From Geomonas agri (GTDB lineage Bacteria; Desulfobacterota; Desulfuromonadia; Geobacterales; Geobacteraceae): a DNA stretch of 64,000 bases. The stretch lies in assembly GCF_020179605.1 (NCBI RefSeq), contig NZ_JAINZO010000001.1, forward strand, positions 2,392,799-2,456,798, read 5' to 3'. How positions within the stretch are numbered: position 1 is the stretch's first letter; every line of letters starts with the position of its first letter. This document shows, piece by piece, positions 1-64,000 of the stretch. Below the pieces are notes generated by a model, which was not told the origin of the DNA, did no database searches, and saw nothing but the letters and a program-made list of their open reading frames with translations. Both the position numbers and the translations under genes were made by a program.

Positions 1-1873
1 ACCCCTTCTCAAGCACTGTCTCCGGAACGTGACTCTCGTGACTCGCGTGCCCCGGGAAAAGCTCCTTAACCTCTTCGCGATGCAGCACGGGACGGAGCAC
101 CAGCGCGAACCACCCTACCAGGATGGCCCCGAAAGAGGAGGCCGTGTACTGCATCCGCGGCGTCGGTCTGAGGTAGCCGCACCCCCAGGTCGGCGCGACA
201 GGGACCGATAAACGGGCGGCACGCCTGGCGAAGAAGATCCACATAACCACCAGCAGCAGGATCATGGCTACCCCGAGGATCGATATCCAAACGAAGGGAA
301 CGTGGTTCGCGATCCCTTGCTGCAACTCGAGCGCACGGCCGTACTCGTGCAGGGCGCCGTTCAGGACCGGGACCACCAGCCCCGGCGCCAGCCCGATCAG
401 GGCACAGCACGCGGCGATTACCCCCATTGGGGCCAGCATGCCGATACCCGCCTCATGCCCCCCCTCGTGTTCCGGCGAGCGCGGCGCCCCCAGGAACACC
501 ACCCCGTACACCTTGACGAAGCAGGCCACCGCCAGCCCTCCCACCAGTGCCAGCACCGGCGCCGCCAGCGCCGGCAGCGACGGCCCCAGGCCGACGGCAG
601 CACCGATGGAGTTGAAGGCTCCCAGGTAGATCATCAGTTCGCTGACGAAGCCGTTCAAAGGGGGAAGGCCGCAGATGGCGACGGCGCCGACCAGGAAAAG
701 AAGGGCGGTCTTGGGCAACCGGCGCGCCACGCCCCCCATTAGGTCGATCTCCCTGGTACCGGTGGCATGGATCACGGAACCGGCGGAAAGAAATAGCAGT
801 GCCTTGAACAGAGCATGATTCACGACATGCAGGAGCGCCCCCGCCATCCCGAGCGCAACCAGCGCCTCCCACCCCTGGTTGGCGCCGATCAGCGCCATGC
901 CGAGACCGATCAGGATGATGCCGATGTTCTCGATGCTGTGGTAGGCCAGAAGCCGCTTCAGGTCGTGCTGCCCGATGGCGTAGGCGACCCCGAGCACGGC
1001 GGAGATGCATCCCAGCACCAGTACCACGGCGCCCCACCACAGCGGCGGATCGTTGAAAGCGGAGAAGACGCGCATCATCCCGTAGATCCCGGTTTTCAGC
1101 ACCACGCCGGAGAGAATCGCGGAGACGTGGCTGGGGGCGTTGGCGTGGGCCGAGGGGAGCCAGATGTGCAGCGGCATCACGCCCGCTTTCATCCCAAAAC
1201 CGAATAGGGCGGTGAGAAAAATGGCCGTGGCCATGGGGCCTGCGGCAGAGAGGGAGCCGGGAGCGGGAAACAGGTAGGCGCCGGTGGCGGCGTTGAGGAG
1301 CGAGAAAGTGGCGAAGAGCGCCAGGGCCCCGAGGTGGGCGGTGATCAGGTAGAGCACCCCGGCCTCGCGCACCTCCTGCTTTTCGTCCTCGGTGGTAAGG
1401 GCGAAGTAGGCGGCTAGGGCCATCACTTCCCACCCCATCAAGAAGAGCATGGTGCTTCTGGCCACCAGCACCACGGTGAGGGCCGCGGACAGTAGTCCCA
1501 GGAAGAACGCAAGCTTACCGCCGTGTTCCGGGTGCTGCGCCACCGGCCAATAGCCGGCGCCGTAGACGGCGCAGCAGCCGGTGACGATGAAAATGGGGAG
1601 AAGAAAGAGTGCGGACAGTGCATCGACGCCTATCTCGAGCCCACCGAAAGGGAGCCCTGAGGGAAGGAGCCAGGTTCCGGGGACGGGGAAGAAGACCGCA
1701 CCGAGGGCACCGGCACAACCGGCCAGCGATGCCATGACCATGAGGGCGACGCCGGCGCGCTGGGCGAGGCTCGATCCTTTGGCCAGCAACAGCGGCAGCC
1801 CGGAGGCAGCCTGGCAGCAAACGGCGAGCAACAACAGTCCAAGAGAAGTCGCAGGCTCGCCGGAGAAGGTCAT
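1..1873 (-). CDS. hyfB: Hydrogenase-4 subunit B / NuoL-like proton-translocating membrane subunit, 3' end cut by window
   Basis: An uninterrupted frame of 624 codons runs from ATG 1873 to the window edge. The product is a polytopic hydrophobic protein of the Mrp/NuoL/HyfB antiporter-like family. Its conserved core reads LPSAHANAPSHVSAILSG, followed by VVLKTGIYGMMR and AYHSIENIGIILIG, which carry the family's membrane-embedded lysine and histidine. Such subunits pump ions in energy-converting hydrogenases or formate hydrogenlyase-like complexes. HyfB proteins are about 670 residues, so roughly the last 50 are missing. A GAGGAG ribosome site precedes the ATG, and the upstream PTS-IIA gene ends only 2 nt away, so the two are co-transcribed. 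The family is confident. Which complex it belongs to (hyf, ech-like, formate-linked) depends on genes beyond the window. Confidence 0.82.
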   Translation of the reverse strand, partial: MTFSGEPATSLGLLLLAVCCQAASGLPLLLAKGSSLAQRAGVALMVMASLAGCAGALGAVFFPVPGTWLLPSGLPFGGLEIGVDALSALFLLPIFIVTGCCAVYGAGYWPVAQHPEHGGKLAFFLGLLSAALTVVLVARSTMLFLMGWEVMALAAYFALTTEDEKQEVREAGVLYLITAHLGALALFATFSLLNAATGAYLFPAPGSLSAAGPMATAIFLTALFGFGMKAGVMPLHIWLPSAHANAPSHVSAILSGVVLKTGIYGMMRVFSAFNDPPLWWGAVVLVLGCISAVLGVAYAIGQHDLKRLLAYHSIENIGIILIGLGMALIGANQGWEALVALGMAGALLHVVNHALFKALLFLSAGSVIHATGTREIDLMGGVARRLPKTALLFLVGAVAICGLPPLNGFVSELMIYLGAFNSIGAAVGLGPSLPALAAPVLALVGGLAVACFVKVYGVVFLGAPRSPEHEGGHEAGIGMLAPMGVIAACCALIGLAPGLVVPVLNGALHEYGRALELQQGIANHVPFVWISILGVAMILLLVVMWIFFARRAARLSVPVAPTWGCGYLRPTPRMQYTASSFGAILVGWFALVLRPVLHREEVKELFPGHASHESHVPETVLEKG

Positions 1874-1875
1874 GA

Positions 1876-2553
1876 TCAGCTCCTCTTGCCGCGCTCGCAG
1901 CGCCGGGCGGCATCCATGATGGCCGCGGGATCACAGGCGTTATTGAGGATGCCCCGAAATCCCTGGTCGTGCAGGGCGTAGGCGAGTCGGGACAGGAGGT
2001 GCAGGTGCACCTTTACGGTTGGGCTGGTGATCAGGAACAGGATGCGCACCGGGATGCCGTCCAGCGCACCGAAGTCGATGGGGTGTTCCAAGAAACAGAG
2101 CGAGACCGCGGGCTTCGGCTTGGTCTGCAGCAGGATCGGGTTGCGGACGTGGGGAATGGCGATGCCGTCGCCTACCGCAGTGGTGCCCAAGGCCTCGCGG
2201 GCGAGGAGCACCTGGAGCAGGAACTCGGGATCAACCTGTGACGGAAGTTCCAGCAGGTTCACCACGTTGCGCAGCACGGAGAGCTTGTCGTCGCCGGGGA
2301 CGCCGCAGTGAATGCCGCCGGCCTCCAGGGCCTGGGCCAGGGAAGGGAGATCTATGTCCGCCTGTACCGCCTCGAACAGTTCCGGGGGCACCTTGATGCC
2401 GTGCTCGGTCGCCCATTCCAGCAGGTCGATCCTGTTGATCTGGTAGGTGCCATGCACCAGCGTGGCGGGGAGCTTTTCCTTTTTGATCCACTTGACGACC
2501 GTGCTCTCGTCCTGGTGCAGCAGCGCGGCCACTTCTGAAGCCTTCATCAACAT
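1876..2553 (-). CDS. HTH (excisionase/MerR-type) – PTS EIIA (PtsN-like) fusion regulator
   Basis: A 225-residue protein. Residues about 3-50 (MKASEVAALLHQDESTVVKW...) form a helix-turn-helix of the excisionase/MerR type. Residues about 75-220 form a fructose/nitrogen-type PTS EIIA domain with the phosphorylatable histidine in GIAIPHVRNP (His135). PtsN-type EIIA proteins receive phosphate from NPr/HPr and regulate targets by contact; here the output may be DNA binding. The start is ATG 2553, preceded by GGGGG about 8 nt upstream; ATG 2547 is an alternative. The gene sits 2 nt ahead of the hyfB-like gene, so it may control or report on that respiratory complex. The role is inference and the domains are seen. 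Confidence 0.8.
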   Translation of the reverse strand: MLMKASEVAALLHQDESTVVKWIKKEKLPATLVHGTYQINRIDLLEWATEHGIKVPPELFEAVQADIDLPSLAQALEAGGIHCGVPGDDKLSVLRNVVNLLELPSQVDPEFLLQVLLAREALGTTAVGDGIAIPHVRNPILLQTKPKPAVSLCFLEHPIDFGALDGIPVRILFLITSPTVKVHLHLLSRLAYALHDQGFRGILNNACDPAAIMDAARRCERGKRS

Positions 2554-2983
2554 CGACTGTTACCCCCATTGCAGAACACGGAAAGGTATAGCACCGTTAA
2601 GATGAAGATGCAACGCCGTTAATGTCGGAAAAGCGAATGGTACCGCTCGTTTGGCGGCACGTTAGACAACAAAGAAGGTTCTACAGCAAATCCCGTGGGC
2701 GTCGGAAAATCTAGCAACCAGCACTACAGCTTACGTCACGTCCTCCCCTGTGCGAAAGGGGAGACAGAGGGGATTTGCCGTATGGTTAACGAGGTCCCCC
2801 TTCGGTTGTCAGCTGAACTGCAAGTCCCCCAGTCCCCCCTTCGAGCGAAGTGGGGAACGCCTGGGCAGAGGCATCGCTAGTGAGCAACATCCCCATCAGT
2901 TCCCACGAATTACCGGTAGTTCCTGGCAATTCCCGGCAACTCCTCACGGCAACTCACACTGGCTCAATCCCCCCGCTGAAACA
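2554..2983. other. Intergenic region with GC-rich imperfect inverted repeats
   Basis: No convincing gene. About 2735-2860 contains hairpin-forming C-rich/G-rich blocks: CCTCCCC...GGGGAG near 2740-2765, and AGTCCCCCCTTC...GAAGTGGGGA at about 2830-2855. They resemble the palindrome at 27950-27979. The promoter of the PTS-IIA/hyfB unit should lie within about 2560-2680, but no consensus boxes are clear. Confidence 0.4.
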
Positions 2984-3015
2984 AAAAAGCCCCCGGAGTA
3001 TTCCGGGGGCTTTTT
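2984..3015 (-). terminator. Intrinsic terminator of the cytochrome gene
   Basis: Perfect 14-bp stem: AAAAAGCCCCCGGA (2984-2997) pairs with TCCGGGGGCTTTTT (3002-3015) around a 4-nt loop. It lies 10 nt beyond the cytochrome stop codon. A/T runs on both sides mean it could act in either direction. Confidence 0.9.
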
Positions 3016-3025
3016 GTTGTCGCTG

Positions 3026-4552
3026 TTACTTCTTGGCGTGCTTCTCGCCGCCGGGGACGTCCTGGCCGCCTGCCGAGTGGCAGTCGCTGCAGTTCGCCTT
3101 GAAGAGCTCGTCACCGATATCGACCGGATGGACGAACTGTTTCACCGGTGCGCTGGTCACCGGGATGTTCTCCTGCTTCTGCCCCAGCACGGTGTGGCAC
3201 ATGTTGCAGTCCTTGGAGATCACCTTGCCCGCCGCGGTCTTATGCTTGCCGTCGTGGCAGCGGAAGCACCCCGGGGTGTAGAAGTGCCCGATGTGGTTCG
3301 GGTAGGTGTTCCAGGAGACCTTCATGGCCGGGAAGAAGTTCCTGTTGTAGATGTCCTGCACCACGGTCACGGCGTGGGCAAGCTCCTTCGCCTTGGCCTT
3401 GGCGACCTGCGGGTAATTCTTGTTGTAGTACTCAGGGAGTTCCTTGGCGATGGTCGCTTTGGCCTCTTCCTTGTTCTTGTAGGGCCTGGTCAGGATCTCC
3501 ACCGCAGTCTTCTTCAGGTACGGCAGTCCCTGGTCGATACGCTTGGCCGCGAAGGCCTCGTCCATCTCGACACCCGGGGAACGGTAGACGTGAGCCGGAC
3601 GGTTGTGGCAATCGAGGCAGTCCATGACGCGTTTCTGGGCCTTGGCGACGTCAGCCTTGGAGAGCGGCTTCTCGGTGTCCATGTACTCGGTGACAGTGCC
3701 GTCCTTCTCCTTGACCGCGATGTACGGGATGCTCATGCGCTGACGGTCCAGCGCGATGTAGGAAACTTCCTGGCCGATGTGCCAGTGGATGCCCTTGTGG
3801 TGCTCGCTCTTCGGGGTCCCGCCGATGTTGATCAGCATGTTGATCTCACGCGGCGTGTTCTCCTCGTTGGGAGCGTAGTGGTAGAACACCTTCTGGCGCC
3901 CGGCGTAGAATTTCTCCGGCCAGTGGCAGTGCTCGCAGGTGTCGCGCGCCGGACGCAAGTTGTCGATCGGCGTTTCAATGGTTTCCGGATAGGTGTGGGT
4001 CGCGACGGCATAGAGCTGCCTCATGCCGGAGATCTTGGCCTTGACGTACCAAGCGGCGCCAGGGCCGACGTGGCACTCGACGCATTTCACCTTGGCGTGC
4101 GGCGAGTTGGCCCAGGCGACGTGCTCGGGCTCCATGACCTGGTGGCAGAGCTCGCCGCAGAAGGTGGTCGACTCGGTGAACTCGTACCCTTTCAGGGAGG
4201 CTACAGAGACGATGAGTACGAAGCCGATGCTGGCGACAACGAAGAAGAGGAACAGATGGCGCTTATGCGCGTCGTTGAAGTCCACCCGCGGGAACGGCGG
4301 GATTTCCACGTCGGGATGCCTGCGCCTCTTTTCCCTGACGATGTAGGCGCCCAGCGGGACCAGAATGAGGCCCACGATGAGCATGCCCGGGAAGAGGAAG
4401 TAGGTCATCAGACCGAGGTACGGCTTCTCGACGCCGGTGATCCCCTCGTAAGAGAGGAAGCCGATGATCAGGCCCGTCGCGGTGACGGCCAGGATCATGC
4501 CGACCAGACTGACCAGGTTCCAGGCGTAGCCGGCATACTTTCTTAATGCCAT
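3026..4552 (-). CDS. imcH: ImcH-like inner-membrane multiheme c-type cytochrome (NapC/NirT family)
   Basis: A 508-residue protein with three N-terminal membrane helices (about 12-32, 46-70, 99-120) followed by a periplasmic region with seven heme attachment sites. The first is CX3CH (CGELCH, Cys132); six are CXXCH (CVECH, CEHCH, CLDCH, CFRCH, CNMCH, CSDCH). Length, three-helix anchor and seven hemes match Geobacter ImcH, a quinol-oxidising cytochrome that passes electrons from the menaquinone pool toward extracellular acceptors at higher redox potential. The AAGGAG site precedes ATG 4552. The gene is monocistronic, with its own terminator at 2984-3015 and a long AT-rich leader. The NapC/NirT assignment is strong; ImcH orthology is a recognition from architecture, not a search. 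Confidence 0.82.
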   Translation of the reverse strand: MALRKYAGYAWNLVSLVGMILAVTATGLIIGFLSYEGITGVEKPYLGLMTYFLFPGMLIVGLILVPLGAYIVREKRRRHPDVEIPPFPRVDFNDAHKRHLFLFFVVASIGFVLIVSVASLKGYEFTESTTFCGELCHQVMEPEHVAWANSPHAKVKCVECHVGPGAAWYVKAKISGMRQLYAVATHTYPETIETPIDNLRPARDTCEHCHWPEKFYAGRQKVFYHYAPNEENTPREINMLINIGGTPKSEHHKGIHWHIGQEVSYIALDRQRMSIPYIAVKEKDGTVTEYMDTEKPLSKADVAKAQKRVMDCLDCHNRPAHVYRSPGVEMDEAFAAKRIDQGLPYLKKTAVEILTRPYKNKEEAKATIAKELPEYYNKNYPQVAKAKAKELAHAVTVVQDIYNRNFFPAMKVSWNTYPNHIGHFYTPGCFRCHDGKHKTAAGKVISKDCNMCHTVLGQKQENIPVTSAPVKQFVHPVDIGDELFKANCSDCHSAGGQDVPGGEKHAKK

Positions 4553-4618
4553 AGTGTCGTCTCCTTGCGTGTTTACGTATGGTTCCAGGAAAATAGGGCA
4601 GAACCTTACTATCCGATA

Positions 4619-4630
4619 TGACTTATGTCA
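4619..4630. promoter_or_regulatory. Candidate FNR/CRP-type half-site pair upstream of imcH
   Basis: TGACTTATGTCA is an inverted repeat (TGAC-N4-GTCA) in the AT-rich leader about 70 nt upstream of the cytochrome ATG. On the minus strand it overlaps TTGACA, a possible -35 box, although no good -10 follows at 17 nt. The spacing resembles the FNR/CRP family layout (TTGAT-N4-ATCAA) with a divergent core. Confidence 0.25.
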
Positions 4631-4822
4631 AAAAAAACTATGTTAATGTATACGCGATATTTTAAAACAGCTATCTACAAAAAACCCGCAGAAATCACGT
4701 GAGAAACGAGACCACCACTCAGAGACACAGATGAAAAATAAAAAACAATGTTATAGTATCAAACAATCTAATACAATGCAAGCAACTACTCATGAGGAGG
4801 CCGACGCGGTGTCCCGACGTGG

Positions 4823-5719
4823 CTACGAGTCGTAGCCGAACTCCTTGAGCATGCGGCTGTTGTCGCTCCACTCGCCGCTCACCCGTACGAACAGTTCCAG
4901 GAACACCTTGGTGTCCAAGAGCCGCTCGATCTCCTGGCGCGCCTGGGAACCGATCTTCTTGAGCATGTCCCCCTTGCGCCCGATGATGATCCCTTTCTGG
5001 GAGTCGCGCTCGACGTTGATGGTGGCCTGAATCGCCACCACGCCGGTCTCCCGCTCCTTAAAGCTGTCCACCACCACCGCCGTCGAATAGGGGACCTCGT
5101 CGCGGGTCAGCCGGAAGATCTTCTCGCGGATGATCTCTGCCACGATAAAACGCTCCGGCACGTCGGTCAGGATGTCGTCCGGGAAGTAGCAGGGCCCTTC
5201 GGGCAACAGCCCGTGCACCAGCTGCACCAGCTGCTCGACTCCGTCGCCGGAAGCGGCCGACACCGGGATAATCTCCTTGAAGGGGTAGGTTTCCCCATAG
5301 GCGGCCATGCGCCCCAACAGATCCCCCTTGGGAATGAGGTCGATCTTGTTCAGCACCAGGATCACCGGGGACTCGACGCCCGAGAGGACCTCCTTGATCA
5401 TGCCCGCTTCTTTCTCGGGATCGAAAGCGCCGTCAACCAGGAACAGGATCAGGTCCACCCCCTGCACCGAGGAGAGCGCCTCCTCGACCATGAACTTGTT
5501 CAAGCGGGTTTTGGCCCGGTGGATACCCGGGGTGTCCAGGAAGACGATCTGCCCCCCCGGCACGTTGTGGATCCCCTTGATCTGGTTGCGAGTGGTCTGC
5601 GGCTTGTCCGAGGTGATCATCAGCTTCTCACCCAGGATACGGTTCAACAGCGTGGATTTACCTACGTTCGGCCGTCCCACGATGGAGACGAAACCCGAAC
5701 GGAATATCTTTTCAGACAT
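4823..5719 (-). CDS. era: GTPase Era
   Basis: 298 residues, usual length. The N-terminal G domain has GRPNVGKS (G1), a TT switch, DTPG (G3) and NKID (G4). The C-terminal KH domain includes [15 protein letters not shown]. Era binds the 3' end of 16S rRNA and assists 30S assembly. It lies 159 nt downstream of the radical SAM gene, which follows rnc; an rnc-era association is common. A possible TATACT -10 element at 5835-5840 on the minus strand suggests its own promoter. Confidence 0.97.
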
Positions 5720-5878
5720 CTTCTTAATGCCCTCCTGGCTCTTGTTGCGGTAATCGAAGCTCTACAACATACGGGAATTGGTACGGCAAGGAAAGCGTTC
5801 TTTGCGTCCGCACCGGTGTAAGGCGCACCGACACAGTATACCTCGAACCGGCGTTCTGCCTAGTGGCGGGGATACGAC

Positions 5879-6913
5879 TCAGAACAGGCGGGCGTGCCGG
5901 CTGAGCCCGTCCCACTGCAGGGAAATGACATCGGGGGAGAGTTTGGCGTCCTCGCGAACCGTCGCCGCGACGCCGTAGCGGGTTGCCAACCGCTGCAGGT
6001 TGGCCCTTTTCTGCCCCACCAGGTCGGACACGCGGCCCGCCGGGGCGCCGAAGGTGACCGTGCTTCCGGCCGGGACATCCGCGAGCAGCTCGCACATGCG
6101 GTCGAAGCAGAGTTCGGACTCGACCAACTGTCCGAAAGCGGGATGGTAGGGGCCCGCCAGCACCACGCCGGGGGAGTCGAGCTCGGAAGTGGGCTGCAGT
6201 CCGAAGCGGATCACCGGGATCCCCGCCTGCCCGGCTGCCGCCAGCATCTCCTTGCACAGGGTCACGGCCTCGGCGAGGGATAGGGGCTGGTAGCTTCCCG
6301 CGCGGTAGCGCAGCGCCAGTTCGGTCCCGTCGATGACCAGGGTGGGATAGATGCGCAGAAAGGCGGGCGCCAGGTCGAGGGCGCGTCGCAGCGTGTCCAG
6401 CGAGCGTTGCGGAGTGTCACCGGGAAGGCCCGGCATGAGCTGGATGCCAACCTCGATGCCGGCCTCCTTGAGGCTTGCAACCGACAGCTCCACCTCGCTT
6501 GCGCCGTGGCCGCGTCCCGACAGCATGAGCACCTCGGGGTCAAGCGACTGCACACCCAGTTCTACCGTGGTCACGCCACACTGTTTGAGGAAGCGCGCTG
6601 TGTCCGGGTCGATGGCGTCGGGGCGGGTGGAGAGCCGCACGGACTGCAGGATGCCGGCGTGCAAAAGGGGTTGCAAGGGAAAGAGCAAGCTCTCCTGGTC
6701 CCGGCGCGGCAGCGCGGTGAAGGTGCCGCCGTAAAAGGCGACTTCCAGTTGCCGTGCCGGTGCCCCCAGGTGGTACTCCTCGATACGCCCCAGCATTTGC
6801 CGGGCGGTGGGCAGTGCCCCTGCCGCGCCGGCGACGCGCTCTTGGTCGCAGAAGACGCAGCGGTGCGGGCACCCCTGGTGGGAGATGAAAAAGGGGACCA
6901 GCAGCGGTCTCAA
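5879..6913 (-). CDS. Radical SAM protein (Elp3-like, COG1243 type)
   Basis: 344 residues. The N-terminal CX3CX2C cluster motif (GCPHRCVFCDQ) binds the SAM-coordinating [4Fe-4S]. FYGGTFTAL and VELGVQSLD follow, typical of the Elp3/oxygen-independent-coproporphyrinogen-oxidase-like radical SAM barrel. No acetyltransferase (GNAT) domain follows, so it is not a full Elp3. Its ATG overlaps the rnc stop by 4 nt, implying translational coupling. The substrate is unknown; rRNA or tRNA modification would fit the rnc/era context but is inference. Confidence 0.85.
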   Translation of the reverse strand: MRPLLVPFFISHQGCPHRCVFCDQERVAGAAGALPTARQMLGRIEEYHLGAPARQLEVAFYGGTFTALPRRDQESLLFPLQPLLHAGILQSVRLSTRPDAIDPDTARFLKQCGVTTVELGVQSLDPEVLMLSGRGHGASEVELSVASLKEAGIEVGIQLMPGLPGDTPQRSLDTLRRALDLAPAFLRIYPTLVIDGTELALRYRAGSYQPLSLAEAVTLCKEMLAAAGQAGIPVIRFGLQPTSELDSPGVVLAGPYHPAFGQLVESELCFDRMCELLADVPAGSTVTFGAPAGRVSDLVGQKRANLQRLATRYGVAATVREDAKLSPDVISLQWDGLSRHARLF

Positions 6914-7608
6914 CGCTCCCCCTTGAGGAGCAGCGTCGCGGCGCGAGCGGCATCCTGTTCAGCTTCCTTCTTGGTTCTGCCCACCCCCTCCCCCATCAAT
7001 TCCTCGCCCAGGTACACCTCGACGGTGAAGCGGCGGTCGTGGTCGGGACCGGTGGCGTCTTTCAACTGGTAGCGCGGCAGCTCCCGGCGCAGGTTTCTTG
7101 CCTGCTCCTGCAGTTCGGTCTTAGCGTCCCGCCCCGAGAGCAGCTCCGGAGCGTCGAGTAAGGGCTCGAACAGGTCGTGCACCAAGCGCCGCGCCGCCTC
7201 AATGCCGCCGTCCAGGTAGAGCGCGGCGAGCAGGGCCTCCAAAGCGTCGGCCAAAAGCGAACGCTTGTTGCGCCCCCCACCCTTTTCCTCGCCGCGGCCA
7301 AGGCGCAACGACGCCCCCAGCTCCAGCTCCGCCGCGATGCGCCCCAGGCTCACCTCGTCCACCAGTGCCGCCCGCATCTTGGTCAACTCCCCCTCGCGAC
7401 TTTCCGGGAAGCGCCGCAGCAAGAGATCGGAGAGCAGGAAATCGAGCACCGCGTCCCCAAAAAACTCCAGGCGCTGGTTGTCCTTGCCGCCCGCCTCGTT
7501 GACGTAGGTGCGATGAGTAAGCGCCTCCTGCAGCAACTCGGGATTGCTGAACCGGTACTTGATGCGCGCCTCGAGCCCCGCCAGGGTATCGTCCTGCTTT
7601 TGGTTCAT
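6910..7608 (-). CDS. rnc: Ribonuclease III
   Basis: 232 residues with the RNase III signature (NQRLEFFGDAVLDF), the metal-binding acidic residues and ADALEALLAALYLD, then a C-terminal dsRNA-binding domain (RYTV-type, GRTKKEAEQDAARAA). It processes rRNA precursors and structured mRNAs. First gene of the rnc-radical SAM unit; divergent from tmk across a 246-nt spacer. Confidence 0.97.
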   Translation of the reverse strand: MNQKQDDTLAGLEARIKYRFSNPELLQEALTHRTYVNEAGGKDNQRLEFFGDAVLDFLLSDLLLRRFPESREGELTKMRAALVDEVSLGRIAAELELGASLRLGRGEEKGGGRNKRSLLADALEALLAALYLDGGIEAARRLVHDLFEPLLDAPELLSGRDAKTELQEQARNLRRELPRYQLKDATGPDHDRRFTVEVYLGEELMGEGVGRTKKEAEQDAARAATLLLKGER

Positions 7609-7790
7609 GATAAGTGCCCGTACCTGTCCTTAATTTGAGGCAAATATAGACAAAGGGTGACGGCATGGCAATAGGGTTCTCCACGGCAGTTGCGCCGCAA
7701 CGGCAGCGGCCGTACCTGACGGGGTCCCGTAAACCGGCACCAGTGGCGGCCAGGCCTTGCGCCACAGGCCTTCGCGGGGGCATTTAAATC

Positions 7791-7819
7791 TTGCATAATA
7801 ATCACCCCTCCCATATAAT
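7791..7819 (+). promoter_or_regulatory. Sigma-70 promoter of the tmk operon
   Basis: TTGCAT (7791-7796), a 17-nt spacer and a consensus TATAAT (7814-7819), about 35 nt upstream of the tmk ATG. Confidence 0.7.
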
Positions 7820-7854
7820 TCAGTGATTTTATAGGGGATCATGAGACCATAGCC

Positions 7855-8502
7855 ATGGGCTTTTTCATTACATTTGAAGGCGTTGAGGGGTGCGGCAAAA
7901 CCACCCAGATGAGGCTCCTGAAGGAGCGTCTGGAGGCAGCCGGAGAGAAGGTGGTCGCCACCCGCGAACCGGGGGGATGTCCCATCGCGGACCAGATGCG
8001 CGCGATCCTGCTTGACGCGAAGAACAGTGCCATCACACCGCTTGCCGAACTGCTGCTCTATGCGGCGGCACGCGCCCAGCACGTCCAGGAGGTGATCGTC
8101 CCGGCGTTGGAGCGGGGCGAAACGGTGCTCTGCGACCGGTTTACCGACGCCACCGTTGCCTACCAGGGGCACGGCAGGGAGCTCGACCTCGACGTGATCC
8201 GCCAGTTGAACGCACTTGCCACCGGCGGTGTCCAACCCGACCTCACCGTGCTCATCGACTGCCCGGTCCAGGTCGGCCTCTCCCGCGCCCTGTCCCGCAT
8301 CGAGGCCACCACCGGCGCACGCGAGGAACGATTCGAACTGGAGTCGATACGTTTCCACGAGCGGGTGCGCGAGGGGTACCTCTCGCTGGCGCAGGCCTTC
8401 CCCGAGCGTTTCGTGGTGGTGGATGGTTCCGGCGACGTGGCCCGCACCGAGGTGCTGGTAACGGCCGCCCTCAAGGACCGGCTGCCGCAGGGTGCACGCT
8501 AG
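7855..8502 (+). CDS. tmk: Thymidylate kinase
   Basis: 215 residues. P-loop GVEGCGKT near the N-terminus, the DR(E/F) region CDRFTDATVAYQG, and REPGG. It phosphorylates dTMP to dTDP. An in-frame ATG cannot be used further upstream: the ATG at 7840 meets TAG after three codons. The leader has only a weak Shine-Dalgarno. Directly abuts holB. Confidence 0.96.
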   Translation: MGFFITFEGVEGCGKTTQMRLLKERLEAAGEKVVATREPGGCPIADQMRAILLDAKNSAITPLAELLLYAAARAQHVQEVIVPALERGETVLCDRFTDATVAYQGHGRELDLDVIRQLNALATGGVQPDLTVLIDCPVQVGLSRALSRIEATTGAREERFELESIRFHERVREGYLSLAQAFPERFVVVDGSGDVARTEVLVTAALKDRLPQGAR

Positions 8503-9465
8503 ATGCCCTTCACCGACGTCATCGGACAGGATCGGGCTATCTCCGTACTGAAGCGGTCCATCGCGCTGGAGCGGGTGGCGCATGCCTATCTGTTCTCCGG
8601 CATCGAGGGATGCGGCAAGAAAAAGACCGCGCTGGCCATGATACAGGCGGTATTCTGCGGCAAGGAAGACGCCTGCGGTGTCTGCCCCTCCTGCCGTAAG
8701 GTGGCCAGCGGCCAGCACCCGGACCTGCACATCCTGGAGCCCGACGGCGCCTTCATCAAGATCGACCAGGTCAGGGAACTGCAGAAGGAGCTGTCCTATC
8801 GCCCCTTCGAGGCGCCCAAGAAAGCGTGCATCATCGACGGCGCGGAGAAGCTGAACCTCGCCTCGGGCAACGCGCTGCTGAAGACCCTGGAAGAGCCTCC
8901 GGGGAACGCGCTCATGATCCTGATCACCGCCGAGCGCTCCGCGGTGCTGCAGACCATCCTCTCCCGTTGCCAGACGCTGGACTTCCAGCCGCTGCCGGCG
9001 GACACGATCGAGGAGCGGCTGGTGCGGGACCAGTTCCCGGCGGAAACGGCACGGGTGGCAGCTTCCCTTTCCGGCGGCAGCCTGAGCCGCGCGCTCGATA
9101 TCGCCGGCGACGGCGTCATCGAGGGGAGAGTCAGCTTCCTGGAGCGGGTTTTCGCGCTGAACCTGAAGGATATCAACACCCTGTTCGCTACGGCGGAGGA
9201 ACTTGCCGCGGACAAGGAAGGGCTGCCGGGATTCCTGGAGCTGCTCCTCTCCTTTCTCCGGGACGTGCTCATCTACCGTTCCACGCCGGACGCCCTGGCT
9301 AACTCGGACCTCGCGCACCTGGTGGCCCGGGAGGCGGAGCGCTGCACCGAGGCGGTCAGCATCGAACTAATCGAGCAACTGGTGACCCTGCGCCGGATGC
9401 TCGTTCGCAACGTGAACGCGAGGCTCGCGCTGGAGGTCTTCTTCATGCACCTCGCGCAGCGGTAA
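8503..9465 (+). CDS. holB: DNA polymerase III delta' subunit
   Basis: 320 residues; the clamp-loader AAA+ fold. P-loop region GIEGCGKKKTA has Lys where Ser/Thr is usual, consistent with delta' subunits that do not hydrolyse ATP. A four-cysteine zinc module (CGKEDACGVCPSC) and the NALLKTLEEPP sensor region are present. ATG follows the tmk stop without spacing, a conserved tmk-holB arrangement. Confidence 0.95.
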   Translation: MPFTDVIGQDRAISVLKRSIALERVAHAYLFSGIEGCGKKKTALAMIQAVFCGKEDACGVCPSCRKVASGQHPDLHILEPDGAFIKIDQVRELQKELSYRPFEAPKKACIIDGAEKLNLASGNALLKTLEEPPGNALMILITAERSAVLQTILSRCQTLDFQPLPADTIEERLVRDQFPAETARVAASLSGGSLSRALDIAGDGVIEGRVSFLERVFALNLKDINTLFATAEELAADKEGLPGFLELLLSFLRDVLIYRSTPDALANSDLAHLVAREAERCTEAVSIELIEQLVTLRRMLVRNVNARLALEVFFMHLAQR

Positions 9466-9545
9466 GACAGGCTTAACGCTTTTCAGCAGTACCGGCACAC
9501 GAACCACAGGTTGACACAAGCCTGTTTTTCTCTTTGGAGGCATTT

Positions 9546-10484
9546 TTGGCAAAGATAGTAAGGATTCAATTCACCACCGCGGGCAAGCTCTACGACTTCA
9601 GCGCCGGCAAGGCTAACGTCAAGGCTGGGGATCGGGTCATCGTGGAGACCGAGCGTGGTAAAAGCATAGGACAGGTGGTCGCGGGTCCCATCGAAGTGGA
9701 CGACGCGCTGGTCCCGGAGGGGACCAAGCCGGTGCAGCGCCTGGCGGAACTGGCCGATCTGGCAACACTGGCCGCCAACACAGCGAAGGAGAAGGAGGCG
9801 CACAAGTTCTGCCTGGCCCGGATCAAGGAGCGGGGCATGGACATGAAGCTCGTCAAGGTCGAGTACCTCTTCGACGGCTCCAAGGCCATTTTCTACTTCA
9901 CCGCCGACGGCCGCGTTGACTTCCGCGAACTGGTCAAGGACCTGGCCCACGCCTTCCACACCCGCATCGAGATGCGCCAGATCGGCGTCCGCGACGAGTC
10001 CAAGATGGTCGGCGGCATCGGCATCTGCGGCCGCGAACTCTGCTGCTCTTCGTACCTCCGTGAGTTCGAGCCGGTTTCGGTGAAGATGGCCAAGGAGCAG
10101 AACTTGGCCCTCAACCCGAGCAAGATCTCGGGGCAGTGCGGCAGGCTGCTATGCTGCCTCTCCTACGAGTTCGACACCTACTGCTCGCTCAGAAAGGGAC
10201 TTCCCAAGTGCGGCAAGCGGGTGCAGTGCGGCTGCCACGACGGCGAGGTGGTCAAGGTCAACGTACTGGAGCAGACGGTCACGCTGAAGACGGCCGACGA
10301 TTCGCTGGTGACCCTGAAGGGGGAGGACATCGCCCCCGAGAACATCAGTGATCGCATCAAGAAACCGCCGCAGGGCAAAGGTGAACAGCAGGGGGGCGAC
10401 AAGGGGAAATCCCAGGGCCCCGGCAAGCAACGCCGCAACAGGCCCGTCGACGTCAAGGAGAGAAAAAAGGAGAAACCACAATGA
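9546..10484 (+). CDS. ricT: RicT/YaaT-family PSP1-domain protein
   Basis: 312 residues with the PSP1 C-terminal domain and a cysteine-rich core (GICGRELCCSSYL, CGRLLCCLSYEF, KCGKRVQCGCHDG). In Bacillus the homologue is part of the Ric complex, which binds Fe-S clusters and modulates RNase Y-dependent mRNA maturation. I chose TTG 9546 because GGAGG (9536-9540) sits 5 nt upstream; the TTG at 9534 would lie before that site. The C-terminus is a low-complexity Gly/Lys/Gln tail. Position between holB and metG matches the Bacillus-type order. Confidence 0.9.
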   Translation: MAKIVRIQFTTAGKLYDFSAGKANVKAGDRVIVETERGKSIGQVVAGPIEVDDALVPEGTKPVQRLAELADLATLAANTAKEKEAHKFCLARIKERGMDMKLVKVEYLFDGSKAIFYFTADGRVDFRELVKDLAHAFHTRIEMRQIGVRDESKMVGGIGICGRELCCSSYLREFEPVSVKMAKEQNLALNPSKISGQCGRLLCCLSYEFDTYCSLRKGLPKCGKRVQCGCHDGEVVKVNVLEQTVTLKTADDSLVTLKGEDIAPENISDRIKKPPQGKGEQQGGDKGKSQGPGKQRRNRPVDVKERKKEKPQ

Positions 10485-12010
10485 AACCGGCTTTTTACGT
10501 CACCACCCCCATCTACTACGTAAATGACGTCCCGCACATAGGGCACGCTTACACGACCCTGGCCGCGGACGTGCTGGCCCGCTACAAGCGGCTCAAGGGG
10601 TTCGACGTCTTCTTCCTGACCGGCACCGACGAGCACGGGCAGAAGGTCGAGAAAGCCGCCACCACCGCCGGCGAGACCCCGCTGGAGCTGGCGGACCGCG
10701 TCATGAAGCGCTTCCAGTCGCTCTGGGAGAAGCTGGAGATTTCCCACACCGACTTCATCCGCACCACCCAGGAGCGGCACAAGAAGGGCGTTTCCGTCCT
10801 ATTCGAGCGGGTCATGGAGAAGGGCGACATCTACCTCGGCGAGTACGAGGACTGGTACTGCACCCCGTGCGAGACCTTCTGGACCGAGACCCAACTGATC
10901 GACTTCAAGTGCCCGGACTGCAACCGTCCCACCGAAAAGCTCAAGGAGGAGTCCTACTTCTTCAGGATGAGCAAGTACCAGGACCAGTTGCTGGCCCACA
11001 TCGAGGCTAACCCGGACTTCATCCAGCCCAAGAGCCGCAGAAACGAGATCATCTCTTTCGTGAAAGAGGGCCTGCGTGACCTCTCCGTGTCCCGCACCAC
11101 CTTCCAGTGGGGCATCCCGGTCCCGGGCAACGACAAGCACGTGGTCTACGTCTGGTTCGACGCCCTCACCAACTACATCACCGCGCTCGGCTACCCCGAA
11201 GAGGGGGGCAACTTCGACAAGTACTGGCCCTGCGACGTGCACCTGATCGGCAAGGACATCCTGCGCTTCCACACCGTCTACTGGCCCACCTTCCTGATGG
11301 CGGCCGGCCTCCCCATCCCGAAGAAGGTGTTCGCCCACGGCTGGTGGACCGTCGAGGGGCAGAAGATGAGCAAGAGCCTGCAGAACGTGGTCGAGCCGAA
11401 CATGCTGATCGACAAGTACGGTGTGGACGCGGTGCGCTACTTCCTGCTGCGCGAGGTTCCTTTCGGTCTCGACGGCGACTTCTCGCACCAGGCGCTCATT
11501 CACCGCATCAACTCGGACCTGGCCAACGACTTGGGCAACCTCTTGAACCGCTCCACCGCGATGCTGGGCAAGTACTTCGGCGGCGTGCTGCAGACGCCGG
11601 GCGAGGAGACCGAGCTGGACAAGGCGTACCGGGAAAAGACAGTGGCCATGATCGAGCAGGTGGACAACTTCATCGAGGAGCTGGCCTTCAGCCGGGCGCT
11701 GCAGGCGATATGGGAAGTGATCTCCGCCGGCAACAAGTACATCGACGAGACCGCCCCGTGGACCCTGGCCAAGGATCCGGAGCAACGCGAGCGTCTCTCC
11801 ACCGTCATGTACTACATGCTGGAGAGCCAGAGGGTGGTCTACACGCTGCTGTCCGCCTTCATGCCCAAGACCGCGCAGAAAGGCCTGTGCTGCCTGGGTT
11901 GGCCGGAAGAAGCCAGCGCCGAAGGGCTCGCTTGGGGCGGCCTGAAGCCCGGCACCGCCATCGCTAAGGCCGAGGCACTCTTCCCGAGGATCGAGGAAAA
12001 GGCGGAGTAA
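10481..12010 (+). CDS. metG: Methionyl-tRNA synthetase
   Basis: 509 residues. Class I signatures: PIYYVNDVPHIGHAY (HIGH box) and KMSKS (in GQKMSKSLQN). The connective peptide holds two CXXC pairs (CTPC, CPDC), which bind zinc. It lacks the C-terminal tRNA-binding domain found in longer MetRS proteins. ATG overlaps the ricT stop (ATGA), so the pair is translationally coupled. Confidence 0.97.
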   Translation: MKPAFYVTTPIYYVNDVPHIGHAYTTLAADVLARYKRLKGFDVFFLTGTDEHGQKVEKAATTAGETPLELADRVMKRFQSLWEKLEISHTDFIRTTQERHKKGVSVLFERVMEKGDIYLGEYEDWYCTPCETFWTETQLIDFKCPDCNRPTEKLKEESYFFRMSKYQDQLLAHIEANPDFIQPKSRRNEIISFVKEGLRDLSVSRTTFQWGIPVPGNDKHVVYVWFDALTNYITALGYPEEGGNFDKYWPCDVHLIGKDILRFHTVYWPTFLMAAGLPIPKKVFAHGWWTVEGQKMSKSLQNVVEPNMLIDKYGVDAVRYFLLREVPFGLDGDFSHQALIHRINSDLANDLGNLLNRSTAMLGKYFGGVLQTPGEETELDKAYREKTVAMIEQVDNFIEELAFSRALQAIWEVISAGNKYIDETAPWTLAKDPEQRERLSTVMYYMLESQRVVYTLLSAFMPKTAQKGLCCLGWPEEASAEGLAWGGLKPGTAIAKAEALFPRIEEKAE

Positions 12011-12017
12011 AACCGGA

Positions 12018-12183
12018 CTCACGCAAAGCCGCAAAGGCGCAAAGAAAGACTGCAAAAACAAACAGGGATAAAGGAGATGCAGGGGAACAAAACCAATGCT
12101 TGGTTTTCATCCCTTTTATCCCTTTTATCCCTGTTATTGTTTCTAGCCTTGCTATGCTTCGCGCCTTGGCGGCTTTGTGTGAG
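12018..12183. repeat. Long intergenic inverted repeat (CTCACGCAAAG family), copy 1
   Basis: The left arm (12018-12044, CTCACGCAAAGCCGC...) is the reverse complement, with mismatches, of the right arm (12157-12183, ...GGCGGCTTTGTGTGAG). A second nested inverted repeat lies inside (AACAGGGATAAA at about 12060, TTTATCCCTGTT at about 12125). It fills the whole gap between convergent metG and ydcF. A second copy is at 63233-63380. Confidence 0.75.
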
Positions 12184-12188
12184 GCGCC

Positions 12189-12779
12189 TCAGTTGTTGCC
12201 AGGGATCGGCCTCAACTCTCCCGGCGCGAACATGAAGAAGAAGCGCAGGATGCAGTACTTGTAGAACTCGGAGAACAGCAGCTTGAAGCTTCCCTGGTGG
12301 CTCCACCACTCTTCTTTCAAGTTGCTGGAGTCGACCGGGTGCGGGTAGATGGCCACGTCCTTGGGAAGCGCGTTCCGGAACAGGATGGTGGAGCGCTTCA
12401 TGTGGTAACGCGAGGTGATCAGCTTGATGGAGGTCATCTTGTGCTTCATGATCAGGTCGCGCGCGTAGATGGCGTTCTCCAGGGTGTTGCGGGAATTCTG
12501 CTCAAGGTAGACGTTCCCCGCCCCGTCTCCCTGGTACAGTTCGCGCTTCTTCACGGACGGATCGACGCCGATCAGGAACAGCTTCTTTCCCTGCCCGGCC
12601 CGGTACAAGCGCACCCCCTCCTCCACCCGGCCGCGCCCGCCGGTCAACACCACGATGGCGTCACTCTTCACGTCGCGCGGCGTCAGGGAGAAGGTCTTGT
12701 AGACGAAGTCCACGAAAAGAACACTCAGAACGATCAGTATCAGCAACAACAGGGAGATCAGCCCCTTCAATAAAGCCAT
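12189..12779 (-). CDS. YdcF/SanA-family (DUF218) membrane-anchored protein
   Basis: 196 residues. One N-terminal membrane helix (about 6-27), then a DUF218 fold: DAIVVLTGG near the start, ENAIYARDL and [10 protein letters not shown]. Proteins of this family (YdcF, SanA, ElyC) act at the envelope, some affecting peptidoglycan or lipid-carrier metabolism, but the enzymatic activity is unproven. Monocistronic, divergent from rpmB. Confidence 0.85.
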
Positions 12780-12820
12780 GATTTAGCACCTGAAAAAACA
12801 GCAACCCAGCCACTTTTCGC

Positions 12821-12849
12821 TTGCAACGGCTGTGTAATTCTGCTATTAG
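12821..12849 (+). promoter_or_regulatory. Sigma-70 promoter of rpmB
   Basis: TTGCAA (12821-12826), 17-nt spacer, TATTAG (12844-12849), 35 nt upstream of the rpmB ATG. Confidence 0.5.
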
Positions 12850-12884
12850 TAGCGACTTCAGTAATCACCGGAGGGTACAAAGAA

Positions 12885-13076
12885 ATGTCCAGAATATGCG
12901 AGATTTGCGGTAAAGGCCCTAGCTTCGGGAACAACGTTAGCCACGCCAACAACAAGACCAGCAAAATTTGGCGCCCGAACCTGCAGAAGATCAAGGCCGT
13001 GAAAAACGGTACCGTCAGGAGCATCAAGGTCTGCACCCGCTGCATCCGCTCCGGTCACGTCACCAAGGCTCTCTAA
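12885..13076 (+). CDS. rpmB: 50S ribosomal protein L28
   Basis: 63 residues. Begins [12 protein letters not shown] and carries a second CXXC (VCTRCIRSG), so it is the zinc-ribbon (C+) form of L28. GGAGG precedes the ATG. Single-gene unit followed by a terminator. Confidence 0.96.
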
Positions 13077-13098
13077 GAAGATCTTCCGCACAGTCCCT

Positions 13099-13130
13099 AA
13101 AGCCGCGGCGCTCTGAGCGTCCGCGGCTTT
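13099..13130 (+). terminator. Terminator after rpmB
   Basis: AAAGCCGCGG (13099-13108) pairs with CCGCGGCTTT (13121-13130), extended by an inner CGCT/AGCG stem. T-rich tail follows. Convergent with ridA, so it may serve both strands. Confidence 0.8.
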
Positions 13131-13149
13131 ATTTGTGTCTGCCCCTTCC

Positions 13150-13530
13150 CTAGCGGCAAAGAGCGGTGACCTCTATCTCCACCAGGACGCCGCGCGGCAA
13201 CCCTTTCACCTCGACGGTGCTGCGGGCCGGCGGGTTCTCCTGGAAGTAGCCGCCGTAGATGCCGTTCACCGTCGCGAAATCCCCCATGCTAGCCAAGTAG
13301 ATGGTGGTCTTGACCACGTCCTCGAAGCCCAGGCCCGCGGCCGTGAGCAGCGCGCCGATGTTCTTCATGACCTGCTCGGTTTCCGCCACGATGCCCCCCT
13401 GCACCACCTCACCGGTGGCGGGGTCGAGCGCAATGGCGCCGGAGAGGAAAAGGAACCCTCCCGCCTTGACTCCCTGGGAATAAGGACCGATGGCCTTCGG
13501 GGCCTGGTCGGTGCTGATGATTTCCTTCAT
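13150..13530 (-). CDS. ridA: RidA-family enamine/imine deaminase
   Basis: 126 residues, full-length RidA (YjgF/YER057c/UK114). Key features: GPYSQG near the N-terminus, the substrate-binding arginine in PPARSTVEVKGLPRG, and a C-terminal VEIEVTAL. It hydrolyses reactive 2-aminoacrylate-type imines formed by PLP enzymes. 27 nt downstream of rel and likely in the same transcript. Confidence 0.94.
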   Translation of the reverse strand: MKEIISTDQAPKAIGPYSQGVKAGGFLFLSGAIALDPATGEVVQGGIVAETEQVMKNIGALLTAAGLGFEDVVKTTIYLASMGDFATVNGIYGGYFQENPPARSTVEVKGLPRGVLVEIEVTALCR

Positions 13531-13557
13531 GCCTTCCTCCTTGATGTCTTTTTCAAA

Positions 13558-15708
13558 CTAGCTCTTCAGACGCTCCACCTTGATGACACCCTTCACCTTC
13601 ATGATGGCAGCGAACACCTTCTTCAGGTGATCGAGGTCGGTCACGTCCACTTCGAACAGGTTCTCGCCCCGCTTGTCGAGCGTGCTCTGGATGGAGGCGC
13701 TGGAGATGTTGGCCTCGCAGTTGGTGATGGCGGTGGCGATGTTGGCCAGGATCCCCTTCTCGTCGTTGCACACGACGCGGATCTTGACCGGCAGCGCGCT
13801 CTTTTTCCCCTTGTTCCAGGCCACCTCAATGCGCCGCTCCGGCTCCAGGGCCATGGCGAACGGGCAGTCAGCGGTGTGCACGGTTACGCCGCGGCCGCGG
13901 GTGATGAAGCCGGTGATCTCGTCGCCGGGAAGGGGGTTGCAGCACTTGCCGAAACGCACCAGCACGTCCTCGACGCCGTTGATCTCGATGGCCGAGGACG
14001 ATTTCCCCTTCAGGGCCCCGATCACCTTGCCGATGCGGGTTTCCTTCTGTTCCTTGGCCGCCTCTATCTTGTCAGCAGGCACCAGCTTGCCGACCACCTG
14101 GTTCGCGGAGAGCTTCCCGTACCCTACCGACGCCATCAGGTCGTCCTCGGTCTGGAAACCGAATTCCTGGGCCACCTTCTTCAGGTCGCCGCTCTTTTGC
14201 AGCTTGCTGAAATTTAGTGAGTAGCGGCGGAAATCCTTCTCGCAGATCTCGCGTCCGAGGGTGATGCTCCTCAGGCGCTCCTCGGTCTTCACCCAGGCCC
14301 GGATCTTGTTGCGCGCCCGCGAACTCTTGACGATCTTCAACCAGTCCTTGCTCGGGGTGTGGTGCGGCGAGGTGATGACCTCGACGATGTCGCCGGTTTT
14401 CAGCTCGTACTTTAAGGGCACCAGCTTGCCGTTCACCTTGGCGCCGACGCAGCGGTGACCGACATCGGTGTGCACCGAGTAGGCAAAGTCGATGGGGGTG
14501 GAGCCTTTCGGGAACCCCTTCACGTCCCCCTTCGGGGTGAAGATGAAGACGTCCTCCGGGAAGAGCTCGACCTTGACGGTGTCCATGAACTCCTTGGAGT
14601 CGTCCAGCTCCTGCTGCCACTCCAGGAGCTGGCGGATCCAGGTGAAGTGCCGGACCTCCTTCTCGTCGTACCCCTTCCCTTCCTTGTACTTCCAGTGCGC
14701 CGCGATGCCGCTCTCCGCAACCCGGTGCATCTCGACGGTGCGGATCTGCACCTCCATCCGCTCGCCGTAGGGACCGATCACCGTGGTGTGCAGCGACTGG
14801 TACATGTTCCCCTTGGGCATGGCGATGTAGTCTTTGAAGCGCCCGGGGATCGGCTTCCAGGTGGAATGGATGATGCCCAGCACCTCGTAGCACTCGCGGA
14901 TGTCGTCGACAGAGACGCGGATCGCGATCAGGTCGTAGATCTCGTCGATGTCGACGTTGCGGCTCTGCATCTTCTTGTAGATGGAGTAGAGGTGCTTGGA
15001 GCGGCCGGAGACGTCACCCTTGATGCCGTGCTCCTCGAGCTGCTTCTTGATGATGTCCTTGACCGTTGCTACGTAGGACTCGCGCTCCTGCTTCTTCTTG
15101 GCGACCTTGCCGGCCAGGTCGTAGTAGAGCTGCGGCTCCAGGTAGCGGAAGGAGAGGTCCTCCAGTTCGCCTTTGACCCAGGAGATACCGAGCCGGTTGG
15201 CGATGGGGGCGTAGATGTCCAGCGTTTCCTTGGCGATGGTGCGCTGCTTGGGCTCGGGCTGGTACTGCAGGGTGCGCATGTTGTGCAGGCGGTCGGCGAG
15301 CTTGACCAGGATGACCCGGATGTCGTTGGCCATGGCGAGCAGCATCTTGCGGAAGTTCTCGGCCTGGCTCTCCTCCTTGGTCTTGAAATGGATCTTGCCG
15401 ATCTTCGTCACGCCGTCGACCAGCTGTGCCACCTCGGCGCCGAAGAGCGACTCCAGCTCCTCGTGGGTGGTCAGGGTGTCCTCGACGGTGTCGTGCAGAA
15501 GGCCAGTCACCACGGCGGGAAGGTCCAGTTTCAGGTCCGCCAGGATCCCCGCCACCTCCATGGGGTGGATCAGGTAGGGCTCTCCCGAGAGCCGGGTCTG
15601 TCCCTGGTGCACCTTGGCGCAGAAGACGTAGGCCTTGCGCAACAGGTCCAGGTCCGCGCCCGGATTGTAGGAGGAGACCTTATCGAGTATGTCGTTGAGT
15701 CGTATCAT
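13558..15708 (-). CDS. rel: Bifunctional (p)ppGpp synthetase/hydrolase Rel/SpoT
   Basis: 716 residues. Domain order: HD hydrolase (HPMEVAGIL, HDTVEDT), synthetase (GRFKDYIAMPKGNMYQSLHT), TGS (VFIFTPKGDVKGFPKGSTP), helical/zinc-finger-like CC region (FGKCCNPLPGDEI) and C-terminal ACT. Intact HD motif and synthetase core indicate both activities. It sets the stringent response and lies downstream of rpoZ, as in many bacteria (the rpoZ-spoT order). Confidence 0.96.
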   Translation of the reverse strand: MIRLNDILDKVSSYNPGADLDLLRKAYVFCAKVHQGQTRLSGEPYLIHPMEVAGILADLKLDLPAVVTGLLHDTVEDTLTTHEELESLFGAEVAQLVDGVTKIGKIHFKTKEESQAENFRKMLLAMANDIRVILVKLADRLHNMRTLQYQPEPKQRTIAKETLDIYAPIANRLGISWVKGELEDLSFRYLEPQLYYDLAGKVAKKKQERESYVATVKDIIKKQLEEHGIKGDVSGRSKHLYSIYKKMQSRNVDIDEIYDLIAIRVSVDDIRECYEVLGIIHSTWKPIPGRFKDYIAMPKGNMYQSLHTTVIGPYGERMEVQIRTVEMHRVAESGIAAHWKYKEGKGYDEKEVRHFTWIRQLLEWQQELDDSKEFMDTVKVELFPEDVFIFTPKGDVKGFPKGSTPIDFAYSVHTDVGHRCVGAKVNGKLVPLKYELKTGDIVEVITSPHHTPSKDWLKIVKSSRARNKIRAWVKTEERLRSITLGREICEKDFRRYSLNFSKLQKSGDLKKVAQEFGFQTEDDLMASVGYGKLSANQVVGKLVPADKIEAAKEQKETRIGKVIGALKGKSSSAIEINGVEDVLVRFGKCCNPLPGDEITGFITRGRGVTVHTADCPFAMALEPERRIEVAWNKGKKSALPVKIRVVCNDEKGILANIATAITNCEANISSASIQSTLDKRGENLFEVDVTDLDHLKKVFAAIMKVKGVIKVERLKS

Positions 15709-15790
15709 CGCGTCCGTTTCATGCGGAAAAAGAAGGGGCTAACAGCACCGGGGCAGATGTCCCGTCAGCCGATAGCCCCAGCCGGTTTGA

Positions 15791-15822
15791 AAAAAAGGGA
15801 GACCGTTCATGCGTCTCCCTTT
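15791..15822 (-). terminator. Attenuating terminator between rpoZ and rel
   Basis: AAAGGGAGAC (15794-15803) pairs with GTCTCCCTTT (15813-15822). Read on the minus strand, a T-run (complement of 15791-15796) follows. It would lower readthrough from rpoZ into rel. Confidence 0.8.
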
Positions 15823-15828
15823 CGTCTG

Positions 15829-16035
15829 TTAACGACCTTTCTTGCCGATCTCGCAGCCGATCTTGCCGGCGGCGATTTCCCTGAGGGAGACGACCACGTT
15901 CTTGTTCGCTGCCCTGTTGTCGATGAGCGGCTTGGCGCCCTTGAACAGCTGCTTCACCCTCTTGGAGGCCAGCATGACCAGGAGGAAGCGGTTGTCCACC
16001 TTCTCGAGGCAATCTTCTACGGTAACCCTTGCCAT
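15829..16035 (-). CDS. rpoZ: RNA polymerase omega subunit
   Basis: 68 residues. [20 protein letters not shown] is the typical omega start, followed by [15 protein letters not shown]. Between gmk and rel, the common gmk-rpoZ-spoT order. Confidence 0.96.
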
Positions 16036-16065
16036 AAGTGAAATCCCCTTTGTGATGTTAAACGT

Positions 16066-16674
16066 CTAAATCGTGAAGATCCTGGAAAGCCCTTGCAGCA
16101 GGCGACCGGTGCGGCACTGCTCGGCGACCAGCACGCTTTTCAGCTGCTCCAGGGCCTCGGAAAACTTGTCGTTGACGATGATGTAATCGTACCAGCGCGC
16201 TTCCTTGATCTCGCCGGAGGCGTTGTGGATCCTGCGCTCTATGACTTCCTGCGAGTCAGAGGAGCGGTTGTCCAGGCGGCGCCTGAGCTCCTCGATGCTG
16301 GGGGGGAGCACGAAGATGTAGACCCCTCCTTCGAAACGCCCTTTCAGCTGCCGCGCACCCTGGCAGTCGATATCAAGGATAAGGTCGATGCCCTCGGTGC
16401 GGGATTCCTTGAGGGTGGCGAGCGACGTGCCGTAGAAATTGCCGTGCACCTCGGCCCACTCGGCGAATTCGCCGGCCTCGACCATCCGGTCGAACTCTTC
16501 CTTGCCCACAAAAAAATAATCACGCCCGTGCACCTCTCCGTTCCGGGGAGGGCGCGTCGTGTAGCTGACAGAATGCCGCAAGTTGGGAAAGATGTCAATT
16601 ATTTCCTTACAAAGCGAGGTCTTGCCCGCCCCAGAAGGGGCCGAAATCACGTACAATACGCCTTCACGTTTCAT
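16066..16674 (-). CDS. gmk: Guanylate kinase
   Basis: 202 residues. P-loop SAPSGAGKTSL, SYTTRPPRNGEVHGRDYFF GMP-binding region, DIDCQGARQLK. It converts GMP to GDP. 70 nt downstream of yicC and ahead of rpoZ. Confidence 0.97.
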   Translation of the reverse strand: MKREGVLYVISAPSGAGKTSLCKEIIDIFPNLRHSVSYTTRPPRNGEVHGRDYFFVGKEEFDRMVEAGEFAEWAEVHGNFYGTSLATLKESRTEGIDLILDIDCQGARQLKGRFEGGVYIFVLPPSIEELRRRLDNRSSDSQEVIERRIHNASGEIKEARWYDYIIVNDKFSEALEQLKSVLVAEQCRTGRLLQGLSRIFTI

Positions 16675-16744
16675 AGTTCACCCGTTGTACTGTCGGGATC
16701 CGCTACGAAAACAGGCCGGCGGAACCCCAAACTGTAAAGTTCCC

Positions 16745-17623
16745 CTACTCTATGTTCTGCACCTGCTCGCGGATCTTCTCGAGCTCGGCCTTCAACTCCA
16801 CCACTAGCGCCGCCATCTGGGCGTCGTTACCCTTGGAGCCGATGGTGTTGACCTCGCGGTTGATCTCCTGGAGCAGGAAGTCGAGCTTTCTTCCCACTGG
16901 CTCGCTTTTGGCCAGGGTCTCGTCGAACTGGCGCAGGTGGCTTTCAAGACGTACCAGTTCTTCAGTGACGTCACACTTGTCAGCCATGACTGCGACCTCC
17001 TGAACCAGGCGCTCCTCGGGAAGGGACGCCTCGCCCAGCAGCTGCGCGATCCGCTCCTTGAGGCGCTGTCCGTACTCGGCCACCACCTGCGGGGCGCGTG
17101 CGGCGACCTGGGCGATCAGCTGGGCCAGGGTCTCTCGGCGTCTCTGGAAGTCAGCGTAGAGCGACTCCCCTTCGAAAAGACGCATCTCGTCCACCCGGCG
17201 CAGCGCGTCCTCCAGCGCGGACATCAGCTCCTGCGGCATATCTTCGAGGGTCGCCTCAGCCTCGGCCGCCACGGTGACCACGTCACGTTGCGACGCCACC
17301 AGCGCGAGATCCACTTCCCCGTGCAGCCCCAACGCCTCACCGATGGTCTGAAAGGCTTTCAGGTAGCCGCGCGCCAGCGGCAGGTTGGCCGTCGGCACGC
17401 CGAGCGCCACCGCGTTTTCCACCTGGATGAAGACGTCGATCTTGCCACGTACGAGCTTTTCACCCACCCGCTTCTTGATCTCGTTCTCGAACTGCAGCAG
17501 CACGCGCGGGAGCTTGACGGTGATCTCGCCATAGCGGTGGTTCACGCAACGCACTTCGACGACGAAGCGCCCCCCTTCGTGGACGGCCTCGCCCTTGCCA
17601 TAGCCGGTCATGCTTTTTATCAT
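16745..17623 (-). CDS. yicC: YicC-family endoribonuclease-like protein
   Basis: 292 residues starting MIKSMTGYGKGEA, the family hallmark. The longest frame begins 26 codons further upstream, but AAGGAGAAGG lies just ahead of ATG 17623. YicC_N and DUF1732 C-terminal domains (LLQEINREVNTIGSK). Homologues cleave RNA and affect small-RNA stability. First gene of yicC-gmk-rpoZ-rel-ridA. Confidence 0.93.
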   Translation of the reverse strand: MIKSMTGYGKGEAVHEGGRFVVEVRCVNHRYGEITVKLPRVLLQFENEIKKRVGEKLVRGKIDVFIQVENAVALGVPTANLPLARGYLKAFQTIGEALGLHGEVDLALVASQRDVVTVAAEAEATLEDMPQELMSALEDALRRVDEMRLFEGESLYADFQRRRETLAQLIAQVAARAPQVVAEYGQRLKERIAQLLGEASLPEERLVQEVAVMADKCDVTEELVRLESHLRQFDETLAKSEPVGRKLDFLLQEINREVNTIGSKGNDAQMAALVVELKAELEKIREQVQNIE

Positions 17624-17651
17624 GCCTTCTCCTTGTCCCGCTGTTTGCAAC

Positions 17652-18638
17652 TTAACGGGATTGCCAAAGTTTTTGTTCCCAGCGCCAGGCGTCGGCGACA
17701 ATGGTGTGCAGGTCGTTGTAAGACGGCGTCCACCCCAGCACGGTCCGGATCTTGTCCGCGACCGCGATGAGGCTGTCCGGGTCGCCGGGACGGCGCGGTG
17801 CCTCGTTGACCTTGAAGTCGACGCCGCTTACGTCCTTCACCACCCTAATCACCTCGCGCACGCTGCTCCCCTTGCCGTAGCCCACGTTGATCACGTCGGA
17901 TGCGCCGCCGCGTCCCAGGTAGCTCAGTGCGGCCAGGTGGGCCGAGGCGAGGTCTTCGATGTGGATGTAGTCCCGGATGCCGGTGCCGTCGGGGGTATCG
18001 TAGTCGGTGCCGAAGATGGAGACACCGTCGCGCCCCCCCAGTGCAGCCTGGCAGGCCACCTTGATCAGGTGGGTCGCCTCGGGTGTTCTCTGCCCCATAC
18101 GCGCCTGCGGGTCGGCGCCGGCTACGTTAAAGTAGCGCAGCGCCACGTAGGAAAAGCCATGGGCGAAGGCGGCGTCACGCAGCATCCACTCGCTCATCAG
18201 CTTGGAAGTACCGTAAGGATTGATGGGGGCGGGGCGGCTCTCCTCTGAGGCGCGCCCCCCTTCGGGCATGCCGTAGACGGCGGCGGTACTGGAAAAGATG
18301 AAACGCTCGACGCCGTGCTCCACGCAGACCTGCAAAAGGTTCAGGGTGTTCCTGGTGTTGTTGCTGTAGTACTTGAGCGGCAGGGTCACCGACTCCGGCG
18401 CGATGATCGCCGCGGCGAAGTGGAGTACCGCCTTAGCCCCGGTCTCCTTGAGCACCTGGCGGATATTGTCCTGGTCGGCGAGGTCCCCAACGATGAGGCG
18501 CTCGCCGTGCACCAACGCGTCGGCCGAACCGGTGGAGAGGTTGTCGTACACCACCACCTCGTGCCCCGCCTCGGAGAGCTGCCTGACCACGTGACTTCCT
18601 ATGTAACCGGCGCCGCCGGTAACGAGTATGACGCTCAT
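17652..18638 (-). CDS. galE: UDP-glucose 4-epimerase
   Basis: 328 residues. NAD-binding GGAGYIGSH, the extended SDR YXXXK (YGTSK), and SSTAAVYG. Interconverts UDP-glucose and UDP-galactose for surface polysaccharides. Start ATG 18638 (MSVILVTGG) has GGAGG 8 nt upstream; a frame extending 24 codons further lacks support. The stop lies 28 nt upstream of the yicC start. Confidence 0.94.
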   Translation of the reverse strand: MSVILVTGGAGYIGSHVVRQLSEAGHEVVVYDNLSTGSADALVHGERLIVGDLADQDNIRQVLKETGAKAVLHFAAAIIAPESVTLPLKYYSNNTRNTLNLLQVCVEHGVERFIFSSTAAVYGMPEGGRASEESRPAPINPYGTSKLMSEWMLRDAAFAHGFSYVALRYFNVAGADPQARMGQRTPEATHLIKVACQAALGGRDGVSIFGTDYDTPDGTGIRDYIHIEDLASAHLAALSYLGRGGASDVINVGYGKGSSVREVIRVVKDVSGVDFKVNEAPRRPGDPDSLIAVADKIRTVLGWTPSYNDLHTIVADAWRWEQKLWQSR

Positions 18639-18825
18639 AGCAGGTACCTCCATGACAAAAGATAATGAAAGAGGGTCTAGCCATTGGACTAAACCCTCGG
18701 TACGCGGCAACCATACAGGACGGATCGTATTACATCAGCCCCATCGTCGGCCATAGCGCAGCGCTGATCCTCAAACGAGTGATTGCCACAGTTATAGCAC
18801 CTACCCCACCCCAGCGCAACGCATA

Positions 18826-18865
18826 AATCTACTGAATAGACTCAGATTCTACTGAATAGACTCAG
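18826..18865. repeat. 20-bp tandem direct repeat, two copies
   Basis: AATCTACTGAATAGACTCAG (18826-18845) is followed at once by ATTCTACTGAATAGACTCAG (18846-18865), one mismatch. It lies in the 260-nt gap between the pyk stop and the galE start, about 190 nt upstream of galE. Confidence 0.9.
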
Positions 18866-18898
18866 CATTCGCCAAGACGGGGACTGGAAAAGCTTGAA

Positions 18899-20347
18899 TC
18901 AGCCCTCGGGGAGCAGACCCGGTTCATCCAGGCGGTGCACCTTCATCAGGTTGGTGGTGCCGGGGCTGGACAGTGGGCTCCCCATGGTGATCACCACGAG
19001 ATCCCCCTTTTTGAGCCACCCCATGGCCAGCACCGCCGCTTCCACCGAGATGATCTGGGACTCGGTGTCCCCCTCGATGTCCACCCTGAGCGCGTGCACC
19101 CCGGCGTAGAGCGCGAGCCGACGGCGCACCTGCTGCGAGGGCGTCACCGCGATAATGGGCTGAGCCGGGCGGTATTTGGACACCAGCGCCGCGGTGCTGC
19201 CAGTCTGGGTGAAGGCGAGGATGGCGGAGGCCTTGACGCTCTCCGCGGCACGGCAGGCGGCCATGCCGATCACCTCGGATATGTTGGGGAGGCTGGTCTG
19301 GCCGTTGGGCGCCTTGCAGCACTGCGCCATGAGCTGGGGGTCGGTCTCGATGTCGCGGGCCACCTGCACCATCATGGATACCGCCTCGATCGGGTACTTG
19401 CCGGAGGCGGTCTCGGCGGAGAGCATGATGGCGTCGGTACCGTCCAGTATGGCGTTGGCCACGTCCGAAGTCTCGGCGCGGGTCGGGCGCGGGTTGTTCA
19501 CCATGCTCTCCAGCATCTGGGTCGCGGTGATCACTGGCTTGCCGGCGTCGTTGCAGCTGCGGATGATGCGCTTTTGGATCAGGGGGACCTTCTCGGGGTT
19601 CAGCTCAACGCCCAGATCCCCGCGCGCCACCATGATCCCGTCCGAAACCCGCAGGATGGCGGCGAAGTTCAGGACCGCCTCGGGCTTCTCGATCTTGGCG
19701 ATTATGCGCAGCGGCGAGCCGGCCCGGTCGATGATCTCCTTCAGTTCGACGACGTCCGAGGCCTCGCGCACGAAGGAGAGGGCGACGTAGTCCAGTTCCT
19801 GGTCCATGCAGAACTGCAGGTCCTCCTTGTCCTTTTCGGTAAGCGCGGGGGCGGAGACCTTGGCGCCGGGGAGGTTGATTCCCTTGCGGTCCTTCAGGAG
19901 CCCACCGGTCACCACCTGGCAGCGCACGTCCTCCCCGGAGACCTCAAGCACCTTCAGTTCCATCAGGCCATCGTCGAGGAGGATACGGTCCCCAGCCTTC
20001 ACGTCGCGCGGCAGCCCCTGGTAGATGGTCGGTATGACGTTGTCCTGCCCCAGCACCTCCCTCGTGGTCACCACCACCTCGCTGCCGGCCAGCAACGGCA
20101 TCGCCCCTCCGACCATGAGGCCGGTGCGGATCTTGGGCCCCTGCAGGTCTCCGAGGATGGCCACGGCGTGCTCGTGCTCCTGGGAAAGCTTGCGGATGTG
20201 AGTGATGACGGCGGCCTTGGAGGCGTAATCGCCGTGGGAGAAGTTGAGGCGGAAAACATCGACGCCGGCATGAATCAGGGCGTCCAGCATCTGCTCGGAA
20301 TCTGACGCAGGGCCAACGGTGGCTACGATCTTGGTGCGACGAAACAT
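18899..20347 (-). CDS. pyk: Pyruvate kinase
   Basis: 482 residues. MFRRTKIVATVGPAS start, the KIEKPEAV active site motif, MVARGDLGVEL, the TATQMLESM signature and a complete C-terminal allosteric domain. Makes pyruvate and ATP from PEP. GGAG-like site precedes the ATG. Monocistronic. Confidence 0.97.
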   Translation of the reverse strand: MFRRTKIVATVGPASDSEQMLDALIHAGVDVFRLNFSHGDYASKAAVITHIRKLSQEHEHAVAILGDLQGPKIRTGLMVGGAMPLLAGSEVVVTTREVLGQDNVIPTIYQGLPRDVKAGDRILLDDGLMELKVLEVSGEDVRCQVVTGGLLKDRKGINLPGAKVSAPALTEKDKEDLQFCMDQELDYVALSFVREASDVVELKEIIDRAGSPLRIIAKIEKPEAVLNFAAILRVSDGIMVARGDLGVELNPEKVPLIQKRIIRSCNDAGKPVITATQMLESMVNNPRPTRAETSDVANAILDGTDAIMLSAETASGKYPIEAVSMMVQVARDIETDPQLMAQCCKAPNGQTSLPNISEVIGMAACRAAESVKASAILAFTQTGSTAALVSKYRPAQPIIAVTPSQQVRRRLALYAGVHALRVDIEGDTESQIISVEAAVLAMGWLKKGDLVVITMGSPLSSPGTTNLMKVHRLDEPGLLPEG

Positions 20348-20522
20348 GGGTTCTCCTGGTCGAGCAGGCGCTGGCGGGGACGGTGCAGGTGGACCGTCTC
20401 CCCCGCCTGGTGCCGGCTCGCGAAAGGGGGATGTGCTGTTTGAGGAACGACCCTAAATATCTACCCGAAATCGGGGCGGGACGCAATGCGTATCGGCAGG
20501 TTTTTGCTGGGAGTTTTGCCGG

Positions 20523-21113
20523 TCACCGCTTTTGCAGCTGGCTCCAGCGGAAGCAGTCGACGGTGTGGTCGTTCACCATGCCCACTGCCTGCATCATGGC
20601 GTAACAGATGGTGCTCCCCACGAAGCGGAAGCCGCGCCGCTTGAGGTCGCGGCTCAACCGGTCCGAGGTCTCTGTTCTGGCAGGGACCTCGGCCAAGCTG
20701 CGCCAGGCGTTCTGAATGGGGGCGCCGTCCACGAAGCGCCACAGGTAGGCGTCGAAGGAGCCGAACTCCTGCTGCACGCCGAGAAAGGCGCGCGCGTTGT
20801 CCACGGTGGAGCCAATCTTCAAGCGATTGCGGACGATGGCACGGTCGGCAATGAGCCGGGCTTGGTCGGCTTCCGAAAAACGGGCCACCAGTTCCGGGTC
20901 GAAAGAGGCGAAGGCGCGGCGGTACCCTTCGCGCTTTCTCAGGATGGTGATCCAGGAAAGCCCTGCCTGCGCCCCCTCCAGGGTGAGGAACTCGAAGAGG
21001 AGGCGGTCGTCGTGCACCGGCACTCCCCATTCGAGGTCATGGTAGGCACAGTAAAGGGGATCGCTCCCGGCCCAGCCGCAGCGGTTGGGGCTAGTCGCGT
21101 CCGTGACGGCCAC
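20523..21113 (-). CDS. tag: DNA-3-methyladenine glycosylase I
   Basis: 196 residues, typical Tag length. RCGWAGSDPLYCAYHDLEWG near the start, with the zinc-binding Cys/His set completed by VNDHTVDCFRW at the end. Removes 3-methyladenine from DNA. The open frame extends 79 codons further upstream, but that part is the shadow of the next gene. The first plausible start is GTG 21113, which overlaps the upstream gene by 23 nt. Confidence 0.92.
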   Translation of the reverse strand: MAVTDATSPNRCGWAGSDPLYCAYHDLEWGVPVHDDRLLFEFLTLEGAQAGLSWITILRKREGYRRAFASFDPELVARFSEADQARLIADRAIVRNRLKIGSTVDNARAFLGVQQEFGSFDAYLWRFVDGAPIQNAWRSLAEVPARTETSDRLSRDLKRRGFRFVGSTICYAMMQAVGMVNDHTVDCFRWSQLQKR

Positions 21114-21804
21114 GGTCGGAGTCCCTGTCTTCCCTGCGCTGCTCGTGCTCGTAGCGTTTCTGCTCCTGCCTCTGCTCCTTCTCGAAGCGCTTGTCTTCCT
21201 TTCTTTGTTCCTTTTCGAAACGCTTCTCTTCCTTTCTCTGCTCCTTGGCGTACCGCTTCTCGTCCTTTTGCTGTTCGTGACGCGCCTTCCAGTAGCCGCG
21301 GTCGCTGCGGTGCCTGCCCTGGTAATGTGCCCGGTCACGCTGGTAAACAACGTACTCGTGCGCCCGGTATTCCCTGATGCGCTCGATGCGGTAGCGGCGC
21401 AGCGGCGGCGGGAGTTCGCGGTACCTGACCGGGACCCAGCGGCCCCGGTTATCGGGAGAGCGGTACCAGCGCCCGTCGCGGAAGCTGAAATAGACGTTGT
21501 TGAGGTAGAAGAGGTCGTAGGGGACCCCCACCGCCACGTAGAAGCCCAGCGGCTGCGGATAGATGAACTGCACGTCCTCTTCGGGCTCGTCGTAGTAGGG
21601 GTCGGGCTGCACCGGCACCGGGGCAGGCGCCACCACGACCGGACGGGGGGCGGGGGCCGGGGCCACCACCACGGGGCGCGGCTCGTTACCGAGGTGAATG
21701 TTGACGTCTACTCCGACGTTGCCGGCCTGCGCGTGGGAGAGCATGAGCGGCAGGGCCACGGCCTGCAGCACGAGGGCGCGCGTAATCTTATGTATCATTG
21801 ACAT
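21091..21804 (-). CDS. Exported Arg/Lys/Glu-rich repeat protein
   Basis: 237 residues. Signal peptide (about residues 1-27, cleaved after SHAQA), then a Pro/Val/Ala linker, a central aromatic region (VQFIYPQPLGFYVAVG..., FSFRDGRWYRSPDNRGRW) and a charged tail. The tail contains four 11-residue repeats of the type EKRFEKEQRKE. Start ATG 21804 has AAGGAGG upstream. The central part resembles small periplasmic proteins with FYxxG/W-rich modules. Function unknown; likely periplasmic or envelope-associated. Confidence 0.75.
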   Translation of the reverse strand: MSMIHKITRALVLQAVALPLMLSHAQAGNVGVDVNIHLGNEPRPVVVAPAPAPRPVVVAPAPVPVQPDPYYDEPEEDVQFIYPQPLGFYVAVGVPYDLFYLNNVYFSFRDGRWYRSPDNRGRWVPVRYRELPPPLRRYRIERIREYRAHEYVVYQRDRAHYQGRHRSDRGYWKARHEQQKDEKRYAKEQRKEEKRFEKEQRKEDKRFEKEQRQEQKRYEHEQRREDRDSDRGRHGRD

Positions 21805-21827
21805 CTGTTCCTCCTTGGATGATGAGG

Positions 21828-23612
21828 TCAGCCTGCGACACTCAACGGTTTGCATCCTTCGTCCGGGGCGGCGAACCGCTTCATGTAGCCGGTGAAGTCC
21901 TCCCCCGGCATGGGGGAGGCGAAGTAGAATCCCTGCGCCTCGTCACAGCAGCGCTCCACCAGGAATTCGAGCTGGGCGTCGCTCTCGACCCCCTCCGCGA
22001 TCACCTTGAGCTTCAGGCTGTGGGCCATGGAGATGATCGCCGCGGCGATGGCAGCGTCGTCGCTGTCGGTGACCAGTTCAGCGATAAAGGAGCGGTCGAT
22101 CTTGATGGCGTCGATGGGGAAGTGTTTCAGGTAGTTGAGCGAGGAATAGCCAGTGCCGAAGTCGTCGATGCTCAATCGCACCCCCATCTGCTTCAGGGCC
22201 TGCAGCGCGTCGATATTCTTTTCGGCGCGCTCCATGATGACGCTCTCGGTAAATTCCAGCTCCAGCGAGCTGGGACGAACCCCGGTCTCCTCGATGACGC
22301 AGGCCACCGTCTCCAGGAAATCGGGCTGCCGGAACTGCCGCCCCGAGATGTTGACTGCGACCTTGAGCCCCGGGAAGAAGGCGTCCCACTGCACGGCATG
22401 CATGCAGGCCTCCCTCAGCACCAGGTCACCAAGTTCGAAAATGAAGCCGCAGGACTCGGCAATAGGGATGAACTCGTCCGGTCCGACCAGGCCGAACTCG
22501 GCGCTGTGCCAGCGCAGAAGCGCCTCCGCGCCGGTCAGGCGCAGGGTCTTCAGGTCCCACTGGGGCTGGAAATAGAGGTAGAACTCCCCCCGCGCCAGCC
22601 CCTGGCGCATCCCGTTCTCCAGCGCCACACGGCGCATGTTCACCTGGTTCATCTCCTGGGAGAAGAACTGGTAACCGGCCTTTCCCTCGCTCTTGGCCTG
22701 GTACAACGCGGCGTCGGCGCTGCGCAAGAGGCTCTCCACGTCGCGGCCGTCCTCGGGGAACAGGGCAATGCCGATGCTGGTGCTGCCGTAAACTTCCTCC
22801 CCGTCGATAAGGAACGGCTCGGTGAAGAGCGCCTGCAGCCTGGCGGCTGTTGCCGCCACCCCTTCGTCCCCTGGGACCGGGTTGATCACGATGACGAACT
22901 CGTCGCCCCCCAGCCGCGCCAAGGTGTTCGATTCGCACAGGCACCCCGCCAGCCGGGCCGCCACTTCCTGCAGGAACTTATCACCTATTTCGTGTCCCTT
23001 GGAGCTGTTCAGGTCCTTGAAGTTGTCCAAGTCGAGAAAGAGAAGCGCCAGCTCGCGCCGCTCGCGCTGGGCAAGGGCAAGTGCCTGGTGCAGACGGTCC
23101 ATGAGCAGCGTCCGGTTGGGAAGCTTGGTGACGCTGTCGTAATAGGCGAGGGTCTCCAGTTGTTGCTCGCAAAGCTTGCGCTGGGTCATGTCTTCGCAGG
23201 CGGTCAGCATGCCCAGGTATTCGCCGCCGGCATTGCGGATCGGGAGCGAGGTGAGCTGAACCGGGAAGATCATACCGTCCTTGCGCAGGTTGAGTCCCTC
23301 GCGCTTCCAAAGCCCAGCGGTGCGCTGGTTGATGCGCCGGGCGGCTGTTTGCCCCTCGGGCGCCAGGACGCGCGCCGGCCTGCCGACCAGCTCTTCCCGA
23401 GCGTAACCGTGCATCTCCGCCTCGGCACGATTCACGTAGACGATTTTGCCCTCCCTGTCGCTGATGGTGATCCCCGCCGAGATGGGAAGGAAATCGATAG
23501 CCTCCTTCAGCATCGCCAGACGCTCCTCGTCCTGCTGCAGTGGGTTCAGCAACTGCAGGGAGCCGGAACCCAGCTGCAAACAGGTTGGTAGGTCGTTAGT
23601 CGCATCGTGCAT
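21828..23612 (-). CDS. PAS–GGDEF–EAL cyclic-di-GMP turnover protein under riboswitch control
   Basis: 594 residues from ATG 23612 (AGGAG 8 nt upstream). PAS (about 25-145), GGDEF (about 155-320) with an intact LGGDEF active site, and EAL (about 330-580) with GAEALLRW, NISGRQF and DDFGTGYSS intact. No RxxD inhibitory site precedes GGDEF. The residue matching the guanine-contacting Asp of PleD is kept (NSSKGHEIGD), whereas Hypr cyclases that make 3',3'-cGAMP have Ser/Thr there. So this is expected to make and/or degrade c-di-GMP. A GEMM riboswitch and terminator lie about 140 nt upstream. No membrane helix seen; cytoplasmic. Confidence 0.93.
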   Translation of the reverse strand: MHDATNDLPTCLQLGSGSLQLLNPLQQDEERLAMLKEAIDFLPISAGITISDREGKIVYVNRAEAEMHGYAREELVGRPARVLAPEGQTAARRINQRTAGLWKREGLNLRKDGMIFPVQLTSLPIRNAGGEYLGMLTACEDMTQRKLCEQQLETLAYYDSVTKLPNRTLLMDRLHQALALAQRERRELALLFLDLDNFKDLNSSKGHEIGDKFLQEVAARLAGCLCESNTLARLGGDEFVIVINPVPGDEGVAATAARLQALFTEPFLIDGEEVYGSTSIGIALFPEDGRDVESLLRSADAALYQAKSEGKAGYQFFSQEMNQVNMRRVALENGMRQGLARGEFYLYFQPQWDLKTLRLTGAEALLRWHSAEFGLVGPDEFIPIAESCGFIFELGDLVLREACMHAVQWDAFFPGLKVAVNISGRQFRQPDFLETVACVIEETGVRPSSLELEFTESVIMERAEKNIDALQALKQMGVRLSIDDFGTGYSSLNYLKHFPIDAIKIDRSFIAELVTDSDDAAIAAAIISMAHSLKLKVIAEGVESDAQLEFLVERCCDEAQGFYFASPMPGEDFTGYMKRFAAPDEGCKPLSVAG

Positions 23613-23752
23613 GGGGTCTCTCCTGCCGCCGGCCTGGCCGTGGCATGAACGTCTGGATTGACATAAAAGGCGATGGTGAGGGAGTAGGTGGTAGCCAGCT
23701 CCCGTGGCAGGGCGCACGGGGCAGGCTTAGGACAACGTCATTAGAAGCGGGC

Positions 23753-23811
23753 AAAAAAAAACGGGTTGCCGGTATCTTAGCTGAACCTGTGCTAGATATT
23801 TCGGCAACCCG
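23753..23811 (-). terminator. Riboswitch-controlled terminator ahead of the GGDEF-EAL gene
   Basis: On the minus strand CGGGTTGCCG (complement of 23802-23811) pairs with CGGCAACCCG (complement of 23762-23771), followed by nine T (23753-23761). Its 5' arm is the 3' part of the GEMM aptamer, so the two structures exclude each other. This predicts ligand-dependent antitermination (an ON switch). Confidence 0.85.
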
Positions 23812-23879
23812 GCTGTCTCAGGGAGACCCTTGGGCTTTCCGTCCCACCCTCGCGGATGGTTTAGTATTATCGTTTATCT
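23794..23879 (-). ncRNA. GEMM-I riboswitch (Geobacter type, probable 3',3'-cGAMP/GEMM-Ib)
   Basis: Read on the minus strand the segment contains AAACCATCCGCGAGGGTGGG, then ACGGAAAGCC, a variable hairpin, GACAGCCGG and GTTGCCG: the conserved GEMM-I core. A short P1 helix (AGATA at 23875-23879, TATCT at 23794-23798) closes it. The residue aligning with G20 of the Vc2 c-di-GMP aptamer is A (AATACTAAACC), the change that marks cGAMP-selective GEMM-Ib riboswitches described from Geobacter. Family membership is clear. Ligand choice is inferred from hand alignment. Confidence 0.88.
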
Positions 23880-24027
23880 TTTTCCGGTGCTGTCCGTTCT
23901 GGCGCGCTTCGGAATAGGCGAGCCGCCCTTTCCCGATTGTCTCCGGCAGCCGTTGCTGCCCTTGCCATCGCGTAGAAGGTTTAACCAGATGGGGAGGGAA
24001 ATGTCAAATGAAATCAACCTTAGGTAG

Positions 24028-24315
24028 GGAGGACCCTGGGCAGGTTTCCCCCAGGCCAAGATCCTCAAGGCAACCGAGACCAAGCGTTTCCGTCGGCTGG
24101 ACAGCCAGGAGGACGTCGAGGCCAACGTGCGCATTACCGCGACGCACCAGGTACTCCCTCGGATGGTCACGGACAGCAAGTTCCGCGTCGACCTCTTTTC
24201 CAGGCTTAATGTCATGAACATCTGCTTGCCGAGACTTCGGGACCGCAAGGAAGACATCGAGTCGTTGGTGCAGTACTTCTTCGAGACGCTGAACGAGGAG
24301 TACGTCAGGTCGTGA
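24028..24315 (+). pseudogene. Remnant of a sigma-54 activator AAA+ domain
   Basis: After a TAG at 24025, one frame reads about 95 codons resembling the middle of an NtrC-type AAA+ domain: QAKILKATETKRFRRLDSQE, DVEANVRITATHQ, then FRVDLFSRLNVMNICLPRLR and DRKEDIESLVQYFF. Walker A, Walker B and GAFTGA parts and the whole DNA-binding end are missing. A nine-codon ORF (ATG 24001) with a GGAGG-like site directly precedes it. It is a decayed fragment, possibly of a once intact regulator. Confidence 0.7.
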
Positions 24316-24390
24316 TCCACGCGGCGCCGGAGGCCCTGGAATCAGGGGACGACATCTCCGGGTTGGCGACGTGGCGCCCTGTGACGCAAC

Positions 24391-24421
24391 AAAAAAAAAG
24401 GCCGCGCCTTTCGGTGCGGCC
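24391..24421 (-). terminator. Terminator of the 24.4-kb exported protein gene
   Basis: GGCCGCGCC (24400-24408) pairs with GGTGCGGCC (24413-24421). On the minus strand nine T follow (24391-24399). Confidence 0.85.
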
Positions 24422-24446
24422 CGAAGGAACCGTAACTGCTAGTTGC

Positions 24447-24845
24447 TTAGCGTCCTGCTCCGCCACTGCCTCCTGTACCGCTGCCGGTGCCGCCCATGTC
24501 TCCGGTGCCGCCGGTCCCTGCGCCGCCGGGGCCCATGGTGCCACTGGGACCGCCCGTGGCCGGGGTACCGTAGTTAGGCTGCAGCCCGGTGGCCCCGGTG
24601 CCCGGACTTCTCCTGGTGTGTTTCCTGGTCCTTTTTTTGCTGCTTTTCTTTTTTTTCTTCTTGGTCTTGGTTTTGGGCTTGGCCGTTTCGGCACTCCCCT
24701 GGTCACTCTGGGTCCCGGTCGAAATGCCGGTCCCTTGGCCGCCGGAATAGCCCGAATCAGTTCCGGTCGTGTCTGCAGCCCAGACCATTCCAGCGAACGA
24801 TACTGCTACCAGCGCGGCTACGATGGTGGATAGTACTTTTTTCAT
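24447..24845 (-). CDS. Small exported Lys- and Gly-rich protein
   Basis: 132 residues from ATG 24845 (AGGAGG upstream). Signal peptide MKKVLSTIVAALVAVSFAG with cleavage near VWA-AD. The mature part is low complexity: Gly/Thr/Ser-rich, then a basic block of Lys/Arg (KTKTKKKKKKSSKK), then Gly-rich GGTGSGTGGSGG. No domain recognised. Function unknown; possibly an envelope or nucleic-acid-associated protein. A -35/-10-like pair (TTGGTA, 16 nt, TATAGT at 24880-24885) overlaps the 17-bp motif at 24892-24908. Confidence 0.7.
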   Translation of the reverse strand: MKKVLSTIVAALVAVSFAGMVWAADTTGTDSGYSGGQGTGISTGTQSDQGSAETAKPKTKTKKKKKKSSKKRTRKHTRRSPGTGATGLQPNYGTPATGGPSGTMGPGGAGTGGTGDMGGTGSGTGGSGGAGR

Positions 24846-24891
24846 AATGATCCTCCTGAGTTTGATAAACAACCGACACACTATAGCACGT

Positions 24892-24908
24892 CATTAGTTT
24901 TTACCAAT
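24892..24908. promoter_or_regulatory. Inverted-repeat operator candidate (ATTAGT-N4-ACYAAT), copy 1
   Basis: CATTAGTTTTTACCAAT matches the sequence at 50576-50592 at 16 of 17 positions. It lies 47 nt upstream of the exported protein start, over its likely -35 region. Confidence 0.5.
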
Positions 24909-24962
24909 CATCGATAGGCTTTTTTCGCCAGCCCCGCTACCAGGTTTTTTCGACTCTCCCGC

Positions 24963-24991
24963 TTGACAGGTTAATCTCTTATAGTTATAAA
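24963..24991 (+). promoter_or_regulatory. Near-consensus sigma-70 promoter for the 54-aa gene
   Basis: TTGACA (24963-24968), 17-nt spacer, TATAAA (24986-24991). Transcription would start near 25000, about 30 nt before the TTG start codon. Confidence 0.75.
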
Positions 24992-25028
24992 CGTCTAATC
25001 TAAATTCGCGCAAAAGGAGAGCGGCACG

Positions 25029-25193
25029 TTGAAAACGATGAAACCTTTCGATCTGGCCCACGAGCAGTATCAACTATTGATGGCAAAGTTTCAGACCACC
25101 AAGGATCTGCGGGAAAAGAATATACTCTTCAGACGGCTCACCAACCTCCTTGCAGTGATGGAATTCCTTATCTCCATCCATAAACCCCACTAA
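25029..25193 (+). CDS. Small cytoplasmic protein, 54 aa
   Basis: Short gene with every expression signal: promoter at 24963, AAAGGAGA (25012-25019), TTG start 25029, stop 25191-25193. An ATG three codons further (25038) is an alternative start. The product MKTMKPFDLAHEQYQLLMAK... is likely helical, with a hydrophobic C-terminal segment (LTNLLAVMEFLISIH). No family recognised. Confidence 0.65.
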   Translation: MKTMKPFDLAHEQYQLLMAKFQTTKDLREKNILFRRLTNLLAVMEFLISIHKPH

Positions 25194-25328
25194 CCGGCGT
25201 TAATCCAGGGGGCGTGTCAAGCGCTCCTTGGCTTCCGAGCCCACGCTTCTTTCAGACTTGCCTTACCACCAGTAGTGACATCCTAGTCAGAGTTCATGCT
25301 ATAATGCTGTCAATCTTGGTGACAGGCT

Positions 25329-26255
25329 ATGAGTATTCCCGCCGTTCGCACTACTTCCCCGCAACTTCGGACTGCACGCCTTTGGTTTGCCGCATCGCAC
25401 TTCATTGCCATACTGCAACAGGAATTCTTCGCCCACTGGCACCGTGCCCTACGCAGGTTCGACCTGGACGAGGTGCATGACCTGCGCGTGGCGTCGCGCC
25501 GCCTGCGCGAGGGCCTTGCCCTGTTTTCCCCGATGCTGCCGGGGAAAAAGGTGTCCCGGCTTTCGCGCAAGGTGAAAAAGCTTACCGTTTTGCTGGGTGA
25601 GTTACGCAACGTTGACGAGGCGCTGCTTTTTTTCTCTGGTTTGGCCGGGGTGGAAACCGGTGCTGCCCCTGCTGCAACCGCGGAGCTGCTACGAACGCTG
25701 TCCAAGGAGCGGGAGACAGCCCAGAAGGATTTGACTGGGGTGCTGGCGGGGTTCAACGCGGGGAAGATGGAAAAGAATGTGACGGGATTGTATCGGAAGC
25801 CAAATCCGTTCAAACGGGACGGGGTGGACCCCTTCACCAAGATCGGCCCCTTTGCCGCAGATGCCCTGCACGCGCGGGTCACGCTGGTCGAGGAACTTTT
25901 CCCGGCCGCGCTACACGAAGGGGACGCTGTGGCGCAGCACAGGCTGCGTATCGCCTTCAAGAAACTGCGCTACCGGCTGGAGATCCTGGCTCCTCTGTTG
26001 GAAGACCAGGGCGAAGAATTGCGCCGAGTCCTCAAACGCTACCAGGACGTCCTGGGCAAACTGCACGATGTGGATGTTTTCGGGGAGATGGTGCTGCAAC
26101 GGGTGACGACGGGAACGGGACAGGAAGAGCTGCTGCAGGCACTGGCGCAGCACCGGGCCGCGCTCTACGAGAGCTTTACCCAGGCGCACCGCGATCAGCC
26201 GCTGCCCCTCCTGATGAATCAGATCAGCGCGGAGCTTCGCCTTCCCCGTCGGTAA
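25329..26255 (+). CDS. CHAD-domain protein
   Basis: 308 residues, all-helical CHAD domain with its conserved basic/His residues: VHDLRVASRRLREGL at about 55-70 and HRLRIAFKKLRYRLEI near 220. CHAD proteins bind inorganic polyphosphate and often accompany polyphosphate or stress genes. No CYTH domain is attached. The 3' end overlaps the convergent M28 peptidase gene by 32 nt. Confidence 0.9.
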   Translation: MSIPAVRTTSPQLRTARLWFAASHFIAILQQEFFAHWHRALRRFDLDEVHDLRVASRRLREGLALFSPMLPGKKVSRLSRKVKKLTVLLGELRNVDEALLFFSGLAGVETGAAPAATAELLRTLSKERETAQKDLTGVLAGFNAGKMEKNVTGLYRKPNPFKRDGVDPFTKIGPFAADALHARVTLVEELFPAALHEGDAVAQHRLRIAFKKLRYRLEILAPLLEDQGEELRRVLKRYQDVLGKLHDVDVFGEMVLQRVTTGTGQEELLQALAQHRAALYESFTQAHRDQPLPLLMNQISAELRLPRR

Positions 26256-27159
26256 GACCCAACAGGAACGCAGCCGTAGCCTCGCAGACCCGGGTGGCAA
26301 AAGAGAGGTTGAGGGTGTCGATGGTATCGCTGTGCTGGTGGTAGTGGGGATTGCGGAAGTTGGTGGTGTCGGTCAGCATGATGGCAGGGTAGCCGGCATC
26401 CCAGAAGGGTGCGTGGTCTGACCTGCGGGTATCGGGGAGGAGTTCGCCGTTGCCCGGCACAACCAGGGGGACCACCGGGAGAGCAACCTGGAAGCTGTCA
26501 GCGGCCAGGGCAAACCGGGTGACCAGTCCCTGCGACAACTCGTTCCCGATCACGGCAAGAAAGTCGCCATGAGGGGGCACCTGCAGCGGCACCCCTGCGG
26601 GAGCGCGTTGAGGCACCGAGCTACCGGCGAAAGCCACCGATTCCAGCACCACCACGGCCTCGATTGCCCACCCCTGTGCCGCGGCCAGCGCAGCCAGTGC
26701 ACGGCTTCCTCGAAGGCCGGTCCCGGTCTCATCCGCACCCGAGTTCTCCTCTAGGTTCACCCCGATGAACTGCAGCGTCACTTCCGGCTGCCACTGTTTG
26801 AAGATCGTGGCGAGTTCAAGCAACAGCGCGACGCCGCTTGCGTTGTCGTCAGCCCCCGGCGAACCGGCCACGGTGTCGTAATGGGCCAGCACCAGGACCC
26901 GCTGGTTCGGCCGGCGCTTCCCCAGCTTCGTCGCGACCACGTTGTGGTACTGCTCCCCGCCATTCTCGAAGCCATGCAGGTCCACGGCGTAGCCCAACGC
27001 CCGCAACGTGTCTTCCAGGTAGTCGCAGGCCCGCTGCAACGCGGCGGGCGCCGCCATCGGATGCCGGACCCCCTCCAGGAACTTCAGGTGCTGCTCGATT
27101 CGAGCCCTGGAGACAGCAGGGAGCACGCTACCCTTGCCCGCTCCAAAGGCCGACCTCAC
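26224..27159 (-). CDS. M28-family metallopeptidase
   Basis: 311 residues. Zinc-ligand pattern of M28 aminopeptidases: LAHYDTVAGSPGADDNASG (His and bridging Asp), NLEENSG (catalytic Glu pair), and DHAPFWDAG, with the last His in HQHSDTIDT. No obvious signal peptide, so possibly cytoplasmic. ATG overlaps the stop of the upstream DUF4124 gene (4 nt). Confidence 0.9.
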   Translation of the reverse strand: MRSAFGAGKGSVLPAVSRARIEQHLKFLEGVRHPMAAPAALQRACDYLEDTLRALGYAVDLHGFENGGEQYHNVVATKLGKRRPNQRVLVLAHYDTVAGSPGADDNASGVALLLELATIFKQWQPEVTLQFIGVNLEENSGADETGTGLRGSRALAALAAAQGWAIEAVVVLESVAFAGSSVPQRAPAGVPLQVPPHGDFLAVIGNELSQGLVTRFALAADSFQVALPVVPLVVPGNGELLPDTRRSDHAPFWDAGYPAIMLTDTTNFRNPHYHQHSDTIDTLNLSFATRVCEATAAFLLGLTDGEGEAPR

Positions 27160-27740
27160 TTGAGCGCCTCGAGTTCCCGCTCCAGGTTCTGCACCCGGGC
27201 CTCGTCAGAGCGCACGTCCTCCAGTTTCTTGAAATAGGCGGCACGTGCAGCACCGGCCATAGAGAGGGCGCTGTTCTTGGTGACGTAGGGGTTCTTGGCG
27301 TCGCGGGCCTTTCCTTCGGCGAGTTCCTTCTGGAACTTCTTGGCTTCTTCCAGCGACGGCGTTCGTCCCTTGAGTACCATCCACCTATGATGCAGCTTCT
27401 GCAGTTCCTGCTTTTTACCCTGCAGGCCGCCGCGGATCTTCGCCAGTTCGCCGGAAAGCCTTTCCCTCTGCACGTTCTTCTGGTCGACGGGAACTGCTGT
27501 GCCTTCCTTCGCTGTGGACGGGATTGAAGAGGTCTCCTGCTTGGGCGCACTGGTCGCAGGCTTCGCGGCGCTTGCCGGGTCCACCTCCTGGGCACGCTTC
27601 AGGTACTTGTCCGGGATACGGTCCGTGTCGTCGGTGAAATGAACGGTACCGGCATCGTCGCGCCACTGGTAGGTGCCGCAAAAAACAAGCGCGGGTGCGG
27701 CAATGAGCAATACCGTGGCAACCATGGTCGTGCGTCGCAT
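27156..27740 (-). CDS. DUF4124-domain exported protein
   Basis: 194 residues from ATG 27740 (GGAGGACAC upstream). Signal peptide about residues 1-21 (MRRTTMVATVLLIAAPALVFC), then the DUF4124 module YQWRDDAGTVHFTDDTDRIPDKY, a Pro/Ala/Ser linker, and a coiled-coil-like helical region to the end. A Cys at the signal end (VFC) could be lipidated. Function unknown; periplasmic. Coupled to the M28 gene. Confidence 0.82.
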   Translation of the reverse strand: MRRTTMVATVLLIAAPALVFCGTYQWRDDAGTVHFTDDTDRIPDKYLKRAQEVDPASAAKPATSAPKQETSSIPSTAKEGTAVPVDQKNVQRERLSGELAKIRGGLQGKKQELQKLHHRWMVLKGRTPSLEEAKKFQKELAEGKARDAKNPYVTKNSALSMAGAARAAYFKKLEDVRSDEARVQNLERELEALK

Positions 27741-27885
27741 GTGTCCTCCGGAAGTGCAAGATCTGCAGTTCAAGGCTGAAGATAATATGCATGTGGCGCC
27801 ATTTGTCAATTTTCTTTTGTCGCGTCTCATCTTCTCGCATCCCGGTGCTGCCGTGCCCGGTTGCCCAAAGCCGCAGGACGCGAAA

Positions 27886-27979
27886 GGGCCGGGGAAAGTC
27901 TCCCCGGCCCAATTCTGTCACCTTATCCCGGTACTTCCCGCAGGTAGCCGTCCCCCCTTCCCTTGCGGAAGGGGGGGAC
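27886..27979 (-). terminator. Hairpin cluster downstream of PFOR
   Basis: Two perfect or near-perfect hairpins: GGGCCGGGGA/TCCCCGGCCC (27886-27895/27901-27910) and GTCCCCCCTTCC/GGAAGGGGGGGAC (27950-27961/27967-27979). On the minus strand the first is followed by only a short T-rich tail, so termination of the PFOR transcript is plausible rather than certain. The second resembles repeats at 2830-2855. Confidence 0.5.
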
Positions 27980-28011
27980 TGGAATAGCTTTATTGTCGCA
28001 ACCGACTGTTG

Positions 28012-31596
<3,585 letters not shown>

Positions 31597-31645
31597 GCTC
31601 TCGCTCCTCTTTACGTAATGCAGTAAATGCTGTTGCGGCGGCCGG

Positions 31646-31807
31646 CTAGGGCGCGCTCTGCCAGGGGACCATGTCCTGCAAGGCCTCCCGCATGAGGTCG
31701 GACACCTTCATGTTGACCTCTTTGGATATCTTCTCGATGGTCTCGCGCTCCTCGCGGCTCACCCGCACCGAGAGGACGTGATAGCGTGCATTATCTTTCT
31801 TTTTCAT
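31646..31807 (-). CDS. Small ribbon-helix-helix protein, 53 aa
   Basis: ATG 31807 (GGAG upstream) to TAG 31646-31648. Product MKKKDNARYHVLSVRVSREE followed by RETIEKISKEVNMKVSDLMREA. The N-terminal strand with alternating residues, then two helices, fits a CopG/Arc-type ribbon-helix-helix DNA-binding fold. It sits 39 nt after sucD and 49 nt before the PFOR start, so it is co-transcribed and may regulate this operon. Confidence 0.78.
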   Translation of the reverse strand: MKKKDNARYHVLSVRVSREERETIEKISKEVNMKVSDLMREALQDMVPWQSAP

Positions 31808-31846
31808 GTCGATCTCCGCCGCCACCTCCCGTGGCGCTCTATATCT

Positions 31847-32722
<876 letters not shown>

Positions 32723-32733
32723 GGCGTCCCCCC

Positions 32734-33903
<1,170 letters not shown>

Positions 33904-34336
33904 ATTCCCTCCTTGAAGCCTTTGTTTTATTGAACCTGTCGAGAGAGCAACATTAACCAGTTCTTGTTTTATTTTGGTCGTTTTTCGGGGGTCAACGTCG
34001 CACCACACTCATATACTCCCATGATATAATTTTGGCAAACACTTTTATAATACTTTGGCAAAAAAATTGGTAAGACCAGAATTGTGTAATCAGACGCACC
34101 AAGACATGTTCTAAACTCCCGAACAATTTCAATCGAACGAATGTTTGAATAATAAGACTTTACGTTGACTTTATTGCAGATTAGGCGGGCCGGAGCCGGC
34201 GAGGAAATCGCAGTAGAACACATCTGGCAACGTTATTTGGTTACATTGTAATACAGGCATATTCGGAAGCGGGGTGAGGAGCAAACGACAAAACTCAAAA
34301 ATAAAACACGCTGTAGACGAAACTGCTTCTTAGCAC
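33904..34336. other. AT-rich leader/intergenic region upstream of sucC
   Basis: No gene supported; an 84-codon frame on the minus strand lacks a ribosome site and resembles nothing known. Contains the promoter at 34010-34038 and two copies of TTTGGCAAA (34031-34039, 34054-34062), 23 bp apart, which could bind a regulator. Confidence 0.5.
34010..34038 (-). promoter_or_regulatory. Sigma-70 promoter of the sucCD-PFOR operon
   Basis: On the minus strand TTGCCA (complement of 34033-34038), 17-nt spacer, TATATG (complement of 34010-34015). It lies about 110 nt upstream of the sucC ATG. The -35 box is inside one TTTGGCAAA repeat. Confidence 0.5.
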
Positions 34337-34379
34337 AAAAAAATCCCCCATCCCACCTCCGGAGAAGGGAACGGGGGAC
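34337..34379 (-). terminator. Terminator after malic enzyme gene
   Basis: On the minus strand TCCCCCGTTCCC pairs imperfectly with GGGATGGGGGA (arms at about 34367-34379 and 34344-34354), followed by seven T (34337-34343). 19 nt beyond the stop. Confidence 0.75.
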
Positions 34380-34397
34380 GTAGCGACGAAGCGGCGG

Positions 34398-36647
<2,250 letters not shown>

Positions 36648-36683
36648 CTATCTATTCCTCCTCTTTCCGCCGATTTTAGGTTG

Positions 36684-36722
36684 AAAAAAAGAGGGCAGCA
36701 GCAACGGCGGTGCTAGCCCTCT
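36684..36722 (-). terminator. Terminator after dctA
   Basis: AGAGGGC (36690-36696) pairs with GCCCTCT (36716-36722) with inner AGCA/TGCT; on the minus strand a T-run (36684-36690) follows. A further GC-rich hairpin lies at about 36755-36777. Confidence 0.7.
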
Positions 36723-36788
36723 CTCGCAAAGCCCCTCGCGGGGCGAAATGTAGCGGGGGGCGGACCGGCCGCCCCCCCACGCACGAAA

Positions 36789-38102
36789 CTATGCCTCTTC
36801 CGGCTCCGGCTCCAGCAGCCCCATCTCGGGCTCTTCCTCGATTTCCTGGTGGTTGAGCACGCGGTTCATGCGCTCCTGATCGAGCTCGTTCTCCCAGCGG
36901 GAGACGACCACAGTGGCGACGCCGTTGCCGACCAGGTTGGTCAGGGCGCGCGCCTCGGACATGAAGCGGTCGATGCCGAGGATGAGCGCCAGGCCTGCCA
37001 CCGGGATGGTCGGGATGGCGGCGAAGGTCGCGGCGAGGGTCACGAAGCCGCTGCCGGTAACGCCGGCGGCACCCTTGGAGGTCAGCATCAGCACACCCAG
37101 GATGGTGATGGTCTGGGTCATGGTGAGCGGGGTGTTGGTGGCCTGCGCCACGAAGATGGCGGCCATGGTCAGGTAGATGGAGGTGCCGTCCAGGTTGAAA
37201 GAGTAGCCGGTCGGGATGACCAGGCCGACCACGGACTTGGTGCAGCCCAGGTTCTCGAGCTTCGCCATCATGCGCGGCAGGGCCGACTCGGAGGAGGAGG
37301 TCCCCAGAACGATCAGGAGCTCTTCCTTGATGTAGGAGATGAACTTGAAGATGTTGAAGCCGCAGATCTTACCGATGGTGCCCAGCACCACGAAGATGAA
37401 GAGCAGGCAGGTGAGGTAGAAGCTCCCCATCAGCATGCCTAGCTTGGCCAGAGAGCCAAGGCCGAACTTGCCGATCGTGAAGGCCATGGCGCCGAAAGCA
37501 CCGATGGGGGCGAATTTCATGATCAGGTTGACCACGCCGAACAGCGCGTGGGAGACGTCATCGATGAACTTGTAGATCGGCTTCCCCCGCTCGCCCAGGG
37601 CGGCGAGGGCCAGGCCGAAGAAGATGGCGAAGAAGAGTACCTGGAGGATTTCACCCTTGGCAAAAGCATCGACGACACTGTTGGGGATGATGCTCAGGGC
37701 GAAGTCGGCGAAGCTGTGCGACTTGGCGGCGGTGGCGGTGTAGGTGGCGAGCCCCTTGGTGTCCAGCTTGGTGACGTCGGCGTTCATGCCGACACCCGGC
37801 TGGATGACGTTGATCACCAGCAGACCGATGCCCAGTGCCAGGGTAGAGACCACCTCGAAGTAGAGCAGCGCCTTACCGCCGACACGTCCCACCTTCTTCA
37901 TATCGTCCATGCCAGCGATGCCGGTAACCACGGTACAGAAGATAACCGGGGTGATGATCATCTTGATCATCTTGATGAAGCCGTCGCCCAAGGGCTTCAT
38001 GGCGGCTCCGGTATCGGGCAGGTAGTAGCCCAGCGCGACACCGATCGATATCGCCAGCAACACCTGGAAGTACAGAACCTGGTAGAACTTCTTCGTTTTC
38101 AT
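36789..38102 (-). CDS. dctA: C4-dicarboxylate:cation symporter DctA
   Basis: 437 residues from ATG 38102 (AAAGGAGAG upstream); the open frame extends 71 codons further without support. DAACS-family signature: [14 protein letters not shown], then [18 protein letters not shown], with about eight membrane helices and two re-entrant loops. Imports fumarate, malate and succinate with H+/Na+. The acidic tail ([18 protein letters not shown]) is longer than usual. Preceded by a sigma-54 promoter and followed by maeB; divergent regulators are not needed as the sigma-54 regulator pair lies just upstream on the same strand. Confidence 0.94.
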
Positions 38103-38189
38103 GGTCTCTCCTTTTGAGTGGTTCTCGTGAACCTCGATTATAGATCCGACAAAGGCGCAAGCCGATAACACTGTTTGACACTCCATATC

Positions 38190-38206
38190 AGCAAGAGAGG
38201 TACCAA
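38190..38206 (-). promoter_or_regulatory. Sigma-54 promoter of dctA
   Basis: On the minus strand TTGGTACCTCTCTTGCT has GG-N10-GC exactly (GG complement at 38203-38204, GC complement at 38191-38192). Transcription would start near 38179, leaving a leader of about 75 nt. Confidence 0.75.
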
Positions 38207-38284
38207 GTGATCGTATACGGATGCAAGTGACCGTTTTTGCATCAGAAAATAATGTTTTACGATTAAGAGAGACCTGGAAAGGTA

Positions 38285-38384
38285 TTAACCAAAGGAAACA
38301 TCTTTGTTGTTGCAATGGGGAAAGTGTCTACAATTGCGCCGATTGCGGCCGCTTAACCATGGTTAAGGAGTTAACCAAAGTTAA
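38285..38384. promoter_or_regulatory. Upstream activator sites for the dctA promoter (TTAACC inverted repeats)
   Basis: TTAACCATGGTTAA (38353-38366, perfect palindrome) and TTAACCAAAGTTAA (38371-38384) stand 18 bp apart, with a half-matching TTAACCAAAGGAAA at 38285-38298. They lie about 80-195 bp upstream of the -24 element, the range used by sigma-54 activators. Likely target of the regulator at 38502-39908 (inference). Confidence 0.6.
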
Positions 38385-38465
38385 GACCATTGGCCTCCTG
38401 GCGAGGGGTAAGGCGCGAGAAAGGCACCTTTTGTCGGAAACGGAGAGGAAAAAAAATGCGGCGAC

Positions 38466-38497
38466 AGCGGCGAAGAGCGAGGGAACTCTTCGCCGCT
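38466..38497 (-). terminator. Terminator-like hairpin at the end of the sigma-54 regulator gene
   Basis: AGCGGCGAAGAG (38466-38477) pairs perfectly with CTCTTCGCCGCT (38486-38497), 8-nt loop. On the minus strand an eight-T run follows after about 10 nt (near 38450-38457). The 12-bp stem abuts the stop. Confidence 0.6.
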
Positions 38498-38501
38498 TTG
38501 G

Positions 38502-39908
38502 CTACTTGCGCGACATCTTGAGACGCTTGTTGAGTGCTGGCGCGGAAATGCCCAGAAGCCGCGCCGCTATGGCCTGCACGCCATTGGCGCGGCTGATCGC
38601 CTCCTCCACCAGCAGCTCCGCTGCTTCCACGAAGGTGGGGAGCCTCTCGAAAGCAGCAAACGGGTTTTGAGTTTGGGAAGCTAGTGGCGCCGCGTCCCGA
38701 CTTTGCCCGATCGCCTTCAGGAAGCTGTCCATGGAAAGGATGCGTTCCTTGTGCAGGCTGACCGCGTTGTAGACCATGCCGCGCAGTTCGCGCACATTGC
38801 CGGGGAAGCTGTAAGTGGCCAACACCTGGGCCAGTTCCTTAGGCGGGGTGGGCTTCTTCTTCCCCAGCGACTTGGCCGCCTCGTTCAGGAAGTAGTCGAG
38901 CAGGAGGGGAATGTCCCCCACCCTCTCTCGCAGCGGCGGGATGTTGATGCGGTGGGTGCAGAGACGGTAGTACAGGTCGCGCCGGAACTGGCCGGCGGCC
39001 TCGCGGGCGGCCAGGTCGCGGTGGGTGGCCACCACGATGCGCGCGTTCATGCGCTTGGGACGGTCCCCCCCCAGCGGGAAATATTCCCCCTCCTGGAGCA
39101 GGCGCAAAAGCTTCACCTGCGAGGCGATGCTCAGGTCCCCGATCTCGTCCAGAAACAGCGTCCCGTTGCCGGCCTGTTCTATCATGCCGGGGCGGGCCTG
39201 ATCGGCGCCGGTATAGGCGCCGCGCACGTGGCCGAAGAGCGTGTCGGCGAACACCGTGTCGTCGAGGCCGGCCACGTTGACAGCCACCAGCGGTCCAGAA
39301 CAGCCGCTCAGGGTGTGCACCGCGCGCGCCACCAGTTCCTTGCCCACGCCGCTCTCGCCGGTGACCAAAAGAGGCTGGTGACTCGGGGAGACCGCCTCCA
39401 CGTAGTTGAACAGATCGTGCATGCGCGGGTCGGCGGTGACGATGTCCACGAAAGCCTCGGGGTGCTTCAGCTCGCGCGACAGCATCCGGTCCGACATGGT
39501 GCGAAACTCCTGCTGCAGTTCCAAGATGCGCACGGCACGCAGCACCCCGCTCACCAGGCGGTCCTCCTCGTCGGTCTTGACGATGTAGTCGAAGGCGCCC
39601 AGCTTCATGCAGCGCACCGCCGTTTCCAGCTGGTTCATGCCGCTCACGATGATGGCCATGATCCCGGGGTGGCTCTCTCCGATCTGTTGCAACAGCGTCT
39701 CACCGCAGGGCTGCGGCATGGTGAGGTCCAGGAGCACCAGGCCGATGCCGCCCTGGTCGAGGATCCCCATCACCTCGCGGCTTTCCTGGCAGGTGACGAT
39801 GTTGTTGATCCCGGCGCAACTCTTGAGCGTGAGCGCGAACGACTTGAGCCAGGCGGGCTCGTCGTCGACGAGAAGGATGCCGAAGCCGGGGTAGAGGGTT
39901 TTTTTCAT
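38502..39908 (-). CDS. Sigma-54-dependent response regulator (NtrC/DctD family)
   Basis: 468 residues. Receiver domain (about 8-125; phosphoacceptor in VLLDLTMPQ), AAA+ domain (about 155-385) with Walker A GESGVGKE, a GAYTGA loop in place of GAFTGA that contacts sigma-54, FLDEIGDLS (Walker B), and a Fis-type C-terminal HTH (AARLLGISAPALNKRLK). Start ATG overlaps the kinase stop by 4 nt. The next gene downstream is dctA, which has a sigma-54 promoter, so this is probably its activator. Confidence 0.93.
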   Translation of the reverse strand: MKKTLYPGFGILLVDDEPAWLKSFALTLKSCAGINNIVTCQESREVMGILDQGGIGLVLLDLTMPQPCGETLLQQIGESHPGIMAIIVSGMNQLETAVRCMKLGAFDYIVKTDEEDRLVSGVLRAVRILELQQEFRTMSDRMLSRELKHPEAFVDIVTADPRMHDLFNYVEAVSPSHQPLLVTGESGVGKELVARAVHTLSGCSGPLVAVNVAGLDDTVFADTLFGHVRGAYTGADQARPGMIEQAGNGTLFLDEIGDLSIASQVKLLRLLQEGEYFPLGGDRPKRMNARIVVATHRDLAAREAAGQFRRDLYYRLCTHRINIPPLRERVGDIPLLLDYFLNEAAKSLGKKKPTPPKELAQVLATYSFPGNVRELRGMVYNAVSLHKERILSMDSFLKAIGQSRDAAPLASQTQNPFAAFERLPTFVEAAELLVEEAISRANGVQAIAARLLGISAPALNKRLKMSRK

Positions 39909-41716
39909 GATGCCGAACTCCTGTCGGGGACGGGGAAGGAAAGGGTCACCGTGGTGCCTGCCCCCGGGGTGGACTGGAACTGCAGCGAGCCGCCGTGATC
40001 CTCGATGATGCCGGCGGAAACGGAGAGGCCGAGGCCGGTGCCGCCGCTGTCGCGCTTGGTGGTGAAGAAGGGATCGAGCAGGTACGGCAGGTGCTCCTGC
40101 GCCACCCCCACCCCCTGGTCGGTGACCTGGAGCTGCACCTGTCCCCGATCCTCGTCATAGCTGGTGCCGACGAACACCCCGCACTCGCGGTTGGGCAGCG
40201 CCTGGCAGGCGTTGAGGACCAGGTTGACGATGACCTGCTCGATGCGCTGACCGTTGCCCAGGATCTGCGGCAGGGAACCATGCAAGGCGGTCTGGAAATG
40301 GTTGGTGGAGGAGCGGATGGTGGGATCGACCAGCCTAAGGGCCGTCCTGGCCACCGCGTCCAGGTCGACGAGCGACTTCTGCCCCATGTCCTTGCGGGCA
40401 AAATCCTTCAGATCGTTGACGATGCGCTTGATGCGCTGGGCGCCGTCCTGCATCTCGTCCAGGATACGCGGGATCTCTTCGCGCATCTCCGAGTAGGGCA
40501 CCCCGCCCAGCATGAAGTCGCCGCGCTCACGGTAATGCTCCTCCAGGATCTCTTCCGCGTCGTCATGCACCCGCTTCAGCACCGGGATGTCCAAAAGGAG
40601 CAGACCATTGGGGTTGTTGATCTCGTGCGCCACGCCGGAGACCAGGGTTCCCAGCGAGGTCATCTTGTCGGCCTGGATCAGCTTGTCCTGGTGACGTTTC
40701 AACTCCTCCAGGGCCTTGTTGCGTTCGGCGACCTCCTGGGCCAGCGCCGTGGTCCGTTCCGCCACGCGCTTGTGCAGGGTCTTGGACCAGAGCGCAATCG
40801 CCGCCAGCACGATGAGCAGCGGGGCCAGGATCATCGCGCCGTACTTGAGGGCGAGTTCCCGGGTCACCCTGGGGGGATCGTTGACGCCCAACCAGCGGTT
40901 GTAGATCTGGGCGTACTGGCCGGTCTTGATGACGATGGCGAGCCCCTCGTTGAAGCGGGCCAGCAGTTCCTTGTCGCCGCGCTCCACCGCGTAGCAGTAC
41001 TGTTCGCTCACCACCGCTTTCGCCACCGGCACCAGGTTGGACAGGCGCAGCTCGCGGATCAGGTAGATGCCGGGCAGTTGCGCCACCACCGCATAGTCCC
41101 CCTTCCCGGAAGCGAGCAACCGCAGCGCCTCGGCCGGCGTCGGGGTGAGCACCAGGTCCTTCTCAAAACCCATCTGCTTCAGGCGCTCGTGCATGATACC
41201 GGCTTGAAAGACCAGTACCTTCTTGCCGCGCAGTTCCTCCAGGCTCTTGACCGGTTTGGTGTCGCGCCGGGCGAATATGGCGTGGTGCACGATGGTGTGC
41301 GGCGGCGAGAATTCGACCGTGTTCAGGCGCTGCGCCGAATAGGAGAGCCCCTGCAGGATGTCGATGCTGCCGTTTTGCAGCCCGGCGCGCATCTCGGACC
41401 AGTTGCCGAAGACGAAGCGGACCTTCATCCCCATCACCTCGGCGATGGCGCGGGTCAAGTCAACGTTGTAGCCGGCTGGGTTGCCGTCCTTGTCGATGAA
41501 TTCGTAGGGGGGATAGGCGCGGTCGCCGCCGACCACCACAGTGGCCGAGGTAGCCTGGTGCACCGGCTCGGGGATAAAATCGGCGCGCACGTAAAGGCAC
41601 AGCGGGACCAGCAGCAGGAAAAAGACCAGGAGGGTTGTGCCGGGAAGAGCCTGGGTAAGGCGGAGAAACCTTGTGCCGAAGGATTGCTTTTTGCCTGTCA
41701 AGGCGCGGTGGACCAC
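39905..41716 (-). CDS. Sensor histidine kinase with periplasmic SBP_bac_3 domain
   Basis: About 603 residues from GTG 41716, chosen because AAGGA lies 7 nt upstream; the frame stays open to TTG 41812. A first membrane helix precedes a family-3 solute-binding domain (VVVGGDRAYPPYEFIDKDGN..., DILQGLSYSAQR). A second helix follows, then HisKA (SGVAHEINNPNG, phospho-His) and HATPase (NLVLNACQAL, DPFFTTKRDSGGTGLGLS). Classical DctB sensors use Cache-type domains; this one would sense an amino acid or dicarboxylate via a binding-protein fold. Partner of the regulator overlapping it. Confidence 0.9.
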   Translation of the reverse strand: MVHRALTGKKQSFGTRFLRLTQALPGTTLLVFFLLLVPLCLYVRADFIPEPVHQATSATVVVGGDRAYPPYEFIDKDGNPAGYNVDLTRAIAEVMGMKVRFVFGNWSEMRAGLQNGSIDILQGLSYSAQRLNTVEFSPPHTIVHHAIFARRDTKPVKSLEELRGKKVLVFQAGIMHERLKQMGFEKDLVLTPTPAEALRLLASGKGDYAVVAQLPGIYLIRELRLSNLVPVAKAVVSEQYCYAVERGDKELLARFNEGLAIVIKTGQYAQIYNRWLGVNDPPRVTRELALKYGAMILAPLLIVLAAIALWSKTLHKRVAERTTALAQEVAERNKALEELKRHQDKLIQADKMTSLGTLVSGVAHEINNPNGLLLLDIPVLKRVHDDAEEILEEHYRERGDFMLGGVPYSEMREEIPRILDEMQDGAQRIKRIVNDLKDFARKDMGQKSLVDLDAVARTALRLVDPTIRSSTNHFQTALHGSLPQILGNGQRIEQVIVNLVLNACQALPNRECGVFVGTSYDEDRGQVQLQVTDQGVGVAQEHLPYLLDPFFTTKRDSGGTGLGLSVSAGIIEDHGGSLQFQSTPGAGTTVTLSFPVPDRSSAS

Positions 41717-41842
41717 TGCTCCGTCCTTAAAGCTGGGATGTGGGCGTGCCGGCTGCCGGCCGGCAACGGGAAAGCCCATCACACTATCGCACGCATGAAG
41801 CACACAAGTCAATGAAGCTCATGAGAGCGGGGGCTGAATGAG

Positions 41843-41875
41843 AGGGGGACTGACTCCGCAGGTGCCAGTCCCCCT
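41843..41875. repeat. AGGGGGACTG hairpin repeat, copy 1
   Basis: AGGGGGACTG (41843-41852) pairs with CAGTCCCCCT (41866-41875). Same core as the hairpins at 41890-41923, 51133-51171 and 54127-54159. Confidence 0.75.
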
Positions 41876-41889
41876 TGTGCCAGTCAGAG

Positions 41890-41923
41890 GTAAAGGGGAC
41901 AGGCATCAGCCAGTCCCCTTTAC
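41890..41923 (-). terminator. GGGGAC hairpin repeat, copy 2, overlapping the Fe-S protein stop
   Basis: GTAAAGGGGACAGGC pairs with GCCAGTCCCCTTTAC, one A·A mismatch, 4-nt loop. The stop codon of the EMO-like gene (41920-41922) lies in the stem, so it may limit transcription or protect the 3' end. No T-run, so a terminator role is uncertain. Confidence 0.5.
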
Positions 41924-43902
41924 AGTCGCGCCGCTACCAGTTCGGCTAGGTCGCGCGCCGCGAGATTCCCTTCCAGTCCGCCGGTCTTGATGCCGTCCTC
42001 GAACATGGTAAGGCAGAACGGGCAGTTGGAGACCAGCATCGGGGCATGCGTCTCTCCGGCCATCTGGACCCGCGCCGCGCTGATGCGGGTGCCCACCTTC
42101 TCCTCCGCAAGGATGCGCCCCCCTCCCCCGCCGCAGCAAAAACTCTCCATGCGGTTGCGGTCCATCTCCGCGATGTTGCCCCCCAGTCGCTGCAGTATCT
42201 CGCGCGGCGGCTCGAAGATGTCGGCGTAACGGCCGATGTAGCAGGAGTCGTGGTAGGTGCAGTCGAATGCATCGCCGGGGTTCAGCTTGAGGCGCCCCTC
42301 GTCCACCAGCTCGGCCAGGAAGGTGGTGTAGTGACGCACCGGAACATCCAGGCCGAGTTCGCGGTAGTCACGCGCCAGCGTGTTGAAGCAGTGCGGGCAG
42401 GTGGTGACGATGCTCTGCACGCCGTACCCCTTGATGCGCTCGATGTTCTCCTGGGCCATGGTCTGGTACAGGTACTCGTTACCCAGCTTGCGCGGCGGCT
42501 CGCCGCAGCACTTCTCCTCTTTGCCCAGGATACCGAGCCGGATGCCGGCCGCGGAGCAGATCTTGGCGAAGGCCTTGGCGACTTCCTTGTTCCTGCGGTC
42601 GAAGGAGGCGTAGCAGCCGACGAAGTACATCACGTCGAAGGGCTCACCGCTCTCAAGGGTGACCACATCCAGCCCCTCGGCCCAGGCGCCGCGCTCGGCC
42701 CAGGCGAGCCCGAAGGGGTTGCCGTTCACCTCGTAGTTGCCCATGGCCGTGCGCACCTCGTCGCCGGGGAACTTCCCCTCCATGAGCGCCAGGTTGCGGC
42801 GCATTTCAAGGATCTTGTTGACGTGCTCGATGTCGACCGGGCAGATCTCCTGGCAGGCGCGGCAGGTGGTGCAGTCCCAGAGCACCTCCTCGGTGACGTA
42901 GCGGCACAGGTCCCCCTGCGGCTCGTTGAGCGCCATCTCCCCCACCTGCTGCACCACCCGCATCGGCGAGAGTGGCTTTTCGGTGTTCCAGGCCGGACAG
43001 CGGTCCTGACAGCGCTTGCAGAGGGTGCAGGCGTCGGCGTCGTAGATGTCCTTCCAGGCCAGATCAGTGACCTTGGCAGTACCGTACTGCTCCGCGCCCT
43101 CGTCCTCGAGGTCGATGGTGGTGATGGCCCCCTTGGGGCGCAGATCGGTGAACAGGTAATTGGCCGGATCGGTAAAGAGGTGCCGGAGTTTGGTGAAGGG
43201 GATAGCGACGATGAAGGCCATGGCCAGGAAGAAGTGCCCCCACCACAGAGCCTTGTGCGTCAGGGAGATGGTGGTGAAGTCCATCCCCGCGAACAGGGGG
43301 GTGAGCAGCAGCCCGCCGGGGGAGAGCCGGGCCAGCTCCGGGTTCTGATGCACCTCGGTGGCGGCCATCCGGAGCGCCTCCACCACGAAACCGGTGACCA
43401 GGATGGTGAACAGGAGCGCGTGGGCCAGGTAGTCGTCCCTCTTGGTGGGGAGCGCCGGGGGGCGGACCAGGAAACGGCGAACGAACAGCCCGCCCAGCAT
43501 GAGGATGGCGATGATGCCGGCCAGGTCAAGGGTGAGGGAATAGCCTTTGTAGAAGGTCCCCTTGAGAAAGGTCCACCCCGCGAGCGGCGCGGTGAAGTCG
43601 ACTTGCAGCATGATGAGCAGCGTGCCGATGAAGAGGAGCAGAAAGCCCCAGAAAAAGAATGCGTGCAGCGTGCCCGGAACCTGGACCCGGAGCACCTTGG
43701 CTTGGGTCAGCGCGCCGCGCACCATGAGTTTCAGGCGCAGCGACAACTGGTCCAGCCGCTCTAGCGTTTTTCCCTGCCGGTACAGCGGCAGCCGCGACCG
43801 GAATCCCCAGGCACACCCTCCCACGGCGAGGAAGGCGAACAGGTACATGACCCAGATGAGGCCATGGTTGACGTTCCAGTAGATCTCGCGTGTCGCTTCC
43901 AT
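41920..43902 (-). CDS. Membrane Fe-S oxidoreductase, EMO/HdrD-like (NarI–4Fe4S–CCG)
   Basis: 660 residues from ATG 43902 (AGAGGTG upstream). N-terminal five- or six-helix NarI-like heme b domain (about 15-245), two CX2CX2CX3CP ferredoxin clusters (CTLCKRCQDRCP, CTTCRACQEICP), then two CCG domains (CCGEPPRKLG and CCGGGGGRI). This is the architecture of EtfAB:menaquinone oxidoreductase, which passes electrons from acyl-CoA dehydrogenase-reduced ETF to menaquinone. No etfAB genes flank it here, so the electron donor is unproven. Confidence 0.87.
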   Translation of the reverse strand: MEATREIYWNVNHGLIWVMYLFAFLAVGGCAWGFRSRLPLYRQGKTLERLDQLSLRLKLMVRGALTQAKVLRVQVPGTLHAFFFWGFLLLFIGTLLIMLQVDFTAPLAGWTFLKGTFYKGYSLTLDLAGIIAILMLGGLFVRRFLVRPPALPTKRDDYLAHALLFTILVTGFVVEALRMAATEVHQNPELARLSPGGLLLTPLFAGMDFTTISLTHKALWWGHFFLAMAFIVAIPFTKLRHLFTDPANYLFTDLRPKGAITTIDLEDEGAEQYGTAKVTDLAWKDIYDADACTLCKRCQDRCPAWNTEKPLSPMRVVQQVGEMALNEPQGDLCRYVTEEVLWDCTTCRACQEICPVDIEHVNKILEMRRNLALMEGKFPGDEVRTAMGNYEVNGNPFGLAWAERGAWAEGLDVVTLESGEPFDVMYFVGCYASFDRRNKEVAKAFAKICSAAGIRLGILGKEEKCCGEPPRKLGNEYLYQTMAQENIERIKGYGVQSIVTTCPHCFNTLARDYRELGLDVPVRHYTTFLAELVDEGRLKLNPGDAFDCTYHDSCYIGRYADIFEPPREILQRLGGNIAEMDRNRMESFCCGGGGGRILAEEKVGTRISAARVQMAGETHAPMLVSNCPFCLTMFEDGIKTGGLEGNLAARDLAELVAARL

Positions 43903-43998
43903 ACGGCACCTCTGCAGTTGCGGAATTGGCAAACTATATCCGAAGAGGGCGCTCCAGGATAGAGAAAATCTAATAGGCGGGTTTTTAGGCAGGATCAG

Positions 43999-44955
43999 CT
44001 AGACGTGGTTGCGCAGCATGAGTTCCGCCGGGTGAGGGGAGAGGTAGACCTGCTGGCGCAGGTACTCCTGACGGTACTTGGCGACGTAATGCTTGAGCAT
44101 GGTCAAAGGCACCACCAGCGGCACCAGCCCGTCGTGATACTGCTCGATGAGCTGCAAAAGTTCCTGCTTTTCCTCGGCCGCGAGATCTTTCTTGAAGTAC
44201 CCCATGATGTGCATCAGCACGTTGGTCTGCTTCTTCGCGGTCGCGTGCAGCTCCAGGGCCTTCATGTAGAGCTCCTGGTAACGCTCCAGCAGTTCTGGAA
44301 AGGCGATTTCCTTCCCCCTGGCCACCAGCGCCCCCAGTTCACGGTAGAGCTGGATGCTGTGCGACATGATCAGCAGCTTCTGGCAGGTGTGAAACTGCAC
44401 CAGCTTGCCCAGGTCGGGCTTCTCGGCGAGAAAGTCTTTCCAGCGCCGGAAAGCGAAGACGCGCTCAATGAAGTTTTCCCGCAGCACAGGGTCGTTCAGC
44501 CTCCCCTCTTCCTCCATGGGGAGCTGCGGGAAACGGCGCGCCACTGCGGCGGCGAAGAGGCCGCTGCCGCTCAGCGGAGGCATCCCCTCCCGGTACACCT
44601 TGACCCGGAACAGCCCCGACGAGGGGGAGCCCTTCTTGAAGATGAAGCCACACAGGTCCTCGTGCGCCAGCTGCTCCACCTTGTTCCGGCAGAACTCGAG
44701 CATTTGGTCGGTCTTGTCGATGCGGGTCCGGTGCGTCATGAGCCGCGGCTGCTCCGGGTCCCCTTCCAGGCGCATCGCCTCGCGCGGCGTGGTCATGCCG
44801 CACTCCACCTCGGGGCAGACCGGCACGAAGCTGAAGAACCGCCCCAGCACCCCGGTGAGGTAGGGGTCGTGCTTATGGCCGCCGTCGTAGCGCACCTTCT
44901 CCCCCAACAGACAGGAGGAGACGCCTATTTTTATGGGTGCCCCGGATTCGGACAT
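43999..44955 (-). CDS. DUF523–DUF1722 fusion (TudS/YbgA-like)
   Basis: 318 residues. N-terminal DUF523 (about 8-150: SSCLLGEKVRYDGGHK, CPEVECGM, DLCGFIFKKGSPSSG) and C-terminal DUF1722 (about 190-305: FHTCQKLLIMSHS, HIMGYFKK). DUF523 includes TudS, a [4Fe-4S] thiouracil desulfidase; the conserved cysteines are present. DUF1722 is of unknown role. A thio-base salvage or desulfuration function is possible. Monocistronic. Confidence 0.9.
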   Translation of the reverse strand: MSESGAPIKIGVSSCLLGEKVRYDGGHKHDPYLTGVLGRFFSFVPVCPEVECGMTTPREAMRLEGDPEQPRLMTHRTRIDKTDQMLEFCRNKVEQLAHEDLCGFIFKKGSPSSGLFRVKVYREGMPPLSGSGLFAAAVARRFPQLPMEEEGRLNDPVLRENFIERVFAFRRWKDFLAEKPDLGKLVQFHTCQKLLIMSHSIQLYRELGALVARGKEIAFPELLERYQELYMKALELHATAKKQTNVLMHIMGYFKKDLAAEEKQELLQLIEQYHDGLVPLVVPLTMLKHYVAKYRQEYLRQQVYLSPHPAELMLRNHV

Positions 44956-45533
44956 GAAGAACCTCCACTGTGCCTTTTAATTGGCCGGGAGACATTGTGG
45001 CAGAAAAACAGCCCCTGCGCCAGCAAGAAGGGAGGAATTTCAGAACAGCGGCGCTTCCTGGCAGAACAGCCCTTCGCCGATGCACAGCCGTACCTGCCGG
45101 GGAGGTTGCGGCATCCTCAGGTCGTGCCGGGAAACAAAGTTGGTGTTACGGTCCTGCAGAGGCTGCTGTTTGGGGTGGCGGTTTTCCCTCCGGTCGGGGG
45201 ATGATTTGAGCGTCAAGAACACGGGGTTGCTCCTTTTGGGACAGTATAGGCAGACCCACATGTGTATGCAACAATTCAACCAAAGACATAACCACATGAT
45301 TTAACGTCCCTACCCATGACAAAGCCATGCAAAATATTCGACAATGGCACAAAACAACATCACAACGTGTCGAGCCGTTGACAGAACCCGCCATCATAAA
45401 GAGGAAAGCCACCGCCGCTGCTACTGCCCCTTCATCCTCTCATACAACCTGCAACAATTGAACATTCAGCACTATCTGATATAAACCTATCTGTTGTGTT
45501 TCGTCATCATGCTGTGCAAAACGAAGCGGAGAC
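44956..45533. other. 578-nt intergenic region without a supported gene
   Basis: GC-rich up to about 45210, then AT-rich. A frame of 79 codons on the plus strand (start about 44970) has no ribosome site or recognisable sequence. The promoter at 45458-45485 serves the hybrid kinase. Confidence 0.45.
45458..45485 (+). promoter_or_regulatory. Sigma-70 promoter of the hybrid histidine kinase
   Basis: TTGAAC (45458-45463), 16-nt spacer, TATAAA (45480-45485), about 50 nt upstream of the start codon. Confidence 0.55.
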
Positions 45534-48351
<2,818 letters not shown>

Positions 48352-48359
<8 letters not shown>

Positions 48360-50421
48360 GCCCGTACTGCTCCTGCACCTCCGCCGGGGCCTCTTCGAAC
48401 CCCTGGAACTCCATGGTGTAGCTGCCGCGCCCCTTGGTTGCGCTACGCAGCTCGGTCATGTAGCCGAACATCTCCGCGAGGGGAACGGTGGCCTTGACCA
48501 GCTCCAGTTCGCCACGCTGGTCCAGTCCTTCCACCCGGCCCCGTTTCTGCTGTAGCCCTCCGAGCACCTTTCCCAGGTATTCTGTCGGTGTCTCCAACTC
48601 CAGTTTCATGATCGGCTCCAGCAGCATGGGCGCCCCCTCCCGCGCCGCCAGTACCACGCCCCGCTGGGCCGCTCCTCGCAGGGCGAGCTCCGACGGTGCC
48701 GGTGCGCCCGTCTCCACCGGGACCTCCAGCACCCGCACCTCCAGGTCGGTCAGCGCGTACCCGGTAAGGCTGCCGCCGCTGCACGCATCCAGCAGGCCGT
48801 CCTGTACCGCCGCCAGTAGTTCGGCGGTGATCGGGGAGGCTGGGGTCGGGAGCACGGTCCTGATGCCGCTGTTCCGGGGAAGCGGGGCCAGGCGCAGCAA
48901 GAGCTCGGCAGGTTCCGGGCGCTTGTCCGCCAGCGCCTGGAACACCTCGTGCCGGGTCACCTCGCGCCTGAGCGTTTCGCGGTACACCACCCGAGGCCGC
49001 CCCGTTTTCACCTGCACGCCGTATTCGCGCCGCAGCCGGTCGATAACGATCTCCAGGTGCAATTCACCCATTCCGGTCAGGATGGTTTGCCCGGTCTCCT
49101 TGTCCTCATGCACCCGGAAGGTCGGATCCTCCCACTGGAAGAACTCCAGCGTTCCCAGGAGATGCGCCCGGTCCTCCACCCCCTTCGCCTCCACTGCCAG
49201 GGAGACCACCGGTTCGGGCACACTGACCCCTTCCAGGAGCAGGGGATGGCCGGGATCGCAGAGGGTATCTCCGGTCAGGGTCGACTGGCAGCCGGTTACC
49301 GCCACGATGTCGCCCGCTACCGCCTCGGCGACCTCCTCCCTTCGGTGCGCGTGCATCCTGAACAGGTGCCTGAAGCGCTCGCTGCCGCCGCGGCTGGCGT
49401 TCAACAGGGTGGCCCCGGCCTTCACCCGGCCCGAGTAGATGCGCAGGTAGGTGAGGCGCCGCCCCTCCTCCGCCATCACCTTGAAGGCCAGCGCGCGCAG
49501 GGGCTGACCTGGATCGCAGGTGAATCTCTCCGCCTCGCCGTCGTCGGGACGCCTCCCCACCATCGCCGGGAGGTCCAGGGGGGACGGCAGGTAAAGGCAC
49601 ACCGCGTCGAGCACCGGCTGCACCCCCTTGTTGCGCAGGGCCGACCCCAGCAGCACCGGAAAGATCTGGCACGACAGCGTCCCCTTGCGCAAGGCCCGCT
49701 GCAGGGCGGCCGCCGCCACCTTGTGTCCCTCCAGGAACTCCGCCATGACCTGGTCGTCGAAGTCTGCAACCACCTCCGTCAACTCCAGCCGTGCCTGTTG
49801 TACCGATTCCTGGTACTCGGCCGGCACCGGCGCCCGCAGCACCGTCCTGCCCAGGTCCTGGTCGGAGAAGGTGAGCACCTCTTCGCCGACCAGGTCGATC
49901 ACCCCGCCGAAAGCGGTTTCGGTCCCCAGTGGCAACTGCAGCAAGGCTGCCCGCGCCCCCAGACGTTCCTCCATGTGCGCCAGCACGTGACCGTGATCCG
50001 CCCCCATGCGATCCATCTTGTTGATCAGGCAGACCCGGGGCACCCGGTAGCGGTCGGCCTGTCGCCAGACCAGTTCGCTTTGGGGCTGCACCCCCTCGAC
50101 CGCACTAAAGATGGCCACCGCTCCATCCAGAACTCGGACGCTGCGCTCCACCTCGATGGTGAAATCGATGTGCCCCGGGGTATCGATCAGGTTGAGCCAG
50201 TGGTCACCCCAGCGGCAGGAGGTGGCGCTGGCGGTGATGGTTATGCCGCGTTCCTGTTCCTGCGGCATCCAGTCCATGACCGCTTGGCCGTCGTGCACCT
50301 CCCCCATCTTGTGTGTTTCTCCGCTGTAGAAGAGGATACGTTCCGTGACCGTAGTCTTCCCCGCATCGATGTGGGAGATGATGCCTATGTTTCGGATATG
50401 AGCTACGTCAGGGGCTGAAAT
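48352..50421 (-). CDS. fusA2: Elongation factor G paralogue (second EF-G)
   Basis: About 689 residues. GTPase motifs HIDAGKTT (G1), DTPGH (G3), NKMD (G4); EF-G domains II-V follow, with VVYRETLRR and a C-terminal GRGSYTMEFQGFEEAP. Lone location, away from rpsL/rpsG/tuf, suggests a specialised paralogue. Start problem: AAAGGAGA sits 7 nt before an ATT codon (50421), and no ATG or GTG lies between it and IRNIGI. An ATT start would give the usual EF-G N-terminus. The nearest upstream ATG in frame is 50526 and has a poor site. Confidence 0.88.
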
Positions 50422-50575
50422 CGTCGTTCTCCTTTGGACGCTAGCAATGGAACAGTGGCCCGAAAAGTTCAATGATATCCGACCATCTGCAGAAGTCAAA
50501 AAGGGAAGTACAGGTACTGCCGCCATCCTTTCTGTTACTTTATGTGCGCGGTATGTTGACATCCCATCCAGCATG

Positions 50576-50592
50576 CATTAGTTTTTACTAAT
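50576..50592. promoter_or_regulatory. Inverted-repeat operator candidate (ATTAGT-N4-ACTAAT), copy 2
   Basis: CATTAGTTTTTACTAAT is a perfect 6-4-6 inverted repeat, 16/17 identical to 24892-24908. It lies just downstream of TTGACA (50556-50561), near the expected transcription start of the BON gene. Confidence 0.5.
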
Positions 50593-50643
50593 TCAACTAC
50601 ACCAGTTGCCCCAATACCACACCTTAAGGAGGAAGTTGCCACA

Positions 50644-51102
50644 ATGAAAACGATCAATCTTCTACTCGCTGCCACACTTTCAGCCGCCGTCGCCTTGAGT
50701 GCACCGCTCCCGCTGCAGGCCTCCCAGAACAAGGCCGACACCGCGAAGGCCGACAACACCAAGAAAAATAAGGAAGAGAACAAGGGCGCCACCGCCGACC
50801 AGCAGAAGGAGAACAAGACCGACCGGGAGATCACCCGCGAGATCAGGCGCACGGTGGTGAAGGACAAGTCCCTGTCCATCACTGCTCATAACGTCAAGAT
50901 CATCACCAAGGACGGGCACGTAACCCTGAAAGGGCCGGTAAAGAGCGAAGGCGAGAAGAAGACGGTGGAAAAGGCGGCAGTCGCCGTGGTCGGCAAAGGG
51001 AGGGTTAGCAACGAACTGGAAATTGCGCCGCCCAAGGAGAAGAAAGAGAAGAAGGTTAAGAAGGAAAAGACCGACCAGAAAGACCAGAAGGAGCAGAAGT
51101 AG
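50644..51102 (+). CDS. Exported BON-domain protein
   Basis: 152 residues. Signal peptide (about 1-26, ending LQA-SQ), a Lys/Asp/Asn-rich linker, one BON domain (about 60-125: TDREITREIRRTV, VKIITKDGHVTLKGPVKS), and a Lys/Glu-rich coil to the end. BON proteins such as OsmY act in the periplasm under osmotic or envelope stress. AAGGAGG precedes the ATG. Operator candidate upstream. Confidence 0.87.
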   Translation: MKTINLLLAATLSAAVALSAPLPLQASQNKADTAKADNTKKNKEENKGATADQQKENKTDREITREIRRTVVKDKSLSITAHNVKIITKDGHVTLKGPVKSEGEKKTVEKAAVAVVGKGRVSNELEIAPPKEKKEKKVKKEKTDQKDQKEQK

Positions 51103-51132
51103 TTCCCTAGCAGGACCGTGTGCAATCGGGAA

Positions 51133-51171
51133 AAGGGGACAGGCTACTTTGACGCAAAAGCCTGTCCCCTT
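51133..51171. repeat. GGGGACAGGCT hairpin repeat, copy 3
   Basis: AAGGGGACAGGCT (51133-51145) pairs perfectly with AGCCTGTCCCCTT (51159-51171), 13-nt loop. Same core as 41843-41923 and 54127-54159. Confidence 0.8.
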
Positions 51172-51187
51172 GTATCTATCAAATGAA

Positions 51188-51218
51188 AAAGGCCGGGCTG
51201 CATAGTAGCCCGGCCTTT
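51188..51218. terminator. Bidirectional terminator
   Basis: AAAGGCCGGGCT (51188-51199) pairs with AGCCCGGCCTTT (51207-51218), 7-nt loop, T-rich on both strands. Serves the BON gene and the convergent 57-aa gene. Confidence 0.85.
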
Positions 51219-51240
51219 GCCGTTGGTGCGGCCGACAGAG

Positions 51241-51414
51241 TTAGCGGTTGCGCCGCTCCTGCCTGCGGGCCACCAGCAGTTCCCACTGCCGCTGAACCTC
51301 CTCCGGCGCGTAGCGCTTGAAGAAGCGGGGGAAAAACCTGGCAATGAGCCTGTCTTCCCAGGTGAAAGTGGCGACCCAGCGTTCGGCGGGATCCTTATCG
51401 CGTCCTTCTTTCAT
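51241..51414 (-). CDS. Small basic hypothetical protein, 57 aa
   Basis: ATG 51414 has GAGGTG upstream. MKEGRDKDPAERWVATFTWE, then DRLIARFFPRFFKRYAPEEVQRQWELL and an Arg-rich end. Probably helical; no family recognised. 13 nt downstream of the exported protein at 51428, so co-transcribed. A start 4 codons earlier is possible. Confidence 0.6.
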   Translation of the reverse strand: MKEGRDKDPAERWVATFTWEDRLIARFFPRFFKRYAPEEVQRQWELLVARRQERRNR

Positions 51415-51427
51415 GCTGCACCTCACA

Positions 51428-51787
51428 TCACCAGCGTCCGGTCAGCTGCACCTGGCGCGCCGAAGCCTTCACCCACAGTTTGCCGTTGATCAATTCTCCG
51501 AGGACTGTGCCGGTCGCGGCTCCCAGCCCGTCTGCAAGTAAATCATACCAACTGAAGTGGCTCCCGGTAAACTCATCCCCGACTTCGATGGCGAAGCCCG
51601 GAACCATGGCCAGTCCAGTGGCTGCGATCACCCGCTTGGGCCGTTCCAGGTCCGTGGCGTGATATAGGACCGTGTCCGAGGCGAGGCCCAAGACGGCACC
51701 GCCGCTGAAATGGGAGATCTTGTCCCCTTCGAGTGCGTGGGCCGGCATGACAAAGAATAATGTGAGGAGAGCGATGGCCGTTTTCAT
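51428..51787 (-). CDS. Exported or membrane protein of YfiM-like appearance
   Basis: 119 residues. Signal peptide MKTAIALLTLFFVMPAHA. The mature protein has HFSGGAVLGLASDTVLYH and WYDLLADGLGAATGTVLGEL, two Gly/Ala-rich hydrophobic segments with conserved-looking His and Asp. This pattern resembles the YfiM/DUF2279 group of small periplasmic or outer-membrane-associated proteins. Assignment is by appearance only. AGGAGG upstream of ATG. Confidence 0.65.
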   Translation of the reverse strand: MKTAIALLTLFFVMPAHALEGDKISHFSGGAVLGLASDTVLYHATDLERPKRVIAATGLAMVPGFAIEVGDEFTGSHFSWYDLLADGLGAATGTVLGELINGKLWVKASARQVQLTGRW

Positions 51788-51908
51788 AGCTGTAACCTCC
51801 TGTACCCGTGTGCCGCGTTCGATTGCACTCTGTGCCTACAGGAAAAGCCGATACAGGCCAACATTTTACCCAATTGCCGCTTCCTGACTACCGCCCACTG
51901 GCATTTTT

Positions 51909-51924
51909 ATTGACTATTACTAAT
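51909..51924. promoter_or_regulatory. Weak third copy of the ATTAGT-type inverted repeat
   Basis: ATTGACTATTACTAAT keeps the 6-4-6 layout and the right half ACTAAT, but the left half differs. It lies between the divergent genes at 51787 and 52025. Confidence 0.25.
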
Positions 51925-52024
51925 AATGCACAACAGCGCTCGGCCTTGCAGCATCGGGGTTTGTTGTATAATATCCGTTGTCGCAGCAACCAGCGATACC
52001 ATTGGGCATTGAAGGAGCGACTAT

Positions 52025-52447
52025 ATGAACAAGCAAGAGATACTGGACTTTCTGAACTCCAACCCGATATTCCAAATGGCCACCGCCGACGGTGACACGC
52101 CCCACGTGCGAGGCATGCTTTTATACAGGGCCGATGAGAACGGCATCGTTTTCAACACCGGCAAGATCAAGGACCTTTACCACCAGTTGACCAAGAATCC
52201 CAAGGTAGAACTCTGCTTCAGTAACGGCATATTCGAGAACCTGATCCAGGTCCGCATCACCGGCACCGTAGAAGCGCTGGAGGATCTGGACCTGAAAAAG
52301 GAGATCGTAGCCAAGCGTGACTTCCTGAAACCGTGGATCGACAAGGTCGGCTACGATCAGCTTGCCGTGTACGTGCTGAGGAAGGGTAGCGCCACCGTCT
52401 GGACCATGGCCACCAACACCGATCCCAAGGAATACATCCAGCTCTAG
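52025..52447 (+). CDS. Pyridoxamine 5'-phosphate oxidase-fold flavin-binding protein
   Basis: 140 residues. FMN-binding split barrel: NPIFQMATADGDTPHVRGMLL, FNTGKIKDLYHQLTKNPKVELCF, IQVRITGTVEAL. Short members of this family are flavin-dependent reductases or binding proteins rather than PdxH. GGAG upstream of ATG; TATAAT at 51967-51972 is a likely -10 box. Confidence 0.87.
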   Translation: MNKQEILDFLNSNPIFQMATADGDTPHVRGMLLYRADENGIVFNTGKIKDLYHQLTKNPKVELCFSNGIFENLIQVRITGTVEALEDLDLKKEIVAKRDFLKPWIDKVGYDQLAVYVLRKGSATVWTMATNTDPKEYIQL

Positions 52448-52472
52448 ACAAACAGTGACTGCGCAAACAAAG

Positions 52473-52501
52473 AAGGCGTCTCCATCGACGGAGCGCCTTT
52501 T
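52473..52501 (+). terminator. Terminator after the PNPOx-fold gene
   Basis: AAGGCG-TCTCC pairs with GGAG-CGCCTT (one bulge), with TTTT following. 26 nt after the stop. Just beyond it is a tandem pair TGACTCGAC (about 52509-52526). Confidence 0.7.
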
Positions 52502-52597
52502 CTCGTGCTGACTCGACTGACTCGACTGTTCGTCCCAGTGTGTCAGGTCGGCCATTTTGTATTGACAGGACAAATATCATTTTATTACCCTGTGAAT

Positions 52598-52705
52598 AAG
52601 TAAAGGGGAGTAGTTATCGGTCACCGACAAGACCGATCCGTTTTTCGTCAATACGGCTTTCGGGCCCGGGAACGGAGCAAAGCAGCGCCAACAAGACCTT
52701 TATCC
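52598..52705 (+). ncRNA. yybP-ykoY (Mn2+) riboswitch
   Basis: AAAGGGGAGTAG (52602-52613) at the 5' end and ACAAGACCTTTATC (about 52691-52704) at the 3' end are the conserved P1-proximal elements of the yybP-ykoY motif. A two-arm GC-rich interior lies between (CGGTCACCG, CGGGCCCGG). These RNAs bind Mn2+ and typically control MntP or TerC/YkoY-type exporters. Here a TerC gene follows, which supports the call. Confidence 0.85.
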
Positions 52706-52735
52706 ATGGCATAGGCCGGGGTAAAGGTTTTTTTT
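52696..52735 (+). terminator. Riboswitch expression platform terminator
   Basis: ACCTTTATCC (52696-52705) pairs with GGGTAAAGGT (52719-52728), one G·U, followed by eight T (52728-52735). The left arm is also the 3' strand of aptamer P1, so Mn2+ binding should block the terminator and turn the gene on. An alternative stem GCCGGGGTA/TACCCCGGC (52715-52745) also forms. Confidence 0.8.
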
Positions 52736-52772
52736 ATACCCCGGCGACAGACACAATCGACGGAGGTACACA

Positions 52773-52925
52773 ATGAAAAGGATGACAAAAGAGTTCGGCT
52801 CCAAGGTCCGTGATCGCATCCGCGAGTGGCTGGACGCCTTGTTACCCGTCGTACTCCCTCCGGTTCCAGTTCCAGTTCCGGTACCGGTGAAGGATGACAG
52901 GCGCAACCGCGGGTTCACAAGATGA
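52773..52925 (+). CDS. Small proline/valine-repeat protein, 50 aa
   Basis: CGGAGG (52761-52766) 6 nt before ATG 52773; stop 52923-52925. MKRMTKEFGSKVRDRIREWL is followed by LPPVPVPVPVPVKDDRRNRG. A basic amphipathic helix then a Pro-Val tract. The stop is 10 nt before the TerC start, so it is in the Mn2+ riboswitch operon. Could be a real microprotein or a leader ORF coupling translation to terC. Confidence 0.55.
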   Translation: MKRMTKEFGSKVRDRIREWLDALLPVVLPPVPVPVPVPVKDDRRNRGFTR

Positions 52926-52935
52926 GGTGACAGCC

Positions 52936-54120
52936 ATGGAACTGCTGCTTGCGACATTTCTGGGCAAAGCAATCTGGATGTGGTTGGTTTTCGTGGCAGT
53001 GGTGGTGGCGCTTCTCGTGCTCGACCTGGGGGTGCTGCACAAGGACCAGCACGAGATTGGCGTCAAGGAGAGTCTCCTCCTCTCCTCGTTCTACATCACC
53101 ATAGCGCTGGCCTTCGGTGGGTGGATCTGGTTTGAGATGGGGCGGGAACCTGCCCTGGAATACCTGACCGGGTTCGTGGTGGAGAAATCGCTGGCGATGG
53201 ACAACATCTTCGTCATTGCTATGATCTTCTCCTTCTTCGCGGTTCCGCGCAAATATCAGCACCGGGTGCTCTTTTGGGGCATCTTGGGAGTGATTCTGCT
53301 GCGTGCCATCATGATCGCGCTCGGCGCTACCCTGGTTTCTCAATTCGGCTGGGTGCTGTACATCTTCGCGCTGTTTCTCGTGCTGACAGGGTACAAACTG
53401 CTGGTACTGACCGATGGGGCACAAGTGGTACTGGGGTCGCACCCGGCGGCACGTCCGGCTGCCGCCGCGCTCTGGCTGCTGGTCTGCGTCGTCCTCGGCT
53501 TCGCAGCACACGAAGGCATGGCACACAGCGCTGAAGGTATCGCAGTGCAGGGGACGGTGTACCTGTTAATTGCGGCAACCGCGCTCGCGGGGATCAAGAT
53601 CGCCTACCTAACCCACCAGGAAGAGAAGGATCTGGAAGGGAACCCGCTCTTGACGTGGCTGCGGCGCCACCTGCGCGTCACCGACTCCATCGAGGGGCAG
53701 GATTTCACGGTGCGGGTTCCGGATGCGAAGAGTGGGAAACTGACCACCTTCTTCACCCCGCTGTTCCTGACTCTCTTGATGATCGAGATCGCGGACGTGG
53801 TCTTCGCGGTGGACAGCGTCCCCGCCATATTCGCTATCACCACCGACCCGTACATCGTCTACACGTCGAACATCTTCGCCATCCTCGGACTGCGCGCCCT
53901 GTACTTCGCCCTCGCCGCCATGATGGCGCGCTTCGCCTACCTGAAGTACGCACTCTCACTGGTGCTCATCTTCATCGGCTCCAAGATCTTCATATCGGAT
54001 CTGATGGGGTGGCAGAAGTTCCCCGCCTCGTGGTCGCTGGCTGTTACCGTGACCCTGCTGGCCGGTGGCTTCGCCTATTCCATCTGGAAAACGCGCGACT
54101 CCGATGGCCGCGTCCGATGA
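52936..54120 (+). CDS. TerC/Alx-family membrane protein with extra transmembrane hairpin (likely Mn2+ exporter)
   Basis: 394 residues from ATG 52936 (GAGGTG upstream). TerC core: EKSLAMDNIFVIAMIF in the first half and IADVVFAVDSVPAIFAITTD in the second, the acidic metal-binding motifs. Alx/TerC proteins have about 320 residues. Here about 70 residues (159-228) are inserted between the helix ending TGYKLLVLT and EEKDLEGNP, adding two helices; the second, VYLLIAATALAGIKIAYLT, resembles the helix at 141-159. Preceded by a Mn2+ riboswitch, so Mn2+ efflux or metallation of exported proteins is the likely role. Confidence 0.9.
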   Translation: MELLLATFLGKAIWMWLVFVAVVVALLVLDLGVLHKDQHEIGVKESLLLSSFYITIALAFGGWIWFEMGREPALEYLTGFVVEKSLAMDNIFVIAMIFSFFAVPRKYQHRVLFWGILGVILLRAIMIALGATLVSQFGWVLYIFALFLVLTGYKLLVLTDGAQVVLGSHPAARPAAAALWLLVCVVLGFAAHEGMAHSAEGIAVQGTVYLLIAATALAGIKIAYLTHQEEKDLEGNPLLTWLRRHLRVTDSIEGQDFTVRVPDAKSGKLTTFFTPLFLTLLMIEIADVVFAVDSVPAIFAITTDPYIVYTSNIFAILGLRALYFALAAMMARFAYLKYALSLVLIFIGSKIFISDLMGWQKFPASWSLAVTVTLLAGGFAYSIWKTRDSDGRVR

Positions 54121-54126
54121 ACGGCA

Positions 54127-54159
54127 AGGGGGACTGGCCGCTACGCAGCCAGTCCCCCC
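54127..54159. repeat. AGGGGGACTGGC hairpin repeat, copy 4
   Basis: AGGGGGACTGGC (54127-54138) pairs perfectly with GCCAGTCCCCCT (54148-54159), 9-nt loop. Located between convergent terC and the monooxygenase gene. Confidence 0.8.
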
Positions 54160-54182
54160 TAAAACAGCCTCGCGTTCCGGCA

Positions 54183-54473
54183 CTACGCCAGTTCGGTCAT
54201 CTGGTTCACGGTCTTGTCACTGATCAGGTCGGCTACTGCCGCGACATAGGCCTTGAAGTGCGCCGAGTTCATGTGCTCCTCGAAAGCGGCATGATCCTTC
54301 CAGTTCTCATAGAAAACAAAGACTGCTGGATTGGCCTTGTCCTGGTGCAGGCGGTACTCGATGCACCCACTTTCCTGGCGGGTCGGTGCGAGCATCTTGA
54401 TGACTTCTGCTTTTACCCCCTCGATGCAGCCGTCCTTGGCCGTCAGTTTCGCCACTATAGTTACTTTTGACAT
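54183..54473 (-). CDS. Antibiotic biosynthesis monooxygenase (ABM/YgiN)-family protein
   Basis: 96 residues from ATG 54473 (MSKVTIVAKLTAKDG...; AAAGGGG upstream). Dimeric ferredoxin-like ABM fold: TRQESGCIEYRLHQDKANPAVFVFYENWKD, HMNSAHFKAYV. Related proteins are quinol monooxygenases or detoxifying enzymes. Substrate unknown. Confidence 0.88.
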   Translation of the reverse strand: MSKVTIVAKLTAKDGCIEGVKAEVIKMLAPTRQESGCIEYRLHQDKANPAVFVFYENWKDHAAFEEHMNSAHFKAYVAAVADLISDKTVNQMTELA

Positions 54474-54530
54474 TGTTATCCCCTTTGTTTTTGAAATGCC
54501 CCGGAGGGCGTCGAGTGTCATTGTAGCAGG

Positions 54531-55148
54531 TCAGGTCCGGGCGGCGGCGATGATCTCATCCAACGTGAGCCCGCGGTTGGCCCAGAGGGGGAGTTGATCG
54601 ACTGCGTCGAAGAAGGTGATCTCGTCGGCAAATTCCTGCTGCCAGGGGTTCCCGCCGGGAGCGAACTTGCCGCAGGGCACGAAGGTCACATAGCCGGGAT
54701 ACGCCTCGTCGACGTAATCGGGATCATGCTCGCCCGGCAACGGCGGCGAAGCCAGTTCCCCCTCCTTGATGGTCAGGGGGAAGAGCCAGCAGGCGGTCGG
54801 CTTGAAGGTCCACTTGTGCACCCCCAGCTCCATCGCAAACCCCTGCAGGAGGCACATGTGATCGCTGGTGGCGAAGACGCACCTAGTATGGTTGAAGTGG
54901 GCTGGGAAGGCATCCGAGGTGAAGGTAAAGGGACGGGTTGCGGTCTTTACCCCCTTGGTTCCGTCGGGCCAGGTCCCCTCGACGATGTACGCGGCGGGAA
55001 GAGTGTGGAAATGCTCCGGGTATCTCGCCACCACGGCCCGGATCAGTTCATCTTCCCCTGGCAGCAGGTAGACCCCGTCGTAGCAACAGAGCCCCTGGCA
55101 GGCAACCGGGTCACAGCCCTTGACCAGCATCGTCGTATCGTTGTCCAT
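54531..55148 (-). CDS. Cysteine-cluster protein (YkgJ/DUF3109-like)
   Basis: 205 residues. N-terminal CX4CX3CC (CDPVACQGLCC, Cys12, 17, 21, 22) and further cysteines in HTRCVF, HMCLLQG, TACWLFPL and VPCGK. Such clusters bind zinc or Fe-S. The family is widespread and uncharacterised. Downstream of tRNA-Leu, same strand. Confidence 0.75.
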   Translation of the reverse strand: MDNDTTMLVKGCDPVACQGLCCYDGVYLLPGEDELIRAVVARYPEHFHTLPAAYIVEGTWPDGTKGVKTATRPFTFTSDAFPAHFNHTRCVFATSDHMCLLQGFAMELGVHKWTFKPTACWLFPLTIKEGELASPPLPGEHDPDYVDEAYPGYVTFVPCGKFAPGGNPWQQEFADEITFFDAVDQLPLWANRGLTLDEIIAAART

Positions 55149-55172
55149 AGCTACTCGCGCGTTGCAAAGAAA

Positions 55173-55199
55173 AAGGGCTATGTGGTGAACATAGCCCTT
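55173..55199 (-). terminator. Terminator after tRNA-Leu
   Basis: AAGGGCTATGT (55173-55183) pairs with ACATAGCCCTT (55189-55199), 5-nt loop; on the minus strand TTTTTC follows. Confidence 0.85.
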
Positions 55200-55220
55200 C
55201 TTGCTGTTGTTGTTTTACCG

Positions 55221-55307
55221 TGGTGCCCGGAGCCGGGGTCGAACCGGCACGGCTGTGAGGCCGACGGATTTTAAGTCCGTTGCGTCTACCAATTCCGCCA
55301 TCCGGGC
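55221..55307 (-). tRNA. tRNA-Leu (anticodon UAA)
   Basis: 87 nt with encoded CCA (55221-55223). Acceptor stem GCCCGGA/TCCGGGC, long variable arm typical of leucine tRNA, T-arm GGTTCGACCCC. Anticodon loop CTTAAAA between ACGGA and TCCGT gives UAA, reading UUA/UUG. Confidence 0.96.
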
Positions 55308-55328
55308 CGATCCCGTCGTTGCTTGCTG

Positions 55329-55610
55329 CTAAAGGTTGTTCACGCGCTCCCGCAGATCTTTCCCGGTCTTGAAGAACGGGGTCTTCTTGCTCGGGATGCT
55401 GACGATTTCGCCGCTCTTCGGATTCCTCGCCTCGCGCGGTTCGCGGTCACGGATGGTGAAGCTGCCGAAGCCGCGGATCTCAACCTTGTCACCGTTGGTG
55501 AGAGCCTCGCTCATGGCGTCGAACACCATGGAGACCACAGCCTCGGAATCCTTGCGGGTCAGAGCGCCGCGTACTTCCACCAGTTTGTCGATCAATTCGC
55601 TCTTAGTCAT
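55329..55610 (-). CDS. ihfB: Integration host factor beta subunit
   Basis: 93 residues of the HU/IHF family. MTKSELIDKLVEVRG start, VEIRGFGSFTIRDREPREARNPKSGE (DNA-bending arm with the intercalating Pro), and a C-terminal FKTGKDLRERV. Downstream of rpsA, as ihfB is in Escherichia coli, supporting IHF-beta over HU. Confidence 0.9.
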   Translation of the reverse strand: MTKSELIDKLVEVRGALTRKDSEAVVSMVFDAMSEALTNGDKVEIRGFGSFTIRDREPREARNPKSGEIVSIPSKKTPFFKTGKDLRERVNNL

Positions 55611-55664
55611 GTAAACACCTCAAATATAAATCTATAAGATTATTCAGTCGGCGAAGTGACTGGT

Positions 55665-57419
55665 CTATTCCTCAGTGCTCTTCTTCAGCTTCTCCTTGAG
55701 GAGATCGCCGAAGCTGGAGGTTGCCTCACCCTGGCTCCCCATGTAGGAGGCCATTTCGGCTTTCTCCATTGCGGTCTGCAGCGCCTTGATGGAGAGGGCG
55801 ATCTTCTTCTCGACCATATCCACGTTCAGCACCACTGCCTCGAGCTCGTCGCCCACGTTGGCGAAGTCTTTCGGAGAGGCGACCTTCTCGTAGGAGATCT
55901 CCGAGACGTGGATCAGACCTTCGATTCCTTCCTCGATCTCTACGAAGATGCCGAAGTCGGTCACGGAGGTTACCTTGCCCTTGACCTTGGAGCCAGGCTT
56001 GTACTTCCTGGGGATTTCTTCCCACGGATCCTGAACCAGCTGCTTGATGCCCAGGGAGAGGCGCTCGTTCTCGACGTCGATGTTGAGAACCACGGCCTGC
56101 ACGGTCTGGCCTTTGCTGAACAGCTCGCCCGGGTGCTTGACGCGGCGGGTCCAGGAGATGTCGGAGACGTGAACCAAGCCATCGATGCCGTCTTCGATAC
56201 CGATGAAGACGCCGAAGTCGGTGATGTTCTTGATCTGGCCTTCGATCTTGGTGCCGACCGGGTAACGCTCGCCGATCACGGTCCAAGGGTTGACCTCGGT
56301 CTGCTTGAGGCCCAGGGAGATCCTGCGGTTGCCCGGATCGACGCCCAGGATCACCGCCTCGACTTCCTCACCTACCTTGAGGATTTCGGACGGGTGACGC
56401 ACGCGACGGGTCCAGGACATCTCGGAGACGTGTACCAGGCCTTCGATGCCGTCCTCGAGGGAGATGAATGCGCCGTAGTCGGTGAGGCTGACGACCTTGC
56501 CGCTTACGCGCTCGCCTTCCTGGTAGCGGTCGGCAACGTTGAGCCACGGATCGGGCACGGTCTGCTTGAGGCCCAGGGAGATCTTCCCTTTCTCGCGGTC
56601 GTACTTGAGCACCATGACCTTCACGGTGTCGCCTACCTTGACCATTTCGGACGGGTGGCCGAGGCGGCCCCAGGACATGTCGGTGACGTGCAGCAGGCCG
56701 TCTACGCCGCCCAGGTCGACGAACGCGCCGTACTCGGCGATGTTTTTCACTACGCCGTTGACGACATCGCCTTCCTTCAGGGTGGCCAGGGTCTCGGTCC
56801 TTGCCTTGTCGCGCTCTTCCTCGAGCAGCACGCGGCGGGACAGCACCAGGTTGCCACGCTTCCTGTTCAGCTTGAGGATGCGGAACTCGTAGGTCTGGCC
56901 GATGAAGCGATCCATGTTGCCGCCGGGACGCAGGTCAACCTGCGAAGCCGGGAGGAATGCCTCCACGCCGACATCGACGGTCATGCCGCCCTTCACCTTG
57001 CCGGTGATCTTGCCTTCGATGGTGCCGCCTTCGCCGGCAGCGGCGATGGCTTCCCAGGCAACCTGGGAATCGGCTTTCTTCTTGGAGAGGACCATGTGGC
57101 CGCGGATGTTCTCACCGCGCTCGAAGTAGACGTTGACTTCGTCGCCGACCTTGACGGTCAGTTCGCCGTTCTCGTCGATGAACTCGGCGATGCGGATGGC
57201 GCCCTCGGACTTGTAGCCGACGTCAACCAGTACCACGTCCTGCTCGATCTGAACCACGACCGCCTTGACGACTTCGCCGCTCTGCGGCTGCCTCAGACTG
57301 TCCTGGAAAAGGTCAGCAAACTCGCCACCCATTTCTGCCTGGTCCAGCTCCTCGTCATTATCGTGTAACCGCCTAATCGGCATATCTTTTTTCTTGAACG
57401 TACGTTTTTCATCACCCAT
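55665..57419 (-). CDS. rpsA: 30S ribosomal protein S1
   Basis: 584 residues with six S1 domains: two divergent ribosome-binding ones (VVVQIEQDVVLVDVGYKSEG, ITGKVKGGMTVDVGVEAFLP), then four RNA-binding repeats of the type VSLTDYGAFISLEDGIEGLVHVSEMSW. Delivers mRNA to the 30S subunit. Followed by ihfB, preceded by ispH. Confidence 0.96.
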   Translation of the reverse strand: MGDEKRTFKKKDMPIRRLHDNDEELDQAEMGGEFADLFQDSLRQPQSGEVVKAVVVQIEQDVVLVDVGYKSEGAIRIAEFIDENGELTVKVGDEVNVYFERGENIRGHMVLSKKKADSQVAWEAIAAAGEGGTIEGKITGKVKGGMTVDVGVEAFLPASQVDLRPGGNMDRFIGQTYEFRILKLNRKRGNLVLSRRVLLEEERDKARTETLATLKEGDVVNGVVKNIAEYGAFVDLGGVDGLLHVTDMSWGRLGHPSEMVKVGDTVKVMVLKYDREKGKISLGLKQTVPDPWLNVADRYQEGERVSGKVVSLTDYGAFISLEDGIEGLVHVSEMSWTRRVRHPSEILKVGEEVEAVILGVDPGNRRISLGLKQTEVNPWTVIGERYPVGTKIEGQIKNITDFGVFIGIEDGIDGLVHVSDISWTRRVKHPGELFSKGQTVQAVVLNIDVENERLSLGIKQLVQDPWEEIPRKYKPGSKVKGKVTSVTDFGIFVEIEEGIEGLIHVSEISYEKVASPKDFANVGDELEAVVLNVDMVEKKIALSIKALQTAMEKAEMASYMGSQGEATSSFGDLLKEKLKKSTEE

Positions 57420-57487
57420 TGAAACTGTTACCCCCTCGTGTAATCTCCATATAAAATCGAGCTAATTTAGCACATCGGACAAAAATA

Positions 57488-58339
57488 TCAACCTATTTTA
57501 TCCTTGTCGATGGCCGAAATTCTTTCCGTAACTTCGTCGATCAACCACTTCGGCGTCGACGCCCCCGCTGTCACCCCGACCCGCTGCACCCCCTCGAACC
57601 AGGCTGGGTCGATCTGGCCGGCGGACTCGATGTGGTGAGTGCGCGGCAAAAGCTCGCGGCAGATCTGGGCCAGGCGCCTGGTGTTGGCGCTGTTGAACCC
57701 GCCGATAACGATCATGCAGTCCACCTCGCCGGCGAGCTTCTTGGTCTCGTCCTGGCGCACCGCGGTGGCGTCGCAGATGGTGTTGTAGACCCGGGTCTCG
57801 CCGCCGCGGGCGAGGCAGGCCGCTACCACCTCGTTCAGGTGTTCGAAGGACTGCGTCGTCTGCGCCACCACACCCATCTTGGCCATGCGCGGCAGCCTCT
57901 CGACGTCCTTACCGGAGCTGACCACGTAGACCCGGCCGGTGGCATAAGAAACGATCCCCTGGACCTCGGGATGGACCGCGTCGCCGACCACGACCACGTC
58001 GTACCCTTCCCTGGAGAGGGTCGCCACGTGCTCCTGTGCCTTCTTCACGAAGGGGCAGGTGGCGTCGACGATCTCGAGGTTGGCGCGCACCGCGGCCTCC
58101 AACTCTTCGGCGGCGACGCCGTGGGAGCGGATGATCACGGTGCTGCCGTGTTTGATCTCGCCAACGTCCTCGACCGATTTCACCCCCATCTCCTCGAGCC
58201 GCTGCACCACCTGCGGCGAGTGGATGATCGGCCCCAGGGTGCACGTATCGCCCCCCTTGGAGGCCGCGTCGAAGGCGAGATGGGTCGCCCTTTTCACCCC
58301 GAAGCAAAAACCTGCGTGTTTGGCCAGTATCACTTCCAT
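57488..58339 (-). CDS. ispH: 4-hydroxy-3-methylbut-2-enyl diphosphate reductase
   Basis: 283 residues. Three cluster cysteines in AGFCFGVKRA, DATCPFV and NTICDAT, with the HSPQV and TQSFEHL motifs. Last step of the MEP isoprenoid pathway (HMBPP to IPP/DMAPP), using a [4Fe-4S] cluster. 2 nt after cmk; fusion of ispH to S1 occurs elsewhere, but the two are separate here. Confidence 0.96.
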   Translation of the reverse strand: MEVILAKHAGFCFGVKRATHLAFDAASKGGDTCTLGPIIHSPQVVQRLEEMGVKSVEDVGEIKHGSTVIIRSHGVAAEELEAAVRANLEIVDATCPFVKKAQEHVATLSREGYDVVVVGDAVHPEVQGIVSYATGRVYVVSSGKDVERLPRMAKMGVVAQTTQSFEHLNEVVAACLARGGETRVYNTICDATAVRQDETKKLAGEVDCMIVIGGFNSANTRRLAQICRELLPRTHHIESAGQIDPAWFEGVQRVGVTAGASTPKWLIDEVTERISAIDKDKIG

Positions 58340-58341
58340 GG

Positions 58342-59043
58342 TTACCCCTTGTCGTCCTGCGCCAGGCGCGCACGTACGGCGTTTTCCATGACGGTCAGTA
58401 CCTCCTCGATGGAGAGGCTGGTGGAGTCGATGGCAAGCGCGTCATCGGCCTGCCTGAGCGGAGCGTGCTCGCGCCCCTCGTCCTGCCGGTCGCGCTGGAT
58501 CACCTTGGCGATGGTTTCCTCGAGCGTCGCCTGATCGCCGCGCGCGGCAAGCTCGAGATAGCGGCGGCGGCCGCGCTCTTCGGCGCTCGCCGAGAGGAAG
58601 AACTTCACTTCGGCATCGGGGAAGACCACGGTGCCAATGTCACGCCCCTCCAGGATGACGCCCCCCTTGGCCCCCATGGCGCGCTGCATGGTCAAAAGCG
58701 CCTCGCGCACCGGCTTTCGGGCCGAGATGGCGGAGGTGAGCAGGCCTATCTCCTCGGTGCGGATCTCGGTGGATACGTCCTCGCCGTTGGCAAGCACGCG
58801 GCAGCTCTCGCCGTCCCTCACGAAGGTGACCTCCAGGCCACGGCAGAGCTCGGCAAGTCCGGCGTCGTCATCGCTGGAGATGCCGGCGCGCTTGGACATG
58901 AGGGCTACCGCGCGGAACATGGCGCCGGTGTCAATGTGAATGTAACCGAGGCGCTGGGCCAAAAGCTTGGTTAGGCTGCTCTTGCCCGCCCCGGAGGGTC
59001 CGTCTATGGCAACGATGACGCCATTTTCTCTTACTGCACTCAA
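58342..59043 (-). CDS. cmk: Cytidylate kinase
   Basis: 233 residues. P-loop IDGPSGAGKSS, HIDTGAMFRAVAL, EGRDIGTVVFPDAEVKFFL. Phosphorylates CMP/dCMP. ATG overlaps the aroA stop by 4 nt. Confidence 0.96.
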   Translation of the reverse strand: MSAVRENGVIVAIDGPSGAGKSSLTKLLAQRLGYIHIDTGAMFRAVALMSKRAGISSDDDAGLAELCRGLEVTFVRDGESCRVLANGEDVSTEIRTEEIGLLTSAISARKPVREALLTMQRAMGAKGGVILEGRDIGTVVFPDAEVKFFLSASAEERGRRRYLELAARGDQATLEETIAKVIQRDRQDEGREHAPLRQADDALAIDSTSLSIEEVLTVMENAVRARLAQDDKG

Positions 59044-60329
59044 CGCTGTACTACCCCCTCGAGAAGTTCACGGAAGCCGGGGAACGATGTGGCGATGCAG
59101 TCGACGTCGGAGATAGTGGTTTCCCCCTGTGCGACCAGCCCTGCCACCATCATGGACATGGCGATCCTGTGATCGCCGAAGCTGTCGGCGGCGCAGCCCT
59201 TGAGGGCGGATACGCCGGTGATTTCCATGCCGTCGGGGGTCTCCACCACGGTTACCCCGGCCCGCCTGAGATTGTCGGCCATGGCCTTGATACGGTCGGT
59301 TTCCTTGACCCGCAACTCCTCCGCGCCGCTTACCACGGTAGTCCCCTGGGCGAGAGCTGCTGCGATACAGATGGACGGGAATTCGTCGATGGCGCGCGGT
59401 ACCACTTCGCCCGAGATCGCCATGGCCTTCAACTGAGCGTGGCGCACCCGGATATCCGCCACCGGCTCGCCGGTCTCGTCGCGCTCGTTCAAAAGCTCAA
59501 GGTCCGCCCCCATCCCCTTGAGGATGTCGATGATGCCGGTGCGGGTCGGGTTGATGCCGACCCCCTTGATGAGCAGTTCCGCACCCGGGACGATGGATGC
59601 CGCGACCATGAAGAAGGCGGCCGAGGAGATGTCGCCCGGGACGACGATGTCACGTCCGGTCAGTTCGGCGCCGCCGCGCACCTTGACGCCGCCGGGAAAG
59701 GTCTCGACGTTAGCGCCGAATGCGCGCAGCATCCGCTCCGAGTGGTCGCGGGACAGGTGCGGCTCGCGCACCACGGTCTCACCCTCGGCGTAGAGTCCGG
59801 CCAGCATGATGGCGGACTTCACCTGGGCGCTGGAAACCGGGGAGTCATACTCGATCCCTTTCAGCTTGGATCCCTGGATGGCGAGGGGGGCCTTTTCGCC
59901 GCCGGCGCGGCCGCCGATGCGGGCGCCCATCTTGGAGAGCGGGCCGACCACGCGTTTCATGGGGCGGGCGCGCAGGTACTTGTCGCCGGAGAGGACCGAG
60001 AAGAAGCTCTGGCCGGCCAACAGGCCGGTGAGAAGCCTCATCGAGGTGCCGGAGTTGCCGCAGTCCAGGACATCCGTCGGCTCCTCGAGTCCGTGCAGCC
60101 CCTTGCCCACGATGGTCACCGTCTCGCCGTCGTCGTCAATCTGCACCCCCATGGCGCGGAACGCCTCCAGGGTGGCCAGGGCATCCTCGCCGCGCAGAAA
60201 GCCGGAGACCTTGGTCACGCCGTTGGCGATGGAGCCGAACATGATGGAGCGGTGCGATATGGACTTGTCGCCCGGGACGCGGATCTCGCCGCGCACGCTC
60301 TTGGCGGGTTGAACGGTGTAGCTTTGCAT
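59040..60329 (-). CDS. aroA: 5-enolpyruvylshikimate-3-phosphate synthase
   Basis: 429 residues. GDKSISHR, NSGTSMRLLTGLLAGQ, LRARPMKRV and KETDRI motifs. Shikimate pathway step that joins PEP and shikimate-3-phosphate. 90 nt after tyrA. Confidence 0.97.
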   Translation of the reverse strand: MQSYTVQPAKSVRGEIRVPGDKSISHRSIMFGSIANGVTKVSGFLRGEDALATLEAFRAMGVQIDDDGETVTIVGKGLHGLEEPTDVLDCGNSGTSMRLLTGLLAGQSFFSVLSGDKYLRARPMKRVVGPLSKMGARIGGRAGGEKAPLAIQGSKLKGIEYDSPVSSAQVKSAIMLAGLYAEGETVVREPHLSRDHSERMLRAFGANVETFPGGVKVRGGAELTGRDIVVPGDISSAAFFMVAASIVPGAELLIKGVGINPTRTGIIDILKGMGADLELLNERDETGEPVADIRVRHAQLKAMAISGEVVPRAIDEFPSICIAAALAQGTTVVSGAEELRVKETDRIKAMADNLRRAGVTVVETPDGMEITGVSALKGCAADSFGDHRIAMSMMVAGLVAQGETTISDVDCIATSFPGFRELLEGVVQR

Positions 60330-60419
60330 GAAACACCTCGTATTTTTGTCGGACCTAGTCAGGCCTGTCGTCCTGGTCTGACTGGCCGGACCATCGGATT
60401 TGCCGCCTGCAGCCCGCCG

Positions 60420-61280
60420 CTAGAGAATGGCGTCCCGCTTCTGCTTGGAGTTCAGGAAGAACGCCTGCAGGCCATCGGCATCGCCCTCGTTCACCAGCGT
60501 GCGCAGTTTCTCCAGGTACACGGAGAAAAAGTCCATCATCTCCAGGATCGCCTCACGGTTGGTGAGGGCGATGTCGCGCCACATGACCGGGTCGGACGAT
60601 GCGATCCGGGTGAAATCCCTGAACCCGCCGGCGGAAAAGGAAAGCAGGTCCCCGCCGAAACGGTCGTAGCCACCCACGGCGTTCACCAGTGAGTAGGCCA
60701 CCATGTGCGGCAGGTGCGAAATGGCGGCAACCACCCGGTCGTGCTGCACGGGATCCATGAGCGGTACAGTGGAACCGGCCACCTTCCAAAGCTCGACCAC
60801 CTTTTCCAACGCCCGCGGATCGGTGTTGGCGGTGGGGGTGACGATGCAGCGCCTTCCCACGTACAGGGTTGAGAACGAGGCCTCGACGCCGGAGTGCTCG
60901 GTCCCCGCGATGGGGTGCCCACCGACGAAGAAGGTCCCTTCCGGCATGAGCGGCTCACACGCCGACACCACGGTCTCCTTGACGCTGCCGCCGTCGGTGA
61001 CGATGCAGCCGGGAGCCAGGTAAGGCGCAATCTCGGCAACCACTTTGGGTATGGTGCAGACCGGCGTGGCGATGAACACCAAATCGGCCCCAGCCACCCC
61101 TTCCCTGGCGTCGGTGGTGTAGCTATCCAGAACGCCCAGTTCAACGCCGCGCTTCAGGTTTGCTTCGCCGCGGCCCACGCCGACCACCTCGTCCACGGCA
61201 CCCTTTTCACGCAACACGCGGGCCAGGGAGCCGCCGATCAGGCCTACGCCGATGACGACCATCTTCTTGAACTGGACCAT
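60420..61280 (-). CDS. tyrA: Prephenate dehydrogenase
   Basis: 286 residues. NAD-binding GVGLIGGSLARVLR, then the catalytic HPIAGTEHSGVEAS. Converts prephenate to 4-hydroxyphenylpyruvate. No ACT or chorismate mutase domain attached. 13 nt after pheA. Confidence 0.95.
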   Translation of the reverse strand: MVQFKKMVVIGVGLIGGSLARVLREKGAVDEVVGVGRGEANLKRGVELGVLDSYTTDAREGVAGADLVFIATPVCTIPKVVAEIAPYLAPGCIVTDGGSVKETVVSACEPLMPEGTFFVGGHPIAGTEHSGVEASFSTLYVGRRCIVTPTANTDPRALEKVVELWKVAGSTVPLMDPVQHDRVVAAISHLPHMVAYSLVNAVGGYDRFGGDLLSFSAGGFRDFTRIASSDPVMWRDIALTNREAILEMMDFFSVYLEKLRTLVNEGDADGLQAFFLNSKQKRDAIL

Positions 61281-61293
61281 TGCTAGATCCCCC

Positions 61294-62373
61294 TCACTGA
61301 CGTGCCCGGGGGTACGAGCCCAGCACCTTCACGAATTGGCAGCAGGTCGACAGATCCCGTACCGCCTCGTCGACGGCGGGATCGGAGATGTGCCCGGAGA
61401 GGTCGAGGTAGAAGATGTACTCCCACGCCTTCTTCTTGAGCGGGCGGGACTCGATCTTGGAGAGGTTGATGCCGCGCTTGGCGAAGGGCTCCAGCATCCG
61501 GTGCAAGATACCCGGCTCGTCGCGTACCGAGAACATGAGCGAGGTCTTGTCGTCAGCGCTGGCCTCGGCCATCTTCCGGCCAATGACCAGGAACCTGGTG
61601 AAGTTGTTCACCTGGTCCTCGATGCGGGCCTTGACGATCTTGAGGTTGTAGATGGAAGAGGCGTACTCGCTGGCGATAGCCGCCGCGGTGTAGTCCTCGG
61701 CCACGATCTGGGCGGCGAGCGTCGTGGAGGCGACGTCGACCAGGGGTACGTTGGGGAGGTTCTCGGCGAGCCACTTACGGCACTGGGCCAGCGGCTGCGG
61801 GTGCGAGTAGACCTTCTTGATATCCTCGAAGCGCCCGGTCCTGGAGAGCAGGAAGTGGGACACCTCCAAAAGAACCTCGGCATTGATCTTCAGCTCGCTC
61901 TCCATGAACATGTCGAGCGTGTGCGAGATCATCCCCTCGGTGGTGTTCTCCACCGGCACCACGCCGTAGTACGCCTCACCCTTCTCAACCGCCTCGAAGA
62001 CGGCGGGGATGGAGCGCTCCGGCGAAAGGGATGCCGACAGGCCAAAGTGCTGCATGGCGGCCAGATGGCTGAAGGTGGCGTTGGGCCCGAGGAAGGCGAC
62101 CTTCAGGGGCTTTTCCAGCGCCAGAGACGCGGAGATGATTTCACGGAAAACGCCGTGCACCGCCTCGGCCGGGAAGGGACCGGGGTTCGCCGCGGTGAGA
62201 CGGTCGTAGATCTCCCTCTCGCGGCTGGGCACGTGGAAGTCGCTGCGGTTTTCGGTCTTCACCGCGCCGACCTGCATCACGAGTTTGGCCCGCTCGTTGA
62301 GAAGTTCCAGGATGCGATCGTCTACCGCATCTATTTCCTGACGGAGTTTTGCCAGAGTCTGCTTTTCTTTCAA
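61294..62373 (-). CDS. pheA: Bifunctional chorismate mutase/prephenate dehydratase (P-protein)
   Basis: 359 residues: chorismate mutase (about 1-85, IDAVDDRILELLNERAKLV), dehydratase (about 95-270, GPNATFSHLAAMQHFG, VVPVENTTEGMI) and ACT (about 280-355, DEPGILHRMLEPFAKRGINLSKIESRP) for Phe feedback. Start is TTG 62373, with GGTGA about 10 nt upstream. First gene of pheA-tyrA-aroA-cmk-ispH-rpsA-ihfB. Confidence 0.96.
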   Translation of the reverse strand: MKEKQTLAKLRQEIDAVDDRILELLNERAKLVMQVGAVKTENRSDFHVPSREREIYDRLTAANPGPFPAEAVHGVFREIISASLALEKPLKVAFLGPNATFSHLAAMQHFGLSASLSPERSIPAVFEAVEKGEAYYGVVPVENTTEGMISHTLDMFMESELKINAEVLLEVSHFLLSRTGRFEDIKKVYSHPQPLAQCRKWLAENLPNVPLVDVASTTLAAQIVAEDYTAAAIASEYASSIYNLKIVKARIEDQVNNFTRFLVIGRKMAEASADDKTSLMFSVRDEPGILHRMLEPFAKRGINLSKIESRPLKKKAWEYIFYLDLSGHISDPAVDEAVRDLSTCCQFVKVLGSYPRARQ

Positions 62374-62423
62374 AGCTTTCGGTCACCTTTCAGGAGGGAT
62401 AGTGGCTTTTTGCGGAGCTGATA

Positions 62424-62452
62424 CTTATAAGGCACCCGTCGCAAATATGCAA
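62424..62452 (-). promoter_or_regulatory. Sigma-70 promoter of the pheA operon
   Basis: On the minus strand TTGCAT (complement of 62447-62452), 17-nt spacer, TATAAG (complement of 62424-62429), about 50 nt before the pheA start. Confidence 0.65.
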
Positions 62453-62468
62453 CTTATTTTCGCTTTCC

Positions 62469-63227
62469 TCAGGTCACCTCGGGGTGCGCCTCCGGGTTCA
62501 TCGGGTTCATGCGGACCGCGAGCGAGAAGAGGTAAGGGTAGTCCTTCTGCAGGTGGGCCATGTAGGAAAGCCACTCAATGAGGAGGTAGGTGTGCGCCCG
62601 TTTGATGTCGCCGCTCAAGTGATCCATGTCGCTGGCCGGCAACCCGGCGAGAGAGCGGCGGGCCTGGAGTTCCTCGATGAGGTGGAACACGGCCCAGAGG
62701 AGATCGGTGAAGGAGTCATGCTCCAACAGGTTCGGGTTCTCCATGAGCGAGAGCATCACCCCTTTCTTCTCTGCCAGGAAGGTCCTGAGAGCGACGAGGT
62801 CACCGGCGCGGGAATCAGGACGAACCTCGTGTTCCTTGAGGAATTCCCGCGCCGCCCGGTAATCCTCCTCGCGCCAGCGCACCGTGACCCTGAGTTTTTT
62901 GGAGAGTTCCTCGCCGTCGGGGTAGAAGTCGTGCAGGTCCCGCAGCAGCGGAGAACCGACCTCGCTGAAGAAGATCCCGATGACCATGTTGAGCTTCTTG
63001 ATCATCGCCTCGCGTTCGCGTTCCTTGAGCACGCGCTCTATCATCAGCGTCACGAAGAGGACGTAGACCGGGAGGAAAGCCACGTTGGACATGAAGTTGA
63101 AGCCGATCTCCTCGACGCGTGGGAACAGGAAGTAGTCGGCCAGGTACAGGGCCAGGGAGATCAGGAGCAGCAGCCAAACAATGCGGTCCTTGGGCAGACG
63201 AAGAAATCTCAAAAAAACCTCCAGCAC
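62469..63227 (-). CDS. Two-helix membrane protein of unknown function
   Basis: 252 residues. Two N-terminal membrane helices (about 17-35, 46-64), then a long cytoplasmic helical domain (EREREAMIKKLNMVIGIFFSEVGS, then DFYPDGEELSKKL, SFTDLLWAVFHLIEELQARRSL). No family recognised by name. The last part resembles a conserved Geobacter-type domain only by impression. Start ATG 63227 lacks an obvious strong ribosome site. Confidence 0.65.
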   Translation of the reverse strand: MLEVFLRFLRLPKDRIVWLLLLISLALYLADYFLFPRVEEIGFNFMSNVAFLPVYVLFVTLMIERVLKEREREAMIKKLNMVIGIFFSEVGSPLLRDLHDFYPDGEELSKKLRVTVRWREEDYRAAREFLKEHEVRPDSRAGDLVALRTFLAEKKGVMLSLMENPNLLEHDSFTDLLWAVFHLIEELQARRSLAGLPASDMDHLSGDIKRAHTYLLIEWLSYMAHLQKDYPYLFSLAVRMNPMNPEAHPEVT

Positions 63228-63232
63228 GGCGC

Positions 63233-63380
63233 CTCACGCGAAGCCGCAAAGACGCCAAGAAAGTCAAAACATAGAAAGGAGAAGCGGAGGGCAATCTTAT
63301 CTGCTTTCAGCCAAAAGGCAAAGATGAAAAAAGAGCAGTTCTTAGCGTCTTTGCGGCTTTGCGTGACGGCTTTGCGTGAG
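63233..63380. repeat. Long intergenic inverted repeat (CTCACGCAAAG family), copy 2
   Basis: The left arm 63233-63263 (CTCACGCGAAGCCGCAAAG...) is complementary to the right arm 63341-63380, in which GGCTTTGCGTGA occurs twice (end duplication). Same outer sequence as 12018-12183. Confidence 0.75.
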
Positions 63381-63385
63381 CAGGT

Positions 63386-64000
63386 TTATCCGATTCGCTT
63401 GAGGCCGTCGGCTATGCGGATGGTGGTGCCGCGCCAGGTGGGGAAGATCCCGGAGACGACTCCCACCGACAAGGCCGCCACTAGTTCCAGCATGATGGTC
63501 TCACTGGAAACGCTGAAGTAGGGGAAGAACTGGGCCAGTTCGGTCTCGATCCAGTGGGCCGCAGGGAAAGTCGCGGCCACACCGACCACACCTCCGGCAA
63601 GGGAAATCAGCACCGACTCCCCGAAGATGAGCCCACCCAGGTGTACCCCTTTGAAGCCCAGGGTTTTAAGGGTGGCGTATTCGCCGATCCGTTCGCGTGC
63701 GGTCATAGCCATGGTGTTGGCAGCCACGACCATGATAATGGCGATCACCATGTACGAGACGATCTGGATGGCGACCATGATCGCCTCGGTCATGGAGACG
63801 AAGCTCATGTGGAACGCCTTCTCCGTCTCGGTTAGCGTCTCCGCGAGCGAGTTCTTGAAGAGGGAGTCGATGGCGAGGGAAACTTCCGGAGCGAGCTCGG
63901 GCTTTTTCACCCCCACCACGAAATAGCCGACCTGATCGGCGCGGCGCGGGACGGTCTGGCGCATGGTTTCGTTGAGGTAGCTCCAGTGGAACAGCAGGAT
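63386..64000 (-). CDS. FtsX/MacB-type ABC transporter permease, N-terminus outside window
   Basis: At least 204 residues; the frame is open to the window edge. Hydrophobic C-terminal FtsX domain with helices around IVSYMVIAIIMVVAANTMAM, LIFGESVLISLAGGVVGVAA and the last ALSVGVVSGIFP, and the family motif ARERIGEYATLKTLGF. Ends TTIRIADGLKRIG, the typical MacB/LolC-like permease end. Substrate unknown. Confidence 0.85.
   Translation of the reverse strand: MLLFHWSYLNETMRQTVPRRADQVGYFVVGVKKPELAPEVSLAIDSLFKNSLAETLTETEKAFHMSFVSMTEAIMVAIQIVSYMVIAIIMVVAANTMAMTARERIGEYATLKTLGFKGVHLGGLIFGESVLISLAGGVVGVAATFPAAHWIETELAQFFPYFSVSSETIMLELVAALSVGVVSGIFPTWRGTTIRIADGLKRIG

Follow-up and report, generated by a model that had tools for sequence, protein, structure and literature searches.

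The locus described here lies within a 64,000-nt stretch of the Geomonas agri genome (the window) and comprises a GEMM-I riboswitch aptamer, an intrinsic terminator, and a gene encoding a PAS-GGDEF-EAL protein (Table 1). The original prediction, which left the strand unstated, placed a complete GEMM-I core over a strong terminator about 140 nt ahead of a PAS-GGDEF-EAL gene; all of these elements were recovered, with the aptamer, the terminator, and the gene on the minus strand. A cmscan search of the whole window returned a full-length covariance-model match to RF01051 (GEMM-I) running from 23875 to 23800, with 49.7 bits against a gathering threshold of 35 and an E-value of 1e-6. The 5' arm of the terminator is the 3' end of the aptamer, and the hairpin that it forms has a predicted folding energy of about -26 kcal/mol and is followed by nine T. 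Pfam identified the PAS, GGDEF, and EAL domains, and 140 nt separate the U-tract from the ATG.

Table 1. Features of the riboswitch locus, in window coordinates.
Feature	Position	Strand	Evidence
Candidate sigma-70-type promoter (TTGACA, then TTAAAC)	23978..24007	-	Located some 100 nt before the aptamer
P1 5' strand AGAUA	23875..23879	-	Predicted pairing with 23798-23794 when 95-105 nt of the leader are folded
GEMM-I aptamer, inferred cGAMP (Ib) type	23800..23875	-	RF01051, 49.7 bits; 11/11 listed 4YAZ contacts
Specificity residue A (Vc2 G20; 4YAZ A14)	23865..23865	-	Rfam alignment, contact list
P1 3' strand UAUCU, common to aptamer P1 and terminator stem	23794..23798	-	Predicted fold
Intrinsic terminator	23753..23811	-	5' arm 23811-23802, 3' arm 23771-23762, U-tract 23761-23753
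Ribosome-binding site GGAGAG	23618..23623	-	Conserved in the window and 4/4 named Geomonas
PAS-GGDEF-EAL gene, 594 aa, ATG start	21828..23612	-	Pfam domains; start by conservation
PAS domain	23181..23477	-	PF13426, E 2.5e-15
GGDEF domain	22680..23147	-	PF00990, E 1.2e-44; GGDEF motif 22910-22896
EAL phosphodiesterase domain	21912..22610	-	PF00563, E 1.2e-73; EAL motif 22526-22518

Comparison with four named Geomonas genomes revealed a conserved protein start, MHDAT or MHDAA, with GGAGAG upstream. A longer N-terminus initiating at the GTG at 23717 was ruled out because the ATG start at 23612 and its GGAGAG are conserved. Within the GGDEF domain, the Asp that is replaced in Hypr synthases had been reported as retained, and it was indeed found as Asp-211 (22982-22980); the equivalent residue is Asp in all 13 members of the clade of switch-bearing homologs described below. 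Because this base-binding Asp is kept, assignment of the window enzyme to the Hypr group was rejected. The Hypr synthases GacA and GSU1937 share its GGDEF fold but carry Ser/Thr at the base-binding position.

The EAL motif together with Asn, Glu, Asp-Asp, Lys, Glu, and Gln, which we take to be the catalytic residue set of EAL enzymes, is intact in 13/13 members. The cyclase residues, namely GG(D/E)EF, the metal Asp, and the equivalents of N335 and D344, are intact in 12 of the 13 and lost in the diverged homolog L086. An RxxD product-inhibition I-site is present in many, though not all, active diguanylate cyclases, and GGDEF domains that have ceased to act as cyclases often lack it. In the window protein this site is lost (Cys-226 and Asn-229), and across the clade Cys, Ser, or Gly occupies the Arg position in 12/13 members, with none retaining both Arg and Asp. 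The best matches of known structure were the GGDEF-EAL proteins 4RNH (E 4e-130) and 5M3C (E 1e-120), which share the GGDEF-EAL order and the EAL catalytic residues with the window protein; they differ from it in that its I-site is lost. 4RNH and 5M3C correspond to MorA and MucR, dual-activity c-di-GMP enzymes. Both are membrane proteins, which the window protein, judged by eye, does not appear to be.

Alignment of the aptamer to the Rfam model showed A in the specificity column, which is G20 in Vc2 numbering (A20 hereafter). This agrees with the residue named in the original prediction: A rather than G was found in the window and in all 13 clade members. In the Geobacter structure 4YAZ, cGAMP is contacted by G8, A11, A12, U13, A14, C15, A41, A42, G74, C75, and C76 (PMC7288161). 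We transferred the 4YAZ numbering from this residue list alone, aligning A14 with the G20 column of Vc2; the whole list, up to G74 to C76 at the 3' end, then fell in register on the 76-nt window aptamer without an indel. All 11 listed contacts are identical in the window aptamer, and likewise in 13/13 clade members.

The genome as a whole (4.68 Mb, seven contigs) contains 20 GEMM-I aptamers above the cut-off. Eleven carry A at the specificity column, ten of them with 11/11 of the 4YAZ contacts and one with 10/11; the other nine carry G20 and have 5 to 8 of the 11. The same model as in this genome-wide search gave RF01051 matches in none of 14 control genomes. A chance resemblance of the RNA was ruled out by the RF01051 score, the control genomes, and a reversed A20 pattern that occurred 0 times in 48 genomes.

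From A20 and the pocket residues, we infer that the window RNA is of the GEMM-Ib type and prefers 3',3'-cGAMP. The Geobacter GEMM-Ib switches used for comparison (Gs1761 upstream of pgcA, Gm0970, and 4YAZ) resemble the window RNA in A20, the 11/11 listed contacts, the overlapping terminator, and the ON layout. Many A20 switches of Geobacter have been described as favoring cGAMP and activating genes with it. The preference of Gm0970 for cGAMP was reported as about 1600-fold (PMC8835794), the A20G change makes Gm0970 c-di-GMP-selective, and deletion of gacA lowers the transcripts behind GEMM-Ib switches (both from PMC6456294). A20 alone is no proof of cGAMP selectivity: an A-variant Desulfobacca aptamer gained affinity for c-AMP-GMP, while its affinity for c-di-GMP may have dropped only slightly (PMC9481103), and the G. 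sulfurreducens omcST switch responds to both ligands (PMC6456294).

To follow the fold of the leader, we extended it in growing lengths. An aptamer closed by P1 (AGAUA/UAUCU) was predicted at 95-105 nt, the terminator stem began at 115 nt, and it was complete at 125 nt. A second AGAUA is located on the 3' side of the terminator and competes with P1. All 13 homologs have a hairpin followed by a T-run (7-9 T), with predicted energies between -20.5 and -27.2 kcal/mol. The terminator arm overlaps the aptamer and the two predicted folds are exclusive, a layout that predicts a transcriptional ON-switch; from this overlap and the stepwise folding, transcription would therefore be expected to stop without ligand and to read through with ligand. 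A generic promoter/terminator scan listed no terminator at the locus, its rule covering loops of 3-8 nt and the loop here being 9 nt.

The same scan listed no promoter at the locus. The sigma-70-type motif upstream of the aptamer is a weak candidate promoter; it recurs in eight of the 13 riboswitch-bearing homologs and is absent from the other five. Just upstream of the promoter region, on the plus strand (24058-24312), we noted the fragment FRVDLFSRLNVMNICLPRLRDRKEDI, perhaps a gene remnant. It seems to resemble the AAA+ part of a sigma-54 activator.

Homologs were surveyed in 48 genomes of the family, 19 of which belong to the genus (G. agri included). An ortholog at a minimum identity of 72% was present in 12 of the 19 genus genomes, G. 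agri among them, and an A20 switch lay directly upstream in 12/12. The diverged homolog L086 (56% identity), from a 13th genus genome, also has an A20 switch. These 13 homologs form one clade with support of 100/99 in a tree built on 443 of 886 columns. In that tree, the branch leading to L086 is marked as long and its position may be unreliable, resolution outside the A20 clade is incomplete, and L087, L200, and L201 were left untrimmed at the GGDEF start with their longer N-termini included. The four named Geomonas species encode close relatives with 86-91% identical proteins; their loci (L021-L024) repeat aptamers already in the survey and were not counted again. The aptamer RNA is under strong constraint, as it is 96% alike among the 12 orthologs versus 53% for the linker and 62% for the 60 nt upstream.

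Outside the A20 clade, 108 nt separate the ATG of the homolog L083 (genome G036, from another genus) from an upstream G20 aptamer of the c-di-GMP type. This UAU-like GEMM-I aptamer (L083:597-672) precedes an 899-aa open frame encoding GGDEF-EAL, with receiver and PAS domains recognized by eye. No riboswitch was found upstream of six further homologs (in G035, G024, G018, and G046, and the second homologs in G026 and G036), nor upstream of the three more distant homologs L088, L090, and L091. The RNA and the enzyme are each of a known kind. Their pairing is conserved and seems to have a single origin, and it looks new.

To judge how unusual this pairing is, we examined the genes downstream of A20 switches. 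Of the 48 family genomes, 47 contain the A20 core pattern, with 408 sites in total; variant A20 sites such as L006 escape it. The survey covered 128 loci from 17 genomes (160 core copies, 156 distinct sites), mostly reaching about 3.3 kb downstream, with less than 1.5 kb in 7/108 loci, and used a GGDEF profile from 33 seeds and an EAL profile from one seed. A GGDEF/EAL gene followed the switch in 2/108 loci of one set and 0/20 of the other, both cases belonging to the window family (the window itself and L086). These counts do not support a common role of A20 switches in controlling c-di-GMP enzymes. A control GGDEF profile derived from the homologs alone recovered 29/29 GGDEF loci of the G. 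agri genome. A motif search for the HD-GYP pair, run without a positive control, saw none downstream of A20 sites in either locus set.

According to a review, c-AMP-GMP variants control gene types different from those of c-di-GMP switches (PMC7266159). In the literature covered, the named targets of the Geobacter GEMM-Ib switches are genes for cytochromes, pili, polysaccharides, lipoproteins, and regulators, in contrast to the c-di-GMP-type signaling enzyme of the window. A cGAMP switch on a c-di-GMP enzyme was not found in the literature searched; the supplementary locus lists of Kellenberger 2015 and Nelson 2015 lay outside that search and may name the locus or its relatives.

The direction in which the enzyme acts was addressed by comparing its domains. 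The GGDEF and EAL domains are equally conserved among the 12 orthologs (86% each), with median dN/dS values of 0.13 for GGDEF, 0.17 for EAL, and 0.32 for PAS. On sequence grounds this equality leaves the direction undecided among these orthologs, and since GGDEF is intact in 12/13 members and as conserved as EAL, the cyclase function could be important in the main lineage. L086 combines a decayed cyclase (GTDQF, N335 to L, G369 to T, E371 to Q) with an EAL domain in which every residue checked is retained; compared with the other members, it is 51% identical in GGDEF and 70% in EAL. Breakdown of c-di-GMP, rather than unspecific turnover, is the more likely output because L086 lost the cyclase motif and kept the EAL residues and the switch, an argument that comes from one row on a long branch. 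The original suggestion that a cGAMP signal may switch on c-di-GMP turnover is thereby supported by A20, the contacts, and the Asp in 13/13, and narrowed towards breakdown.

Our preferred reading, to which we assign a probability of roughly 0.6, is that a cGAMP ON switch drives the PAS-GGDEF-EAL protein, whose main output would be c-di-GMP hydrolysis, and so closes a loop of mutual antagonism with GacA. Without ligand, the strand that ends the aptamer would pair into the terminator and the transcript would halt. With cGAMP bound, the aptamer would retain this strand, RNA polymerase would continue, and the protein would be made. The EAL domain would then hydrolyze c-di-GMP as its main output, while the GGDEF domain could have a regulatory (GTP-binding) or minor cyclase role. 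Falling c-di-GMP would release GacA and lead to more cGAMP, a positive loop.

The I-site of the cGAMP synthase GacA mediates its inhibition by c-di-GMP, so lower c-di-GMP should raise cGAMP. In Geobacter, where this inhibition was described, an I-site mutant of GacA had 30x cGAMP and an esnD deletion 3x (PMC6456294). A plasmid-borne c-di-GMP-degrading gene raised cGAMP in G. metallireducens from 8.68 to 13.41 pmol/mg; at odds with a simple scheme, some predicted cGAMP-activated genes in this species rose in a strain whose c-di-GMP was higher and cGAMP lower (PMC12285248). In a G. sulfurreducens strain whose cGAMP reporter was altered, the GGDEF-EAL gene GSU0946 had lost 11 bp, a deletion for which the authors suggested a possible rise in c-di-GMP and inhibition of GacA (PMC8835794).

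A GacA homolog is encoded in the G. agri genome; it has the receiver-GGDEF architecture, Ser, and RxxD, and its best PDB match is 6D9M. GacA homologs with Ser and RxxD were found in 12/12 relatives searched. Besides the window enzyme, three GGDEF proteins of the genome have Ser, Ser, and Thr at the Hypr position and are candidate cGAMP synthases: the GacA homolog itself, a protein that is GSU1937-like by motif (HAMP, GGDDF, Ser), and L064 (C2:101615-102085), a 400-aa GGDEF protein with Thr at the Hypr position and an intact GGDEF motif.

Opposite signs of the loop would follow if cGAMP induced net c-di-GMP synthesis, or if the protein were a PAS-gated dual enzyme: cGAMP would raise c-di-GMP, which inhibits GacA, and the loop would be negative. 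The intact GGDEF motif, metal Asp, and N335 and D344 equivalents of 12/13 members, under constraint equal to that of EAL, are compatible with such an enzyme, loss of the I-site would release its cyclase from product inhibition, and the nearest solved relatives are of dual activity. However, I-site loss is also frequent in non-cyclase GGDEF domains, and the 13th member lost GGDEF residues while retaining the switch and every EAL residue examined, so we regard this alternative as unlikely. Degradation of cGAMP itself by the EAL domain would amount to plain negative feedback on the inducing signal, and feedback through a ligand-degrading enzyme is common riboswitch logic. The close alignment of the EAL domain with 4RNH and 5M3C, presumably enzymes acting on c-di-GMP, argues against it. 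In addition, the cGAMP phosphodiesterases known to us are HD-GYP enzymes, and we consider this explanation very improbable.

The switch could instead sense c-di-GMP, or both ligands, in the cell, which would make the locus an ordinary c-di-GMP feedback. Genes that make, degrade, or respond to c-di-GMP signals lie downstream of many GEMM-I switches (PMC7266159), dual-specific A-variant switches are known (PMC6456294, PMC9481103), and L083 pairs a homolog from another genus with a G20, c-di-GMP-type switch. Such c-di-GMP-I (GEMM-Ia) switches before c-di-GMP turnover genes resemble the window in the RF01051 fold and the downstream gene type, as in the L083 arrangement. They differ in having G at the specificity residue where the window has A, and in the window the sensed signal should differ from the one turned over. 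A20 and all 11 listed cGAMP contacts occur in 13/13 members, the A20G change converts Gm0970 to a c-di-GMP switch (PMC6456294), and c-di-GMP can be served by the genome's nine G20 aptamers; an ordinary feedback therefore appears quite improbable.

In electroactive bacteria, c-di-GMP and cGAMP signaling may either be kept apart or be allowed to compete. In the literature covered, the link is one-way, with c-di-GMP inhibiting GacA, and the locus is a candidate for the reverse link in the form of a single conserved gene with its own RNA sensor. More tentatively, cGAMP-driven c-di-GMP hydrolysis could form one arm of a toggle: cGAMP would induce a c-di-GMP phosphodiesterase and c-di-GMP would block GacA, so that the cell would settle into one of two states, one governed by cGAMP (transiently attached, particle-reducing) and the other by c-di-GMP (biofilm). 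The new arm would have been gained a single time, at the root of this enzyme clade, when a GGDEF-EAL gene became linked to a cGAMP-type switch, whereas L083 in another genus has a c-di-GMP-type switch in its place. If the reverse link is true, Geomonas would be a natural case of two second messengers in mutual antagonism.

Other switches in the G. agri genome also touch on both signals. At C2:174657-173586 (L028, L015, L005, L004), a cGAMP-type switch precedes a hemerythrin gene, and about 720 nt past this switch two tandem c-di-GMP-type switches precede a 2378-aa open frame, so that successive genes here may respond to the two signals. An A20 switch at C1:165549-165473 (L013, L036) lies before a gene for an MshEN-receiver protein (PF05157, PF00072). 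MshEN is described as a c-di-GMP receptor domain (PMC5013675), and this switch may be a second cGAMP link to the c-di-GMP network. Paired A20 switches were observed at C1:807965-809453 and C1:1920636-1922626 (L040, L039), located before successive genes that by eye resemble surface or lipoprotein genes.
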